Source: Spiroplasma diminutum CUAS-1 (lineage in GTDB: Bacteria; Bacillota_I; Bacilli_A; Mycoplasmatales; Mycoplasmataceae). Taken from it: 64,000 nucleotides of DNA. This document shows positions 1 to 64,000 of this stretch, one piece after another. Location of the stretch: contig NC_021833.1 in the NCBI RefSeq assembly GCF_000439455.1, positions 372,001 through 436,000 on the forward strand. The letters are read 5' to 3'. Both the position numbers and the translations under genes were made by a program. A model generated the notes under the pieces. The model was not told the origin of the DNA and did not search any database. It worked only from the letters and a program-made list of their open reading frames with translations. Within the stretch, counting starts at the first letter, position 1. Every line of letters begins with the position of its first letter.

Positions 1-23
1 AACCTGCAAATATGCAGGTTTTT
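1..23 (+). terminator. Rho-independent terminator of an upstream gene
   Basis: AACCTGCA (1-8) pairs with TGCAGGTT (13-20) around an AATA loop, and five T residues end at 23. It probably ends a plus-strand gene lying left of the window, converging on the minus-strand gene that stops at 24-26. Confidence 0.75.
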
Positions 24-701
24 CTATTTATTTAGCAATTTTTCAGTAATTACTTGAATTCTATTAGTAGTGAGTGTGAATAAAACAATTGCAAATAGAT
101 CAAATACCATAAAGCTTATTCATGAATGAAAGAATTGAAATAAACCATATATTTGTCCATATTCAATATATGATCATACAAAATTCAATGAAGCTGAACT
201 TAATGGACCAAAAATAAATACTAGCATTCCTGAGAAAATTAGCGAGATACTTCTATTAAAAGAAGCGTCTTTACTATAAACTCGAAATAATTTATCGTAT
301 ATTAATCAAAATAGGGCAACTCAAATTACTAATCCCATTGCAGTAGTTAGTCTAAATAATGGACTAAGTCCTCAAATTAGAAATTGAAGTACACCGTCAA
401 ACAAACCTATTATCATACCCCAGTATATACCTACCACTTGAAAGCTTATAGCAATAACAAAATACTTTAGGACAAATCCTACGTTAATTCCAGTAACATA
501 TATTGGAATTACAATATTTATCATACTAACAGCTGTGGACATACTTAGTAACAAACTGACAAGAGTTATTTTTAGAGTCTCACTCTTTAATCTTGCGCGT
601 CCGTTTACCTTATTAAGTTTGCTGATTTCATAATCAAGATCTATATCATCTAAATTTTCAGATAACGTAACTTCTTGATTTTGTTCATCAGTCTTGTTCA
701 T
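24..701 (-). CDS. multi-pass membrane protein, possibly ECF transporter S component
   Basis: A 225-residue protein once TGA is read as Trp. The first 45 residues are polar and acidic. They are followed by about five or six hydrophobic segments rich in Ile, Phe, Val and Trp. Size and layout recall substrate-binding S components of ECF vitamin transporters (FolT-like proteins are common in Mollicutes), but I see no diagnostic motif, so substrate and family are inference. The minus-strand start at 699-701 is preceded by a purine-rich GGAGAC-like site. It is divergent from rsmE, with roughly 100 bp of shared promoter region. Confidence 0.6.
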
Positions 702-773
702 CTCTTAAATTGTCTCCTTTAAATAAACGAAATTATAGAATTCAAATAATATTCACCTCAATAGATATTATAT

Positions 774-779
774 TATAAT
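774..779 (+). promoter_or_regulatory. -10 element of the rsmE operon
   Basis: TATAAT lies 21 bases before the rsmE start codon, in the divergent gap between rsmE and the minus-strand membrane protein. I see no clear -35. Confidence 0.45.
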
Positions 780-800
780 ATATAAGGAATTGGGGTAATT

Positions 801-1517
801 ATGCATAGTTTCTTTTTAGATAAAATGGTTTTTAATCATTTTGAAATTATTAATGAAGATTTTCATCATATAAAAAATGTTATTAAATTAAAAGAAAATG
901 AAAAAATAATTTGTGTGTTTAATGATGAAAAATTTTTATGTTCTATTAAAGAAATTAATACTAATTCATGTAAAGCTGAAATAATCTCAAAGTTTATTGA
1001 TGAAAAAAAAGATTATAAAGTGAATTTAATATTGGGAATAATTAGAGAACAAAAATGAGATTTTGTTCTACAAAAGGCAACAGAGCTTGGTGCTGATTGT
1101 ATAATTCCTGTGGAATTTAAAAGAAATGTTGTAAAAATTGACATTAAGAAAGAAATCAATAAAATTTCAAGATGATATTCTATTTGTGAAAATGCAGCAA
1201 AACAATCAAAAAGAAATAATATTCCACGAATTAAACCTATAATTAGAAAGTTAGAAGATTTAAAAGAATATAATTCTGATTTAAATTTGATTTGTTGAGA
1301 AGATGATAATTCTAATTTCATTAAGAATGAAATAAAAAATTCTTTTGAAACAATCAATATTGTAATAGGTCCAGAAGGTGGAATAAGTGAACAAGAAGTT
1401 AATTTATTAAATAAAATGGGTTATAAAAGTGTAAATTTAGGTAATAACATAATGAGAGCAGAAACAGTTCCATTATATGTTTTAAGTTGTTTAAATTATG
1501 AAAAAAATAAGGGGTAA
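801..1517 (+). CDS. rsmE: 16S rRNA (uracil-1498-N3) methyltransferase RsmE
   Basis: A 238-residue SPOUT-class methyltransferase that would use SAM to methylate U1498 in the decoding-centre region of 16S rRNA. The N-terminal PUA-like part begins MHSFFLD. The C-terminal knotted domain shows the family signatures WDFVLQKATELG, GPEGGISEQE and LGNNIMRAET, which form the SAM pocket. Length matches the family. The frame contains several TGA (Trp) codons. It is the first gene of an apparent operon: the stop codon is two bases before the next start at 1520, so the downstream nucleotidyltransferase-like gene is probably translationally coupled. Confidence 0.93.
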
Positions 1518-1519
1518 TT

Positions 1520-2701
1520 ATGGATAAAAATTTTAGTAAGTTAATTACAGCTGATTTAGAAATGATAAATAGTCAATTAAATTCAGTTGCAATAAATGAA
1601 AACTTAAAAAAATTTATTGATAAAAATGTTAATTTTCTAAAAAGAAAATTAAAAAATTTGGTTCAAATTAAATCTCAAGGTTCATATGCTACAGGAGAAC
1701 TTTATAATTTTGAAAAGGAATTAAATATAGATTTATTAGCAATTAAACATGTAAATAAAAGCATGTATAAAATTTATGAACAAGAATTTGAAACAAATGA
1801 TCATTTTGATGATTGTTGAATTTGTGAAATTAATCAAGATATTTATAAAATAGTTTCACAAATTTATAAAGTAGATCAAGATATTAAAATTGAATGAATT
1901 GAAAAGAAATATATGCTTCCTAACTCAAAGGAAAAAATAGTTTTTAAAGATTCAATTAAAATTAGTTTCTTTAAAGAAAATAAGTTAGGCTTTTCAATAA
2001 TTATTAGATCAGCTTTACAACACAGTGAATACCCACCAATTTTATGTAATAAAACAATGTATAAAAGAACTTTTTCTTTGGAATATGTTAAAGCGTTCAG
2101 AGTATTAAATAAATTATCTATAAGAAAATTACAAATTCTTTTTTATTATATAAGAATTAAATTCAGAAAGCTTTTATCTAAAAATGAAAGATTAATATTG
2201 AAAATTAGTATAATGTCTAATATTCAATATGAATTAACTAAAAATATTAATTTTCAAATATGATTAGATAAATCTTTTGATTATCATTTTTCAAGTAAAA
2301 AGGCTGTTGATAATGTTTTGGATTCAAAATTTATATATTATAAAAGACCAAAAAAAATAAGTAATTTATATAATTCATTTAAACTTAAAAATTTAAACTG
2401 AGTTTTTAATAAAACTTATCAAAGTACAAAAGAGTTCTTAGATAATTATTTAAATTATTCACAAGAATTTATAAATAATAAGCAAGAATATATTGAAGGT
2501 AACTTTTACTTTTGATATGATTCAGTATCATATTTAAAGAATACAGCTGGATCAACAAGTATATCTATAAAAAAAGAAAATAAAAAATATGATGAAATTG
2601 ATATTCAAATTCATTCAAGAACAATATATCCAACGAATAAAGAAAACGGTTTATTTTTAGTGTTTTTACAATATTATAATTTTGAAATTGAAAGGAATTA
2701 A
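1520..2701 (+). CDS. nucleotidyltransferase-like protein A, probably inactive
   Basis: A 393-residue protein I cannot assign to a named family. Residues 54-75 read G-S-Y-A-T-G-E ... N-I-D-L-L-A-I, close to the Pol-beta/CD-NTase signature G[SG] followed by [DE]h[DE]h. The first metal-binding acid is Asn69, while Asp71 is kept. The later strand that usually carries the third acid is best matched by G-F-S-I-I-I (157-162), with Ser in its place. It sits two bases after rsmE and one base before a second gene with the same layout (2703-4037). Fold assignment is inference from motif spacing. A role as an inactive or regulatory NTase subunit is only a suggestion. Confidence 0.55.
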
Positions 2702-2702
2702 T

Positions 2703-4037
2703 ATGAAATTAAATAAAGATATTTGAAAATTTAATAATGCTATTAATTTACTTACAAATGAGCAAAAGGACTTTAAAATTAAAATTAATTCATATTTTAA
2801 TGAACTAAAGCAACTTTTTTTAGAAGACAATATTCATCTAAAGAAGATAGGGGATTTTGCTTTTGACTCTTATAGACAAACTAATAAAACTTTTAATTTA
2901 GATTTATGTGCAATTAAATATGTTGGAAATACTTCAATTAAATTTTCAGAATTAAGTGAAATAATTTTGAAAATTGTAAAAAAATATAAAGCTGTACCAG
3001 AAATACATACGGATCAAAATTATATAAATTTAGTTTTTAATTTTCAAAACTCAAAAATTAATTTTAGAATTATTCCAATTATAAGTAAAAAAATTAATAA
3101 TAAATACGTTTCAAAAGTAAATAGAAACGGAATTGTTCAAGATGATTTAGTTTTAGAATTAAAAAAAGATTTAAAGCAAGCAAATAAATTAAGTAGTGGT
3201 CTTTTAATCAGTTTAAAAAAATTATTAAACTATATTATGAATGGGGAATTTAATTATACATATGATATAGACTTTTATTTATTAAGATGATTTTATGAAT
3301 ATGTTTCAAAATCTTTAGAAGAATATATATTTCAAAAGTATAATGAAAAAAAATTGGAGTTAGATCTAGAAACTTTTTTAAATAAAGAGAACCTAAGAAA
3401 GTGAATTAAAAAAAATGTAAGTTTCTATGATTTATGTAGTTTTATTTTTTTAAAGATTGAATCAACAAATACCTATTATTTTAATGAGTTTTCTTTTGAA
3501 TTTGAAGAAATGTTTGATGGAATATCAAGATACTCAATTAATACTAATTCAAATTTTAGATTACCAATTAATTACTTATCAAGTATTAAAATATTTGACA
3601 CTAATTTGATTGAAGATAAAATGTATATTCAAAACAATTTATCAAATGAAAATGGTGTTTCTAGTGTATCTTGGGAAAAATTCAAAAATAATGGAGATAG
3701 ATATCTTGTTTCACCAATAATTAAAACTGGAGTTGCTAATTTTGCAATGTTTCAAAAATGATTAACTGTTAAATCAAATGAACTATTTTTGAAATTAAAT
3801 GATGACTTAAAAAGTGAAATTAAATCAACAAAGCAAAGAGAAGCGATGACAGAATTAAATAATATTGCAAATAAATGATTAACTATTTATAATACAAAAA
3901 TAAAATATTTACAGCCATACTTTGATAAAAAATATCCATTTTCTTCAAATTATGAAGTAGATCAACTTGTTTCATTAATTGTACAAACAATAGATAAAGT
4001 TGATTATGAACAATGAATAATAAAAAATGATAATTAG
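2703..4037 (+). CDS. nucleotidyltransferase-like protein B, paralogue of A, degenerate
   Basis: A 444-residue protein starting one base after the stop of protein A. Residues 49-71 (I-G-D-F-A-F-D-S-Y ... F-N-L-D-L-C-A-I-K-Y-V) align with residues 53-75 of protein A: again N-h-D-h (Asn65, Asp67), but the leading GS is GD. A likely third strand, I-N-F-R-I-I-P (119-125), matches the hxhDhhP pattern of CD-NTases with Arg122 in place of Asp. The two genes look like an old tandem duplication with eroded metal ligands. Function is unknown. One Trp is encoded by TGG (3678-3680 area), rare here. The stop lies inside a bidirectional terminator. Confidence 0.55.
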
Positions 4038-4054
4038 TAATAATTATCATTTTT
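4022..4054. terminator. bidirectional terminator spanning two stop codons
   Basis: A perfect 14-bp stem (4023-4036 with 4041-4054) around a GTAA loop, with A's on the left and T's on the right. It contains the TAG of the plus-strand gene (4035-4037) and the stop of the minus-strand gene (4044-4046), so it can end transcripts from both sides. Confidence 0.8.
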
Positions 4055-4574
4055 CTTCTTCTATCTTTTGATTTTTTAATATTTCAGTACGCTTTTTAAC
4101 ATAATCTTTTTCGGTTTTTCCAATATGGTGATATAAATCACGACTTGCTTTAATTCGTAATTTCTTTAATTCTTCATCACAGAAAACTCATGTTAATCAA
4201 ACGATATGAAAATGTCTTAAATATTTAATTTCTCTTTCATCATACATTTCATAACTAAGTGCTTGTGCTTCTCTTTGAGCAAAGTCAACTCATTTTTGTG
4301 GATTAACATTTTCATTATATGCTTCTTTTGCTAATGCTTGATAAGAAAGAGCTTTTTTAACAATTATATCTTCAAGTGATTGAAGTGTATTTGCAATTTC
4401 TGTAACAATTGCTTGATCGAATTCATCATAAGAATTAAATTGATGTTTTGAAAGATAGAACATCTTTGTACTTAAGTTACTTACAGGATTACCACCACTA
4501 CCTAAATGTTCTTTTTCAGATATAACTTTAAATTCAGTTTCAATTTCTTTATAAAAATCTGATTTAATACGCAT
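4044..4574 (-). CDS. conserved-looking cytosolic protein of unknown function
   Basis: A 176-residue soluble protein, mostly predicted helix and rich in Glu, Lys and Trp. It has no signal peptide or membrane segment. The start is supported by AAGGTGA seven bases before the ATG. Near the C terminus it has R-H-F-H-I-V-W and L-Y-H-H-I-G-K, so several His residues cluster, but I recognise no catalytic signature. It is convergent with the NTase-like gene and divergent from truB, so it is its own transcription unit. I cannot assign a function. Confidence 0.65.
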
Positions 4575-4693
4575 AACTTCACCTTAATTCTTCCAATATT
4601 GCTTATATTATATCACATTTTTTTTGAAAAATAATAGTGTAGGAATAAAGGGAGTTGTGTAATAATAGATATATACACTTTTAGGAGGATTAG

Positions 4694-5617
4694 ATGATGA
4701 ATGACAAATCAGGTATACTTTTAGTTAATAAACCAGAAGGAATAACTTCAAATGATTTAATCCAAAAAATTAAAAGAAAATTTAAAATTAAAAAAATTGG
4801 TCATGCTGGAACTTTAGATCCGATAGCAACTGGTTTAATGGTTGTTTTAATTAATCAAGCTACAAAAATATCAAATTATCTTTTAAGTAGTGATAAAAGT
4901 TATATAGTAACTATGAAATTATTTGTACAAACAGATTCACAAGATATTACTGGAAATATTGTAGAAGAAGAGAGCTATAAGAAAATCTCTAAAGGCTTAG
5001 TTAAACAAATAGTTGCTAAATATAATGGTTATATTTATGATCAATATCCACCAATTTATTCAGCTATTAAAGTTGATGGGAAAAAATTATATGAATATGC
5101 AAGAAATGATGAAGAGGTTGTTATAAAACCAAGAAAAGTAACTATTAATTCTTGTAAGCTTTTAAATTTTAATCAAAAGTTAGGAACAATAAAACTTAGT
5201 GTTGGGTGTAGTAAAGGAACTTATATTAGAAGTTTAGTTTCAGATTTTGCAAAGGATTTAGAAACAATTGCTACAGTATCACAATTAGAAAGAACAACAT
5301 CTGGTGGGCTTAAATTAGCTGATGCAAAAACTATTGAAAACTTACAAGAAACTGATTTAATTTCAATGTATGATGCACTAATGCAAAACGAACACCCATT
5401 AATCGAATATCATAGAGTTAGAGATATTAAGCAGGGTAAAGCAATTACTTTAACAGGTATTAATTATCCAATAGTGTTTATAATTAATGATAAAAAAGAA
5501 GTAATTGCAATTTATAAACATATTGCTCATGACCTTTATAAGTGTCAAAGGGGACTATGAGATGAAATACCATTTGATCAGTTAACAGAAGCTGAAAGGA
5601 ATGGATATTATGATTAA
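4694..5617 (+). CDS. truB: tRNA pseudouridine-55 synthase TruB
   Basis: A 307-residue enzyme that converts U55 in the T-loop of tRNAs to pseudouridine. The catalytic Asp sits in G-H-A-G-T-L-D-P-I-A-T-G (about residues 35-46), the TruB hallmark. Y-P-P-I-Y-S-A-I-K-V-D-G and K-G-T-Y-I-R-S-L are also typical. AGGAGG lies six bases before the first of two adjacent ATG codons, so I take 4694. The 3' end overlaps the ribF start by eight bases (ATG at 5610), indicating translational coupling. truB-ribF-rpsO is the usual Firmicute gene order. Confidence 0.96.
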
Positions 5618-6338
5618 AATAAATACTTTTCTTAACTATATGGAGGAATTTGATTTAAATTTAAAAACCAATATTGTTTGTATTGGTTTTTTTGACGGTG
5701 TTCATAAAATGCATAAAAAAATTCTAGAAGAAGTTAAAAGACAGGCATTTGAAAATCAAACAAAATGATCAATTATTACTTTTTCTGAGAAGGTTAAGGA
5801 TTTTCTTGATGGAAAGAAAACTAGTATTCAACTGAAAGAAAAAAAATATAAATTTATTGAATCGGATTTTAATCCTGACTACCTATTTGAAATTCAAATA
5901 AACATGGAAACAATTAAAGTTGAACCAAAAGAATTTTGTTTATTTTTAAAAGAAAAATTGCATGTCAATAAAATTGTTGTTGGAAGTGATTTTAAATTTG
6001 CTTATCAAGGTAAAGGTAATGTTAATTATTTAAAAGAATTTTTTGGAGAAGAAAATATAATAATATTTGACAGAGTAAAAGAGATATCTACAACTCTTAT
6101 TAAAAATAACTTAGTTGATGGAATAATGAAAAATGTTAACAATATTTTGGGTCATAATTATAATGTGACTTTGAAAAGACAAGAAGATACTACATTCAAA
6201 ATATTGGATATAAATATAATCATTAAAAATGGAACTTATAGTGTGAAAATAAATAAAGACATATATGAATTAGATTTTAAAAATAACTTAACAACATTGA
6301 ATATTGATCAAGATTTAGTTGATATTGAATTTATTTAA
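5610..6338 (+). CDS. ribF: FAD synthetase RibF with eroded riboflavin kinase domain
   Basis: A 242-residue protein with the FMN adenylyltransferase half of RibF: G-F-F-D-G-V-H-K-M-H near residue 26 (nucleotidyl-transfer HxxH-type site), G-S-D-F-K-F-A-Y-Q-G-K-G-N, and E-I-S-T-T-L-I. Bifunctional RibF proteins are near 310 residues. Here the C-terminal riboflavin kinase part is cut to about 60-70 residues and lacks the usual G-x-x-x-G-F-P-T-A-N loop. I infer it can make FAD from FMN but probably not FMN from riboflavin. The start overlaps the end of truB. Confidence 0.85.
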
Positions 6339-6470
6339 AAAACAGGAAAAAATATTACTTTTTTTTGATATACTTTTTAAGTATTGATGTTTTATCGCTG
6401 ATTTGATTTAACCCTGAATCACTTCTTTGTTAAAACAATTTCAATCAAGAATTAAAAGGGGGATTTAGAA

Positions 6471-6737
6471 ATGGTTTCTAAAACACAAATTGAAAATATT
6501 GTTAAAGAATATGGAGCAAATGGAAAAGATACAGGTAGAGCAGAAGTTCAAATAGCAATTCTAACTCAAGATATTCAAAATTTAACAGAGCACTTAAACT
6601 TACATAAAAAAGATATTACTTCAAGAAGAAGTTTATTAAAAAAAGTTGCTCAAAGAAGACACTTATTAAACTTCTTATTGAAAAAAGATGTTGAAAGATA
6701 TAAAGCAGTTATAGAAAAATTAAAAATTAGAAAATAA
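6471..6737 (+). CDS. rpsO: 30S ribosomal protein S15
   Basis: An 88-residue protein that binds the central domain of 16S rRNA early in 30S assembly. Signatures include G[14 protein letters not shown] and the C-terminal [16 protein letters not shown] strong GGGGGA site precedes the ATG. The 132-base gap after ribF is longer than its neighbours' spacing and may carry its own promoter and a leader for S15 autoregulation. I see no convincing conserved leader structure, however. Confidence 0.97.
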
Positions 6738-6805
6738 AAAGTTTTTTACTTTTTATTTTTTTTAAGATAGCGACCTACAAGGTAGATAACCTTTCAAAAA
6801 TAATG

Positions 6806-6811
6806 TATAAT
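6806..6811 (+). promoter_or_regulatory. -10 element upstream of the HNH-like gene
   Basis: TATAAT lies about 76 bases before the ATG at 6888, leaving a 5' untranslated stretch of about 70 bases. The gene is therefore probably transcribed apart from rpsO. Confidence 0.5.
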
Positions 6812-6887
6812 AAAATCATATTTTGGTAAGAAGAAATAACTCTTTATCAAAATTTATTATTTTTCATTAGAAAGACGGTGTTACTAT

Positions 6888-7439
6888 ATGGCAACTGCAA
6901 AAAAACCTGAAAAAGCAGCAGTAAAAAGAGCTGCTTCAAATAAAAACAGAGCACAACATATTCAAACAAGAAAAAAATCAACTGATCCAAAGCCAGAAAA
7001 AATTATTAACAAAGATATTAAATTGAGCGATGGACAAGAAAAATTTATCTGAGAAAAAGCAGATCCAGTTTCAGCAACAAATGCATCTATTTATAGACAA
7101 GACATTGCTGGAGCAATTATTAAAATTAATGAATACGGTCAAGCTTCAGAATTTGGTTGAGTATATAGTTTAATTGATCCAGATGGAGAAAAAGATGACG
7201 TAAATAACGTTGTTGCTCTTCATTGAATGAATGCAAAAGTTAAACGTAAAGTAAACGAAAACTGAGTAGCTGTTGTTACAGGTGGAAGAGACGTTACAGG
7301 TCTTTTCAATCAAAAGAAAGAAACTAAAATTTCTGGTTTACAATTGAGTAAAACAAGAAAAACAGTTTTATTCCAACCATCAATAGTTGAACCTAAAAAA
7401 GTTAACATACAAATTAGATCAACTGTAGGAAAAAAATAA
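6888..7439 (+). CDS. Lys-rich protein with degenerate HNH-nuclease-like domain
   Basis: A 183-residue protein. Residues 1-40 are basic and disordered-looking. Residues 69-120 follow the order of a common HNH-nuclease subfamily: R-x-D-x-x-G-A-x-I ... Y-G ... F-G-W ... N-N-V-V-A-L-H-W-x-N-A-K-V-K. In active members the segment after G-W reads E-I-D-H-I. Here it is V-Y-S-L-I, so the catalytic Asp-His pair is missing, while the structural L-H-W-x-N is kept. I infer a nucleic-acid-binding protein that has lost cleavage. The motif comparison is from memory. Single-gene unit with its own promoter and terminator. Confidence 0.6.
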
Positions 7440-7473
7440 TAAAAAAACCTTACTATAAGTAGGGTTTTTTTAT
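7440..7473 (+). terminator. terminator after the HNH-like gene
   Basis: A-rich arm plus CCTTACT pairs with AGTAGGG followed by seven T's, directly after the TAA at 7437-7439. Confidence 0.8.
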
Positions 7474-7475
7474 TA

Positions 7476-7481
7476 TATAAT
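7476..7481 (+). promoter_or_regulatory. -10 element of the structured RNA before miaA
   Basis: TATAAT immediately after the preceding terminator. Transcription would begin near 7487-7489, just at the first hairpin of the structured RNA. Confidence 0.5.
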
Positions 7482-7487
7482 AATATT

Positions 7488-7608
7488 GTCCTTAGGGACG
7501 CCAAGAATATTTGTTATTCTTTATGTTTGCGTGAGATATTAAAGACCGCTCAATAAATAAGTATTTCCTTTCTCATGCATTTTATAGCGGGTGGGAATAT
7601 TTTTTTTT
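7488..7608 (+). ncRNA. unassigned structured RNA or riboswitch-like leader of miaA
   Basis: About 120 bases between a -10 box and a T run, ending 27 bases before miaA. Visible pairing: GTCC/GGGAC (7488-7497 region); ACGC (7498-7501) with GCGT (7529-7532) enclosing AAGAATA/TATTCTT (7503-7509, 7515-7521); and a 10-bp terminator stem AAGTATTTCC (7559-7568) with GGGAATATTT (7593-7602). ACCGCT (7545-7550) can also pair with AGCGGGT (7586-7592) in the terminator loop, forming a pseudoknot. It lacks the hallmark motifs of T-box, purine, TPP, SAM or SRP RNAs that I know. It could attenuate miaA or be a free small RNA. Confidence 0.5.
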
Positions 7609-7635
7609 GTCAATTTTTAGAAAGTAGGTAAAATT

Positions 7636-8556
7636 ATGAATAAAATAATAGTAATAGTTGGACCTACTGCAAGTGGTAAAACTGATTTATCAATTAAAAT
7701 TGCAAAGGAATTTAATGGTGAGTGCATTAATTCGGATTCAACTCAAATATTTAAAGGAACAGATATAGCAACAAATAAAATTACTAATGAAGAAATGCAG
7801 GGAGTCAAGCATCATTTATTATCAACAAAAAATGTAAATGAATCATACTCTGTTGCAGATTTTCAAAGTGATGCAAGAAAAATTATTGATAATTTATTAG
7901 AAAATAATAAAACTCCAATAATAGTTGGCGGAACAGGATTGTATGTAAATGCAGTTTTAATGGACTATAATTTTAGTAGTAATGATCATATTGAAAATTA
8001 TGAAAAACAATTTGAAAACTTATCAAATGAAGAAATTTGAAAACTCTTAAAAGAAAAAGATGAATTGGAAGCTCAAAAAATTCATCCTAATAATAGATAT
8101 AGAGTTATAAGAGCGTTAGAAATTATTGAACTAAGCGGTTTTAAAAAAAGTAAGATAATAGAGGATAATAAAAGGTATATTTATAAGAATTTATTAATTA
8201 TTGGAATAAGTTCCCAAAGAGAAAAATTATATAGTAAAATAAATAATAGGGTACTTAGTTTAGTAGAAAAGGGATTATTTAAAGAAATTGAATTAGCTTA
8301 TAAGGCTAATAATTTTAATAAAAATGCCCAGTCTTTAAAGTGCATTGGAGGTCCAGAAATTATAAGTTTTCTTGAAAAGGAAATAACTTATGAAGAATGT
8401 ATTGAATTAATGCAAAAAAATAATAGGCATTATGCAAGAAGACAGTTAACTTGATTTAAAAATCAATTGAGTAATGTTAAATGATTTGAACATAATTATG
8501 AAGATTTTGACTACATATCAAGTCAAATTATAGAATATATTAAATCAAATATTTAG
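7636..8556 (+). CDS. miaA: tRNA dimethylallyltransferase MiaA
   Basis: A 306-residue enzyme that transfers a dimethylallyl group to A37 of tRNAs reading codons starting with U. The P-loop G-P-T-A-S-G-K-T is at residues 9-16, followed by I-N-S-D-S-T-Q-I-F (tRNA contact) and G-G-T-G-L-Y-V-N-A. The central insertion of long MiaA forms is short, as in other Mollicutes. The frame contains Trp-TGA codons. The upstream 7488-7608 RNA with its terminator suggests control by attenuation. The RpiR-type regulator starts 35 bases after its stop. Confidence 0.95.
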
Positions 8557-8591
8557 TTTTTAAAATTGAATACAAGTTAGGAGACTTAATA

Positions 8592-9344
8592 ATGTTGTCT
8601 GTTTACGAACGTGTAGAGAACTTAATTAAGGACAATAAAAATACTACTTTCAAATTAATAGGAAGACAAATTCTTACTGATTGATCTGTTGGAGTTTTCA
8701 AAAGTCAAAGTGAGATTAGTAAAACTTGCTTTGTTTCTTTAGCAACAGCAACTCAATTTGCAAAAGCTTGCTTATGTGAAGGTTATAAAGAGTTATCAAT
8801 AAGATTAAAAGTCGAATATGAAAGTGTTATGCAAAATAAAGCAAAAGCAAATGTGGAGAATGAAAGTGATTTAACAGGAATGAGATCAACTGTTAATGCA
8901 TGAGTAAATCAAAATGATAGTTTTCTTTATGATTTAGCTAACAAAATTAACGATAGAAGGAAAGTATGGATATGTCCATCGTATCAATCAATGTATCCTG
9001 CTAAGTTTTTAGAAGATGTATTAACGAATGTGGGAATTCAGACAAAAATAATTGATACTTCTATAAACTTAGAAGTCGGGAAACACTTAGAATTTAATAA
9101 TGAACTTATAATAGTTTTATTAACAGGAAGAGATACTGATACAACAGTTATTGCTTTAGAATATTTAATAAAAGCAAAAAATGAAATTTTTGTTATAACT
9201 ACTCCAAGTAATATATCAGAACTTCCTGAAATAAATGAGCAAAAACATATGCTTATAGATTTTCAAGATAATAACTTTTTCTATAAATATAGATGTTATG
9301 CGTTGATATCGTTATTTTTTTCTTTAAGTGAAAAAATAAACTAA
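8592..9344 (+). CDS. MurR/RpiR-family transcriptional regulator
   Basis: A 250-residue protein with an N-terminal RpiR-type helix-turn-helix (about residues 30-65: S-Q-S-E-I-S-K ... A-T-A-T-Q-F-A-K) and a C-terminal half (about 110-250) with the alternating strand-helix pattern of a SIS sugar-phosphate-binding domain. In this family the SIS domain senses phosphosugars to control sugar or amino-sugar genes. No sugar operon adjoins it, so the target is unknown. It lies 35 bases after miaA and may be cotranscribed. Confidence 0.8.
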
Positions 9345-9432
9345 GAATATAAAACCGAAAATAATAAAAAAATATTTTAAAAGTATTGACATCTGTGAAT
9401 GAATTATATATATTTATTAATGTAATTAATTC

Positions 9433-9506
9433 GCGGGTGTAGTTTAATGGTAGAACTTCAGCCTTCCAAGCTGACTGTGAGGGTTCGATTCCCTTCACCC
9501 GCTCCA
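9433..9506 (+). tRNA. tRNA-Gly (anticodon UCC)
   Basis: Acceptor arms GCGGGTG (9433-9439) and CACCCGC pair and are followed by T-CCA encoded in the DNA. The anticodon stem TCAGC/GCTGA encloses CTTCCAA, giving anticodon TCC. The T-arm GGGTTCGATTCCC is standard. UCC can read all four glycine codons in Mollicutes. Confidence 0.97.
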
Positions 9507-9518
9507 TTAAGAAAATTC

Positions 9519-9541
9519 AAATCCCTAAAGGGATTTTTTTA
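9519..9541 (+). terminator. terminator after tRNA-Gly
   Basis: AATCCCT and AGGGATT form a stem, followed by T7. Confidence 0.85.
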
Positions 9542-9573
9542 TTTTATAATTAGCATTATAAGGAGAGAACTTT

Positions 9574-10278
9574 ATGAATAATCAATTAAAAAACTTTAAT
9601 GAAATAAGAACACCATTTTTTAAAAGTTTAATTTTTATAATGATTGAATCTTTAATTCCAGGATTATTAATCTGATTTACTGTTGGTTATGATTTTGAAT
9701 TTTCTCTTATAAGTAAACTTCCAAATCCAAATTTAGGATATGTTTCTTTAATTTGTACAATGTTTTTTCTTTATACATTCTTGATCACATTATTTATGTA
9801 TAAATTAAAAATTCATGAATCAGATTTATTTACATATAGTTGTTTAATAACTTTAGTATTAATTACTATTATTTTATTTGGTAGCTTTTCAAAAAATACT
9901 ACACTTTGAATATTTATAAGATTCATAGGAATTTTAGCAACTATTATTATTTTTACGCCCTTATTTGTTTTTATAAGTGTTCTATTTAGAAATAATGAGA
10001 TTAAAAGAAATGAAAATTATGAAATTACATTAGCAGCTTTTAAAAAGGGTGAGGTTATTCCTAGTAATAAATTAATAAAGGCTCAAAGATATCAAAATTA
10101 CTTATTAAAGAAACAAATTAAACAAGAGGAATTAGAAAAGTTTAAATTAGAACTTGATGAAAAAATAAAAAGGGAATTAGTTTTACAAGAAAAAGAACAA
10201 GAACAAAAAAGGAAGAATATTAATTCCAAATTAGATAAAAAAGAAGAAAAACTAAGACAAAAAAAACAGAAAGACTAA
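9574..10278 (+). CDS. four-helix membrane protein with charged coiled-coil tail
   Basis: A 234-residue protein with four hydrophobic segments in roughly residues 17-150. A cytoplasmic tail follows, where Lys, Glu and Gln alternate for about 75 residues, a probable coiled coil. An AGGAGA site precedes the ATG. No enzymatic motif. The layout resembles many unassigned Spiroplasma membrane proteins. Its TAA (10276-10278) shares bases with the stop of the convergent kinase-like gene. Confidence 0.65.
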
Positions 10279-10296
10279 TAAATCTTTCTGTTTTTT
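10261..10296. terminator. bidirectional terminator containing overlapping stops
   Basis: AAACAGAAAGA (10264-10274) pairs with TCTTTCTGTTT (10283-10293). The loop holds the TAA of the plus-strand gene and the stop (10275-10277) of the minus-strand gene. A's flank the left side and T's the right. Confidence 0.8.
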
Positions 10297-11066
10297 AATC
10301 TATTATATTTATTTTTAAATATATCTTTAAAAATTTCGTTTTGATTATTTTCAATCATAAAATTTGCTCAAAGTGTTCAAAGAAGATCTTGATATTTGAT
10401 AACTTTATTTAATATTTCTAATTCATTATTTGAAATAAGACCTTTAAAAATACATTGATCAATAAAATATTTAATATTTTCTTCGTTGTCATTCAAAGTT
10501 TCAGTAATAAAACTTGCAATATCAAAAAATTTATTATTTAACATTACGTAATCATAATCAATAAGTATTAATGTTTTATCATTTATTAAAATATTTCCAG
10601 GTACTAAATCATTGTGACTTAAAACAATTGGTAGCTCATTTAAAAAAATAATTGATTCATTTAGTTCTTTTAAATGACCATTGTATTCTATTAAAGGTTT
10701 TTTTATATTATTTATAAAATTATTTATAAAAATTTTATAATCAAATTTTTTTAAATTAGATTTTTGAATATTTATTTCTTGTACTTGAATTATAGAACTA
10801 ACTACTTGATCTATTATTTTTTTATTTATCTGTTGATTTTCAAGTGACTTAAAATCCTTTAAGTATTCAAATTCTGAATATAATTTATTTTTTTCTAAAC
10901 AAAAATTAACAGGTTTAAGAAATATATTTTGATCAATATTTGTTAAAAATTTTAAAAAATTATATTCATTTTGTTTATCTAAATAGACATCATGAAATTG
11001 TATAGATTCTTTTTTTATAATATTGTTTTCTAATAATATATTATTTGTATATCCATCAAATTTCAT
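10275..11066 (-). CDS. choline kinase / aminoglycoside phosphotransferase-family protein
   Basis: A 263-residue kinase-fold protein. The catalytic loop reads L-S-H-N-D-L-V-P-G-N-I-L-I and the metal site L-I-D-Y-D-Y-V, followed by F-D-I-A-S-F. This is the Brenner motif and DFG-equivalent of the APH/choline kinase group (LicA-like). The N-terminal nucleotide-binding part is weakly conserved. Likely substrates are choline or another small alcohol feeding lipid or surface modification; this is inferred. GAGGTGA precedes the start. Single gene, divergent from rdgB. Confidence 0.75.
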
Positions 11067-11128
11067 TTAATTCACCTCATAAGACATAAATATTATAATA
11101 TTAATTAGAACTTAAAAGGAGCAAAACT

Positions 11129-11734
11129 ATGAACACTTTATGATTTGCATCACAAAATTTGAATAAAATTAAAGAACTTAAAGAAATGATTCCTGAAATG
11201 CAAATAAAAACTTTAATGGATTTAGAAGATACTTTGGATATTCCAGAAAATGAGCCGACTTTTGAAGATAACGCTTTATTCAAAGCAAGAACTTTATCAA
11301 AAATTATTGAAGGACCAGTAATTGCAGATGATTCTGGACTTAGTATTATTGCATTAGATAATTTTCCTGGAATTTATTCAGCAAGATGAGCAAAACCAGA
11401 AAAGGATTGATCTAAAATAAATGATATGTTACTAAATAAAATGGTTGATAATAACTTATTTAACGATGAACAAAGAAATGCCTTTTTTACTTCATCGATT
11501 GCTTTTATTGATCAAGAAAAAGAAGTTGAAGAAATTTTTACAGGAATAGTGGAAGGTGTAATAGTTTATAGTCAAACTGGAAATAATGGTTTTGCATATG
11601 ACAAAATCTTTAAACCAAATAATTATGATTTAACATTTGCTGAGATGACAAAAGAACAAAAAAATTCTATTTCACATAGAAAAATATCAATAGATAAATT
11701 AAGAAAATACTTGAAAGATAATAAATATTTTTAG
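11129..11734 (+). CDS. rdgB: non-canonical purine NTP pyrophosphatase (RdgB/HAM1)
   Basis: A 201-residue house-cleaning enzyme that hydrolyses ITP, dITP and XTP to monophosphates. It starts L-W-F-A-S-Q-N-L-N-K-I-K-E. The catalytic segment A-D-D-S-G-L-S-I, then P-G-I-Y-S-A-R, G-N-N-G-F-A-Y-D and the terminal S-H-R are all present. AAAAGGAG lies upstream of the ATG. trmL follows after 12 bases, so the two are likely one operon. Confidence 0.93.
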
Positions 11735-11746
11735 GAGACAAAATAA

Positions 11747-12265
11747 ATGAGAAAAATTAATATAATATTATTTCAACCAGAAATTGCAGATAATGTTGGA
11801 GCTATTATGAGAACTTGTGCTTTAACAAATGCTAGACTTCATTTAATTGAACCATTTGGTTTTATATTTGACAAAAGAAATTTTGCAAGAAGTAGTGCTA
11901 ATAATTTTGAAGGTTGTGAATATATTAGATATGATGATTGAAATCACTTTTTAGAAGAAAATAAGAATCCAAATATATTTTGTATGACTAGATATGGTAA
12001 AAAACCAATAAGTGATTTTAATTTTACAGAGATTAATAATGATATTTATATAATGTTTGGAAAAGAATCAACAGGAATTCCTAAAGAGATATTAAAGGAA
12101 AATATTGAAAAGTGTTTTAGAATTCCAATGGTTGCAAATGGAAGAAGTTTAAATATTGCAAATTCTGTGGGAATTGCAACTTACGAAGTTTTAAGACAAT
12201 GAGATTACTTAGATCTTTCCAAAGTTGAAGTTGAGAAGGGTTGAGACTATCTAGATAGGGATTAA
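11747..12265 (+). CDS. trmL: tRNA (cytidine/uridine-34-2'-O)-methyltransferase TrmL
   Basis: A 172-residue SPOUT methyltransferase acting on the wobble ribose of leucine tRNAs. Family marks: L-F-Q-P-E-I-A-D-N-V-G-A-I-M-R-T near the start, F-G-K-E-S-T-G-I-P, and the knot sequence I-P-M-V-A-N-G-R-S-L-N-I-A-N-S-V. Length matches TrmL, the minimal SPOUT size. Preceded by AGGAGA and 12 bases after rdgB. Confidence 0.92.
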
Positions 12266-12305
12266 TCATATATAATATAGTTTGTATGAAAATGGGGGGA
12301 ATAAT

Positions 12306-13673
12306 ATGAAATTTTCAGACTTAGGATTTAAAAAATTTATAAATGATGCATTAGAAGAAATAGATTTTATATATCCAACAAAAATTCAAGAAAAGGTTAT
12401 TCCACTTATTAAAAAGCATAAAAGTGTAATTGCTCAATCACACACAGGTACTGGAAAGACTCATTCTTTCTTATTGCCAATTTTAAATAATATAAATTAT
12501 GAAGAAGCAAATAAAATTCAATGTTTAATTGTTACTCCAACAAGAGAGCTTGCAAGACAAATATATGAAAATACAAAAGATATTTTAAAGTTTAATGAAA
12601 AGGGAACAGTTCAATTATTTGTTGGTGGTGATGATATTGAAAAATCAATTCAAAATGTTAAAACAAAACAACCAACAATAGTAATTGGAACCCCAACTAG
12701 ACTTAAAAAAATGTATGAAGAGGGTAATTTATTTATTACAACAGCAAAATATGTTGTAATCGATGAATGTGATATGATTTTTGATCTTGGATTCATTGAA
12801 GAAGTTGACTTTATGCTTTCAAAAATAAATAAAGATGTTAATGTTTCTTTATTTTCTGCAACTATAAATAATGGATTAAAACCGTTCTTACAAAAATATT
12901 TATCAAATTCAATATTTATTGAAAATAAAGATTCAAATCCAACAAATAAAAATATTGAACATGTACTTATTTGAACAAAAAATAAAGAAAATAAGGATGT
13001 TTTAAGAACTATTACAAAATCAATTAATCCTTATGTTTGCATGATCTTTTTAAATAAAAAAGATCAAATCAAAGAAATTATTTCTTGACTAAATGAATTT
13101 GGAATTAAAAATGTAGGAGAATTACATGGTGATTTAGATTCAAGACAAAGAACTAATATGCAAAAGAGAATTCAAAGTGGAGAGTTTAAGTGAATTGTAG
13201 CTTCTGATGTAGCTGCAAGGGGAATTGATATTGATGGAGTAAGTCATATTATTTCAGTAGATTTACCAAAAGATTTAGACTATTATATTCACAGAAGTGG
13301 AAGAACTGGAAGAAATCAATATTCAGGGCAAAGTTATGTGTTGTTTAATTCAACAAATCAGCATCAAATTGATGAATTAAAGTCAAAAGGTATTTCATTT
13401 ACAAATTTTAAATTGGCAAATAATGAATTAATTGAAATTAATACAACTAAGAAAAAAAAGGAATTTAATGCAGCATTACCTGTAAATATTGAAACTAAAA
13501 AGATTATTGATAAATATAAAGGTAAAAAAGTTAAACCAGGATATAAAAAACGTAGAAAAGCAGAAGTTGAAAAAGTTAAACAAGATATAAGAAGAAAACA
13601 TATTAAAGAGTCAATTGCTAAAATCAAAAAGGATAAATATAAGAAAAGAAGAGAAGAACTATTTGATAATTAA
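12306..13673 (+). CDS. DEAD-box-type RNA helicase with DECD motif
   Basis: A 455-residue ATP-dependent RNA helicase. Motif I S-H-T-G-T-G-K-T, Ia P-T-R-E-L-A, III S-A-T, V A-R-G-I-D-I and [10 protein letters not shown] are all standard. Motif II is D-E-C-D, not DEAD. A Lys/Arg-rich C-terminal tail of about 90 residues probably binds RNA. It resembles Firmicute cold-shock helicases (CshB type), with roles in ribosome assembly or mRNA turnover. An upstream in-frame ATG at 12282 exists, but GGGGGGA at 12293-12299 fits the ATG at 12306. Confidence 0.9.
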
Positions 13674-13739
13674 CATTAACAAGTGTTTTAAATATATGTT
13701 TAATGTTTTATAATTATAAGTATTAGAGGGAAAAATGTT

Positions 13740-15284
13740 ATGGATATCACAGAAAGAATTAAAAAATTAATATCAGAAATTTCATATCAAGTTTATGAAA
13801 AAGAAACTATATTTAGATTAGCAATGTTAGCTCTTTTAGGAGAAGAGTCTATTTTTCTTTTGGGAAAACCAGGTATTGCCAAATCATTGATTTCACGTAG
13901 ATTAAAGTTTGCAATTAAAAATGGAACAAATTTTGAATATCTTATGAGTAAATTTTCTACACCTGAAGAAATTTATGGGCCTATTGACTTGAGATTATTA
14001 AAAGAAGGTAAATATGTTAGAGTTGTTGATGGTTACTTACCAGCATCAAATGTAGGATTTTTAGATGAAATTTGAAAAGCTGGACCAAGTATTCAAAATA
14101 CATTGCTTACAATTATTAATGAAAAAATCTTTAGAAATGGTGGAACAGATATTAAAGTTCCATTAAAACTACTTATTTCTGCATCAAACGAACTTCCAGC
14201 AGAGGGAGAAGGTTTAGAAGCTTTATTTGACCGTTTTATTATTAGATTTATTGCAGAAGGTTTAAAAGGTGAAGATAATTTTGAACAATTATTGGATGGA
14301 GAATCATCATTAGATGTTGAAGTTGATCCAAACCTTCAAATTTCAATTGAAGAATTAGAAATATGAAAAAAACAATCAAAACAAGTAAGAATTAGTAGAA
14401 AATCATTAGATTTCATTCATTATTTTAGAAAAAAAATATTAAGAGATACTAATGGTGAAGCATATATTTCAGATAGACGTTGAAAAAAAATATCTGGTTT
14501 AATGAAAACAAGTGCATTTTATAATGGTAGAGCAGAAACTGATATAGCTGATTTATTTGTAATTCCATATTGTATTTGAGACAATGAAGAGCAAGAAGAG
14601 CAATACTTTAAAATATTCTTTGATGCATTTTTAGAACAATTTGGACTAGAATGAAGAAATGAAAAGAAAAATTTAATGAATCAAATTGATTCAATAAACT
14701 CACAAATTGGTCAAATAGAAGCACAATTCTTAAGATTAACTCCTTATACAGATCCATTTAAAGGAGCAATTGGTGGAACTTATTACTTGATAAACTTCAC
14801 TGATGGTGGAGATGATTACAAAGTTTGTTTTGTATCTGCTGCAGATTGAAATAAAATAAGAAATCTTTCAAATGAAGATTTTGAAATTGATTTACATTTT
14901 GGACCAAATTTAAATAAATATGCAGGAAGTCAAAAGACATTAGTAAGAGCTTATAAATCTGATCAAATTTTATTTGTGAATGAAAATAAGAAATATTTAG
15001 TTCAAAATGATAGTCCAAATGAATTTAATGAACAAATGAATAATTTAGCAGATACTATAATTGACTTGGAAACTAAATACAAGGAACTGTCTGCAAAAAT
15101 GTTTAAAGAATATAAAAAATATATGAATATGAATTGTATCTTCTTTGAAGATATCTATAATGAAAAAATTGCAGAGGCTTTTGATACTAAAACTAAAAAA
15201 CAATTAGAAAAAGAAGCACAACTTGAAAATGTTGATGATTCAGATAGTCCAATTGATAACTTAGAATTTGAATTAGAAATGTAA
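13740..15284 (+). CDS. ravA: MoxR-family AAA+ ATPase RavA
   Basis: A 514-residue AAA+ protein. Walker A G-K-P-G-I-A-K-S is near residue 42, Walker B/sensor V-G-F-L-D-E-I-W-K-A-G is near 100, and S-A-S-N-E-L-P follows. This matches RavA of the MoxR family. The C-terminal third is acidic. In enterobacteria RavA works with ViaA on respiratory complexes and lipid or envelope stress; here the partner is the next gene, 19 bases on. As Spiroplasma lacks a respiratory chain, the client must be something else. Confidence 0.88.
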
Positions 15285-15303
15285 TTAAAGAGGGTGAACT
15301 ATT

Positions 15304-16971
15304 ATGGAATTTGATTTAGAAAAACCAATAAGTGAAATCAAAAGAGAAATTGAAAAACTTAGAAGAAAAGATATACATAATAGTGAATTTTTAGCATTTA
15401 AAAAAGATCATGAATATGCAGCTGAACAACTTGATGATAAAATTAATAATTTTTATTCAGCTTCAAATTTATCAGTAATAAAACAAATAAAACTTCCTGA
15501 ACCTATTAGAAAAGAAATTATTTATTACAATTATATTTCAGATAGATATGATGAAGTAAGTTTTGCACAAAATCTAAAGTTAATACAAGGTAAATTGGTT
15601 GAGTTTGACTCGCCATTTTCTACGTATATTGATACAATGGATTGAAAAATTGAAAACGGTTATTTAGAACTTAAAGGAAGAGATTGATTAACTGATTTTT
15701 TTAGAACTTGAACATTTATGTTAACAAAAAGAATTGTTGATTATAGAATGAAAGCAATTGAAGATTTAAGATATAACTATTTGGTTGAAATTTATTCAAT
15801 TATTAAAAATTATGGAAAATATGCAAAAATATATAAAACAATGTATGATGTTTTTGGAAAAATTGCAAATATTGAAGATGAATTGAAAAATCAAAATATT
15901 GAATCAATTTCAAGGTTTGCAGAATATTTATATAAAGATCCATCAATTTTAATGATCGCTGAAATGTTGGGTCGATTAAATGGCGAAGATGATTTAATGG
16001 AAATAAATATTACAGAGCAAGTAGTTACATATCCAACTCAAGTTAAATTACCATATAACCCAGAAGAAATTGTAGGATTAACTGTTTCAAAAGACCTGGA
16101 GAGATTATTACCAATGGAATTTGCAAATCTTTTTGATGAAGATTTAGAAATTATATTCTATAAAAAATTTGTTGAAGGACAATTACAAACTTTTTTATTT
16201 GAATCTAATGAAAATATAATTGAGCATGAGATAGAAGAAGTTGAATATGAAGCACCGATCCCTTTAGAACAAGGTAAATTTATTATTTGTATTGACACTT
16301 CAAGTTCAATGGAAGGTGCAGGAGAATATATTGCAAAAGCTCTTGCAATAGCTGTTTCGAAAGTTGCACTTAAAGAATATAGAGATTTAGTATTTGTAAA
16401 TTTTGCAAATCAACATGTAGATGAATTTACTATTAATGGAAGAAATGTAAATATCCAAAAAATGTTAGATTTTTTAGCAAAATCATTTTATGGAAAAACA
16501 AATGCTAAACCTGCTTTTGAAAAAGTAATTGAAAAAATGCATACAGAAGATTTTAAAAGAGCAGATCTACTATTTATTTCTGACTTTATAATGGATTCTC
16601 TTCCAAATTCAACTAGAGTTAAAATAGCTGATTTAAAGGATAATTATAATAGATTTCATTCACTTGTAATTGGTACAATGCCAAATGTTGAAACACAAGA
16701 AATATTTGATAATGTTATGTACTATGATCCAAATGATCCTTATGCAACAAATCAAATTGTTAAATCACTTAACGAAACACTAAGAGATTTAAGAGAATTA
16801 AAAGAAGAAGAAGTTGCTTATAGAGATGAACAAATAAATAATTTAAACTCTATTAGAGATAAAAAACGATTTAGAGAAAAGCATTTGAATGATCCAAAAG
16901 CAAAAAAACTTACAAAACAAAAAGAAAAATTAAAGGAATTAGAAAAGAAAAAACAAGAATCACAATCTTAA
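15304..16971 (+). CDS. viaA: ViaA-like VWA-domain protein
   Basis: A 555-residue protein partnering RavA. The C-terminal von Willebrand A domain carries the MIDAS motif D-T-S-S-S-M near residue 330, and A-D-L-L-F-I-S-D-F later. The N-terminal 300 residues are helical, as in ViaA. A Lys/Glu-rich tail of about 50 residues looks coiled-coil. E. coli ViaA is about 480 residues. It lies 19 bases after ravA and 15 bases before the PPC gene. Confidence 0.87.
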
Positions 16972-16986
16972 TAGGAGAAGAAGAAA

Positions 16987-17349
16987 ATGTTAGTAAAAGA
17001 GAAATCAAATTTACTTGTTGTATATCTTGAGAGTGGTGAAGATATTGAACAACAAATCCAAAATATTGTAAGAGAATATAAATTAATTGATGCAAAAATA
17101 ACAGGTTATGGTTATTTGCAAAGAATGGAATATGGAGTACTTGCACAAGTAGATCCCTTCTTTTTATCAAAAATATTAAAAGAGGGTTTAGTAACTGTTA
17201 CAAATATTAATGGTTTAGTAGATAATAGAGAATCTTCTATTATGATTAATGCAGTTGATGATAAATTTGAAAGACATCAAGGAAGATTAATAAGTGGTAT
17301 TGTTGTTAATTCTTTTAACATAATTTTAGAAATTTATAAAACTGAGTAA
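16987..17349 (+). CDS. PPC (DUF296) domain protein
   Basis: A 120-residue single-domain protein. L-E-S-G-E-D-I near residue 15, then A-K-I-T-G-Y-G near 39 and G-R-L-I-S-G-I-V-V-N-S near 98 fit the PPC/DUF296 fold. That small trimeric domain in other bacteria stands alone, and in plants it is joined to AT-hooks. Only one of the usual His ligands (H94 region) is visible. It follows viaA by 15 bases, so it is probably the third gene of the ravA operon. Function unknown. Confidence 0.65.
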   Translation: MLVKEKSNLLVVYLESGEDIEQQIQNIVREYKLIDAKITGYGYLQRMEYGVLAQVDPFFLSKILKEGLVTVTNINGLVDNRESSIMINAVDDKFERHQGRLISGIVVNSFNIILEIYKTE

Positions 17350-17374
17350 TTTCGGTTTTTTTTTTTTTTTTTTT
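17338..17374 (+). terminator. terminator with a 19-T homopolymer
   Basis: AAAACTGAG (17338-17346) pairs with TTCGGTTTT (17351-17359), and a run of 19 T's spans 17356-17374. It overlaps the 3' end of the PPC gene. Confidence 0.85.
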
Positions 17375-17384
17375 CTAAAAATAA

Positions 17385-17455
17385 AAATATTTTAGTATTT
17401 GATAATAATTTTATTAAAAATATAAAAATATTTTAGAGTTTCATAAATATTTTAG
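17385..17455 (+). repeat. three AAATATTTTAG direct repeats
   Basis: Exact copies of AAATATTTTAG lie at 17385-17395, 17426-17436 and 17445-17455, within the 185-base gap before the surface-protein operon. The low complexity of the region makes chance possible. Their position 100-180 bases upstream of the start would suit a regulator-binding array. Confidence 0.4.
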
Positions 17456-17561
17456 ATTTTAATTAAATATGATAATATTTATAAATAATCAATACAAATA
17501 ATGTTAGCAATAACATAAAATATTTAATAAAATTTTTATTAAATTAAATTTGGAGGAAAAA

Positions 17562-18458
17562 ATGAAAAGTAGTACGGTCAATCAGAAGACTAAAAAATTG
17601 TTTTTAATTTTGATTTTATCTTTAACAAGTTTTTTTACTGTATTTACAAGTTTAATGATTATTCCTGGAATTGGAGTAGAATCACTTTCTTTTATAAATA
17701 GTGTAGAAAAACAAATAAAAAGAATTATGCCTAAAGGAAAATATGTTTTTAATCCAGATCATATTTTATATGAGGAAATGATGGAAAATGTCATAAAGCC
17801 ATCATTTAAAGCAGATGCATTATCTACTATAAACTTTGAAGATTCAGAAGAGAAAAGTGAATTTTATAATGCTTTTTCTACTTTTTCTGATGAATGATAT
17901 GAACAGCATTGAGCAAAAAGAGTTGAAAATAAAGAACAAATAGATTTATATGATATTGGATTAAATTTCATTGAATTTGATAAAAGTGTTGCAGAAGAAT
18001 TTCATTCATTTGGTTTTGTAAATACTGGAATTCAATGAGTTTTTAGAAAAGATGGATTAAATGAAATTTTTTCTAAAGACTTATATGAAATGTCATTAAA
18101 GCAACAAACAATTCTTGATCAAGAAGATTATGATTCACAAATGAAATATAGTGGTCCTGGATTAAATGGTATAAAAATTAAAAGTTCAATAGGGACAAAG
18201 ATTGTTAACAATAAGGTTTGATTTTTAAATACTCAAATTGATTCAATTAAATTTGCTATGAGTTTAACAAATCCATTTATGGATAAAAATTTAGATAAAA
18301 ATGAAGAAATTAGATACGTGACAGTAGATGACTTACATTGACCTAACTTTACAGATACCTTGAATCTTTTAAGAGCAGCTGTAATTTTATGATTTATGAA
18401 TTTAATAGTCTTACCTTTAGGTATTGCATCATATTTCATAATAAGAAAAAATAAATAG
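17562..18458 (+). CDS. bitopic membrane protein of unknown function, start of lipoprotein operon
   Basis: A 298-residue protein with one hydrophobic helix at about residues 13-36, a 220-residue presumably extracytoplasmic middle, and a second helix at about 273-293. GGAGG at 17552-17556 selects the ATG at 17562. The middle is acidic and Trp-containing, without Cys. Two lipoprotein genes follow after 18 and 2 bases, so the three are probably cotranscribed and act at the cell surface. I do not recognise the family. Confidence 0.65.
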
Positions 18459-18476
18459 AAGGACGGAAATGAAACA

Positions 18477-19790
18477 ATGAAGAAATTATTAACAATGCTA
18501 ACTGCAACTTCTTTTGTTGTATCAACATTGACAACAACAGTATCTTGTATGCCAAAACAGCTTACTAATTCAAAAACAAGTCCTTTAAAAATAGGACTTG
18601 ATATTGACAAGACTAAAGCAATAGATAGTTCTGTTGATCCAAATACTCATCATGGATTTACAAATTATTTTGTAGTTGGAGATTCTTTAAGTGATGTTGA
18701 TGGATTAACTACATATTTAAAAGATAAGTTTTTCGTATCAACTGGTTTAGATTCAAAAATTAATTTTGACTTAGAGCTTTCTGGTTCATATGGTTTTGTA
18801 GATGAAAATATTCATCACAATGCTTTTTCAAATGGTCCAACAGCAGGATATAATTTAGCAAAAGCTCTTAATTTTGATGATTTAAAACCAAGTAATAAAT
18901 ATTCAAAATTAGATGATGCAAAATACTATGGAAAAAATTATGCTATTGGTGGAGCAACTGCAGCAACTACTTCAGATATTAAAGGAAAAATGGTTTTTAA
19001 CGATGTAAGTACAGAAGTGCAATCAAGAGTTTTATTAAATCAACATAAAATCAGCTCAAATGATTTAGTCTTTTTTGAAATTGGTGGAAATGATCTTTTT
19101 GCAATGATTGCAGATCAAAAAAATGGAAATGATAAACAAGTAATTGAGTACATGAATGAGTCAATTAAAAGAATTAGAAATACATTATTTACTCTTTTAA
19201 ATAATGGAATAAAAAATATCATATTTATGGGACCGCCCATAATGGATGATATCCCTAGATATGCAAGAGATAATGATTTAGAAAAAGAAGAGATTATAGA
19301 TTTAGGAAAAGAATTTGAATTGAAATTTAATGAAATAATTAAGGAAGTAAAAACTTACTATCCAAAAAACTTATTTTATACTTCATTATATGAAGGAGAA
19401 AATAGTTTTCCAGTATTGCAAAAAAAATATGAAGAGATTTTACTTGCAGAAGGAATCATAGCAAATGAAGATCAGTATAAATCTAATAAATCATTTACTG
19501 AAACAGTAAATATAAAAGTAAATCAAAATAAAATTAATTTAGCTAATATAAGTCAGGCAAGTATAAATGATTTTTTATTAACATATAAAAATAATCAATT
19601 AGATGGAATAAAAGATTTAAAAGTTGAAATCATTTTAAAAGGAAATGAAGAAAATTCTTGAAACAATTTAGTTGAAAGAGATAAAAAAATGGATCCATAC
19701 TTTTTTACTGACATCGTTCATCCAACAAAAAGAGTTCATGAATATGTTGGAAAAATGTTATTTGATATGGCTACAAAGGAGTTTAAATAA
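18477..19790 (+). CDS. SGNH/GDSL-hydrolase lipoprotein
   Basis: A 437-residue surface lipoprotein with lipobox T-V-S-C ending at residue 24 of an N-terminal signal. The hydrolase blocks are all present: V-G-D-S-L-S-D-V-D (catalytic Ser), Y-A-I-G-G-A-T-A (block II), E-I-G-G-N-D-L-F (block III), and D-I-V-H-P-T-K-R-V-H near the C terminus (Asp-His). A secreted esterase or lipase acting on host or medium lipids is likely, as sterol- and fatty-acid-dependent mollicutes must scavenge them. It is paired with the next lipoprotein, two bases downstream. Confidence 0.88.
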
Positions 19791-19792
19791 TT

Positions 19793-21802
19793 ATGAAAAA
19801 ATTATTAAGTATTGTTAGCTCAACTTTACTAGTAATATCTCCAACATCTTTGTTAGTATCTTGCACAAATACTAAAAAAATATTAGATAGCACAAGTTTA
19901 AAAGTAGCAGTGGAGCAAATAGCTAAAGCAACTTATTTAAGTGAAACTGAAGGATATGATTTTAAATATCAATTTGATGACATATTAAAAACAAAAAGAA
20001 TAAAAGATATATCAAGTATTTATGGTCAAAATACCTACACAGAAGATGGTTTATCTTCATTTTCAAGATTTAATGATTTATATAAATATTATTTTCAAAA
20101 TCAATTATTTACAAATAATTTTAAATCAAGCGAAAATATATTAAATGGAAACATTAAACCTAAGAATACAAGTAATTTAGAAACATTACTTGTTACTATG
20201 CCTAATTTACTTGAATTATTACCAAATGTAATTACAAAACTATCTGAAGGTAATATACTTTCATCAATTATTGATTTAATTTTGGCAACTCCTTCAATAG
20301 TTCAAACAATCAAAAATAATTATTTATTTTCTTATTTGAACAAAATACTTTCACCTGAAAATGCTTCATTATTATCTAATGCTTTTTCAAATGAAATATA
20401 TAAAGGTTTTACAAATCAAGAAACTCTAAATTCAGCTATGATAGGTTTTTCAAATGGAATTGATTATTTAGTTGGAAATAACAATAAATTATTGGTCCCA
20501 ACCAAAGGACAAAGTAGTGGAGAAAATTTTTTAATAAGCATTGAAAAATTAACTAATAATTTAACATTATTAAATAAAAAAGAAAAAACAATTAAATTAG
20601 ATTTAATTTTAGATCTTCCTGCTATTGCAGAAATCATTAGATTTGTAAGAACTTTAATAGTATATACAGCAAATGGAATTAAATATATTTATACTAATGA
20701 AAAACAAAACGAAACAAATTATTTTTCAATAATTAATGAATATAGACAAGATGATTTTTCAGAAGACTCAAATGAATTAGATTTCATGAAAATGATTAAT
20801 CTGTTATCTTCAACTTATGCAAATGGTGATGGAATTAGAATGATTCTTTCATTAATGTTTCAAAGTTATGAAAGTCCAAAATTAAAATCTTGATTAATTA
20901 TTCCTAATTTAGGTTTCATATCAGATGAATCTATACAAGTAGAAGGAATAACTCCTTTAGTTCAATCATTTATTAATAGTAAATTTCCAACGATATCTTT
21001 AACAGAAGGATTAAATCCTTCAATTGTAGCAATTTTAAAGTTATTTAAATTATCAAAAATTAATATAGCAAGTTTTGTTGTGGATTTATTAAACACATTA
21101 GCTTCAAATAATAATTTAAATGAAATGGTAAAAATATTGAATAAAGAAGAAGTTAAGTTTTTTATTAAACAATATATAGATTTGAGTAAGATTAAGCAAT
21201 TAAAAAAGACTAAATCTTTAACAACAGATTCTTTATGATATGGTATCTATCAAGGTACTATTATAAAAGATCTAAATAATATTTTTAATGAAAATCAAAT
21301 GACAGACGATTTTAATATACAAAAAATAATTGAAAATCCGAGTTTATCTGTTTTAGGCGAAAAAATGTCAATTAAAGATTTAATTAATAACATAGATATG
21401 GAATCATCTAATGAATTAAAATTGAATTTTTCAGATATTTCCCAACTTATAGTAGAACTTAGAAAAGTAATTGATAAAGTTAATGGTGCTGAAGAGAATT
21501 TTGAATCTAAAGAACTTATCGATAATTTAAATTCAATTTTAACTAATTTAAAAGGATTTGGAAGATTAACTTCTTGAACAACAATTCCAGAAGCTGGAGA
21601 GAAAGATAGTCTTTTGGATAAATATAAACAACAGCAATTAGATTTAAAGCAAAAAATTAAAGATGATTTGATTGATATCACTGTTAGTTCAATTAGTCAG
21701 TCTAAAAATTACTCATATCAAGTTAATTTTGAAGATAAAAGCTATAAAATTAAATTAAAAATGTTAAAAAATAAAAAATTTCAAGTTGAATCAATTTTTT
21801 AA
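19793..21802 (+). CDS. large lipoprotein paired with the lipase (MOLPALP-like)
   Basis: A 669-residue lipoprotein with signal and lipobox L-V-S-C ending near residue 24. The rest is Asn/Ser/Leu-rich helical sequence with no enzymatic motif. It starts two bases after the SGNH lipoprotein. Entomoplasmatales carry a lipoprotein family called MOLPALP, which as I recall is typically encoded next to a lipase. Size, context and signal fit, but I cannot confirm membership by sequence. It may hold the lipase at the membrane or bind its substrate (inference). Confidence 0.6.
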
Positions 21803-21826
21803 AAAGAACATTATAAATAAATATTT

Positions 21827-21852
21827 AAAAAAACAGTTTATACTGTTTTTTT
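21827..21852 (+). terminator. terminator of the lipoprotein operon
   Basis: AAACAGT (21831-21837) pairs with ACTGTTT (21842-21848), followed by more T's. Confidence 0.85.
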
Positions 21853-21904
21853 CTTATTTTTTTACTTTTATTTAAAAAAAGTAGTGTTTTTTATAAGTTT
21901 TTAG

Positions 21905-21910
21905 TATAAT
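21905..21910 (+). promoter_or_regulatory. -10 element of fib
   Basis: TATAAT lies 73 bases before the fib start, in a 180-base gap closed upstream by a terminator. A weak TAGTGT at 21882-21887 has 17-base spacing. The strong AAGAGGTGA ribosome site is at 21968-21976. Own promoter plus own terminator suits a highly expressed single-gene unit. Confidence 0.55.
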
Positions 21911-21982
21911 GAAATTAATCTTTATATTTGCAATATTGGCAGAGGATAGAGGTAATAGAGAAAAAACAAGAGGTGACTAGAA

Positions 21983-23518
21983 ATGATCGGTATTATTTCA
22001 ACAGCTTACTTTACAGTTAAAGACCGTCCAGGAATTAAAACTGTAAGAAAATATTGATGAAGAAACATGGTTATTCAACACGTTAAATACAGAGGGAAGT
22101 TCTTTGTAATCGCAACAATCGGTTATGGGAAAGCAAATGCTGCAATGGCAATTACTTATTTAATGGAAGAATACCCAACTTTAGAAACAATTCTAAACGT
22201 TGATATAGCTTTATCAACAAATGATAAGTTTGATACAACAGATACAGTTATGGCTACAAAATTTATTTATAGAGATGCAGACTTAACAGTATTTAAAGAT
22301 ATTAAATATGGACAAATCGTTCATGAACCAGAAGCATATGCTTTCAATACAGAATTTGTAAACCAAGTTAAAAACTTTAAACTTGGTGTTTCAGATGGTA
22401 TTGTTGGTACAGCTGATATGTTAATTTATAACTCAAAACAATTTAAAGAAATGGTTGACAAATATGGTCAAACTATTGACGTAATAGATACAGAAGCTGG
22501 AGCATTAGCTCAAATAGCTAAAAAATCAAGTGTTAACTTTGTTGCAATGAAAATTATGTACAATAATGCGTTATCACCATGAGATAATGATCCATTACAC
22601 AAATTTAAAATCTATGAAACAGCTAATACTTTAAAATACTTATTAGCAAGATTATTTAACTTATTATCATCAAAATATGTTTTAGATTTCACAAAATCTT
22701 CAAATGATGAATTAGAAGTTATTAATGAATTATTCGAAATGTCTCATGATTCATGAGTAGGTCGTTTCAAGAAAAATGCAGTATCATTAATTTCAGGTTT
22801 AGGACCATCATTAATGTTAATTGACAAAAAAGGATTAACTCCTGAAGCAGTTGACATTGTTGAGGTTATGAAAACTAAATTAGACGATGAAGGACCAAGT
22901 AAAGTTGTTTTAGGAGAAGATGAATGAAAAAATGCTCCTAAAAAATGATTACGTAAACTAATGTTCTTAGAAAATATCCATGTAAATGATGATGAATTAT
23001 TATGAAATAAATCAGCTAAATATGATATTAAAACAGCAAAAATTAATTCAATTGAAGAAGTAAGTAAAGCTGTTGCAAAAGCAATTGCAGATCGCTCACA
23101 AGATAAATCAGCATATACATACGATGGAACAACAGTTATTAAAAAACATTTACTTGTTACAGTTGATGCAGCAATTTCATTCTACATTACAAATAACTTA
23201 ACACATGAGTTTGTAGAAACACCAAAACATGGTTCAAAATTAGTTGCAAATGAATTTATTAAGCATTTAAATGAACAATTAGCAGAAGTAGAAACTCCAT
23301 ATGATAAAGTAGTAGTATTCTTTAAAATACCTGCTATGGGAGCTGCAAAATTGCCAGTTTTAATTCAAACTAAAAATAAAGCAAATCAACAAGTTGTATT
23401 TGGTGGATACTCAGCTAAAAACCAAAAAACATACACAGTTGTTGATATTACAAGAAATGATTATGACCCATTGAAAGTTGGATCATTCAAAGTTACAATT
23501 CGTTTGAAAAACTTATAG
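21983..23518 (+). CDS. fib: fibril cytoskeletal protein Fib
   Basis: A 511-residue protein matching Spiroplasma Fib (512 residues in S. citri) along its length, including the Trp-rich start (K-Y-W-W), F-I-Y-R-D-A-D-L-T-V-F-K, W-N-K-S-A-K-Y-D and the C-terminal R-N-D-Y-D-P. Fib forms the internal flat ribbon that sets helical shape and kinking motility. Residues 1 to about 228 are a 5'-methylthioadenosine/SAH nucleosidase-like domain. The conserved D-T-E-A-G is kept, but the catalytic Asp of the usual I-S-D motif appears as Asn194 (M-Y-N-N-A), which points to a structural role. This gene identifies the genus. Confidence 0.97.
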
Positions 23519-23527
23519 AAATCAAAG

Positions 23528-23553
23528 AAATCACTCTAATAGTGATTTTTTTT
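23528..23553 (+). terminator. terminator of fib
   Basis: AAATCACT and AGTGATTT form a stem around CTAAT, followed by T's to 23553. Confidence 0.9.
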
Positions 23554-23597
23554 ATTTTTTAGTATATAGTAATTCTTGTAAAAGAGGAGTGAATTTT

Positions 23598-24038
23598 GTG
23601 GCTAATAAAAAGAAAGTTAGTAAATCTGATATAGACAATAGTGTAACACTAGCTATGGAAGAATTACTTTCATTATCCTCTGTAAAATTTGAAGATGAAA
23701 AAAAAGTAAATAAAGTAAATAAAGTAAAAGAGAAGAATTCAAAAAAAATAAAAGAAGAAAAAATTGAGGTTAAACTTGATGAACCTGAAGAAAATTTTGA
23801 TCCTACAAATTTAGCATCAATTATTAAACATGCAAAAAAAGTTGGTTCACAACTACAAGGTAAAACATGAGTTGATCCTGATGAGCAAATGGAAAATGAT
23901 ATTATTTCAAAGGCTAAAAGTCAAGGAAAATCTGCATATGACTCTGATGTTTTAAGAGAACTTATTTTACAAAGACAAAAGAAAAAGAGAGAATCTACAG
24001 GTTTATCAAGTATAATAAACAAAACAAAAAATAAATAA
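23598..24038 (+). CDS. small charged protein downstream of fib
   Basis: A 146-residue cytosolic protein, rich in Lys, Glu, Asp and Val, with a repeated K-V-N-K-V-N-K-V-K-E tract near residues 38-48 and a basic C terminus. The GTG at 23598 is favoured over an in-frame GTG at 23589, because AGAGGAG at 23583-23589 leaves proper spacing only for the later codon. No known domain. It sits between fib and the YitT-family gene; any link to the fibril is only positional. Confidence 0.6.
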
Positions 24039-24111
24039 TAAGGTAAAAAATAATACCTTCATTTTTTAAAATTTAAGAATTTATCTTGGAATAAATAAAA
24101 GGGAGAAAGTA

Positions 24112-25830
24112 ATGGAACCAGTAAACAACAACTTAAATAATCAAGTTGAAGATGTTCAAGAAACAACTCAAGAAATTATCCAAGAAGAAGTTATTGAATT
24201 TCAATCTAATGAAGAAAAAAAATCAATTAATAAATTAGCAAGAGAATTAAATAAAGGTGCAAATATTGATGGAGAACTTTTAAGTACTCTTGAAAGTAAA
24301 ATAATGTCTAAAAGAGAACAAAAATTACTTGTTCAACAATATTTTAGAACAAAGTTTGTTAGAGATTTTTTCAAAATTGTTTTAGCAGCTTTTTTAATTA
24401 CTATAACATTTGACTATTTTATAACACCAACAGGAAGAACAGGATTATTTCCAGCAGGAATTGGGGCATTAGCACGTTTCTTTGCAACATTAACATTTCC
24501 TGAAAAAGATCAAGTTCAATTACAGTCATCATTTTATTTTATATACTATTTCGCAATAAATATTCCTTTATTTATTTTTGGATATATAAAATTAGGTAAA
24601 AAGTTTACTTTTACAACTTTCTTATTTGTAATATTACAAATTGGTTTTGACCAGATAATTCAAAATGTTCCATTTATCAACCCAAAAGAATTTCATTTAA
24701 TTGTTAATTATCAATTAATTGGGGGAATGCCTGGATCATGAAATACAGGAATTTGATTATTTATCTTTGGAGCTTTAGGGGGATTTTTACTAGGTTTTTC
24801 ATATTCAATTGTTTACAAAATTGGTTCATCAACAGGTGGATTAGATTTTTTAACAGTATTTTTATCAAATAGAACAAATAAACCAGTTGGTTCATTGAAT
24901 AGAAAAGTAAATTTATTTATTTTAGCAACAGTTATTGTTTTAAATACAATAATTATTCCCGTTTCATTAATTAATTCTGATATTAAAATAGATATTTTGT
25001 TAAGTGGTAATTATTCACAAAATAATGATTTAATAAATTCTATGTGAAACTATGCAATTGATAATGGAGCTATAATTAGTAATAATAATGAAGAAATTAT
25101 ATTAGATCCAACTTTTCATGCATGATTTGAGAATATTATTGGTAAAGGTCCAATTATGGAAAATCTAAAAGATATTCTTAAAAATGGAAATCATGAATTG
25201 TCTGAAGAACAATACAAATATTTAGTTCAATTTGTATGTAAAAATGGTTATGGCGATGATCTAAAAAATATTGATCAAGGACTTGTATGACATATTAAAT
25301 TATTATTTATTTTTGGACCATCATTGTTTGCATCATTTTCACTTGTAATGTGTGCTGGAATGTCAACAAATATTTTCTATCCAAAATATACAGTAAGAAC
25401 ATATATGATAACAACTAATAATCCAAAAGAAATTAATAAAATGTTATTAGAAAATGGTTTTCAAAATGATATTTTAACTTGAGATAGTATAAATAGAATT
25501 AATGGAAACTACTTACATAGAAGTGTAATTATGGTTGCAATGTCAGTTATGGATTGAGATAAGATTGAACGAGAAATCTTTATGATTGATCCACAAGTTA
25601 AAGTAAATGCAATAACAACAAAAAGTGTTAAAGGTTTATTTAATTACGAAATTAAAAAGAATGATGATAGAGCTATCATTAGAACAAAAATTGAAACAGA
25701 TGAATTAGAACAAGAAAAAATAAGGCAAATAGCAATTGTTCGAGCTCAAAAGGAAAAAGAAAGATTGAGCAAAAAAAATTCAAAAAGAAGGGTAAAACCT
25801 AAAATTGAAGAAGAAAAAAATACTAATTAA
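24112..25830 (+). CDS. YitT/DUF2179-family membrane protein
   Basis: A 572-residue membrane protein. After about 80 polar residues there are five or more hydrophobic segments, with G-S-S-T-G-G-L-D-F-L near residue 243, the signature of the YitT (DUF161) family, whose function is unknown. Around residues 425-500 lies a DUF2179-like domain (T-V-R-T-Y-M-I-T-T-N ... N-G-N-Y-L-H-R-S-V-I-M-V). An insertion of about 100 residues separates the last helices. The tail is basic. AAAGGGAG precedes the start. Confidence 0.85.
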
Positions 25831-25848
25831 AATATAATTTTTTTAAAT

Positions 25849-25884
25849 AATCTAGTAAATTTATGTAATTTATTAGATTTTTTT
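25849..25884 (+). terminator. terminator after the YitT-family gene
   Basis: A 13-bp A/T-rich stem (25849-25861 with 25867-25879, one G-T pair) followed by T's. Confidence 0.8.
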
Positions 25885-25914
25885 GTTTATAATTATGAGA
25901 GTAGTGGTGATTTA

Positions 25915-26190
25915 ATGAAAGAAGATAAATTAAAAAAAGTTATCTATGAAATGTTAGATCTTAAATTAACAGAAATTAGAAAAGAGTACAATAATATTAC
26001 TCTAAATAATCTATTCTGTTATTTAAAAGATGTGATTTTTAGAAATAATAAAATTGTAGATTTAAATGATTTGTCTTTTTTTATAATGAACATCAAAGTA
26101 AATAAAGTATTTGAATATCTAAATATAAGTGCAATTTTAGATAAAAAAAGTTCAATTGAAATGGATTTAAAAAGTATTTTAGAAAGATAG
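25915..26190 (+). CDS. ComN/YrzD-like post-transcriptional regulator
   Basis: A 91-residue, mostly helical protein. The pattern L-K-K-V-I ... K-L-T-E-I-R-K-E-Y-N-N-I-T ... Y-L-K-D ... N-K-V-F-E-Y-L resembles the ComN (YrzD) family, where L-G-Y-x-x-V-T and N-x-Y-M-x-Y-L occupy the same positions. In Bacillus this gene lies close to secDF, and here its TAG overlaps the secDF start codon, which supports the assignment. Family call by pattern and context, not by search. Confidence 0.5.
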   Translation: MKEDKLKKVIYEMLDLKLTEIRKEYNNITLNNLFCYLKDVIFRNNKIVDLNDLSFFIMNIKVNKVFEYLNISAILDKKSSIEMDLKSILER

Positions 26191-29100
26191 TGATTAAGTT
26201 GAATAACAACGAAAAAAAAATAACTAATAGATCGAGAAAACCAATTTTCAAAACTATTGCTATGTTAATAATAATTTGTTCTTTAATATTAGGAATGTTT
26301 TTTTCAAGTTTAAAATTTTCAGAAAATATAAAACTTGGGTCCGATTTTAAAGGTTACTATTCAGCTCTTGTTGCTGTTGATAATTTAAACGAAGAATCAT
26401 CTACAAATGGACAACCAAATGGTGATTCATCAGAAGGAGCAAAAGCTTTAAATGAACGTTTAAATCCAATGGGAAATAACCAAATTATAATAGAAAAGGC
26501 AGGTAAAAACTTCTTAAAAGTTTTATCGCCAGTTGAAGCATATCAAAGTGAAACTATTTTTAAGAACCAAATTCAAAAAAATGGTGGTATTGTTTTACTT
26601 AATTCAGAGACATACAAAGATCTACAAATTACAGGAACTGATACAATTGAAAGAAAAGGTATTAATGAATACTTTACTGGAGCAAAAGCAAGTTCTATCA
26701 AGGATAGTAATTTAAAAGAACCAGCAATTTCATATTCACTAAATGGAGACACTTTCAAAACATTACTAACTGGTGGAAGTGAAGAACAAGAAGGTGGAGG
26801 TTCATCAAGTTTAGGTTTATTTATTTTATTAGATGCTGATGGTTTTTATAATGATATTAGAAACTACTATAATTTAATAAAAGGTGATAAAGAAGATAGA
26901 ATAGAAGAATTCTTTAAAGTAATTATTAATCCTATGAGAGATATTTATAAGGATTCTTCTAAATCAGACAAAGTAAAACAAATTCTTTTTGATTTATTTT
27001 ATGGAGAATGAAGTGAAAAAACATCGTCTGGTGTTAACGTAACGTATAGAGGATCTTTAATTGACCCAACTAGTGCACCAAATAATGCATTATTAGATTC
27101 AAAAGGGTTTTTGGAAATTGTAGATACATTTAAATATGTTTCTGAAACTTCTAAATATGTTTATGATTCAAATGCAGTTACTAAGGATTTCCAAACTGCT
27201 GGTAGATATGAATCAAAAGTAAAATTATGAACAAGTGCAAATGTAGAAACACCTTCAACAATGAGAGTTGACGAATTATTTTCTGAAATAAATCCTACTA
27301 TTCTTAATTTTGCAAAAGAATATCAAAATTCATTTAATAGTCAATTTTTAAATAATATTAAAACAAGTTATTTTTTATTTGATGGAACAGTTACTGAAAC
27401 AAAAACTGGAGCAGGAGCAGGTTATATTGAAAATAATAATTTGATAACAAAAGTTGATACTGAAACAAAATCAAGAGTTGGAGCTTCATTATTTAATGCA
27501 TCTGGTAAAGGATTTGTTTTTACAGTTAATTCTATTGCAACAATTAATGGTAAAGTAACTAACTTAATGTTAATATCTGCAATAATTTTTATATTAATAA
27601 TTATTATTTGTATGATAGTTTATATGGGATTTTTCTATAGAATATTAGGATTATTTTCAATGATAATTACTTTATCAATTATAGGAATAACTTTACTATC
27701 ATTGTCATGATTTAATTTAACAGTTGGACCTGAAACAATAATTTCTGCTTTCATTTTAATTACTTTAAATATGGAAATATTTTCAGCATTATTTGAAAGT
27801 ATGAAAGAAAGTTTTTTCTTAAAACAAAGAGGATTAAAAACAAGTTTTAATATTTCAATTAAAGAAAACATTGGTATTGCAGCTGATTTAGTTATTGCTT
27901 TATTAATACCAACAATGTGTATGTTTTGAATATCTTCAAATGCAATAAGATCAATGGCAATTATGTTAGCTATGGGTTCTTTCTTTACTGTTTTGTTTAC
28001 AATTTTAATTGCAATAATTCTATTTAAATTATTAATGAACTCGCAATTAATTACAAATAAAGCTTATTTATTTGCATTAAATACTGACTTTGCAAGTCAA
28101 GGAAATTTTATTATTAATTATAAAATTACAAGACTTCAAAATAAAATTAGTAAATTAAAGTCAAAATCAAATTTTAATAAAGAATTATTGAAAAAATTTG
28201 AAGATAGACTTAATAAATTAAATGAAAAATTAAATTTCATAAAGATTAAAGATGAAGAAAAATCAAACAAAAAACAATTATTAATAAAAGAAAAAATAAA
28301 TAAAAAAATTGATAAATATAATTTAAATATTGAAAAATTAAATAAAGATAAAAGTGCAAAAAAAATTCAGTCATTGAATTTTAAAATTAGTGAATTAATT
28401 TTTTTAAGAGATGATCAAACTCAAAATATAATCGAAAAAGAAGGAGAAATTGAAATTTCTCCAACAGAAAAATTAAAGATTAAAACTATTGAAAAGAATA
28501 TTAAGAGTGGAGCAAAAATTATATCATTGTTTAGTATTATAATGCTTTCTCTTTCAATTGTTTTAGGATTTGTATTTGGTTTAAACTTTGATAGTACATT
28601 TGGTGGAAGAACTGATTATACTCTTTGAGGGGATAATACAAGTGAACTATATTATAAAATATCTGATGAAAACTTTGATGATTATACACATGGAAATGAA
28701 GATAAATTAAAGGAAATATATAATTATAAAACTGATTTAATTGAAGCACATGAAAAATTTAAAGCTGAAAATTCAAATTTAATTGATGTTGTTAAACTTG
28801 ATGAAACAAAAACAGTAAGTGAATTTTTAAATTATGTATTTAGTGATAGTTTTTATGTGGATTATTTAGCACAAAACTTATCAAGTAGTAAAGCATATAA
28901 AAAAAATAATTTTACTGTTTCTTATGGAGATAAATTTATTTTTAATGACACTACAACAGGAACTGCAACTAATCAAAATTGAATTACTTTAACTGTTTAT
29001 ACTCAAAATTTAAAACAATCAGCAATTATTAAAAGAATGTTTAATAATTTTGGAGTAGATAAAAGTGTAAATATTGGTTCACAAAGTGGATTTATTACAA

Positions 29101-29954
29101 AAGCAATAAATCCAGCAACAATGTTATGAACATTAGAACAAATTGCAATTTCAATTGCAGTTATTATATTAGCTTTAATTATTTATATTTTAATTAGATT
29201 TAAATGAACATATTACATTGCTATGATCGTTTCAATAATAGTAGCACCTCTTGTAACTGTAGCTATATTAACAACAATGCAAGTTCCATTAGGAAATGTT
29301 GCAATTATTGGAATTGTAAGTTCAATTATATTTACTATTATTTCGCTATTTATGATTTTTGGAAAAGCAAGATCATTAATAGCTTCAAAAAATGAAGTAT
29401 CACTTGTTAATTACTTTAAAAAAGAAATTGAAATAATTTATGATACAAAATCATTCAAAAACCAAATGAATGATGAATTATTTAAATTAAAAAATGAAAT
29501 GAGATTAGAAATTAAAACTAATAAACTTTCAAAAGAAGAGAAAAAGAAATTAAAATTAGAGTTTAAAGAAATTAAACATAATAAGAAAATAGACTTTAAA
29601 AAAGTTAAAAAAGATAATAAAATAAAAATAAATAGAGTAAGTAAACAGAATAACTATTTATCTGAAGTTTTAGTAAAAACATTTAAGTTTGGATTTATTC
29701 GTTGTTGATTGTTAATTGGACTTTATTCATTGTTAGGAATTTTATTAGTTCTTTCAATGCCAACTATAATGGCTTTTGGAGTATCAATTATTATCGGAGT
29801 TATTGTAGCTTGTTTATTTGTATTATTTATTTCAGTTCCTTTATGAGTTCTTTTTGAACAAATCAGAATTAGAAATAGACTTGCAAGAAAACGATTTATT
29901 AACGGATTATATGTTTCAAATGAAGAACAAATAATAGAAGGAATTAACGATTAA
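26190..29954 (+). CDS. secDF: protein translocase subunit SecDF, fused and enlarged
   Basis: A 1254-residue fusion of SecD and SecF, an RND-like membrane protein that pulls exported proteins out of SecYEG using ion flow. SecD part: helix at about residues 20-40, a large extracytoplasmic region with L-G-S-D-F-K-G, then a helix bundle at about 450-630. SecF part from about 775: helix, F-G-G-R-T-D-Y, and a second bundle at about 985-1240. Bacillus SecDF is near 740 residues. The extra length is a Lys/Glu coiled coil at about 640-770 and a basic insert at about 1085-1155. The GTG start overlaps the preceding stop (TAGTG). Confidence 0.92.
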
Positions 29955-29967
29955 GAGGTACTAAAAC

Positions 29968-30480
29968 ATGGATTTAAAAAAATATATTTATGATGTTCAT
30001 AACTTTCCAATCGAAGGGGTTACTTTTAAAGATATAACACCATTATTAAATGATGCGCAAGCATTTAAATACACTGTTGATCAAATGGTGGAATATGTAA
30101 AAGAAAAAAAAGCAAATGTAATAGTAGCACCTGAAGCAAGAGGATTCTTATTTGCATCAGCTGTAGCATATGCTGCAAATTGTAGATTTGTATTAGTAAG
30201 AAAACCAGGAAAACTTCCAAGAGAAGTTAAAGATGTTGAATATGAACTTGAATATGGAAAAGGTCATATTCAAATACATGTGGGAGATTTAAAAGAAAAT
30301 GATAATGTAGTTATCGTTGATGATGTTCTTGCAACTGGTGGAACTATGAAAGCAATAGTTGATCTTGTTCAACAAGAAAAAGCAAATTTAAATGGAATTA
30401 TATTCTTAGCAGATCTATCATTTTTACATGATAGTGAATTATTTAAAGAATTTGATTCAAAAAGTTTATTAACATATTAA
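29968..30480 (+). CDS. apt: adenine phosphoribosyltransferase
   Basis: A 170-residue salvage enzyme making AMP from adenine and PRPP. F-P-x-x-G-V-T-F-K-D-I-T-P lies at the start, and A-P-E-A-R-G-F-L-F and the PRPP loop V-I-V-D-D-V-L-A-T-G-G-T are both present. It starts 13 bases after secDF, so is probably cotranscribed. apt is followed by relA/spoT as in Bacillus (secDF-...-apt-relA), a conserved order. Confidence 0.97.
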   Translation: MDLKKYIYDVHNFPIEGVTFKDITPLLNDAQAFKYTVDQMVEYVKEKKANVIVAPEARGFLFASAVAYAANCRFVLVRKPGKLPREVKDVEYELEYGKGHIQIHVGDLKENDNVVIVDDVLATGGTMKAIVDLVQQEKANLNGIIFLADLSFLHDSELFKEFDSKSLLTY

Positions 30481-30503
30481 AAGGTATTTTAATACCTTTT
30501 TTT
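30479..30503 (+). terminator. terminator of apt
   Basis: AAAAGGTATT and AATACCTTTT form a stem that includes the last base pairs of the stop codon, followed by T's. Confidence 0.85.
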
Positions 30504-30612
30504 ATATTTAAATTAGGTAATATAAAATTAAAAAACTGCTTATAAGTTTAGGAATATAGACTTAATTTATATATAATATATTTATTATTGTAATTAGATA
30601 GGGTGATTATTT

Positions 30613-32931
30613 ATGCAAGCATCATTTGTACAAGATCAAGATTTTAATTATGTTGAATGTAGAGATGTAGAAGTATTAGTTTCAGAAATGAAAAAATACA
30701 TCAAAAATAAAAAATTAATTGATGAAGTAAAAAAAGCTTATTACTATGCAGAAGATAAGCATAAAGATCAAAAAAGAAAAAGTGGAGATCCATTTATTAT
30801 TCATCCACTTTCAACTGCTTATTATTTAGCTCAGTGAAGAATGGGGCCTAAAACTATAATTGCGGGACTATTACACGATGTTATTGAAGATACGCCAGTA
30901 ACTTTTTCAGAAATTGAAGATTTGTATGGAGTAGAAGTTGCAGATATTGTTGAAGCTGTAACAAAAGTTAGTTATTTTACAAAAGAAAATCGTGAACAAA
31001 TGAAAGCTAATTATTTAAGAAAACTTTTCTTATCAATGATTAGAGATATTAGAGTTATTATTGTTAAAATTGCAGACCGTATGCATAATTTATTAACTTT
31101 AAAATACATGAAACCTGAAAAGCAAAAGATTATTGCAAAAGAAACTTTAGAAATTTATTCAACAATTGCTCACAGAATTGGTATGAAAACTGCCAAAAAT
31201 ATTTTAGAAGATTATTCTTTTGAATATTTAAATCCAAAAGAATTTAATAGAGTTAAAAATTTGTTAGAAGAAGATAAAAGTTCTAGAAGAGAAATAATTA
31301 AAGAAATAATTGACGAGATTAATAAAAGACTTAAATCTGAAGGTATTTCAAATGCACAAGTATTTGGAAGATCAAAGACAATTTATTCAATTTATAGAAA
31401 ATTAACTCAATTTGGTAAATCATTTAGTGATATAAATGATATTTTAGCAGTAAGAATAATTACAGAAAAGCAAGATGATTGTTATAAAATTCTGGGATGA
31501 TTACATCAATTATTTACACCACTTTCTGGAAGATTTAAAGATTATATTGCAACACCAAAAAATAACTTATATCAATCATTACATTCAACATTAGCAAGTA
31601 AAGATGGTATTATTTTTGAAGCACAAATCAGAACTAAAGAAATGGATGAAATTGCAGAAAATGGAGCTGCTGCCCACTGAAAATATAAAGAGGGTGAAAA
31701 AACCGTTGATATAGCTGAAAAACAAAAAGAAATTGACTTAAAAGTAGATATGTTTACAAGATTAATGAATCTTGAAAAATTAGCTTCTGAAGGAAATGAA
31801 CTTGATTATAATGAACAATCTGAAAAAATTGATTTAAGTGGAGAAGTTGTTGAAGAAACATTTAAATCAGATTATCTTGCTCCTATGATATATATTCTTA
31901 CACCAGATGGAAATGTTGTAAACTTACCATTTGGATCAACTGTTTTAGATTTTGCATATAAAATCCATACTGAAGTTGGTAATAAAACAGTTGGAGCAAA
32001 AATTAATGGGGTATTTTCTCCTTATAACACTACTTTAAATTCAGGTGAAATGGTTGAAATTCAAACTTCAAAAGATACAAATCCTCATGAAAAATGGTTA
32101 AGATTCATTAGAACTTCAACTGCAAGAAGAGCCATTGAAGACTATCTAAATGCAGAGAAATTAAAAGATCAAGAAAAAGAAAAAATTACAAATCAAAAAG
32201 TAATTAGAAATATTAAAAGAGATATTGATCGTTATATTATTGCAAATAACTTAAAATGACAAATTAACTCAATTGAAGATATTCAAAAGAAATTAAGTGT
32301 TTTGGATTATAAAAATATTGATGAATTCTTATTGTCTGTGGGTAATGGAGACTTTTCAATTCCTGAGGCAGTTGAAATTGTTTATGTTTCAAAACAAGAA
32401 TTAAAAGATGTCGAAGTAATTAACGACATGAAAACCAGAAAATATAAAACAGCAAAGGGTAGAGATGATTTAAGAATTAATGGAATTGAAAAAATTAGTT
32501 GTTCTCTTGCACAATGTTGTTATCCAATCCCAATTGAACCTGTTACAAGTTTTATGTCAAAAACAAAAGGTATACAAGTTCATAGAAGTGAATGTTTAAA
32601 CATTACAAATATTAAAAAAGTAAAAAACTTATTGGAAACTGAATGAATTGAAAAGAAAACAGAAAACAAAAAATATAATGCAAAAGTCAGAATGACTATT
32701 TATGATAGACCAGGAATTTTATTTGATATAATTACAGTTTTTAATGCTCAAAGAACAAATATAACAGAAATCAAGATGGTTTCTCAAGAAGAAGAATATA
32801 CTTGTAGAGGAAGTATGATTTTAAGTCTAAGTGATTTAGAGCAATTAAATGTTATTTTAAAATCACTTTCTGAAATTCCAGGAATGATTTCTGTTGCAAG
32901 AGCAACATCATCTGAAAATCCAATATCTTAA
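30613..32931 (+). CDS. relA: bifunctional (p)ppGpp synthetase/hydrolase Rel
   Basis: A 772-residue stringent-response enzyme. The N-terminal HD hydrolase has I-H-P-L and L-L-H-D-V-I-E-D-T; the synthetase has [21 protein letters not shown] and Y-Q-S-L-H-S. Both active sites look intact. The TGS domain (Y-I-L-T-P-D-G-N-V), a Cys/His-rich segment (L-A-Q-C-C-Y-P ... H-R-S-E-C) and a C-terminal ACT domain (D-R-P-G-I-L-F-D) complete the long Rel architecture that senses uncharged tRNA on the ribosome. Confidence 0.96.
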
Positions 32932-32955
32932 AAAGTGTAAGTGTACACTTTTTTT
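32931..32955 (+). terminator. terminator of relA
   Basis: AAAAGTGTA and TACACTTTT form a stem around AGTG, followed by T's. Confidence 0.9.
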
Positions 32956-33039
32956 ATTATTATTACTTTTATATAAAAAATAAACTATAAGTTGTTTTTT
33001 TATGTTATATATATTATTATTTTATTAGGAGAAAAAAGA

Positions 33040-33135
33040 ATGTTAATTAAAATTTTATTATCTATTGTTATTGCAGGTAGCTCTATTACAACACCAACTT
33101 ATTTTATAAAAAATAAAATAAGAGAAAATAAATAA
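33040..33135 (+). CDS. 31-residue signal-peptide-like small protein or gene remnant
   Basis: A short frame M-L-I-K-I-L-L-S-I-V-I-A-G-S-S ending in basic residues, with AGGAGA eight bases upstream and a TATATATT-rich region before it. The sequence is the start of a Spiroplasma-type secreted or lipoprotein signal without the Cys. It may be a real membrane peptide, or the surviving 5' end of the broken gene in the next 500 bases. Confidence 0.4.
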   Translation: MLIKILLSIVIAGSSITTPTYFIKNKIRENK

Positions 33136-33680
33136 AAATAATTCAAGATTTAAATTATTTAATTGATAAAGATGATTGTGGAGGTTAGGGACCTTTCATA
33201 ATCGAAAATAAATAAAATTTTGGAAACAAACTATAATTTTGATAGTAATCAAATAGAGTAATGATTACTATTATATGAAAAAGTAAAATTATAATAAAAA
33301 AATTTACAATAGAATAAATAGAAACTCAATTTATTTATAAATTCACGATGAAAAACAATGGTTAAGTGAAAATAAATATCACAATATTATTAAAAGTATT
33401 GGTTAATTAAATTTTGATAATTTTAAATTTAAAGATCACAAATTTTATTTATCAGTTAATCCAGCATCAAATCATGAACTTTATAACAGAATATATAGTA
33501 AAAAAATTTAATGAAGGATTATAGTTATTTTATTTATCAATTAAATAAAGAAGAATTAGTAATAAATTTTAGAGTTGATTTTCTTCTTTTTCTCATATGG
33601 AGCTACATGAAATATAAATTAAGGAAAAACACATTAAGATTACATATTAATGTATTAAATTTTTTTTAGGAGGTTACGAA
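33136..33680 (+). other. 545-base decayed intergenic region
   Basis: No open frame of useful length is seen on either strand. All plus-strand frames carry frequent TAA/TAG, but patches still have coding-like composition (notably 33341-33511). Directly upstream of the next gene, AGGAGG at about 33669-33674 is the ribosome site for the permease at 33681. Best read as the remains of a former surface-protein gene. Confidence 0.5.
33341..33511 (+). pseudogene. fragment of a decayed gene with in-frame stop
   Basis: One frame reads I-H-D-E-K-Q-W-L-S-E-N-K-Y-H-N-I-I-K-S-I-G, stop, then continues L-N-F-D-N-F-K-F-K-D-H-K-F-Y-L-S and onward to a TAA at 33509-33511. Coding-like texture on both sides of the stop suggests a pseudogene. 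The Trp is TGG, unusual for this genome. Parent gene unknown. Confidence 0.4.
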
Positions 33681-35435
33681 ATGCAAAATTTTAAATTACT
33701 ATTTAGTTTTTCATTAAAAAGAATATTGAAAAGTAAAAGCTTTAAAATATTATTTTTTTCTTGTATATCAATTAATTTGATACTTAATTTATTATTTTTT
33801 GGGTTATTACCAAATTATTATATGATTTCAGCAGCTATGTTATCAACAAGTTTAATAGGAATATTATTTCTATCTTTTCTTAATATAAATAATATTGTAG
33901 CTTTTATAATTCAAGATTCATATTCAGGAATTCAAGGTGTACAAATTAGAAGAGGATCTAGTATAAAAAATATATTTCTTTCTAAAATTTGTGCAAATAA
34001 AATTGTTACATTTTTATATATTTTAATAACATATTTATTATTTTTATTAGCAATATTGCCTTATAACTTTGGTGCTAATACATATATTTTATTCAATTTT
34101 TCATTAGGTGTTTTTGCACTAGTTCCTTTTGATTTATTCATTACAGCTATTGCATTATTTTTATCTGTTTTGTTTAAAAAATATAAAATTTCTTTATCAA
34201 TTAGTTGAATTCTTTATACTCTATTAACTTTTCAATGATTATTTGGACCGTTAGTTTTTGCATTTGCGCCAATTCCTACGAAAGGAGATGCGGATATAAT
34301 TAAATATAACGCAAATGAGCTATATAAATTATCAAAAAAATATAAAAATGGATTGAGTAAGTCTTTGATAAATGATTATGTTAATTTTAATAACATAGTT
34401 AATAGTGCAGATGAAAATTATTTTGAAATCTATTCTGATAAAAATATTGACCCAAAGTTAGAAAAACGTATGAAAACATATATTTATGAAATGTTTTTTT
34501 ATGAAGGTTTATTAATGGAATTTTATAATTTACTAGATTTAAATAAGTTTGAAACTAGTGTACAAGATTATTTAAAAAATTTTAAAATTGATTATATTAA
34601 TATAAGTATCAATACTGATATAGATCTTAAAGAAGATTTAAACGATAGCTTAACATTTTCGTTTTTAAAATCAATATCAGAACCAGGTTCTGGAGAACAA
34701 AACATTTATACATATAAGAATTCATATTTTTATAAAACATCTAAAAATAATTACAGTAAAATGGATCAGCTGCAGACTAATTTATATTATATAAATTCAG
34801 ATAATTTAAGATTCAAAGAATTTACAGATAAAAATAATATTGAAATTAATACTCAAGAATTATTAGAAATTAAAAATATTTTTAAAGATCTTTTTAAATA
34901 TCATTATTCATGAAATAAATATAAGAAATTAGATATTATAAGAGAAGAAGATGGAATTTCAAATAAACCAAATAAGTATTCATTAGATAATAATCCAAAT
35001 TATTGAGTTAAAAATATGAAGTATAGTCAAGGTACAAGATTTTTTAATATAATTTTTAAACAATTACTATCAGAAGTAAACTATCCAAATTCTAATAAAT
35101 CAGAATATGAATATTATCTAAAATATCAAAAATTAATTAATAATAACTATAAATGAAATCCATTTATGAGTCTCTATAATATGTTTTATTTTTCTGGAAA
35201 AAATAATTTTCAGAGTGATTCAATAGTTTTGCAGCAAGCACTTCTTCCTATTGCAGATTTTAGGATTTTATATAAAGAAAATGAAAATGATGAGGAACAA
35301 CTATACTATTATAATTCAAGACCTTTTAATATTATTCTTACGTATAGCATTTGAATAATAATATCTTTATTCTTATTGTCTATATCATATTTTATCTTTA
35401 ATAAAATGATATATAAAAAAGGCGGTGATCAATAA
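33681..35435 (+). CDS. ABC transporter permease with large extracytoplasmic domain
   Basis: A 584-residue membrane protein with about six hydrophobic segments in residues 10-205 and one at about 560-580. Between them lies an Asn/Lys/Tyr-rich region of about 330 residues, presumably outside the cell. Its last base overlaps the ATG of the ATPase gene, so the two form an exporter. AGGAGG precedes the start. The ABC-2 type assignment rests on context and topology. Substrate unknown. Confidence 0.7.
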
Positions 35436-36166
35436 TGTTATCTATTCAAAAAATTTCAAAAAAATTTGATAAAAAAGGAATAAAAAATATATCGATAAAT
35501 ATAAAACCTGGTGATATTGTTGGTTTTGTTGGAGATAATGGAGCTGGTAAATCTACTTTAATTAAATGTATTTTTAACGAATATAAAAAAGATGAGGGGA
35601 AAGTTTTCTATGAAAATGAGTCTCTATATGAAAATAATAATTTAAGACACTTATGTTTTTTTCCAGATCAAAGTATTTATCCAAAAGGTGTTACCTTAAA
35701 GGACTATTGTTTACTTGACGCAGAATTAGCGGGTATAATGAAACAAGAAGCAGAAGAAAAATTGGATAAGCTTTTATCTAAATTTGGTTTGTTAGAATAT
35801 AAAAATAAAACTTTTGATAAACTATCTGCTGGAATGCAAAAAAAGGCATTACTTGCTATATGTTTAGTTAGTAAACCAAAATATTTTTTCTTAGATGAAC
35901 CAACAGCTAATTTGGATGTTCATACAAGAAAAGAATTTTTAGAATTAATAAAATTACTTTCTAAAAAGGGGATAGGTATTTTAATAACAAGTCATATTAT
36001 TGATGAACTACAAGAAATTATTAATAAACTTTGTTTAATTTCTGAGGGTGAATTAGTTTATGATAATTATTTTGACCCTAAAAATGACAAAATAATTGAT
36101 TTATATTCTAAATATAGTAATAAAAAAATAGAAATTGATTATGATTCAATGATAGAGGATATATAG
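35435..36166 (+). CDS. ABC transporter ATP-binding protein
   Basis: A 243-residue ABC ATPase. Walker A G-D-N-G-A-G-K-S-T, signature L-S-A-G-M-Q-K-K, Walker B Y-F-F-L-D-E-P-T and the switch His in I-T-S-H-I-I-D-E are present. The signature has A for the usual second G (LSAGM), common in exporter ATPases of this type. Translationally coupled to the permease (TAATG overlap). Confidence 0.92.
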   Translation: MLSIQKISKKFDKKGIKNISINIKPGDIVGFVGDNGAGKSTLIKCIFNEYKKDEGKVFYENESLYENNNLRHLCFFPDQSIYPKGVTLKDYCLLDAELAGIMKQEAEEKLDKLLSKFGLLEYKNKTFDKLSAGMQKKALLAICLVSKPKYFFLDEPTANLDVHTRKEFLELIKLLSKKGIGILITSHIIDELQEIINKLCLISEGELVYDNYFDPKNDKIIDLYSKYSNKKIEIDYDSMIEDI

Positions 36167-36187
36167 TATTTAGTCTTTTTAAACAAA

Positions 36188-36243
<56 letters not shown>

Positions 36244-36289
36244 TCAAGCAACCTATCATAGGTATTCTTAGAATAAAGCAATTTTATGG

Positions 36290-36295
36290 TATAAT
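36290..36295 (+). promoter_or_regulatory. -10 element, TGG-TATAAT
   Basis: TATAAT lies 34 bases before the ATG at 36329, preceded by ATGG, suggesting an extended -10. Confidence 0.55.
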
Positions 36296-36328
36296 ATAAA
36301 TAATTATTTTAAAAAAGTGAGGTAACTA

Positions 36329-37147
36329 ATGAAAAAAGAAATGATCTATCTGCCAATTCAAGAATTTGTCCAAGCAAATTTAGATTTTAATATTGCTTCA
36401 AATAGAAAAGAATCTGAATATGACTTTAACTTTACAAGATGAAAAACAATGATTTTTTCAAGTCAAAAATTAAAATTTGTTCTTAAGTATGCACAATCAG
36501 TTTTACAATGATTAAGTAAAGTTGTTGACGTTCAAAATTTTAGTGTTTCTATTGATACTACAACTGTTGATAGATTTAACTTGTCTATATATGAATTTGA
36601 TACACATGTATTTAACTGTTCATTATTTACTAACTTTTATTTAATTCCTGAAGGAGATTGATCAAGTAAAATCTTCGAAATGCATTTCTCAAAATTTGAT
36701 TTAAGAAATGGTGAATTACAACAAAAAGAAAGTACTAGTTTCTGAAAAGGTGAAGAAGGATTCGAAAAATTTGTAAATATGCTTTATGCAATTATTAAAG
36801 AGCCATACAAATTTGAAAAAGTAGCACCAGTTCAATGACAAATTGACTTTAAAGATAAAAAACTTTCAAGTTCACAAATTAGAATGCAAATAGCTTCATT
36901 GGTTCAAACTGGAGTAAGACCAGAAGACCCATATTTAACAATTGAACAAGCATTGAAAATTGAACAAGGAGCTAATCCAGAACTTGTTGCTCAAGAAGCT
37001 AGAAGTGAAAGTGAAGCAAGAGAAGTAATAAATCCAATATGAGATGAAGCAATTGAGCAAGAATCAAAATATGAAGATTTAAACTATGCAATGGCAAAAT
37101 CAAGAGGAATTGATCTTAATAATACTAATAATAAGAAAAAGAAATAA
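36329..37147 (+). CDS. cytosolic protein of unknown function
   Basis: A 272-residue soluble protein with no signal peptide or membrane helix. The first 170 residues look mixed alpha/beta, with several Trp (all TGA) and Phe. The rest is acidic, Gln/Glu-rich and ends in N-N-K-K-K-K. GAGGTAA precedes the ATG. It stands alone between an exporter operon and the fructose operon, with its own promoter and terminator. I do not recognise a family. Confidence 0.6.
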
Positions 37148-37170
37148 TATAAAATATATTTCTTTTTTTA
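37136..37170 (+). terminator. terminator overlapping the stop of the 36329 gene
   Basis: AAAAAGAAATA (37136-37146) pairs with TATTTCTTTTT (37157-37167), continuing in T's. The stop codon lies in the 5' arm. Confidence 0.75.
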
Positions 37171-37183
37171 TTTTAAATTTAAT

Positions 37184-37220
37184 TTTTTGGTTGTTTTTGG
37201 TTGTTTTTTATCTTTTTTGG
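37184..37220 (+). promoter_or_regulatory. phased TTTTTGG repeats, possible FruR operator
   Basis: TTTTTGGTTG occurs twice in exact tandem (37184-37193, 37194-37203), and TTTTTGG recurs at 37214-37220, exactly 20 bases after the second copy. All three therefore lie on the same helix face, just upstream of the fruR start at 37246. DeoR-type repressors bind such arrays near their own promoters; this role is inferred. Confidence 0.4.
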
Positions 37221-37245
37221 AATATTATATTAGTGAGGTGAACAA

Positions 37246-37950
37246 ATGTTAAGAGATGAAAGATTAAAATTAATATTGGATTTCGTAAATGACAATGATT
37301 ATTGTTCAAATGAACAAATATCAAAACATTTAAACATTCCATTCACCACACTAAGAAGAGACCTAACAGATCTTCATAATGAAAGTAAATTAAAAAGAGT
37401 TCATGGAGGAGCAAAAAGTATTCGAGAAAGATCAATATTAGAAGCGGTTTTGGATGAAAAATTAGTTACTAATATTGATGCAAAGAGAATTATAGCGAAA
37501 AAAGCATTAGCGTGTATAAAACCTTTTGAAACAATATTTTTAGATGCAGGTTCAACTACTTATTTCTTAGCTGAAATAATAAAGCCAGAGTTTAATAATA
37601 AAATTTATACAAACTCAATAATTAATGCACAAATATTAGCGAAAAACGGAGTAAAGGATATAAATTTATTACCAGGAAGATTAAAATTATCTACAATTGC
37701 AATATGTGGTGTAGAGACAATAGCAGCTTTATCAAAATATAACTTTGATTTAGCCTTTCTTGGAATAAATGCTGTTGATAAAGACTATAATTTCTTTACA
37801 ACAGATGAAGATGAAGCAGAAGTTAAGAGAATAGCTATTAGAAATTCACAATTTGGATTTGGTTTAGCAGATATGTCAAAACATAACTCTAAATCATTTG
37901 TAAAATTTAGTGATAAATCTCAAATAGCACTTATCAATGAAGAGGTGTAG
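37246..37950 (+). CDS. fruR: DeoR-family regulator of the fructose operon
   Basis: A 234-residue DeoR-type repressor. The N-terminal winged helix carries N-E-Q-I-S-K-H-L and T-T-L-R-R-D-L-T-D-L, followed by R-V-H-G-G-A. The effector domain has F-L-D-A-G-S-T-T, a phosphosugar-isomerase-like site, and D-L-A-F-L-G-I-N-A. In related operons it responds to fructose-1-phosphate. It starts the fruR-fruK-fruA operon, with GAGGTG before its ATG and fruK five bases... after the stop the gap is four bases. Confidence 0.88.
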   Translation: MLRDERLKLILDFVNDNDYCSNEQISKHLNIPFTTLRRDLTDLHNESKLKRVHGGAKSIRERSILEAVLDEKLVTNIDAKRIIAKKALACIKPFETIFLDAGSTTYFLAEIIKPEFNNKIYTNSIINAQILAKNGVKDINLLPGRLKLSTIAICGVETIAALSKYNFDLAFLGINAVDKDYNFFTTDEDEAEVKRIAIRNSQFGFGLADMSKHNSKSFVKFSDKSQIALINEEV

Positions 37951-37954
37951 AAAT

Positions 37955-38893
37955 ATGATATATACAGTAACATTAAATCCAGCAATTGACCATATTATAC
38001 TTGCAAATAAAAAAGTAGAACTTGGTGTAACAAACTATTATTCAGATGAATATAAAGTTGTTGGTGGTAAAGGAATCAATGCCGGAATTATTTTAAAAAA
38101 TTTGCAAGCTGATATTCAAGCAATTTGTTTAATGGGAAAAGAAAATAAGGATATATTTTTGAATAAATTTAATGAAATAAATTTAAATACTAAAACTTTT
38201 TTAAACGAAGGTTCAACAAGAGTTAATTATAAAATTAAACATTTAGAATCAAAACAAGAAACTGAATTAAATGGAATGGGATTTAATACTCAACAAGAAG
38301 TATTAAACAAATTAATACAATATTTAAAAGAAAATTTAAAACAAGATGATATTATAATGCTCACAGGAAGTATTGCAATAGGTATTGATAAAACAATCTA
38401 TGAAACAATTGGTAAAATTGCAAATGAAAAAAATGCAATATTAATATGTGATGCAACAAATGAGCTTTTAAAAAATGTTTTAAATGAAAAACCATTTCTA
38501 ATTAAACCAAACTTAGAAGAAATATGTTCAACATTAGGAATTGAATTTAATGAGGATATTAGTTTTGAAGAAACAAAAGATTTAATTCAAAAACTAAAAA
38601 AATTGGGAGCTCAAAATGTTCTGTTAAGTATGGGTTCAAAAGGAAGCTTATACTTTGATTCAAATAATAATATTTATAAAGTTGGTATTGCCCAAGGAAA
38701 GCTTGTTAACTCAGTTGGAGCTGGAGATAGTATGTTAGCTGGATTTGTTTATGGTTTATATAAAAATCTAGATATAGAAAATACACTTCAATACGCAGCA
38801 GCAAGTGGGGCTGCAACAGCATTTAATGAATGACTTGCTTCAAAAGAAGAAATTGAAGTATTAGTTTCAAAAATTAAAGTTGAAAAATTATAA
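37955..38893 (+). CDS. fruK: 1-phosphofructokinase
   Basis: A 312-residue PfkB-family kinase that turns fructose-1-phosphate into fructose-1,6-bisphosphate. The start T-L-N-P-A-I-D, then G-G-K-G-I-N-A and the ATP/anion-hole motif N-S-V-G-A-G-D-S-M-L-A-G-F are typical. An in-frame upstream ATG at 37937 lies inside fruR. The GAGGTG at 37942-37947 points to the ATG at 37955. It lies between regulator and transporter in the operon. Confidence 0.94.
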
Positions 38894-38905
38894 TAGGAGG
38901 TTCAC

Positions 38906-41179
38906 ATGGAATTAAAAGATTTATTCGGTAAACAAATAAGTTTCTTTGATGTTGATTTAAATTCAAAAGAAGAAGTAATTGATTTTTTATCAAACAAACT
39001 ACAAGAAGAAAAATATATTAAATCTGTTGAAGATTTTAAAGCAGCAGTTTACAAAAGAGAATCTGAAGGATCTACTGGTGTGGGGGATGGAATTGGAATT
39101 CCTCATGTATTAAATCCAACAGTTCAAAAATCAGCAATAGCATTTGCTAGATTAAAAAATAAAGTTGATTGACAATCACTTGATGATCAACCAGTTGACT
39201 TAGTATTTATGATTATGACAAATGGTAAAGATGGAAATGAACATTTAACAGCTTTAGCTGATTTATCAGGATTCTTAATGAAATCAGAAGTTCAAAAAAA
39301 ACTAAGAAGTTCAAAATCTATTAAAGATATTGAAAGTGCATTTACAAAATCAGAAAAAAAAGTTGAAGTAAGTACAAAAGCGGGAAGCTATGATGTAATT
39401 GGTATTACAGCATGTCCAACAGGTATTGCTCATACTTACATGGCACAAGAAAAATTAGAGGAATATGCAAAAGCAAAAGGTTTAACAGTAAAAATTGAAA
39501 CTCAAGGACGTAGAGGAATTGAGAATAGATTGACACAAGAGGATATTGATAATGCTAAAGTTATTATTTTAGCTCATGATAAAGCTCTTGAGGGTCTATC
39601 AAGACTTAATGGAAAGAAAGTAATTGATACAAATACAAAAGAAGCAATCTTTAAAGGTGATCAATTAATTGAAAAATATAAAAAAGGTGAAGGATTAACT
39701 GAAATTAAAGCATCAGCTGATTCATCATCTGAATCAAGTGAATTTACAATGAGAAAGTTCCTTGATTTTAAAGGTAATTTACTTGGAGGTATTTCAAGAA
39801 TGTTACCATTCGTTGTTGCAGGGGGAATTATTTTAGGAATAGCGTTCTTAATTGACTTTGCAGCAGGAAATGGTGAAGCTGGAGGAGATTTTGGTACAGT
39901 TAATCCAGCTGCAGGATGATTTGCTGCAATTGGTAAAACATCTATGGCAATGATGGTTCCAATTTTAGGTGCATTTATTGCTTACTCAATTGTAGGAACA
40001 CAAGGATTAATGCCTGGAATGGTTGCTGGATTATTCTCATCTAATATTATGGGATTTGCATATTCTGGTGATGAAACAGGTTGAAATGGATTATGAGGTA
40101 GACTTTTAAGCGATAGTTTAAAAGGTACTGAATCAGGATTTATTGGAGCTATTGTTGGAGGATATTTAGCCGCATTACTTGTTGTAGGATGATCAAAAGC
40201 AATGGTTAAATTTCCAAAAGGATTGCAAGGAGCAAGAGATATAGTATTTATACCTGTAATTTCATTATTATCAATTTCACTAACTATGTTTGTTATCAAC
40301 ATTCCATTAGGATTTTTAATGGGTGGAATTAGTAAAGGAATTGAAGCATTAGCACAATTAAACTTACTATGACTTGTATCAATCTTAATTGGATTTATGA
40401 TGTGTGTTGATATGGGTGGACCAATTAATAAAATTGCTTATTCATTAGGAAACTTAGCTGTTGGTTCAAAATTAGTTACAGATGTAACAAGTCAAGGATA
40501 TGCAGATCAAACAATTATTATGGCATCAGCAATGTTAGCAGGTATGTTACCTCCATTAATGATTGCAATATCAACAATTATTTTCCCAAGAGCTTGAACA
40601 GCAAAAGATAGAGATGCTGCAAAAGCAAACTGATTAATGGGAGCATGTTTCGTATCAGAAGGAGCTATTCCATTTATGGTTAAAGATCCAAAAAGAGTTG
40701 CAGTAAGTGCAATGATAGGTGGAGCTTTAATTGGTGGACTAGTTGGAGCATTGAAAATTAAATTACTTGCATCTCATGGTGGAGTATTTGTATTCCCATT
40801 ATTAAATTCAGCATTAATTGGTGAAGGAGCAATGACAGGTGGTTCAATTGCATTAGGTGCAGGAGGAGCTACTATAATCTTATTAGGAGCAAGTTTCTTA
40901 TCAGGATTTATTTTAGGAGTTTGAAGAACAGCAGATATTAAAACTGGTAAATTGATTCTTGATTCTACAAATGGAGTTAAAGAATCAATTTTAGCTAAAA
41001 TTGAAGCTGTAAAAAATAACTCAAAAATTGAAAATAAAGATGTAAGACTAAATACTTTAAATTCAAAATTAACTCAATATGGAGAATTTGAAGCTGAATT
41101 AGTTACAAAACAAAAAGCTTATCAAGCAATACTTGCTGAAAAACAAAAAGCAAAAGAATCTAGAAAAGCTAATAAATAA
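38906..41179 (+). CDS. fruA: PTS fructose transporter IIABC
   Basis: A 757-residue permease that phosphorylates fructose at C1 during uptake. IIA (about residues 1-145) has the phospho-His in G-I-P-H-V. IIB (about 160-260) has the phospho-Cys in T-A-C-P-T-G-I-A-H-T-Y. IIC (about 285-680) is a multi-helix membrane domain with M-C-V-D-M-G-G-P-I-N-K. A Lys/Glu-rich tail of about 70 residues is an addition beyond the usual end. AGGAGG precedes the start, and the gene ends the operon with a strong terminator. Confidence 0.95.
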
Positions 41180-41182
41180 GAT

Positions 41183-41213
41183 AAAAAACACTTAGCATAT
41201 AAGTGTTTTTTAT
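41183..41213 (+). terminator. terminator of the fru operon
   Basis: AAAAACACTTA pairs with the TAAGTGTTTTT arm around a short loop, with T's following. Confidence 0.9.
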
Positions 41214-41253
41214 TTACTTTAATTTGCTATAATTCAATTAAAGAGGGTAGTAT

Positions 41254-41961
41254 ATGATTGAGTTTATAAAAGTTACAAAAATGTTTACACAAAATAAGGG
41301 TTTAAAAGATGTAAATATTAAAATTAATAATGAAACAATAGGAATAATAGGACCAAACGGATCAGGAAAAACAACTTTTATTGAGTTATTATTAGGTTTT
41401 TTTAAACCAGATAAGGGAGAAATTAAAATTAAGGATGTTTTATCAAATAGTTTTAATTTTAATTTAAAAGATATTGCTTATGTATCTGCAAATACTAATT
41501 TACCTTTAGAAATATCTATTAAGGATTATATAAAATATATTAAAACTTTAGAAAATAGTGAAAATTTTAATAAAGAGTTAGAGAAGCTCGCAAATATTTT
41601 TATTTTTGATATAGAAGATAAAACCACAATAGGAAGTTTATCTTCTGGAATGATTCAGAAATTAAAAATAATTATATCAACAGCAAGTGATAAGGACATT
41701 TATATTTTTGATGAACCAACAAGAGGTTTAGACCCAATTGCTATTGATATTTTTTCAAAAATAATAAGAAAAATTAAATCTAGAAATAAAACAATTATTT
41801 ATTGTTCGCATATTATTGATGAAATAGAGCAAAATTGTAATAGAGCAATAATAATTAAAGACAATATTATAGTTAAAGATATTAACCTATCAAATAAAAA
41901 TATTAATTTAAAAGATGAATTTAAATCATTTTATAATTATCAAGATTTGGAGGATTATTAA
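41254..41961 (+). CDS. ABC transporter ATP-binding protein
   Basis: A 235-residue ABC ATPase with Walker A G-P-N-G-S-G-K-T-T, signature L-S-S-G-M-I-Q-K, Walker B I-Y-I-F-D-E-P-T and switch region C-S-H-I-I-D-E. Together with the next gene, one base away, it makes a small ABC-2-like exporter. The paralogous exporter at 33681-36166 has the opposite gene order and a much larger permease. Confidence 0.92.
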   Translation: MIEFIKVTKMFTQNKGLKDVNIKINNETIGIIGPNGSGKTTFIELLLGFFKPDKGEIKIKDVLSNSFNFNLKDIAYVSANTNLPLEISIKDYIKYIKTLENSENFNKELEKLANIFIFDIEDKTTIGSLSSGMIQKLKIIISTASDKDIYIFDEPTRGLDPIAIDIFSKIIRKIKSRNKTIIYCSHIIDEIEQNCNRAIIIKDNIIVKDINLSNKNINLKDEFKSFYNYQDLEDY

Positions 41962-41962
41962 T

Positions 41963-42751
41963 ATGTTTAAGAAGTCGAAAAAAAATGGTTTTTTAAAAAC
42001 AAATAGCAATTTTTTAACATATTTAAAATATAATTTCATTTCTAAAAAATTAATTTGCTTATCTGTTCTATTTTTGTTTATTCCAATTTTTATAGTGATA
42101 ATTATTTGTTCAAATAGTTATCACATAAGTGCCTCAGTTTATACCTCTCTTTTTTCGGTAAGTATATTTATATGTGTTTTTATTCAATCTTTTATATATT
42201 TTGAAAGAAATATTAATAAGAAGGATTACAGAATGTTTATTTTTGCCGGAGTTAGTAGAAATAGATTAATTTTATATATGTTCTATTTTACTTTTATAAA
42301 TGTATTTTCATTATTTATTTTATTTTTAATATTGGTATTTATTATTTTTGGGATATCAGATGCTAATAGTAATAATAATTTTTTATCAATATTAAATTTA
42401 AATTTTATTTTATTATTCTTATTTAAATTATTATCTGTAATAAGTCTTATTTTTGTTTATTGTCTTTTGAGAAGTGTTCAAATTAAAAGAATATATTTTA
42501 TTTATATTATTATTGGGATTAGTTATTGAGTTCAAGCAATTATGTTCTCATTTATAACATTAGCTCCAAATACTCAAAATAATTTTCTTATAAAAATTAT
42601 TCTAATTTCTTTACCAACTTTATTATCAGGATCAAGCATTTGATTTTTTATAAATAATTGAATTATTTATATTGGTTTAGCTATAAATATTTTATATATT
42701 ATTTTGTTTATGTATCTTATTTATGTAAGAAATAAAGCAATGAACTATTAA
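41963..42751 (+). CDS. ABC transporter permease, six-helix type
   Basis: A 262-residue, very hydrophobic protein with about six membrane segments and hardly any loops. TTGGAGGATT precedes the ATG at 41963, one base after the ATPase stop. No substrate can be named. ABC-2-like by topology and by its partner. Confidence 0.75.
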
Positions 42752-42819
42752 GAATATAGTAGTTTTTATTTTTCACAGTCATAAAAAAAGTGTAAAATAT
42801 TATGGTTAGAGGTGAAAAT

Positions 42820-44055
42820 ATGATTCAAAAACCAAGGGGAACAGAAGATTTAATAGATTTAAAAGTAAGAGAATACTTTGCTTTAGAAATGATAATAAGA
42901 AATATCGTGGATTCATTTAACTATAATGAAATAAAAACTCCAATTTTTGAAAGTTTAGAACTTTTTAAAAGAGGAGTTGGAGAAGAAACAGATATCGTTT
43001 CTAAAGAAATGTATACATTTTTGGATAGAAAAAACAGAGAACTAACTTTAAGACCAGAAGGAACTGCTCCAACTGTTAGAGCAATTTTAGAAAATAAAAT
43101 GTATATAAATGAAAACTTACCTTTAAAATTATTTTACTTTGGATCAATGTTTAGATATGAAAGACCTCAAGCTGGAAGAAATAGACAGTTTAATCAATTT
43201 GGAGTAGAAGTTTTTGGACCTAAAACTTCAGAAATAGATTGTGAAATAATTTGTTTATCTTCAACTATTTTAAATACAATTGGAATTGATGAATATACAA
43301 TTCATTTAAATTACCTAGTGAATGGTGAACAAAGAATAACTTATATTAAGGATTTAAAAGAGTATTTAAAACCAAAAACACTATGTGATGATTGTAAAAA
43401 AAGAGTTGAATCAAATCCACTAAGAGTTTTAGATTGCAAAATTGATTCAAAACAATTTGTTGATGTAATTGATATGAAAGACTATCTTTCTCAAGAAGAT
43501 AAGAAATATTTTAATCAACTAGTTGAAAACTTAAAAAATATTGGTATAAATGCAAAAATAGACAAAATGCTAGTAAGAGGCTTAGATTACTATACAGGTT
43601 TTGTATATGAAATAAAAGATAAAAATGGATCTACTTTGCTTGGCGGAGGAAGATATGATGAATTGGTAAATCAACTTGGAAATGTTGATTTACCTGCAGC
43701 TGGTTTTGGAATAGGAATAGAAAGATTACTTATTGCTTTAGCAGAAGAAGAAATCTTTATATCAACTCCAATCAGTTTAGATGCATATATTATAGGTTTA
43801 AGTGAAAAGGCAAAACAATTTTCAAATATATTATTACTAATGTTGAGAAAATCAGGATTAAAAGTTGATTTTGATTATATGAATAGAAGTATGAAATCTG
43901 CTTTTAAACAATCTGAAAAACTAAACTCTAAAAATATAATTATAATTGGTGACAATGAATTAAAAGAAAATGTAGTTGTTATTAAAAATCAAATAACAAA
44001 AGAAGAAAAAAAAGTTGCATTTGATAAAATTGTTGATGCAATAATGGGAGAATAA
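42820..44055 (+). CDS. hisS: histidyl-tRNA synthetase
   Basis: A 411-residue class II synthetase. It begins M-I-Q-K-P-R-G-T-E-D-L. Motif 2 is L-R-P-E-G-T-A-P-T-V-R; the His-specific A loop is R-G-L-D-Y-Y-T-G-F-V-Y-E; motif 3 is G-F-G-I-G-I-E-R. The C-terminal anticodon-binding domain follows. An upstream ATG at 42802 is in frame, but AGAGGTG at 42808-42814 selects 42820. aspS begins three bases after its stop, the usual Firmicute pair. Confidence 0.96.
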   Translation: MIQKPRGTEDLIDLKVREYFALEMIIRNIVDSFNYNEIKTPIFESLELFKRGVGEETDIVSKEMYTFLDRKNRELTLRPEGTAPTVRAILENKMYINENLPLKLFYFGSMFRYERPQAGRNRQFNQFGVEVFGPKTSEIDCEIICLSSTILNTIGIDEYTIHLNYLVNGEQRITYIKDLKEYLKPKTLCDDCKKRVESNPLRVLDCKIDSKQFVDVIDMKDYLSQEDKKYFNQLVENLKNIGINAKIDKMLVRGLDYYTGFVYEIKDKNGSTLLGGGRYDELVNQLGNVDLPAAGFGIGIERLLIALAEEEIFISTPISLDAYIIGLSEKAKQFSNILLLMLRKSGLKVDFDYMNRSMKSAFKQSEKLNSKNIIIIGDNELKENVVVIKNQITKEEKKVAFDKIVDAIMGE

Positions 44056-44058
44056 AAA

Positions 44059-45777
44059 ATGAAACGTACACATACATGTGGAGAACTTACATTAAAGAAT
44101 ATTGATCAAGATGTAATTTTACAAGGATGAGTTACAAAAGTTAGAAAAATGGGTGCAATGAACTTTATTGATCTAAGAGATAGATATGGAATCACTCAAC
44201 TTGTAATTGATGAATCAATTAGTTTAGAAAATGTTAAATCAGAATATGTTTTAGAAGTTCATGGAAAAGTTATTGAAAGAAAATCTAAAAATTTGGAACT
44301 ATTAACAGGAGAAATTGAAATTAAAGTTGCAAATTTAATTTTAATTAATAAATCAGAATTGACTCCTTTTGAAATAAAAGATGGCATTGAATCACAAGAA
44401 GATACAAGATTAACTTATAGATATCTTGATTTAAGAAGACCTGAAATGCAAAATAATTTACTTGTTAGAAGTAAAATGAATCATGTAATTAGGAATTTTT
44501 TTATTGAAGATAATTTTATTGAAATTGAAACCCCAATTTTTGGTAAGTCAACTCCAGAAGGAGCAAGAGACTTTTTAGTTCCTTCAAGATTGAATGCAGG
44601 AAAATTTTATGCATTACCTCAATCACCACAATTATATAAACAATTATTTATGATTTCTGGTCTTGATAGATACTTTCAAATTGTAAAATGTTTTAGAGAT
44701 GAAGATTTAAGAATTGATAGACAACCTGAATTTACTCAATTAGATATGGAAATGTCATTTGCAGATGCACAAGATGTTATGAATACTATTGAAGCATTAA
44801 TTAAAAAAGTTATTTTTGAAATTAAAGGAATTGAAATTAAAGAATCTATTCAAAAAATTACTTGAAAAGAATCAATGGAAAAATATGGAAATGATAAACC
44901 AGATTTAAGATTTGGCTTTGAAATTCAAACTTTAAATGAAATTTTTAAAGAAACACAAGTTCCTTTATTTTCAAATTTAGAAGATAAATCTATTAGAGCA
45001 ATATGTGTTGATTCACTTTTAAGTAAAAAAGAATTAGAAGATTTAACAGAAGTTGCAAAACAAAATAGTGTAAATATTCTTGCATTTGCAAAATATGATT
45101 TAAATGAGTGAAGTGGATCAGTTGGTTCAAAATTATCTGATAATGAAAAGGAAAGTATAATTAAAACTTTTAATATTCAAAAAGAATCAACTGTTTTATT
45201 CATAGTTGAAGAATATTATAAAGCAACTCAGGCAATGGGTTCAATTAGAAATAGAATTGCCAAAGTATTAAATTTACTAGATCCAGAAGTTATGAAGTTA
45301 GCTTGAATAGTTGATTTCCCATTATTTGAATTTTCTGAAGAAGAAAATAGATATGTAGCTGCTCATCATCCATTTACAATGCCAGCTGATCAGAGTTTAG
45401 AAAACTTTGATACAAATAAACAAGAAGCTTTAGCAAAAGCTTATGATATAGTTTTAAATGGTTTTGAAATTGGTGGTGGAAGCCAAAGAATTACAGATTC
45501 AACAATACAACAAAGAATGTTTGATGCAGTTGGACTTACAAAAGAGCAAATTGAAACTAATTTTGGATGATTTATAAATTCATATAAATATGGAGCTCCA
45601 TATCATGCAGGATGTGCTTTAGGTTTAGATAGGATTTGTATGTTATTAACAGGTTCAGAAAACATTAGAGAAGTTATTGCATTTCCAAAAAATTCATCTG
45701 GAATTGATCCAATGACAAATGCACCAGACACAGTTACAACACAACAATTGGATGAATTAAATATCAAATTAAAATAA
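44059..45777 (+). CDS. aspS: aspartyl-tRNA synthetase
   Basis: A 572-residue class II enzyme of the bacterial type. The N-terminal OB fold has V-I-L-Q-G-W-V and F-I-D-L-R-D-R-Y-G. Motif 1 is near I-E-I-E-T-P-I; motif 2 has [16 protein letters not shown]. The inserted GAD domain lies in the middle, and motif 3 is [13 protein letters not shown] and G-G-G-S-Q-R-I are also present. Coupled to hisS. Confidence 0.96.
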
Positions 45778-45870
45778 AAAATTATAAAATGTTTTTAGTA
45801 AATTAAAAATATTTTTGTAGATATATTAATAAGATAGGTTTAATATAAACAAATAAGGGGGTGAAACTAA

Positions 45871-46659
45871 ATGAAATCGTATCAATTTCAATTAACATAT
45901 AAGTATTTCTTTGGTCTATTATCTTTCTTTACCATTTTTTCATATTATATTTGAAATATAGCAACTGGTGATGAGGTTTTAAATACTTATGGTGGAAATT
46001 ATGAAATATATACAATTGACTTTTTTACTACTTTTACTTTATTGTCAAACGTACTAGTACAAATTTGATTCTTATCAGCTGCTATTAATCACAATAAAGA
46101 AGGTGAAAGTAAATTTTTAAGTTATACAACTGCAAATTCATTGGCAACAATGATTACAGTGACATTAATTGTATATAATTTTGTTTTAATTCCAGTTGAT
46201 GGTTTTCCATCACATCCATTTAGTATTTTTGTAACACTTGTAGATCATGCTATTGTTCCAATTGCATTTATTTTATATGTAAATTTATTTATGAGAAATA
46301 AGCAACGAGTTAGTCAAAAAGAATTTTTCATTAAAAAATTCTGAATCCAATTTGTTATGGTTCTAGCTTACTGTATTTTTGCAATGACTAGAGGAGAATT
46401 AAGATATAACTCTGGAGATTATTATTACTATTATGATGCTTCAGGTAAATTGATAAATTTATTATATCCATATTTCTTCTTAGATATTCATAATGTAGGT
46501 CCAGCAGGTTTACCAGGAATAGTATGATTCTTTATTGCTTTTTTTGGTATTATTGGATTATTAGTTGGTTTTAGCTCATTGTACAATTTTATAAACAATA
46601 AGGTTATTACAAAAAAATTCTATATTCAATATATTAAAGGTGAAGATTTTGTTGTTTAA
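45871..46659 (+). CDS. Pr6Pr-like multi-pass membrane protein
   Basis: A 262-residue protein with about six membrane helices. Features such as F-T-L-L-S-N-V-L after helix 1 and D-H-A-I-V-P near helix 4 resemble the bacterial Pr6Pr/FAR-17a-like family, whose function is unknown. AGGGGGTGA precedes the ATG. Family call by pattern from memory. Confidence 0.6.
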
Positions 46660-46798
46660 AATAACTATTTAACATTAAATAATTAATATAAAAGTTAATA
46701 ATTATTACTATATAATATTAAGAGTGTTAATAGCACATCTTTTGATAGCGTATTATTTATTGCCTTTAAAAGAACTATATAGAAAGGCAGTGAACTTT

Positions 46799-47077
46799 AT
46801 GGGATTCGATAACAAAGATAACTTTAGAAGATCAAGAAGCGATTCTGATCGTGGAGAACGCGGTGGAGAACGTGGCGGAAAATCTGGTGGATTTGGTGGT
46901 CGCGGTGGAGACCGTGGTGGAAGATCTGGTGGATTTGGTGGTCGCGGTGGAGACCGTGGTGGAAGATCTGGCGGAGGACAAGGTGGAAATTCAGGTAGAA
47001 TTGATAACTTTGAAAAACCATTATTAGAACTATTAAAAGAAATTAACGAAAAATTAGATCTTTTATTAAAAAAATAA
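46799..47077 (+). CDS. RGG/GGR-repeat small protein
   Basis: A 92-residue protein. Residues 15-68 are almost only Gly, Arg, Asp, Ser and Phe in RGGxxGG units, encoded by two identical 42-base DNA repeats (about 46874-46957). The last 23 residues (N-F-E-K-P-L-L-E-L-L-K-E-I ...) form an amphipathic helix. RGG boxes typically bind RNA and drive condensation; the helix may oligomerise. The local G+C is far above the rest of the window. The upstream in-frame ATG at 46724 lacks a ribosome site, whereas AAAGGCAG precedes 46799. Confidence 0.7.
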   Translation: MGFDNKDNFRRSRSDSDRGERGGERGGKSGGFGGRGGDRGGRSGGFGGRGGDRGGRSGGGQGGNSGRIDNFEKPLLELLKEINEKLDLLLKK

Positions 47078-47083
47078 TTAATT

Positions 47084-47130
47084 AAAACTTTCAAATATTT
47101 TTATTTTGAAAGTTTTTTTTTTTTTTTTTT
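47084..47130 (+). terminator. terminator with an 18-T run
   Basis: AAAACTTTCAAA (47084-47095) pairs with TTTGAAAGTTTT (47105-47116). T's run from 47113 to 47130. Confidence 0.9.
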
Positions 47131-47244
47131 ATTATTATATTATTTATTATTTCTTCAAAGTATAAATATAAACGAAGTTAATATTATATTTATGATACTA
47201 ATTAAGTTATAATTATTTAAATATAGAAATCAGGAGAATAATAA

Positions 47245-47772
47245 ATGGGATTAGACAATAGTGTTAAAAACTTAATTGGTAATTTATTTAGAATTGATAG
47301 TAACTTAGCCTTTTTTGCCCCAGGGTATTTGAGTTCAAAAAAAGTTACAGAAGAAAATTTGCCATGATTAGGACTTAAAAATTTAAATAGAATTGTTTAT
47401 TTTGCAACAACTTTTAACTATTTTTTCTTTGAAACAATGATAGCAGATATTACTATAGCACTTGATTCAAAACAAAAAGAGCCAATAATTATTGAAGTTA
47501 AAGATAATTTTAAAAACTTGATTGAATTAGAAAAACTTGGTTTTTTACAATCAAAAATTGAAAATATTCCAGCAGCTCAAATGATGCTATTAAAAGACTT
47601 ATATAAATTTATGTCTACAAAATATGATAAATTTAATTCACTATTTGAAAATGATCCAAATATAAAAATATTGGCAAATCACAGTGGTAATTTGTCATCT
47701 CCTGTTTTTTTAGAAAACAGTGAAGTTTATAATTATTATGAAAAGGCTGCAAAGCAAATATTTGGTAAATAA
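47245..47772 (+). CDS. cytosolic protein of unknown function, coupled to pepF
   Basis: A 175-residue soluble protein with mixed strands and helices. It has a Phe-rich middle (T-F-N-Y-F-F-F-E-T) and S-A-x-Q-M-like helical end, and no motif I can name. CAGGAGA precedes the start. Its stop is one base before the pepF ATG, so expression is probably coupled. Confidence 0.6.
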
Positions 47773-47773
47773 T

Positions 47774-49579
47774 ATGAAAAGAAATGAAGCAAACAATAAA
47801 TATAAATGAAATGTAATTGATCTTTATCCAAATGATAAAGAATTTTTTAATGACTTGGATTTATATATAGAAAAAAATAATTTACTTTTAAGATTTAAAG
47901 GTAAATTAAATGAAAAGGGAATTTTTATTCAATTCTTAAAAGAGTCTATGGAAACTGATAAGAGTATTTCTAAAATAAATCATTTTTTAAAACATTTATA
48001 TGTTGAACAAAATAATGAGCGAATAAATAATTTAGAATCAATTTATAATAATAAAATGCAACAATTTGATGGAAAATTTTCATGAATTAGTGAAGAAGTA
48101 AAAAATATTGGTAAAGAAAAAATTATTGAATTATTAGAATCAGATGAAGAATTAAAATATTATAAAAATAGTTATATAGAATTTTTCAAACACATAAAGT
48201 ATCTACTTCCACAAAAGCAAAGAGAATTAATTTCGAAAGTTTCAAATTCTAGTTCAATAATTTATGAAATGTATGAAGTAATGAGATTTAAAGATAATGA
48301 AGAAAAAATATTAATTTATAAAGATAAAGAATATAAAATAGATCAGAAATTTATATCAGATATTTTAACTTATTCAGATCCTATTGAAGATCAAGAATTA
48401 AGAGCACTAGCTAGTTTGAAATATAAAGAGGATAATAATTTTAGAAAACATACTTTTGCTAAAATATATGAATCAATAGTAAAAGAAGAAATTGAATCGG
48501 CACAATTAGTAGGTATGAAAAGTTTTAAAGAAAATTTCTTTGATGATGATGACTTTTCAATTAATGATTTTTTGGAATTAATTGAATTTACATCTAAAAA
48601 CTCAAATGTATATTATAAATATTATGACTTAATTAAAAAATATTTAAACTTAAATAAATTTTATGGCACAGATTCAAGTTTAGAATTGTTTAAAAAAGAA
48701 AAGCAAGAGTTCAGTATTGAGCAGGCAAAAGATATTATTAAAAAATCACTAAAAGTATTGGGTGAAGAATATATAAATAACTTAGAATACTGTTGATCAA
48801 ATAATAAAATTGATTATTTTGAAGATGAAAATAAATCTACTGGAGCTTTTACTGTTAACAGTTATAATTATGATTCATTAATCTCTATGAACTTCACAGA
48901 TGATATTGATTCAATTTCAACATTAACTCATGAATTGGGTCATGCAGTACATAATCTTTTTGCAAAGCAAAATCAGCCAAGACCTTTAAATGGTTTTTCT
49001 AATATGATAGCTGAAGTTGCTTCAACTTTAAATGAACATTTATTATTTGAATATCTTTTAAAAAATGAAAAAGATGAAAAGAAAAAATTAACTTTAATTC
49101 AAAATAGAATTGAATTTATTTTTTCTAACTTTTTTTCTGCAATATCTGAAGCAGAATTTGAATATCAATGTTATGAAGCAAGTGAAAGAGGTGAGGTATT
49201 AACTTTGGATAAAATTACTTCAATTCTAAAAGACGCAAATAATAAAATATTGGGGAAATCAATTTTTAATAGATTTGATAAAAACTCATATAAATATGGA
49301 TGAATATCAATTTCACATATATTTGAACAGCCATTTTATATTTATAAATATGCAGTTTCTATTGCAGTATCTTTCCATTTGTATTCAAGATTTAAAAATT
49401 CTAATGATCCAAGTGAAATTATTAGTTTCTTAAAAGATGGGGGTAGTTTAAAAATTACAGAGTTATTTAAGAAGTATGAATTCGATTGTAGTGATAAAAA
49501 TTCTTTTAAAGGTATAATTGAAGAAGTTGAATCACTAGTTAAAACTTTTGATATTATATTAAACTCTAAAAATAATTAA
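47774..49579 (+). CDS. pepF: oligoendopeptidase F (M3 metallopeptidase)
   Basis: A 601-residue cytoplasmic zinc peptidase cutting oligopeptides, important for peptide use in an organism with few amino-acid pathways. The HExxH zinc site is H-E-L-G-H at residues 386-390, and the third ligand is in E-V-A-S-T-L-N-E. The terminal Y-G-W-I-S-I-S-H-I-F-E and F-Y-I-Y-K-Y-A are family marks. Normal length. Follows the 47245 gene by one base. Confidence 0.95.
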
Positions 49580-49606
49580 AAGGACTCGATTAGTTGAGTC
49601 TTTTTA
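49578..49606. terminator. bidirectional terminator between pepF and the convergent gene
   Basis: AAAAGGACTC pairs with GAGTC-TTTTT. It includes the end of pepF and the stop of the minus-strand gene (49604-49606). Confidence 0.8.
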
Positions 49607-50299
49607 ATATACATTTTTTAAAAACTTAGAATAAAAATTAATTATTGAACTTGTGTAAACTATAATTTCAATAGATATTATATTAATATCTATTAAATTT
49701 TGTTCGGTAATTTTATTTTTCTTCTTTAATAACTTTGCATATTTCATAATTTCTCTTACAACAATATCAATGTTAGTAATAGATTCTGTATTAGAAAATA
49801 CTTTTTCTGATAATAATTCAAAGTATTCATCTTTTTTCAGTATCTTTGAAATTTCTTTCTTATAAATATCAAAGTAACTAATAATTGAATTATTTATTAT
49901 TAAAAGTGCATGTTCTTGTTTCTTTCCAATATCTTTTTTCTCAATATCATTAAAGAAATTACAAATTAGTTCAATTGATTTAGTTCATCCTAATATATAA
50001 ATATAGTCAACTATCATTTTATAAAACTTTGAAAGTAATTTTGAATTAGTATTAATAAGTTTAAATTTCTGATTATAAAAATTTTTATAATTTTCAATCT
50101 GTTGAAATAATTCTTCATAATCATTGTAATTATTTGAATAATTAATTTTAAAATCATCTGGATTTTTATTAAATCTAATAATTCATGCTTTCATTTTTTT
50201 TAACGTTTTGATTACTTCTTTATCTCAATAGGATGTAACATTTTTTAAATTATTTATATCATTTTTAGATATTTTAAAGGTTTTAAAATTATTAATCAT
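49604..50299 (-). CDS. all-helical protein of unknown function, divergent partner 1
   Basis: A 231-residue soluble protein read through three Trp-TGA codons: it begins M-I-N-N-F-K-T-F-K-I-S-K and ends K-F-L-K-N-V-Y. It is rich in Asn, Ile and Lys and looks wholly helical. No motif is recognised. It diverges from the gene at 50368, which is almost the same length (232 residues), with only 68 bases between them. Confidence 0.6.
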
Positions 50300-50367
50300 T
50301 TTATCAAACTTTCTACAAATCGATATTTTTATTATATATTAATAATATAAAGAAAAGAGAAATAATT

Positions 50368-51066
50368 ATGTTAGGTAAATATGACTTCGAAGAAAAGTAC
50401 ATTAAAGATATTCTTATGTTTTATGAGCCAATTTTACATACAATTTCTGTTTTATTAGAAGATGAAAAAGGTGAATTAAAAAGAAATAATCTATTGGATA
50501 AAGAATTTGAAAATATGTTTAAATTTTTTAAAAATATGGAATTTCTAGATCAATTCAATGAAGCAAAAGATATAGTTAATTTTTATTATGAACATTTTAG
50601 AAATAAATTAATTGTTTTAAATAAACAAGAAATTGTAGATAGACATAAATTCTGACCAAATATTATTTCACTACATGAAATGACAAATTTACTTGATAAA
50701 TGAATAAAAATTTCTTTTGATAATGTGAAAGTGAAAAAAAATGTATTAACTATTAGTGAATGTTTAGAAGATTTAAAAAATTTAATAACTGATTATTCAA
50801 AGTCTTTAAAATTAATTGAAAAGAACTTATTTTTTAATGATCAAATATATGAATTATTAGAGTTATTTAATAATTCATATAAATTTAAAGTAATTGAAAA
50901 TTCTTCTGAAATTATTTTAAGTATAATTGAAGAAGAAAATATAGATAAAGACTTTATTCACAATATATTTGAAAAGGATTCAGAAGAATACTGAAATGTA
51001 TTTAATATTCTAATAAGAATTTCAATGCTGTCAGGTTTTGCAGTTCATTTAGAAGAATTAAAATAA
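50368..51066 (+). CDS. all-helical protein of unknown function, divergent partner 2
   Basis: A 232-residue soluble helical protein, acidic and Leu/Ile-rich, beginning M-L-G-K-Y-D-F-E-E-K. AAAGAGAAA-type purines precede the ATG. No known motif. The matched length and divergent layout with 49604-50299 suggest a functional pair or distant paralogues, but I could not align them convincingly by eye. A 245-base gap follows, containing only a weak hairpin near 51239-51262 and nothing else evident. Confidence 0.6.
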
Positions 51067-51311
51067 TTTTTTATTTAATTAAATTTAGTTACTTAAAAGA
51101 ACTATTAAAAATATGATATATAGGTGTTAAAGATTCCTTAAAAGTACGAGTTTAATAAAAGAGTAGTATGTTATTGTTTAATAGTTAAATTTAGAGATTT
51201 ATATTAATATAAAATTATTTTACAATCACATAAAGATAAAACTAGTTAATGCTAGTTTATGTTTTAATGATTTATAATAGAGAAGTATAATATAAGAAAA
51301 AGGAATCTAAT

Positions 51312-54041
51312 ATGTCTGAAGAAAAATTTTTTACAAATAAAGATCAGCAAGATCTATTAAATGAAATTCAAAATGAAATTATAGCTTCAGATGAAGTTTA
51401 TTTAATATATCCATTTATATCAAAATCAATATTAAATAAAATTTCCTCAACTTTTGAATATTGTTTAGAAAAAAATATTCCTATTAAAATTATTTCTACA
51501 ACATTTGATGATTTATCACAATTTAATAATTTAAATGAATTGAAAAAATTAGTAGAAACTTATAACAATATTAAAATAAAAATTGAAGATAATTTAGAAA
51601 AGCATAGTGAAAGAATACATATTAAAGCTTCAATCTTTAAAAGAAAAAATTCTAATGATAGCGCAATTATAGGCTCTTCAAACTTGACAAATAAGGGTAT
51701 GATAACTGGAAGAGAATGAAATGTAAAAATAATTTCTAAAAGTGAAAATGATCTAGTTCAAAAAATGATAACTGAATTTGACTCACTTTGAAAAGAAGAC
51801 TTTATTGATTTTTCAAATAAAAAAGAAAGAGACTTTTTAATTCAAAGAATAAAAGAAAATCAAGAATCTAAAATACAAATGGAACTTATAAATGAAAACT
51901 CAAATTTTCAATACGCAAGAAAATACTTATATAAATTTCAAAAGGAAATTATTGATAAGATTTCTTATAGAAGATTTATTGGTAAAAATAAACATCTTAT
52001 TGTTATGGCAACAGGAACTGGAAAAACTTTAGTTTCAGCTTTTGATTATAAAAGACAAATTGAAACTTCAAAGAGAAACTTAAAAATACTATTTTTAGCT
52101 CATCAAAAAGAAATTGTCGATCAAGCTATTAAAACTTATAGACAAGTTTTAAATGATTCAAATTTTGGTGAAGTTTTTTATGATGGAAAAGTAATTAGTG
52201 AAAATCCTCAATTTTTATTTTCCACTATTCAGTCACTTTCAAATAGAATTGATTTATTCAGAAAAGATCAGTTTGATATTATTGTATTTGATGAAGCACA
52301 TCATATTGCTGCAAATACTTTTGATAAAGTTTTTAATTATTTTAAACCAAATCAGATGTTAGGTTTGACTGCAACTCCAGAAAGAGAAGATGGGAGAGAT
52401 ATTAAGAAATACTTTGATAATGAATTTGCATCAGAATTAAGACTGTGAGATGCAATAAATCAAAAATTACTTGCTCCATTTGATTATTATTGTATTGATG
52501 ATACTAAAACAAATTTGATAGGGATAGATTTGGATTCAGATAAAGAAATTTTTAAAGTAATAAATACTGAATCAAGAAATAATCTTTTATTTAGAACTAT
52601 TGAAAAGTACATTGGTTTATTTGCAAGACCAACTGCTTTAATATTTTGTATTACTATTGAACATGCAAAAATTATTGCAGAGTTTTTAAAAGGAAAAAAT
52701 TTAAAAGCTGAATCATTAACCTCTGAAAATCTAAAAGATAGAAATAGAATTCTTTATGAGTTTTCAAATGGAAGAATTAATTATTTGTGTGTTGTAAATA
52801 TTTTTAATGAAGGAATTGATATTCCCCAAATTAATACCATAATTTTATTAAGACCAACTAATTCAAAGACAGTCTATCTACAACAATTAGGTAGGGGTTT
52901 AAGAAAAACTGAATTAAAAAATAAATTAGAAGTATATGATTTAATTTCAAATATTGATAATAAGTATGATATTACTTTAGGAATAAGAAATTTATTTAAC
53001 CCTAAAATTGTGGGATCAAATTTTATTTCAACAAAACAGGGATTACCTTATAACTCTACGATTACTTTAGAAAAACATGCAGAAGCATTAATATTAAAAA
53101 GTTTGAAAAAATGATATGGAAATAAAAATATTATAAGAGAGCAAGTTATTAATTACTACAATACTTATAAAGAAAATGCTCTTACACAAATTATTAATGA
53201 TTATGAATTAACTTTACAAGATTTTTATAATAGTTTAGATGAGTTATTTTTAAAAACAGCTTTGCAAATTAAAAAGTATAAACAAAAAGAAAATGATACA
53301 AATAGAAATAAAAACATATTGAAACAATTCATATTTTTGGATAGTTATGAAATAGTTGATTATTTCTTAAATAGATTATCAAATAAAATTAAAAGAGAGC
53401 AAATTGATTTGGACTATGATAATTTATTAGTGACTAGTTTTTTATATGAAATAACTAGTATGGAAAGATTTACGGAATTATATCCAAATTATTTAGAAAT
53501 AAATGACTTGGTTGATCATTTTATTGAAAATAATCAACTAATTATAAAAGAACTAATTTTGATTTTAAAATATAAAATTGAAAATGAAACTCTTATTTTT
53601 ACAAAGTACAAAGAAAAATTATTATCAATTGATTCAACTTATACAGTTAAGCAATCACTTGCAGCAATTGGAAGAACCAACTTTTTACATTACAGAGATC
53701 AATTAAAAGTATTAACATTTCAAGCAGGTTATTTAACTTTTGATAATTCTAAGCAAATAATACTAGCTGATGAAGATGGGGCAGGTTATGGGAAATTAAC
53801 TAAATATGATCAAGAAAATAAAGAATTTTATTGATCTATTCCAGAAACAATGACATTAGAACATAAGATTATTAAAGATTTTAATAATAAAGATATTAAA
53901 AAGTATTTATTTATTCATGATAAACAAAATTATGAGCAAAAAAATATGTTTCTAAAATTATATAAATTTTGTGGTGCAGGAAGTTTTAAAGAAATGATTG
54001 TAAATAATTATTTAACTGCTTTATTTAATGTTGAAGATTAA
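51312..54041 (+). CDS. PLD-nuclease/SF2 helicase fusion with DUF3427-like tail
   Basis: A 909-residue protein. Residues 1-150: phospholipase-D-like domain with H103-I-K105 and S-A-I-I-G-S-S-N-L-T (HxK...N pattern, one half-site). Residues about 210-560: superfamily 2 helicase with A-T-G-T-G-K-T (near 232), D-E-A-H (near 327), L-T-A-T and Q-L-G-R-G-L-R (near 523). About 640-909: tail resembling DUF3427, with F-Y-W-S near the end. This architecture occurs with defence and restriction loci in other bacteria. It could cut or remodel foreign DNA. Stand-alone gene. Confidence 0.85.
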
Positions 54042-54066
54042 AAAAACCCATTAGTTTGGGTTTTTA
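54042..54066. terminator. terminator between helicase and tag
   Basis: AAAAACCCA (54042-54050) pairs with TGGGTTTTT (54057-54065), usable from both sides. Confidence 0.85.
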
Positions 54067-54618
54067 TTATTTAAAGTGACAAGAATTTAAGTGATCATTT
54101 ATAATTCCAATTGCTTGTAAAAATGAGTATACAGTTGTTTTCCCTAAAAATGCAAATCCCTTTTTCTTTAAAATTTGACTTATTTCTGAAGAAAGCTCCG
54201 AATAAGCTATCATGTCCTTATCTGTTTCAATTGAATTTATAATTGTTTTGTTATTTGTAAAACTTCAAATAAAATTACTAAAACTTTCATATTCTTTTTG
54301 TAATCTTATAAAGGCCTTAGCATTTGTAATTGCGGCTTTAATTTTTAGTTTATTTCTAATAATTCCGTCATTTTGCATTAAAACTAATTCTTTTTGTTCA
54401 TCATAATTTGAAATTTTATTATAGTCTCAATTATCGAAAGCATTTTTAAAGTTTTCTCTTTTTTTCAATATTGTATGTCAACTAAGACCAGCTTGATTTA
54501 GCTCTAATATAAGCATTTCAAATAGCTTAGTATCATCATTAATTGGTTTTGCCCATTCATTATCGTGATAATCTTGATCTAATCCCGGATTTTCTGCTCA
54601 TTTACATCTGTTTATCAT
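54067..54618 (-). CDS. tag: DNA-3-methyladenine glycosylase I
   Basis: A 183-residue base-excision enzyme removing 3-methyladenine. The start reads R-C-K-W-A-E-N-P and Y-H-D-N-E-W, and the end is N-D-H-L-N-S-C-H. The Cys/His pairs at both ends form the zinc site of Tag. E-L-N-Q-A-G-L-S-W is the catalytic region. GGAG nine bases before the ATG at 54618 is preferred over the ATG at 54633, which has no ribosome site. Single gene; a repair role beside the helicase may be coincidence. Confidence 0.9.
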
Positions 54619-54845
54619 TTTTTTATTCTCCATAGTTATTATATTACTCAAAAAGATTGTAAAAAAAATTTATAATCTAGAAAAATTTAAATAATTTATT
54701 AACTAATTCCGTTTTTTAGTATTTATTTAAGATTCAAGAATTAAATGTAAAAAAGTGCTAAAATTTTGTAATATTAATTGTAAAAAGGCAATTTATTCAA
54801 ATTTAACCCCTTATTTAACTACTTACTATTTGGCTTAATTTTTGG

Positions 54846-54851
54846 TATAAT
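54846..54851 (+). promoter_or_regulatory. -10 element of the three-gene unit
   Basis: TATAAT lies 32 bases before the ATG at 54883 and would start transcription of the 54883-58987 cluster. The 215-base gap before it, back to tag, holds nothing else I can name. Confidence 0.55.
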
Positions 54852-54882
54852 ACTAATAATTGACAAAAGGGAGAATATACAT

Positions 54883-56238
54883 ATGCAAATAAAGAAAATT
54901 ATAGCTAAAAACTTTTTAAATCCAGGAGAACAAATGTTTAGTTTTAATGAAGATCATATTTTAACAAGAGGAACTTTTTATAATCCTAATGAAATTATAA
55001 AAATTAATAAACTTCTTAATGGTTCATGAATTGAATCAACTATGAGTTTTGAGAAATATTACCCAAAATTTGCAAGAAAATTAAGTGGAAATGCAATGGA
55101 TTTTCAAATTGATGCTTTATTTTTTCTAAACGATAAAGAATTAAAAGAATTAAATAGAATTTTAAAATCACTTGGAATGTTAAGAGATTTAAAATCAAAA
55201 GCGTACTACTATTCAATTAAATGTATATACCCACATATTTTTCCAATTGTAAGTCTTGTTCCAGCTGAATTTAAAAATGAAAAAGTAATAGGGATTGGAA
55301 ATCACTATGATAAATTTTTTAAATCAAACTTAAATAAAAGAGATATCTTAACTACAATGGGTATTAATGCAGTTGGTAAGTTAAGAGAAAAATTCTTTGA
55401 ATATAAGAAATTTGAAGTAAAAGAAGAGGAAAAAGAAATTTATAATAGATATTTAGACGTAATTAAGTCAACTTATAGATATGATGAAGAATTTATTAAA
55501 AAATTAGGTCAAGCTATTTACAATATTGATGATGGAGATATCATTAATTATGCTGATGAAGTTGAATTTTTCTTAAGAAATGATCATTTTAAAAATTTCT
55601 TAGATACAATTCCTTTATTAAGAGAAGATGAAATGATAAGAGAAGACTTTGCTAAATTACTATTTGATGTTTATTTAGTAGATTTAAAATGAATTTATTC
55701 AGTTAAAACAGGAAATAATATCGTAGAAATTAGAAATAATATATACAAAAATAATTGTGAAAAAGCACTTTATTCAAAAGAATTATTAGAGTTCTTTAAA
55801 ACTAAATTAACTTTAGATAAAGATATATTTGATTACAGTGTTTCAATTAATCATTTCCAAGATAATCTTGATGATTCATTAATTTATAATGGTGAATCTC
55901 ATTTTGAAAAGATACTTGAAAAAGGTTCAGAAAAAACAAAATTTGTTGAAATAAAAAAAGCAAATGAAAAAAAAGAAATCATAGCAAAAGTAAAAAAAAT
56001 TAAAGAAGATCAAAAAGCTAAAGAAAAAGAGAGAAAAGATAATTTTAAAAGAGAAGTAAAATTCTTAAAAGCAAAAAATGAGCAAGAAAAGAAAGAACTA
56101 TTAAAAAACTTTAAAGAAGGTTCTTTGCCAGAGAAAAAGCAAGAAAAGAAAGCTGATTCTAAACCAAAGAAAGCTGATTCTAAAGCAAAGAAAGCAGATT
56201 CTAAAGCAAAAAAACCAGTAACAAAAAAGAAAAAATAA
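54883..56238 (+). CDS. cluster protein 1: unknown, with Lys-rich repeat tail
   Basis: A 451-residue protein. Residues 1 to about 345 are globular, mostly helical, with Y-Y-Y-S-I-K-C-I-Y-P-H-I-F-P-I-V. From 345 on it is a Lys/Glu coiled coil ending in three K-K-A-D-S-K-[AP] repeats, encoded by near-identical 18-base units (about 56150-56210), a basic tail likely to contact nucleic acid. AAAGGGAG precedes the ATG. First of three close genes (next gap 32 bases). No known family. Confidence 0.6.
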
Positions 56239-56270
56239 TAACTTATAACGTTATTTTATGGGAGTAAATT

Positions 56271-57584
56271 ATGGCTGAATTAATTAAAGAAAATGATATG
56301 TTATCTGATCTTATAAAAAAACAGGATCTATATAAAGCTGCTAAAAATAATAAAATTTCAGATCAAGATACACAAAGATTTATTGACTCAATTTTTAGTA
56401 ATTATTTTTTAGATAATGATAATATAAATTTTCTTGTAAAAAATGGTTATAATTTTTTCTCTTTTTCAGATGAAGAATTTTGTTTTTGTTTAAGTGGAAT
56501 TGCATTTGAAAATTGTTGTAAAGCAAATATGAATAAAGAAAAAAGCAAAAGTTACGTTCCATTTATTAAAGCAATAATTAATAATGAGCAATATAATGAA
56601 TATTTACAATTTTCTTTAAAATTATTTGAAACTACATATTCAAATTTAGGAGAATCTGAAAAATGTAATTTTTTGGATTGTTCTAATAAATCCGTTGAAA
56701 ATAGATTATACAATATAGACTTTGAAAGTACTAAATATCTTTCTTCAAATAGAAAAAATATCTTTGATAATAACTATAAAATGGGTCAAAACTTTTTTGA
56801 AGAGGTTAATAATGATCAATTTAAATACTTTGGTTTTTGTGAAGAGCATTATAATCAAATTATAGATATTCCAATGACAAAACAAAGTAGTGATGAAGAT
56901 ATAATATTATTTAATTTTCCAGCAGTTGTAAATAAGTTGTTCCTAGCAAGAGTTCAATTAGAAGCTTTAAAGACTGAATTTAGAGAATATTTTAATTCGA
57001 TTGAAGAGGAAGCTGTAAAAACTATCTTTATATATAACATTAAAAAGGTATCTAATCATGTTAGCTCTCTTTTAAATACATATAGTTTTTTCATTGAGAT
57101 ATTAAAAGGTGGTTCAAATAGATACGGTATTGCAAAGTTTAACTTACCAAAAACAAATAATTTTAGAATTAAAGATGTTTTTCAACCACAAATTACTCCA
57201 GATGATTTTAAAGTTGTAAACTCAATAAATAATTTATTCTTATCTGAAAATTTTGCAACTATTGTTATGTATGGTGATAGAACAAATTCTTTTATTACAA
57301 TGGTTTATGATAAAAAAAATGAAAATTTAAAAGATTTTTTTAATCAATATTTAAAAATGGTGCAAGCTAAAACTAAAAGTGAAGCAGCATTTATTTCAAA
57401 TTGTTCATTAATACTTGCAGATAATATTCTTTTTGATAAAGAATGATTTGATAACTTAACTGAACAAGATATATTATTATATTCAGCTTTAAATAAATTT
57501 AGATTCCAACATCCAAACATGGGTCAAGAATATTTAAAAATGAAATTTTTCGCTGGATTTAACAAAGGAAATAATTTCTTTTAA
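56271..57584 (+). CDS. cluster protein 2: SEC-C zinc motif plus second zinc site
   Basis: A 437-residue protein. Residues 71-83 match the SEC-C pattern C-x-C-x8-C-C exactly (C71, C73, C82, C83), a zinc knuckle seen on many defence-linked and SecA-type proteins. A second set, C132-x4-C137 ... C190-E-E-H193, recalls a Cys4/His domain found in uncharacterised bacterial proteins with F-C-x-x-H. The rest is helical. TGGGAG precedes the ATG. It sits between protein 1 and a P-loop ATPase with 32- and 23-base gaps, so they probably act together. Confidence 0.6.
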
Positions 57585-57607
57585 AATAGGGGTTAGGGGT
57601 GCTCTAA

Positions 57608-58987
57608 ATGGAAGGTATAATTAATTCAGAAGAAATTCTGTTTGAATTAACTGATAAATTATTAATTCAAGGACAACAAAATGTATTAATTAATGGACCT
57701 GAAAGATCAGGGAAGACAACTTTAGTTAATTTATTTTGTGATAATTTAAGAAGTGATGGTTGAAGTATAATAACTTTTGAACCAGATCAATTCGATTTCT
57801 CTAAAGATCTTTTTGAACAATTCATTTCAATACTTTTAATAGGTATTAGAAAAAAAGTTGGGAAAAAAGAATTTTTAAATTTTTTAAAAAGTAGAAATTT
57901 GAATAATATAGTCAAATCAAAATTAAAAACAAATAATAGAGCAAATGCGTTTAGATATTATTTTAAACAGTCCTATAAAAACTACGATATAGATAAAAAA
58001 GAACTATTAAATATTCAAACATTAAAGGAAATAAATGAAGTTATAAAAAAATTACAAGTTAAGATATTCCTTATTTTTAATGATTTTGAAAACTATGAGA
58101 TGCTTTCTAATTGAAGTGAATATTCAGTTATTAAAAAAATTAATAAATATCTAACAGAAGCTAAAAAAATAACAACATTTAATTTTAAAAATATTGAAGA
58201 TATTCAAAAAAACTACAAGTTAAATTTGGATGATTTATTTAACTCTATTATAGATTTAAATAAAAATGAAGTTATTTACAAACATCCGAATAATCAAGTT
58301 AATTTTTTTATCAGTAATAAAAAAATTAAAAATTTATTCACAATCAATTCAATTAATGAAAGTTTGTCATTATATGAAAAATGATTAAAAAGAAATTATA
58401 ATTTTCATGATAATTATGAAGATAAGATTTTATATTATGATGAAATTTATTTTATAATATGATTTTTACACTATATAAAAATTGAAAATGAAGAATTATT
58501 TAATTCTATTCAAGAAAATATACAAGTTTATGATTTATTGAGAAAGAAGACAATTACAGCAGAAGAAATAGATAGTAACTTAAAATTTGGAAATTTAAAA
58601 TATATTAAACTTCTATTAAAAACAAGAGGTTTTGAATTTGAGGGAATTGAAAAATATAGTGAAATAGTTAAAATGTTAGATACTCCTTTTAAAAATAAAG
58701 TTCCAATATTTATTACTGTAGAATCAAAACCAAATTTATTAAATATAATCAATGAATATGCATTTATTTTTATATTTGAATGTTTAATTAATAACGTTGA
58801 AAATGTTATTGATGATTTATCAGCAGAAACATTACTAATAAATTTTGAAGATAATCAAGAAGATCTTTTTATATTTTCAAAATGTTTAAATCCAAGAACA
58901 ATTAAACAAATTAAAAAATCAAGCATGAAAGAAATTTATGATTTGAGTATATTTAATATTATTAAAGAATTAATTAAAAAAATATAA
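57608..58987 (+). CDS. cluster protein 3: P-loop ATPase
   Basis: A 459-residue protein with Walker A G-P-E-R-S-G-K-T-T at residues 30-38 and a hydrophobic strand ending F-N-D-F-E (about 156-161) as Walker B. Spacing and the S-E-E-I ... L-I-Q-G-Q-Q-N-V-L-I-N-G lead-in resemble STAND or KAP-type NTPases. The C-terminal half is helical and acidic, possibly a sensor or effector part. Read through several Trp-TGA codons. GGGGT-type site before the ATG. Last gene of the cluster. Confidence 0.65.
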
Positions 58988-59014
58988 AAAAACACCAAAT
59001 AATGGTGCTTTTTT
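58986..59014 (+). terminator. terminator of the three-gene unit
   Basis: CACCA and TGGTG with flanking A and T runs form a hairpin overlapping the stop codon of cluster protein 3. Confidence 0.8.
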
Positions 59015-59189
59015 ATATTGAGTTTTCTCAATCAATATTATTTTCTTCATCCTTATTTTTCTTATAGCAATCATCACATACAAAAATTGCAGTTTCATCC
59101 TCTATAAGCTCATCATAAACATAAACTCTCTTTTTGTCCATAAAATTTAGTTCATTGCTACAATCCTTATTTTGACAATGTTCTTTCAT
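59013..59189 (-). CDS. 58-residue four-cysteine (zinc-ribbon-like) protein
   Basis: M-K-E-H-C-Q-N-K-D-C then F-V-C-D-D-C-Y: a C-x4-C and C-x2-C pair about 30 residues apart, a likely zinc ribbon. The rest is acidic. AAGGAGATGA precedes the start at optimal distance, which supports a real gene despite its size. It is convergent with cluster protein 3 and ends in the same hairpin. Function unknown. Confidence 0.65.
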
Positions 59190-59287
59190 AGAATCATCTC
59201 CTTTTAATTATTTTACTTAATATTTAAAAAAAAGAAAGTTTCGAATCTTAATGTTGCTGTAAAAAGCCATATAAAAAGGTGAATAAA

Positions 59288-59316
59288 ATAAAAATGCAAA
59301 TTAATTGCATTTTTAT
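59288..59316. terminator. terminator of guaC
   Basis: AAATGCAA pairs with TTGCATTT, with A and T runs outside. It lies just past the guaC stop on the minus strand. Confidence 0.8.
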
Positions 59317-59319
59317 ATT

Positions 59320-60282
59320 TTAAAAGTTACTTGTTTTAAGAATTACATAATCAACTTTCTTAATGTCGTTTAATGTAGTTCCTCCAGAATATGAAATTGA
59401 TGATTGAAGATCTTCTTGCATTTCTTTGTAAGTTTCCATTAATTTTCCTCTTACTTTGATTAATTCTTTTTTACCTTCAACATATCTTTTTTCACCTTTA
59501 TTATATTCACTTGCACTTCCATAATATTCTTTGAACATTACTCCATCAACAGTTACATTTGCTCCTGGTGATTCTTCATGGGCTGCAAATAAACTTCCAA
59601 TCATACACATTGTAGCTCCAAATCTAATAGATTTTGCAATATCTCCATTAACTCTTAATCCACCATCAGCAATGATTGGTTTATGAGATGCTTTACTACA
59701 TCATTTAATTGCTCCTAATTGTCATCCACCAGTTCCAAAACCAGTTTTTAATTTTGTAATACATACTTTTCCAGGACCAACTCCAACTTTAGTTGCATCA
59801 GCTCCCCAAAATTCTAAATCTCTTACTGCATGAGGTGTTCCAACATTTCCAGCAATAATGAAAGTATTATTTTTCATATGTTTTCTAATATGCTCAATCA
59901 TATTTTTTACACTTAATGAGTGTCCATGAGCAATATCAATTGTAATATAATCTGGAACTACATTATCATTTGCTAATTTCTCAATTAGTTCATAATCTTC
60001 TTTTTTAACTCCAACACTGATTGATGAAATTAAATTTTCTTGGTTCATTTTTTTTGTAAAAGCATATGAATCAACGTTAAATCTATGCATTACATAGAAG
60101 TGACCATTTCTAGCAAGCATTTCGCATAATTCTTCATTAATTACTGATGCCATATTAGCAGGCATTACTGGCATTTTAAATGTATGTTTTCCAAGTGTTA
60201 CTTCTGTATTACATTCACTTCTTGAATTAACAACACACATACTTGGTATTAATTGTATATCTTCGTAGTCAAAAGCGTACAT
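59320..60282 (-). CDS. guaC: GMP reductase
   Basis: A 320-residue TIM-barrel enzyme converting GMP to IMP with NADPH in purine salvage. The catalytic Cys lies in G-P-G-K-V-C-I-T-K, followed by T-G-F-G-T-G-G, the form of the short bacterial GuaC type rather than IMP dehydrogenase (no CBS domains). I-A-D-G-G-L-R and the E-G-K-K-E-L end also fit. AAGGAGA precedes the ATG. Together with apt and rdgB it indicates reliance on salvage. Confidence 0.93.
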
Positions 60283-60345
60283 TTATATCTCTCCTTGTTT
60301 CCTATGAGATTATAGCAATAAAATTTAAAAAACTATATTAAAATT

Positions 60346-60374
60346 AAAAATTCGACCAATTGGTCGAATTTTTA
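60346..60374 (-). terminator. perfect palindrome terminating azoR
   Basis: A 28-base perfect inverted repeat (60346-60373) centred on CCAATTGG, overlapping the azoR stop (60372-60374). Read on the minus strand it is followed by a T-rich tract. Confidence 0.85.
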
Positions 60375-60974
60375 GAATTTTTTTGCAACACTAATGATTT
60401 TATCTGCAATTGAATCAATTGCTTCATCAGGGTTCATTGTTGAAACAGGAGCTATTTTTGTTCCTGCAAATAAAATTGGTTCATTTACTTTTGCACCAAC
60501 AAATTCTCAAGTTCCTTTTAAGAATTCTGTATGATTTCCTCATGGATATCATCCAAAAGGAGCACCTTGTGTTGTTAAAATTTGAACAGTTAAGTGTTCT
60601 AAAAGACCTTTAGCATCACCTTGTTTAACATATTTATATGAAAATGTTTGATCAGCTAATAAAACATGATCTAAATAGTTCTTAATTAAACCTGAAACAT
60701 TAAAGTTATTCATTGGACTTGAAATAATAACTTTATCAACTTCTTTAAGTTGATTAATGTATTTTAATGCATCTTGTTCGTTAAAATATGTACCAAAATT
60801 CTCTCTTGAAAGTGTTTTATGAGCCATTTGCTCATTATTTAAATCTAAATTAATAATTTCATCATCAGGATTTAAAGTTTTATATTCTTTGATAAATCTA
60901 TTTGTTAATGATATTGAAAATGATTTTTCTGCAGGACTTACTGTTCCTGTAATTACTAAGACTTTTTTTGACAT
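60372..60974 (-). CDS. azoR: FMN-dependent NADH-azoreductase
   Basis: A 200-residue flavodoxin-like oxidoreductase. The N-terminal V-I-T-G-T-V-S-P and S-x-S-I-S-L-T hold the FMN phosphate; S-S-P-M-N-N-F-N-V-S-G and L-L-E-H-L-T-V-Q-I-L-T-T-Q-G are family marks. Such enzymes reduce quinones and azo compounds and protect against electrophiles. It is minus strand, with AAGGAGAAA before the start, divergent from udk. Confidence 0.9.
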
Positions 60975-61088
60975 AATTTTTTCTCCTTAATTTATTATCA
61001 ATTTAATTTTATATTTAAATTTGTAAAAATTATTGCATATTTTCAATAAATTAAATATAAAATATTAATTGAATATAAGAGGTACAAA

Positions 61089-61712
61089 ATGGAAAAAGTT
61101 ACGATTATAATTGTTGCTGGGGGTAGTGCAAGTGGTAAAACAACTGTTGCACACACTATAGCAAATGAAATTTTTGTAAATAAACCAGTAACTCATTTAT
61201 CAATGGATAGCTATTATAAGGATTTTAGTGATTTAACTTTTGAAGAAAAGCAATTATTAAATTTTGACCATCCAAGCTCATTAGATATTGAATTACTTTG
61301 TAAGCATTTAGATGATTTAAAGAATTTTAAACCAGTAGAAGTTCCAGTTTATGATTTTAAAACACACTCTAAAACAGGAGAAATTATTAAATTAGAACCT
61401 TCAAATGTTGTTATATTAGATGGAATTCTTTCACTTCATATAGAAGAAATAAGAAAAAGAGGAGACATTAAACTCTTTATAAGAACTGATGATGATATTA
61501 GATTTATTAGAAGACTTTTAAGAGATGTTAATGAAAGAAATAGAAAATTAGATGATATAGTAGGTCAATATTTAAATACTGTAAAACCAATGTATAAATA
61601 TTTTGTAGAACCTTCAATTGACTATGCAGATCTAATTATTCCTTATTATGAAGGAAATAATATTGCAATTGACATGGTTGCAGCAAAAATCAGTAGTTTA
61701 TTAAAAAAATAA
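61089..61712 (+). CDS. udk: uridine kinase
   Basis: A 207-residue salvage kinase for uridine and cytidine. The P-loop is G-G-S-A-S-G-K-T at residues 11-18. M-D-S-Y-Y-K-D (substrate), N-F-D-H-P and Y-D-F-K-T-H-S are all typical, as is the R-x-x-R-R-L-L-R-D lid. AAGAGGT precedes the ATG. Single gene with its own promoter in the 114-base divergent gap. Confidence 0.95.
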   Translation: MEKVTIIIVAGGSASGKTTVAHTIANEIFVNKPVTHLSMDSYYKDFSDLTFEEKQLLNFDHPSSLDIELLCKHLDDLKNFKPVEVPVYDFKTHSKTGEIIKLEPSNVVILDGILSLHIEEIRKRGDIKLFIRTDDDIRFIRRLLRDVNERNRKLDDIVGQYLNTVKPMYKYFVEPSIDYADLIIPYYEGNNIAIDMVAAKISSLLKK

Positions 61713-61726
61713 ACCATTAATATAAA

Positions 61727-61758
61727 AGCAAAATGAATTAAGAAATTCATTTTTTTTT
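61727..61758 (+). terminator. terminator of udk
   Basis: AAATGAATT (61731-61739) pairs with AATTCATTT (61744-61752), with extra T's. A second weaker hairpin (TCCTTTA/TAAAGGG) follows near 61818-61836. Confidence 0.85.
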
Positions 61759-61847
61759 GCAACTTTTTTCTTATATTAAATGTTTTTTTTATCAAAAATA
61801 TAAAAAAATTAATAAAAGTCCTTTATTTAAAGGGTTTTAGTAAAAAA

Positions 61848-61877
61848 TTGACTTTACTTATTTAAATGTGATATATT
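61848..61877 (+). promoter_or_regulatory. promoter of parE
   Basis: TTGACT (61848-61853) and TATATT (61872-61877) are 18 bases apart, 28 bases before the parE ATG. One of the few places here with both promoter boxes recognisable. Confidence 0.6.
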
Positions 61878-61905
61878 ATTTTTACTATGGAAAATGAGGT
61901 AAAAT

Positions 61906-63840
61906 ATGGCTGAAAATAATAAGGATTTATCGTATACAGAAGATAGCATTCAGATCTTAGAAGGTTTAGAAGCTGTTAGAAAAAGACCAGGAATGTATAT
62001 TGGTTCAACTGATTCAAGAGGTTTACACCATTTAGTCTGAGAAATAGTTGATAATTCAATTGACGAAGCATTAGCAGGTATTTGTACAGAAATTAATGTT
62101 GCAATTGAAAAAGATGGATCAATTACTGTTAAAGATAATGGTAGAGGGGTTCCTATTGGTAGTTATAAGGGTACAAAACAATCAACTCCAGAAATTATTT
62201 TCTCAGTATTACATGCTGGAGGAAAATTTGGTGGAGATGGTTATAAAACTTCTGGGGGACTTCACGGAGTTGGTTCTTCTGTTGTTAATGCATTATCAAG
62301 TAAATTTAAAGTTACAATTCATAGAGATGGACTTATTTCAAAAATTAAGTTTGCAAATGGTGGTAAATTAGTTGAACCATTAAAACAAATTGGAACTTCA
62401 AAACAAAATGGAACAACAGTAAACTTTTTACCAGATGAAACAATGTTTTCTACAACTAAATTCTCATTTTCAACAATAAGTGAAAGGTTAAAAGAATCTG
62501 CATTATTGAATTCAGGTTTAAAATTAACTTTAAAAGATAATAGAAGTGATAAATATATTGAATATATTTATGAAAATGGACTTACAGAATTTGTAAATGA
62601 GCTTAAAGGTGATCAAAAGGCTTTATGTTCACCAATTCTTTTAAAAGGAAGCGAACAAGAAATAGATGTTGAAATTGCTTTAACTTATACAACTGATTTT
62701 TCTGAAACAGTTTTAGGATTTGCAAATAATGTTAAAACAAGTGATGGGGGAACTCATATAACAGGTTTTAGAACAGGATTAGTAAAGGCTTTAAATGAAT
62801 ATGGAAAAACTCAAAGCATCTTAAAAGAAAAAGATAAAAAACTTGATTCTTCAGATGTAAAAGAAGGTTTAATTGCTATAGTTACAGTAAAAATACCTGA
62901 AAATCTTATTCAATATGAAGGACAAACAAAAGGTAAACTTGGAACAAGTGAAGCTAGAACAGCTTGTGAAAAAGTAACTGAGCAACATATTAGTTTTTGA
63001 CTACAAGAAAATAAAACTATTGCAATTTCAATAATAGAAAAAGCACTTTTAGCTAGAAAAGCTAAAGAAGAAGCACGTAAAGCACGTCAAGCAGTAAGAG
63101 ATCAAAAATCAAAATCAAAATCAAGAACAATGCTTGGAAAACTAACTCCTGCTCAAGGAAAAAACAAAATTGAAAATGAATTGTTTTTAGTCGAAGGGGA
63201 TTCAGCTGGAGGAAGTGCTAAATCAGGAAGAGATCGAAAATTCCAAGCTATATTACCACTTAGAGGTAAAGTAATTAATGCAGAAAAAACAAAATTACTT
63301 GATTTATTAAAAAATGAAGAGATCACAACAATCATTAATGCAATAGGCGCTGGAATTGGAAGTGACTTTGATATTTCTGATATAAATTATGGAAAGATAA
63401 TTCTAATGACAGATGCTGACACTGATGGTGCACATATTCAAACATTATTATTAACATTCTTCTATCGTTATATGAAAGATTTAATTGTGAATAAAAATAT
63501 TCACATTGCTATGCCACCATTATTTAAAATAACAACAGGTTCAAATAAAAAGGACTTTATATATTTATGAACAGAAGAAGAATTAGCATCATATATGAAA
63601 AAAGCTAAGTCTAAAGTTGAAATTCAAAGATATAAAGGACTTGGTGAAATGAATGCTGACCAACTTTGAGAAACAACAATGGATCCAGAGCATAGAAAAT
63701 TGATACAAGTAACAATTGATGATGCGCTTGCAGCAGAAAATTCATTTAGAACTTTGATGGGTGATAACTCAGAAAAAAGGAAAGAATGAATTGAAGAAAA
63801 CGTTAAATTTACACTAGAAGAAAATGTAGATTTTATTTAA
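61906..63840 (+). CDS. parE: DNA topoisomerase IV subunit B
   Basis: A 644-residue ATPase subunit of topoisomerase IV, which unlinks daughter chromosomes. The GHKL site shows [16 protein letters not shown] and G-G-L-H-G-V-G. G-K-L-T-P-A-Q, rather than the GyrB equivalent, marks it as ParE. The TOPRIM domain has E-G-D-S-A-G-G-S-A and [16 protein letters not shown] lies before the ATG. The usual partner parC would be expected next, but the following frame is different. Confidence 0.94.
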
Positions 63841-63873
63841 TCAAATGAGAATTGTTAGACAGGTGGTGATGAT

Positions 63874-64000
63874 ATGGAGACTAAACTATCTTTTGATCAT
63901 AAAGTTGATATTGTAGTTAAAAAATTAGAAGAATATAATAAGGTAAATAAAGATATAAAAAGATATGGAGATATTTTTAATACATTTTCTTTTTCGTATG
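63874..64000 (+). CDS. 5' part of an unknown gene after parE
   Basis: A frame starting M-E-T-K-L-S-F-D-H-K-V-D-I-V-V-K-K-L, open to the window edge (42 codons), preceded by AGGTGGTGAT at good spacing. It lacks the ParC start pattern (E-D-I-M-G-D-R-F-x-R-Y-S-K-Y). Identity unknown. Confidence 0.5.
   Translation, partial: METKLSFDHKVDIVVKKLEEYNKVNKDIKRYGDIFNTFSFSY

What the first reader, a model, noticed from the sequence alone, without database searches (positions are those of the whole stretch)
7476..7635. Orphan structured RNA with terminator pseudoknot before miaA
A promoter, two nested hairpins, a free linker and a 10-bp terminator whose loop can pair with upstream ACCGCT form a compact switch-like arrangement 27 bases before miaA. 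It does not match the riboswitch classes I know. It could be a new leader sensing tRNA modification or a metabolite, or an independent small RNA.
Basis: seen in the sequence. Interest (0 to 1): 0.6.

Follow-up and report, generated by a model that had tools for sequence, protein, structure and literature searches.

The report
Pseudotrefoil RNA upstream of miaA
A knotted RNA of about 120 nucleotides, absent from the Rfam library, sits just before a tRNA-modifying enzyme gene (miaA) in nearly every spiroplasma relative examined that has the gene; it is probably a new switch or small RNA tied to that gene, but its trigger is unknown.

Summary
The feature is real and unusually well conserved. A promoter (-10 at 7476-7481, inferred start 7488) drives a ~121-nt RNA ending in the U-run at 7600-7608, 27 nt before miaA. 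It occurs in all 20 genomes of the genus and 40 of 60 of the family, with no Rfam match. Across 25 distinct sequences three helices A, B, C cross one another in the order A-B-C-A'-B'-C' (a "pseudotrefoil"); each is 99-100% paired, with compensatory changes in 5/8, 1/5 and 6/9 pairs. Outside genus g8, helix C doubles as the terminator stem.

The link to miaA is strong. All 39 miaA-bearing family genomes have the RNA; 20 of the 21 without miaA lack it. It is adjacent to miaA in 38 of 40 genomes. Two of three unlinked copies carry a broken pair in helix B, against 0 of 39 linked copies. In 23 of 25 genomes outside g8 there is no usable promoter between RNA and miaA.

My best reading is a cis-acting leader/attenuator of miaA with unknown signal (about 0.5). 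The main rival is an independent small RNA (about 0.33), favoured by g8, where RNA and miaA look like separate units.

The parts
7476..7481 (+). -10 box TATAAT of the RNA promoter
   Evidence: TAWAAT-type box, exactly 6 nt, then the first base of hairpin H1 in nearly all relatives; matches the TAWAAT / 6-nt spacer / G-or-A start rule reported from mapped starts in three Mollicutes including Spiroplasma melliferum (PMC5138195). TSS at 7488 is inferred, not measured.
7488..7608 (+). the ~121-nt RNA, inferred TSS to end of U-run
   Evidence: Conserved 81-99% in 20/20 genus genomes; divergent matches stop at the U-run; model R1 hits 40/60 family genomes
7488..7499 (+). H1: 4-bp hairpin with tetraloop at the extreme 5' end (UUAG here; UUCG, GNRA elsewhere)
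   Evidence: 98% of cells paired, CG to GC compensation at pair 3-10; tetraloop types
7503..7521 (+). H2: AAGAATA/TATTCTT hairpin
   Evidence: Re-formed with different sequence in other genera (GATTAA/TTAATC in G024; ACGTT/AACGT in g8)
7528..7535 (+). helix A, 5' strand (TGCGTGAG)
   Evidence: 100% paired in A4, 5 of 8 pairs with changes on both sides
   Evidence: 99.2% paired, CG to UA compensation in G025; outward pairs at columns 62-115 and 63-114 also vary together
7551..7558 (+). near-invariant A/U linker between B and C (TATAAAT-like)
   Evidence: invariant A66, A68, A69 of the first sequence
7559..7568 (+). helix C, 5' strand (terminator stem)
   Evidence: 224/225 cells paired, 6 of 9 pairs compensatory
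7572..7579 (+). helix A, 3' strand (CTCATGCA), inside the terminator loop
7586..7590 (+). helix B, 3' strand (AGCGG), inside the terminator loop
7593..7602 (+). helix C, 3' strand (GGGAATATTT)
7600..7608 (+). U-run of the intrinsic terminator
   Evidence: 8-10 T in the 10 bases after C' in the 25 linked genomes outside g8; 3-5 in the g8 genomes scored
7636..8556 (+). miaA, tRNA dimethylallyltransferase (306 aa, code 4)
   Evidence: Pfam PF01715, E 9e-75; no usable TAWAAT between RNA and ATG

Best explanation
A cis-acting leader RNA (attenuator) of miaA. SHOWN by comparison: the RNA starts with a capped hairpin directly downstream of a conserved -10 box, then folds H2 and three mutually crossing helices A, B, C (order A-B-C-A'-B'-C'); outside genus g8 helix C is also the stem of an intrinsic terminator just ahead of miaA, and no other consensus promoter for miaA lies in between in 23 of 25 such genomes. 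INFERRED: helices A and B complete before C' is transcribed, and C is part of the same interlocked fold rather than a disposable expression platform, since g8 keeps C covarying after losing the U-run. Polymerase would therefore stop when the whole fold closes and read through into miaA when it does not. A signal that stabilises the fold would turn miaA off; a signal or competing factor that keeps it open would turn miaA on. The signal (isoprenoid donor, unmodified tRNA, MiaA itself, or something else) is not known.
For: Adjacency upstream of miaA, same strand, in 38 of 40 genomes over five genera although genes on either side change. Presence follows miaA: 39/39 with it, while 20 of 21 without it lack the RNA, with at least two co-losses on the parE tree. 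B is broken in 2 of 3 unlinked copies (G044, moved ~47 kb by an IS-associated rearrangement; G563 contig C22) against 0 of 39 linked ones, p 0.0035 by simple draw. The terminator sits on the only evident route into miaA in g1/g4/g5/g9, as close as 16 nt from U-run to ATG in G005. The RNA is more constrained than the gene: 92% vs 76% nt identity, 58% at third positions.
Against: In g8 the U-run is lost, a separate terminator follows in most genomes, and several genomes have a TAWAAT box for miaA; spacing reaches about 200 nt in G035. The g8 RNA is nonetheless 95% identical pairwise. G025 keeps an intact RNA without detectable miaA, though a Shine-Dalgarno + ATG remnant suggests recent deletion and the draft is 85% complete. 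No alternative (anti-terminator) pairing was found conserved. Co-loss is confounded by adjacency: one deletion can remove both. No transcript data.
Confidence: 0.5

Rival explanations
1. An independent, stable ~120-nt small RNA acting in trans (or binding a protein), with its own promoter and terminator, which merely sits upstream of miaA; outside g8 leaky termination also feeds miaA.
For: Fixed 5' end with a tetraloop cap hairpin; g8 RNAs end at a separate terminator and g8 miaA often has its own TAWAAT box; C is conserved in g8 without a U-run, so the fold matters apart from termination; G025 keeps an intact, compensated RNA without miaA; conservation stronger than the gene.
Against: Near-perfect linkage and co-occurrence with miaA; broken B helix in 2 of 3 unlinked copies; G025 looks like a recent deletion; no conserved single-stranded seed region other than the A/U linker.
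Confidence: 0.33
2. A processive antitermination element (in the manner of put, EAR or LoaP-associated RNAs): the nascent fold acts on RNA polymerase and lets it pass one or more downstream terminators into miaA.
For: The fold lies at the very 5' end of the transcript; in g8 one or two terminators lie between it and miaA while the linkage is kept.
Against: Outside g8 the fold's own helix C carries the U-run, which is more like a terminator than an antiterminator; no partner protein was looked for; the resemblance is by position only and recalled from memory.
Confidence: 0.06
3. A member of a described RNA family (T-box, known riboswitch, SRP, RNase P, tmRNA or 6S RNA, or the M. capricolum RNA MCS4).
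For: AGCGGGTGG superficially recalls the T-box GGGUGG; MCS4 (recalled from memory) has a similar length.
Confidence: 0.05
4. A short leader peptide ORF (ATG 7523 under code 4) rather than an RNA element.
For: An open frame of about 30 codons exists in this genome.
Against: The ATG is absent in many relatives, and 1-nt length changes and compensatory pair changes run through the frame.
Confidence: 0.01

Closest known systems
Transcription-attenuating riboswitches with a pseudoknot core (preQ1, SAM-II, fluoride types)
   Same: Compact pseudoknot directly upstream of one gene, overlapping an intrinsic terminator, strong conservation of a single-stranded A/U linker
   Different: No covariance match; here the terminator stem belongs to the conserved crossing core and no alternative pairing is conserved; ligand unknown
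T-box leaders
   Same: Upstream of a tRNA-related gene, terminator, a GGGUGG string in some genomes
   Different: No stem I or specifier loop, no UGGN in g8, no antiterminator; no Rfam match
Pseudotrefoil (ABCABC) pseudoknots, subclass 1C
   Same: Identical strand order of three helices; this pattern was found in 51 RNA sequences against 1688 ABAB and 365 kissing hairpins in a survey (PMC3390330)
   Different: Not compared in 3D; in this RNA one of the three helices doubles as a terminator; the three may not all form at once
Stable bacterial small RNAs with 5' cap hairpin and 3' terminator
   Same: Own promoter, capped 5' end, intrinsic terminator, ~120 nt
   Different: Bound to one gene's upstream region and to that gene's presence or absence

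Membership tests
Any Rfam 15 family | Match at or above the family's gathering score | tested here: not met
   No match over the RNA; in five further genera only tRNA reached significance
T-box leader | Stem I with specifier loop, and T-box UGGN in an antiterminator bulge | tested here: not met
   RNA begins with a 4-bp hairpin at the inferred TSS; the UGG string is absent in g8; no T-box match in the Rfam scans
Riboswitch | Conserved structured domain in the 5' region of the controlled gene | tested here: met
Riboswitch | Conserved alternative pairing between sensor and expression platform | tested here: inconclusive
   Helix C crosses A and B, so exclusion is possible, but C stays conserved in g8 where the U-run is lost
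Riboswitch | Specific ligand binding without protein | not testable with these tools
   needs in-line probing or similar
Independent small RNA | Own promoter and terminator | tested here: met
   -10 plus fixed 6-nt spacing; U-run or following hairpin; predicted only
Independent small RNA | Retained independently of a downstream gene | tested here: inconclusive
   G025 intact but probably recently unlinked; G044 and G563 C22 carry broken B
Pseudotrefoil pseudoknot | Three helices in the order A-B-C-A'-B'-C' | tested here: met
   Each helix supported by pair changes on both sides; simultaneous formation not testable here
MCS4 RNA of Mycoplasma capricolum | Sequence similarity | not tested
   Sequence not found in the paper library

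The most novel reading that the evidence does not exclude
A new class of regulatory RNA whose conserved core is a pseudotrefoil in which the terminator stem is itself one of the three interlocking helices, so that sensing and termination are one folding event, controlling tRNA i6A37 modification in spiroplasmas.
Probability: 0.3. Interest if true: 0.82.

Novelty: new variant of a known kind. Interest (0 to 1): 0.62.

Why it matters
Mollicutes have few transcription factors, so RNA-level control is a natural place to look, yet I found no miaA leader described for them in the papers I could search. This is a well-supported RNA family absent from Rfam, tied to a tRNA-modification gene, with a rare crossing topology in which helix C doubles as the terminator in most genera. 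If it is a switch, it would say what these minimal cells measure before modifying A37. If it is an sRNA, it is a conserved, untested regulator. Either way the question becomes directly testable in cultivable spiroplasmas.

Tried and rejected
Known RNA family: rejected by Rfam scans in six genera. T-box-like CCA capture by GGGUGG: rejected because g8 lacks it. Nested outer stem ACGC/GCGT: not conserved. Leader peptide: frame not conserved. MFE fold (pairs H2 with C'): contradicted by the comparative helices. An anticodon-stem-like motif around UAUAAAU as a MiaA substrate mimic: judged by eye, the positions matching A38 and U33 are not conserved, dropped. MCS4: no text with the sequence. Named species through genome contigs: the scan returned 80 non-Mollicute miaA loci, none with the RNA, so organisms remain unnamed; the window genome's size (945,296 bp) recalls S. 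diminutum, from memory only. A weak class-level hit (G364, E 0.005) lacks the H1, A and B pairings and was set aside. G563 C22 is in a MAG of another family, carries spiroplasma-like neighbours and foreign-looking sequence, and is treated as a probable mis-binned contig.

Full report
Observation. The window lies in a 945,296-base single-contig genome and miaA reads with code 4. Single-sequence folding is only mildly better than shuffles (z -1.9), and the MFE fold is not the comparative one. Rfam gives nothing at gathering score over the RNA, only chance-level matches when thresholds are dropped, and nothing in five other genera.

Conservation. BLASTN with the 165-base stretch finds it in each of 20 of 20 genomes of the genus, 81-95% identical among relatives, with the more divergent matches ending at the U-run. 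Over 19 pairs with the window genome the RNA averages 92% identity, against 76% for miaA DNA, 58% for its third codon positions and 72% for its protein. A covariance model (R1) finds it in 40 of 60 family genomes (genera g1, g4, g5, g6, g8, g9). A wider model (R2) finds nothing convincing in the 20 other family genomes (best E 0.19), and in 298 genomes of the order only those 40 plus one contig. It is absent from the miaA loci of 80 other bacteria.

Structure. A blind scan of all column pairs in the first alignment ranked C and A at the top and B among the few others with a compensatory change. A = 7528-7535/7572-7579, B = 7546-7550/7586-7590, C = 7559-7568/7593-7602. Each pair of these helices crosses: the strand order is A B C A' B' C', called a pseudotrefoil in a survey that found it in 51 RNA sequences against 1688 simple pseudoknots (PMC3390330). 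On 21 sequences A, B and C are 100% paired with both-side changes in 3, 1 and 4 pairs, while sliding the partners by 1-3 columns drops the whole structure from 96% to 44-55%. Adding genus g8, where A and C are rewritten and B is extended (A GTGTTTGGG/CCCAAGCAC, B AACCGCT/AGCGGTT, C AGTAACTCT/AGAGTTATT), A stays 100% paired with 5 of 8 pairs compensatory, B 99.2%, and C 224 of 225 cells with 6 of 9 pairs compensatory (I shifted the g8 partner column by one there, by eye). One further g8 copy outside that alignment (G039) has a mismatch in A by eye. H1 and H2 are also re-formed with other sequences.

Transcript ends. In nearly all relatives the -10 box is followed by exactly six variable bases and then the first base of H1. 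Mapped starts in three Mollicutes including Spiroplasma melliferum show a TAWAAT box, a most frequent spacer of six bases and a G or A start (PMC5138195). I infer a start at 7488 and a capped 5' end. This is not measured.

Relation to miaA. Of 60 family genomes, 39 have miaA and these 39 all have the RNA; the fortieth RNA genome is G025. In 38 of 40 the RNA lies directly upstream of miaA although neighbouring genes change. On a parE tree the RNA-less, miaA-less g3/g7/g11/g12 clade is nested between RNA-bearing groups, and g10 falls among g1, g5 and g6, so RNA and miaA disappeared together at least twice; a single deletion can remove both, so this is supportive rather than decisive. Repeated independent loss of MiaA in Mollicutes is reported (PMC4014445).

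Unlinked copies. Three are known. In G025 (85% complete draft) miaA is not found; the RNA is intact, with a compensated B pair, and is followed by a Shine-Dalgarno-like sequence and ATG and then tRNA-Gly, which looks like a recent deletion. In G044 an IS-associated rearrangement has put the RNA about 47 kb from miaA, in front of a thymidylate synthase-like gene, and a C-G pair of B has become A.A. On contig C22 of G563, probably a mis-binned spiroplasma contig, the RNA precedes a lipoprotein-like gene, B has an A.C mismatch, and C is partly broken by eye. B is broken in 2 of 3 unlinked and 0 of 39 linked copies (p 0.0035 by simple draw; the script could not read B in G024, which is intact; the test was framed after seeing the cases). 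G034 has a second linked copy in front of a disrupted miaA, counted among the 39.

Two architectures. Outside g8 the U-run follows C directly (8-10 T in 10) and 23 of 25 linked genomes have no usable TAWAAT between RNA and miaA; in G005 the start codon follows 16 bases after the U-run with a good Shine-Dalgarno. There, transcription must read through the terminator, or miaA must use a promoter I do not recognise. In g8 the U-run is degraded (3-5 T), most genomes carry a separate hairpin with U-run further down, and several have a TAWAAT box before miaA. My script stopped with an error before finishing the g8 genomes, so the promoter count there is incomplete, and such a box is fairly likely by chance in 100 AT-rich bases.

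Mechanism. Because C is maintained in g8 after the U-run was lost, I treat it as part of the fold, and propose that in the other genera closing the fold is what terminates transcription. A signal stabilising the fold would lower miaA; a signal preventing it would raise it. The crossing helices, linkage and lack of another promoter are shown by sequence comparison; the coupling, direction and signal are inference. Linker lengths would allow A, B and C to coexist by my hand estimate, but this was not modelled. The independent-sRNA view explains g8 more simply and cannot be excluded.

Novelty. No described family matched and none of the papers listed or read describes it; the library lacks most subscription papers and supplementary tables were not readable. 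I call it a new RNA family of a known kind (structured leader or small RNA) with an unusual topology.

Noticed in passing
window 7436-7476: A near-perfect inverted repeat (AAAAAACCTTACTATAAGTAGGGTTTTTT) ends the upstream gene, probably a bidirectional terminator, and abuts the RNA's -10 box.
   Followed up: no
window 6888-7439: A 183-aa protein without Pfam match is the upstream neighbour in most g1 genomes, and a relative by eye lies upstream of the G563 C22 copy; conserved but unnamed.
   Followed up: partly
window 8592-9344: RpiR/MurR-like regulator by eye, no Pfam match at 1e-3, downstream of miaA; lost together with miaA in G025.
   Followed up: partly
L019, L021, L022, L025, L065, L067 just downstream of the RNA: Genomes with a longer RNA-to-miaA spacer share an AT-rich imperfect hairpin with a TTTTTAAG-like start; possible second element.
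   Followed up: no
L106 and L108 (G034): A duplicated RNA+miaA locus in one genome, the second miaA copy disrupted by a stop and frame break.
   Followed up: partly
L139 and L140 (G044): IS3-like element copies at both ends of a rearrangement that separated the RNA from miaA, with part of the g8 terminator present on both sides.
   Followed up: partly
L163 (G563 contig C22): Contig in a MAG of another family that looks like a spiroplasma sequence with foreign, possibly insect, segments; probable mis-binning or chimera.
   Followed up: partly
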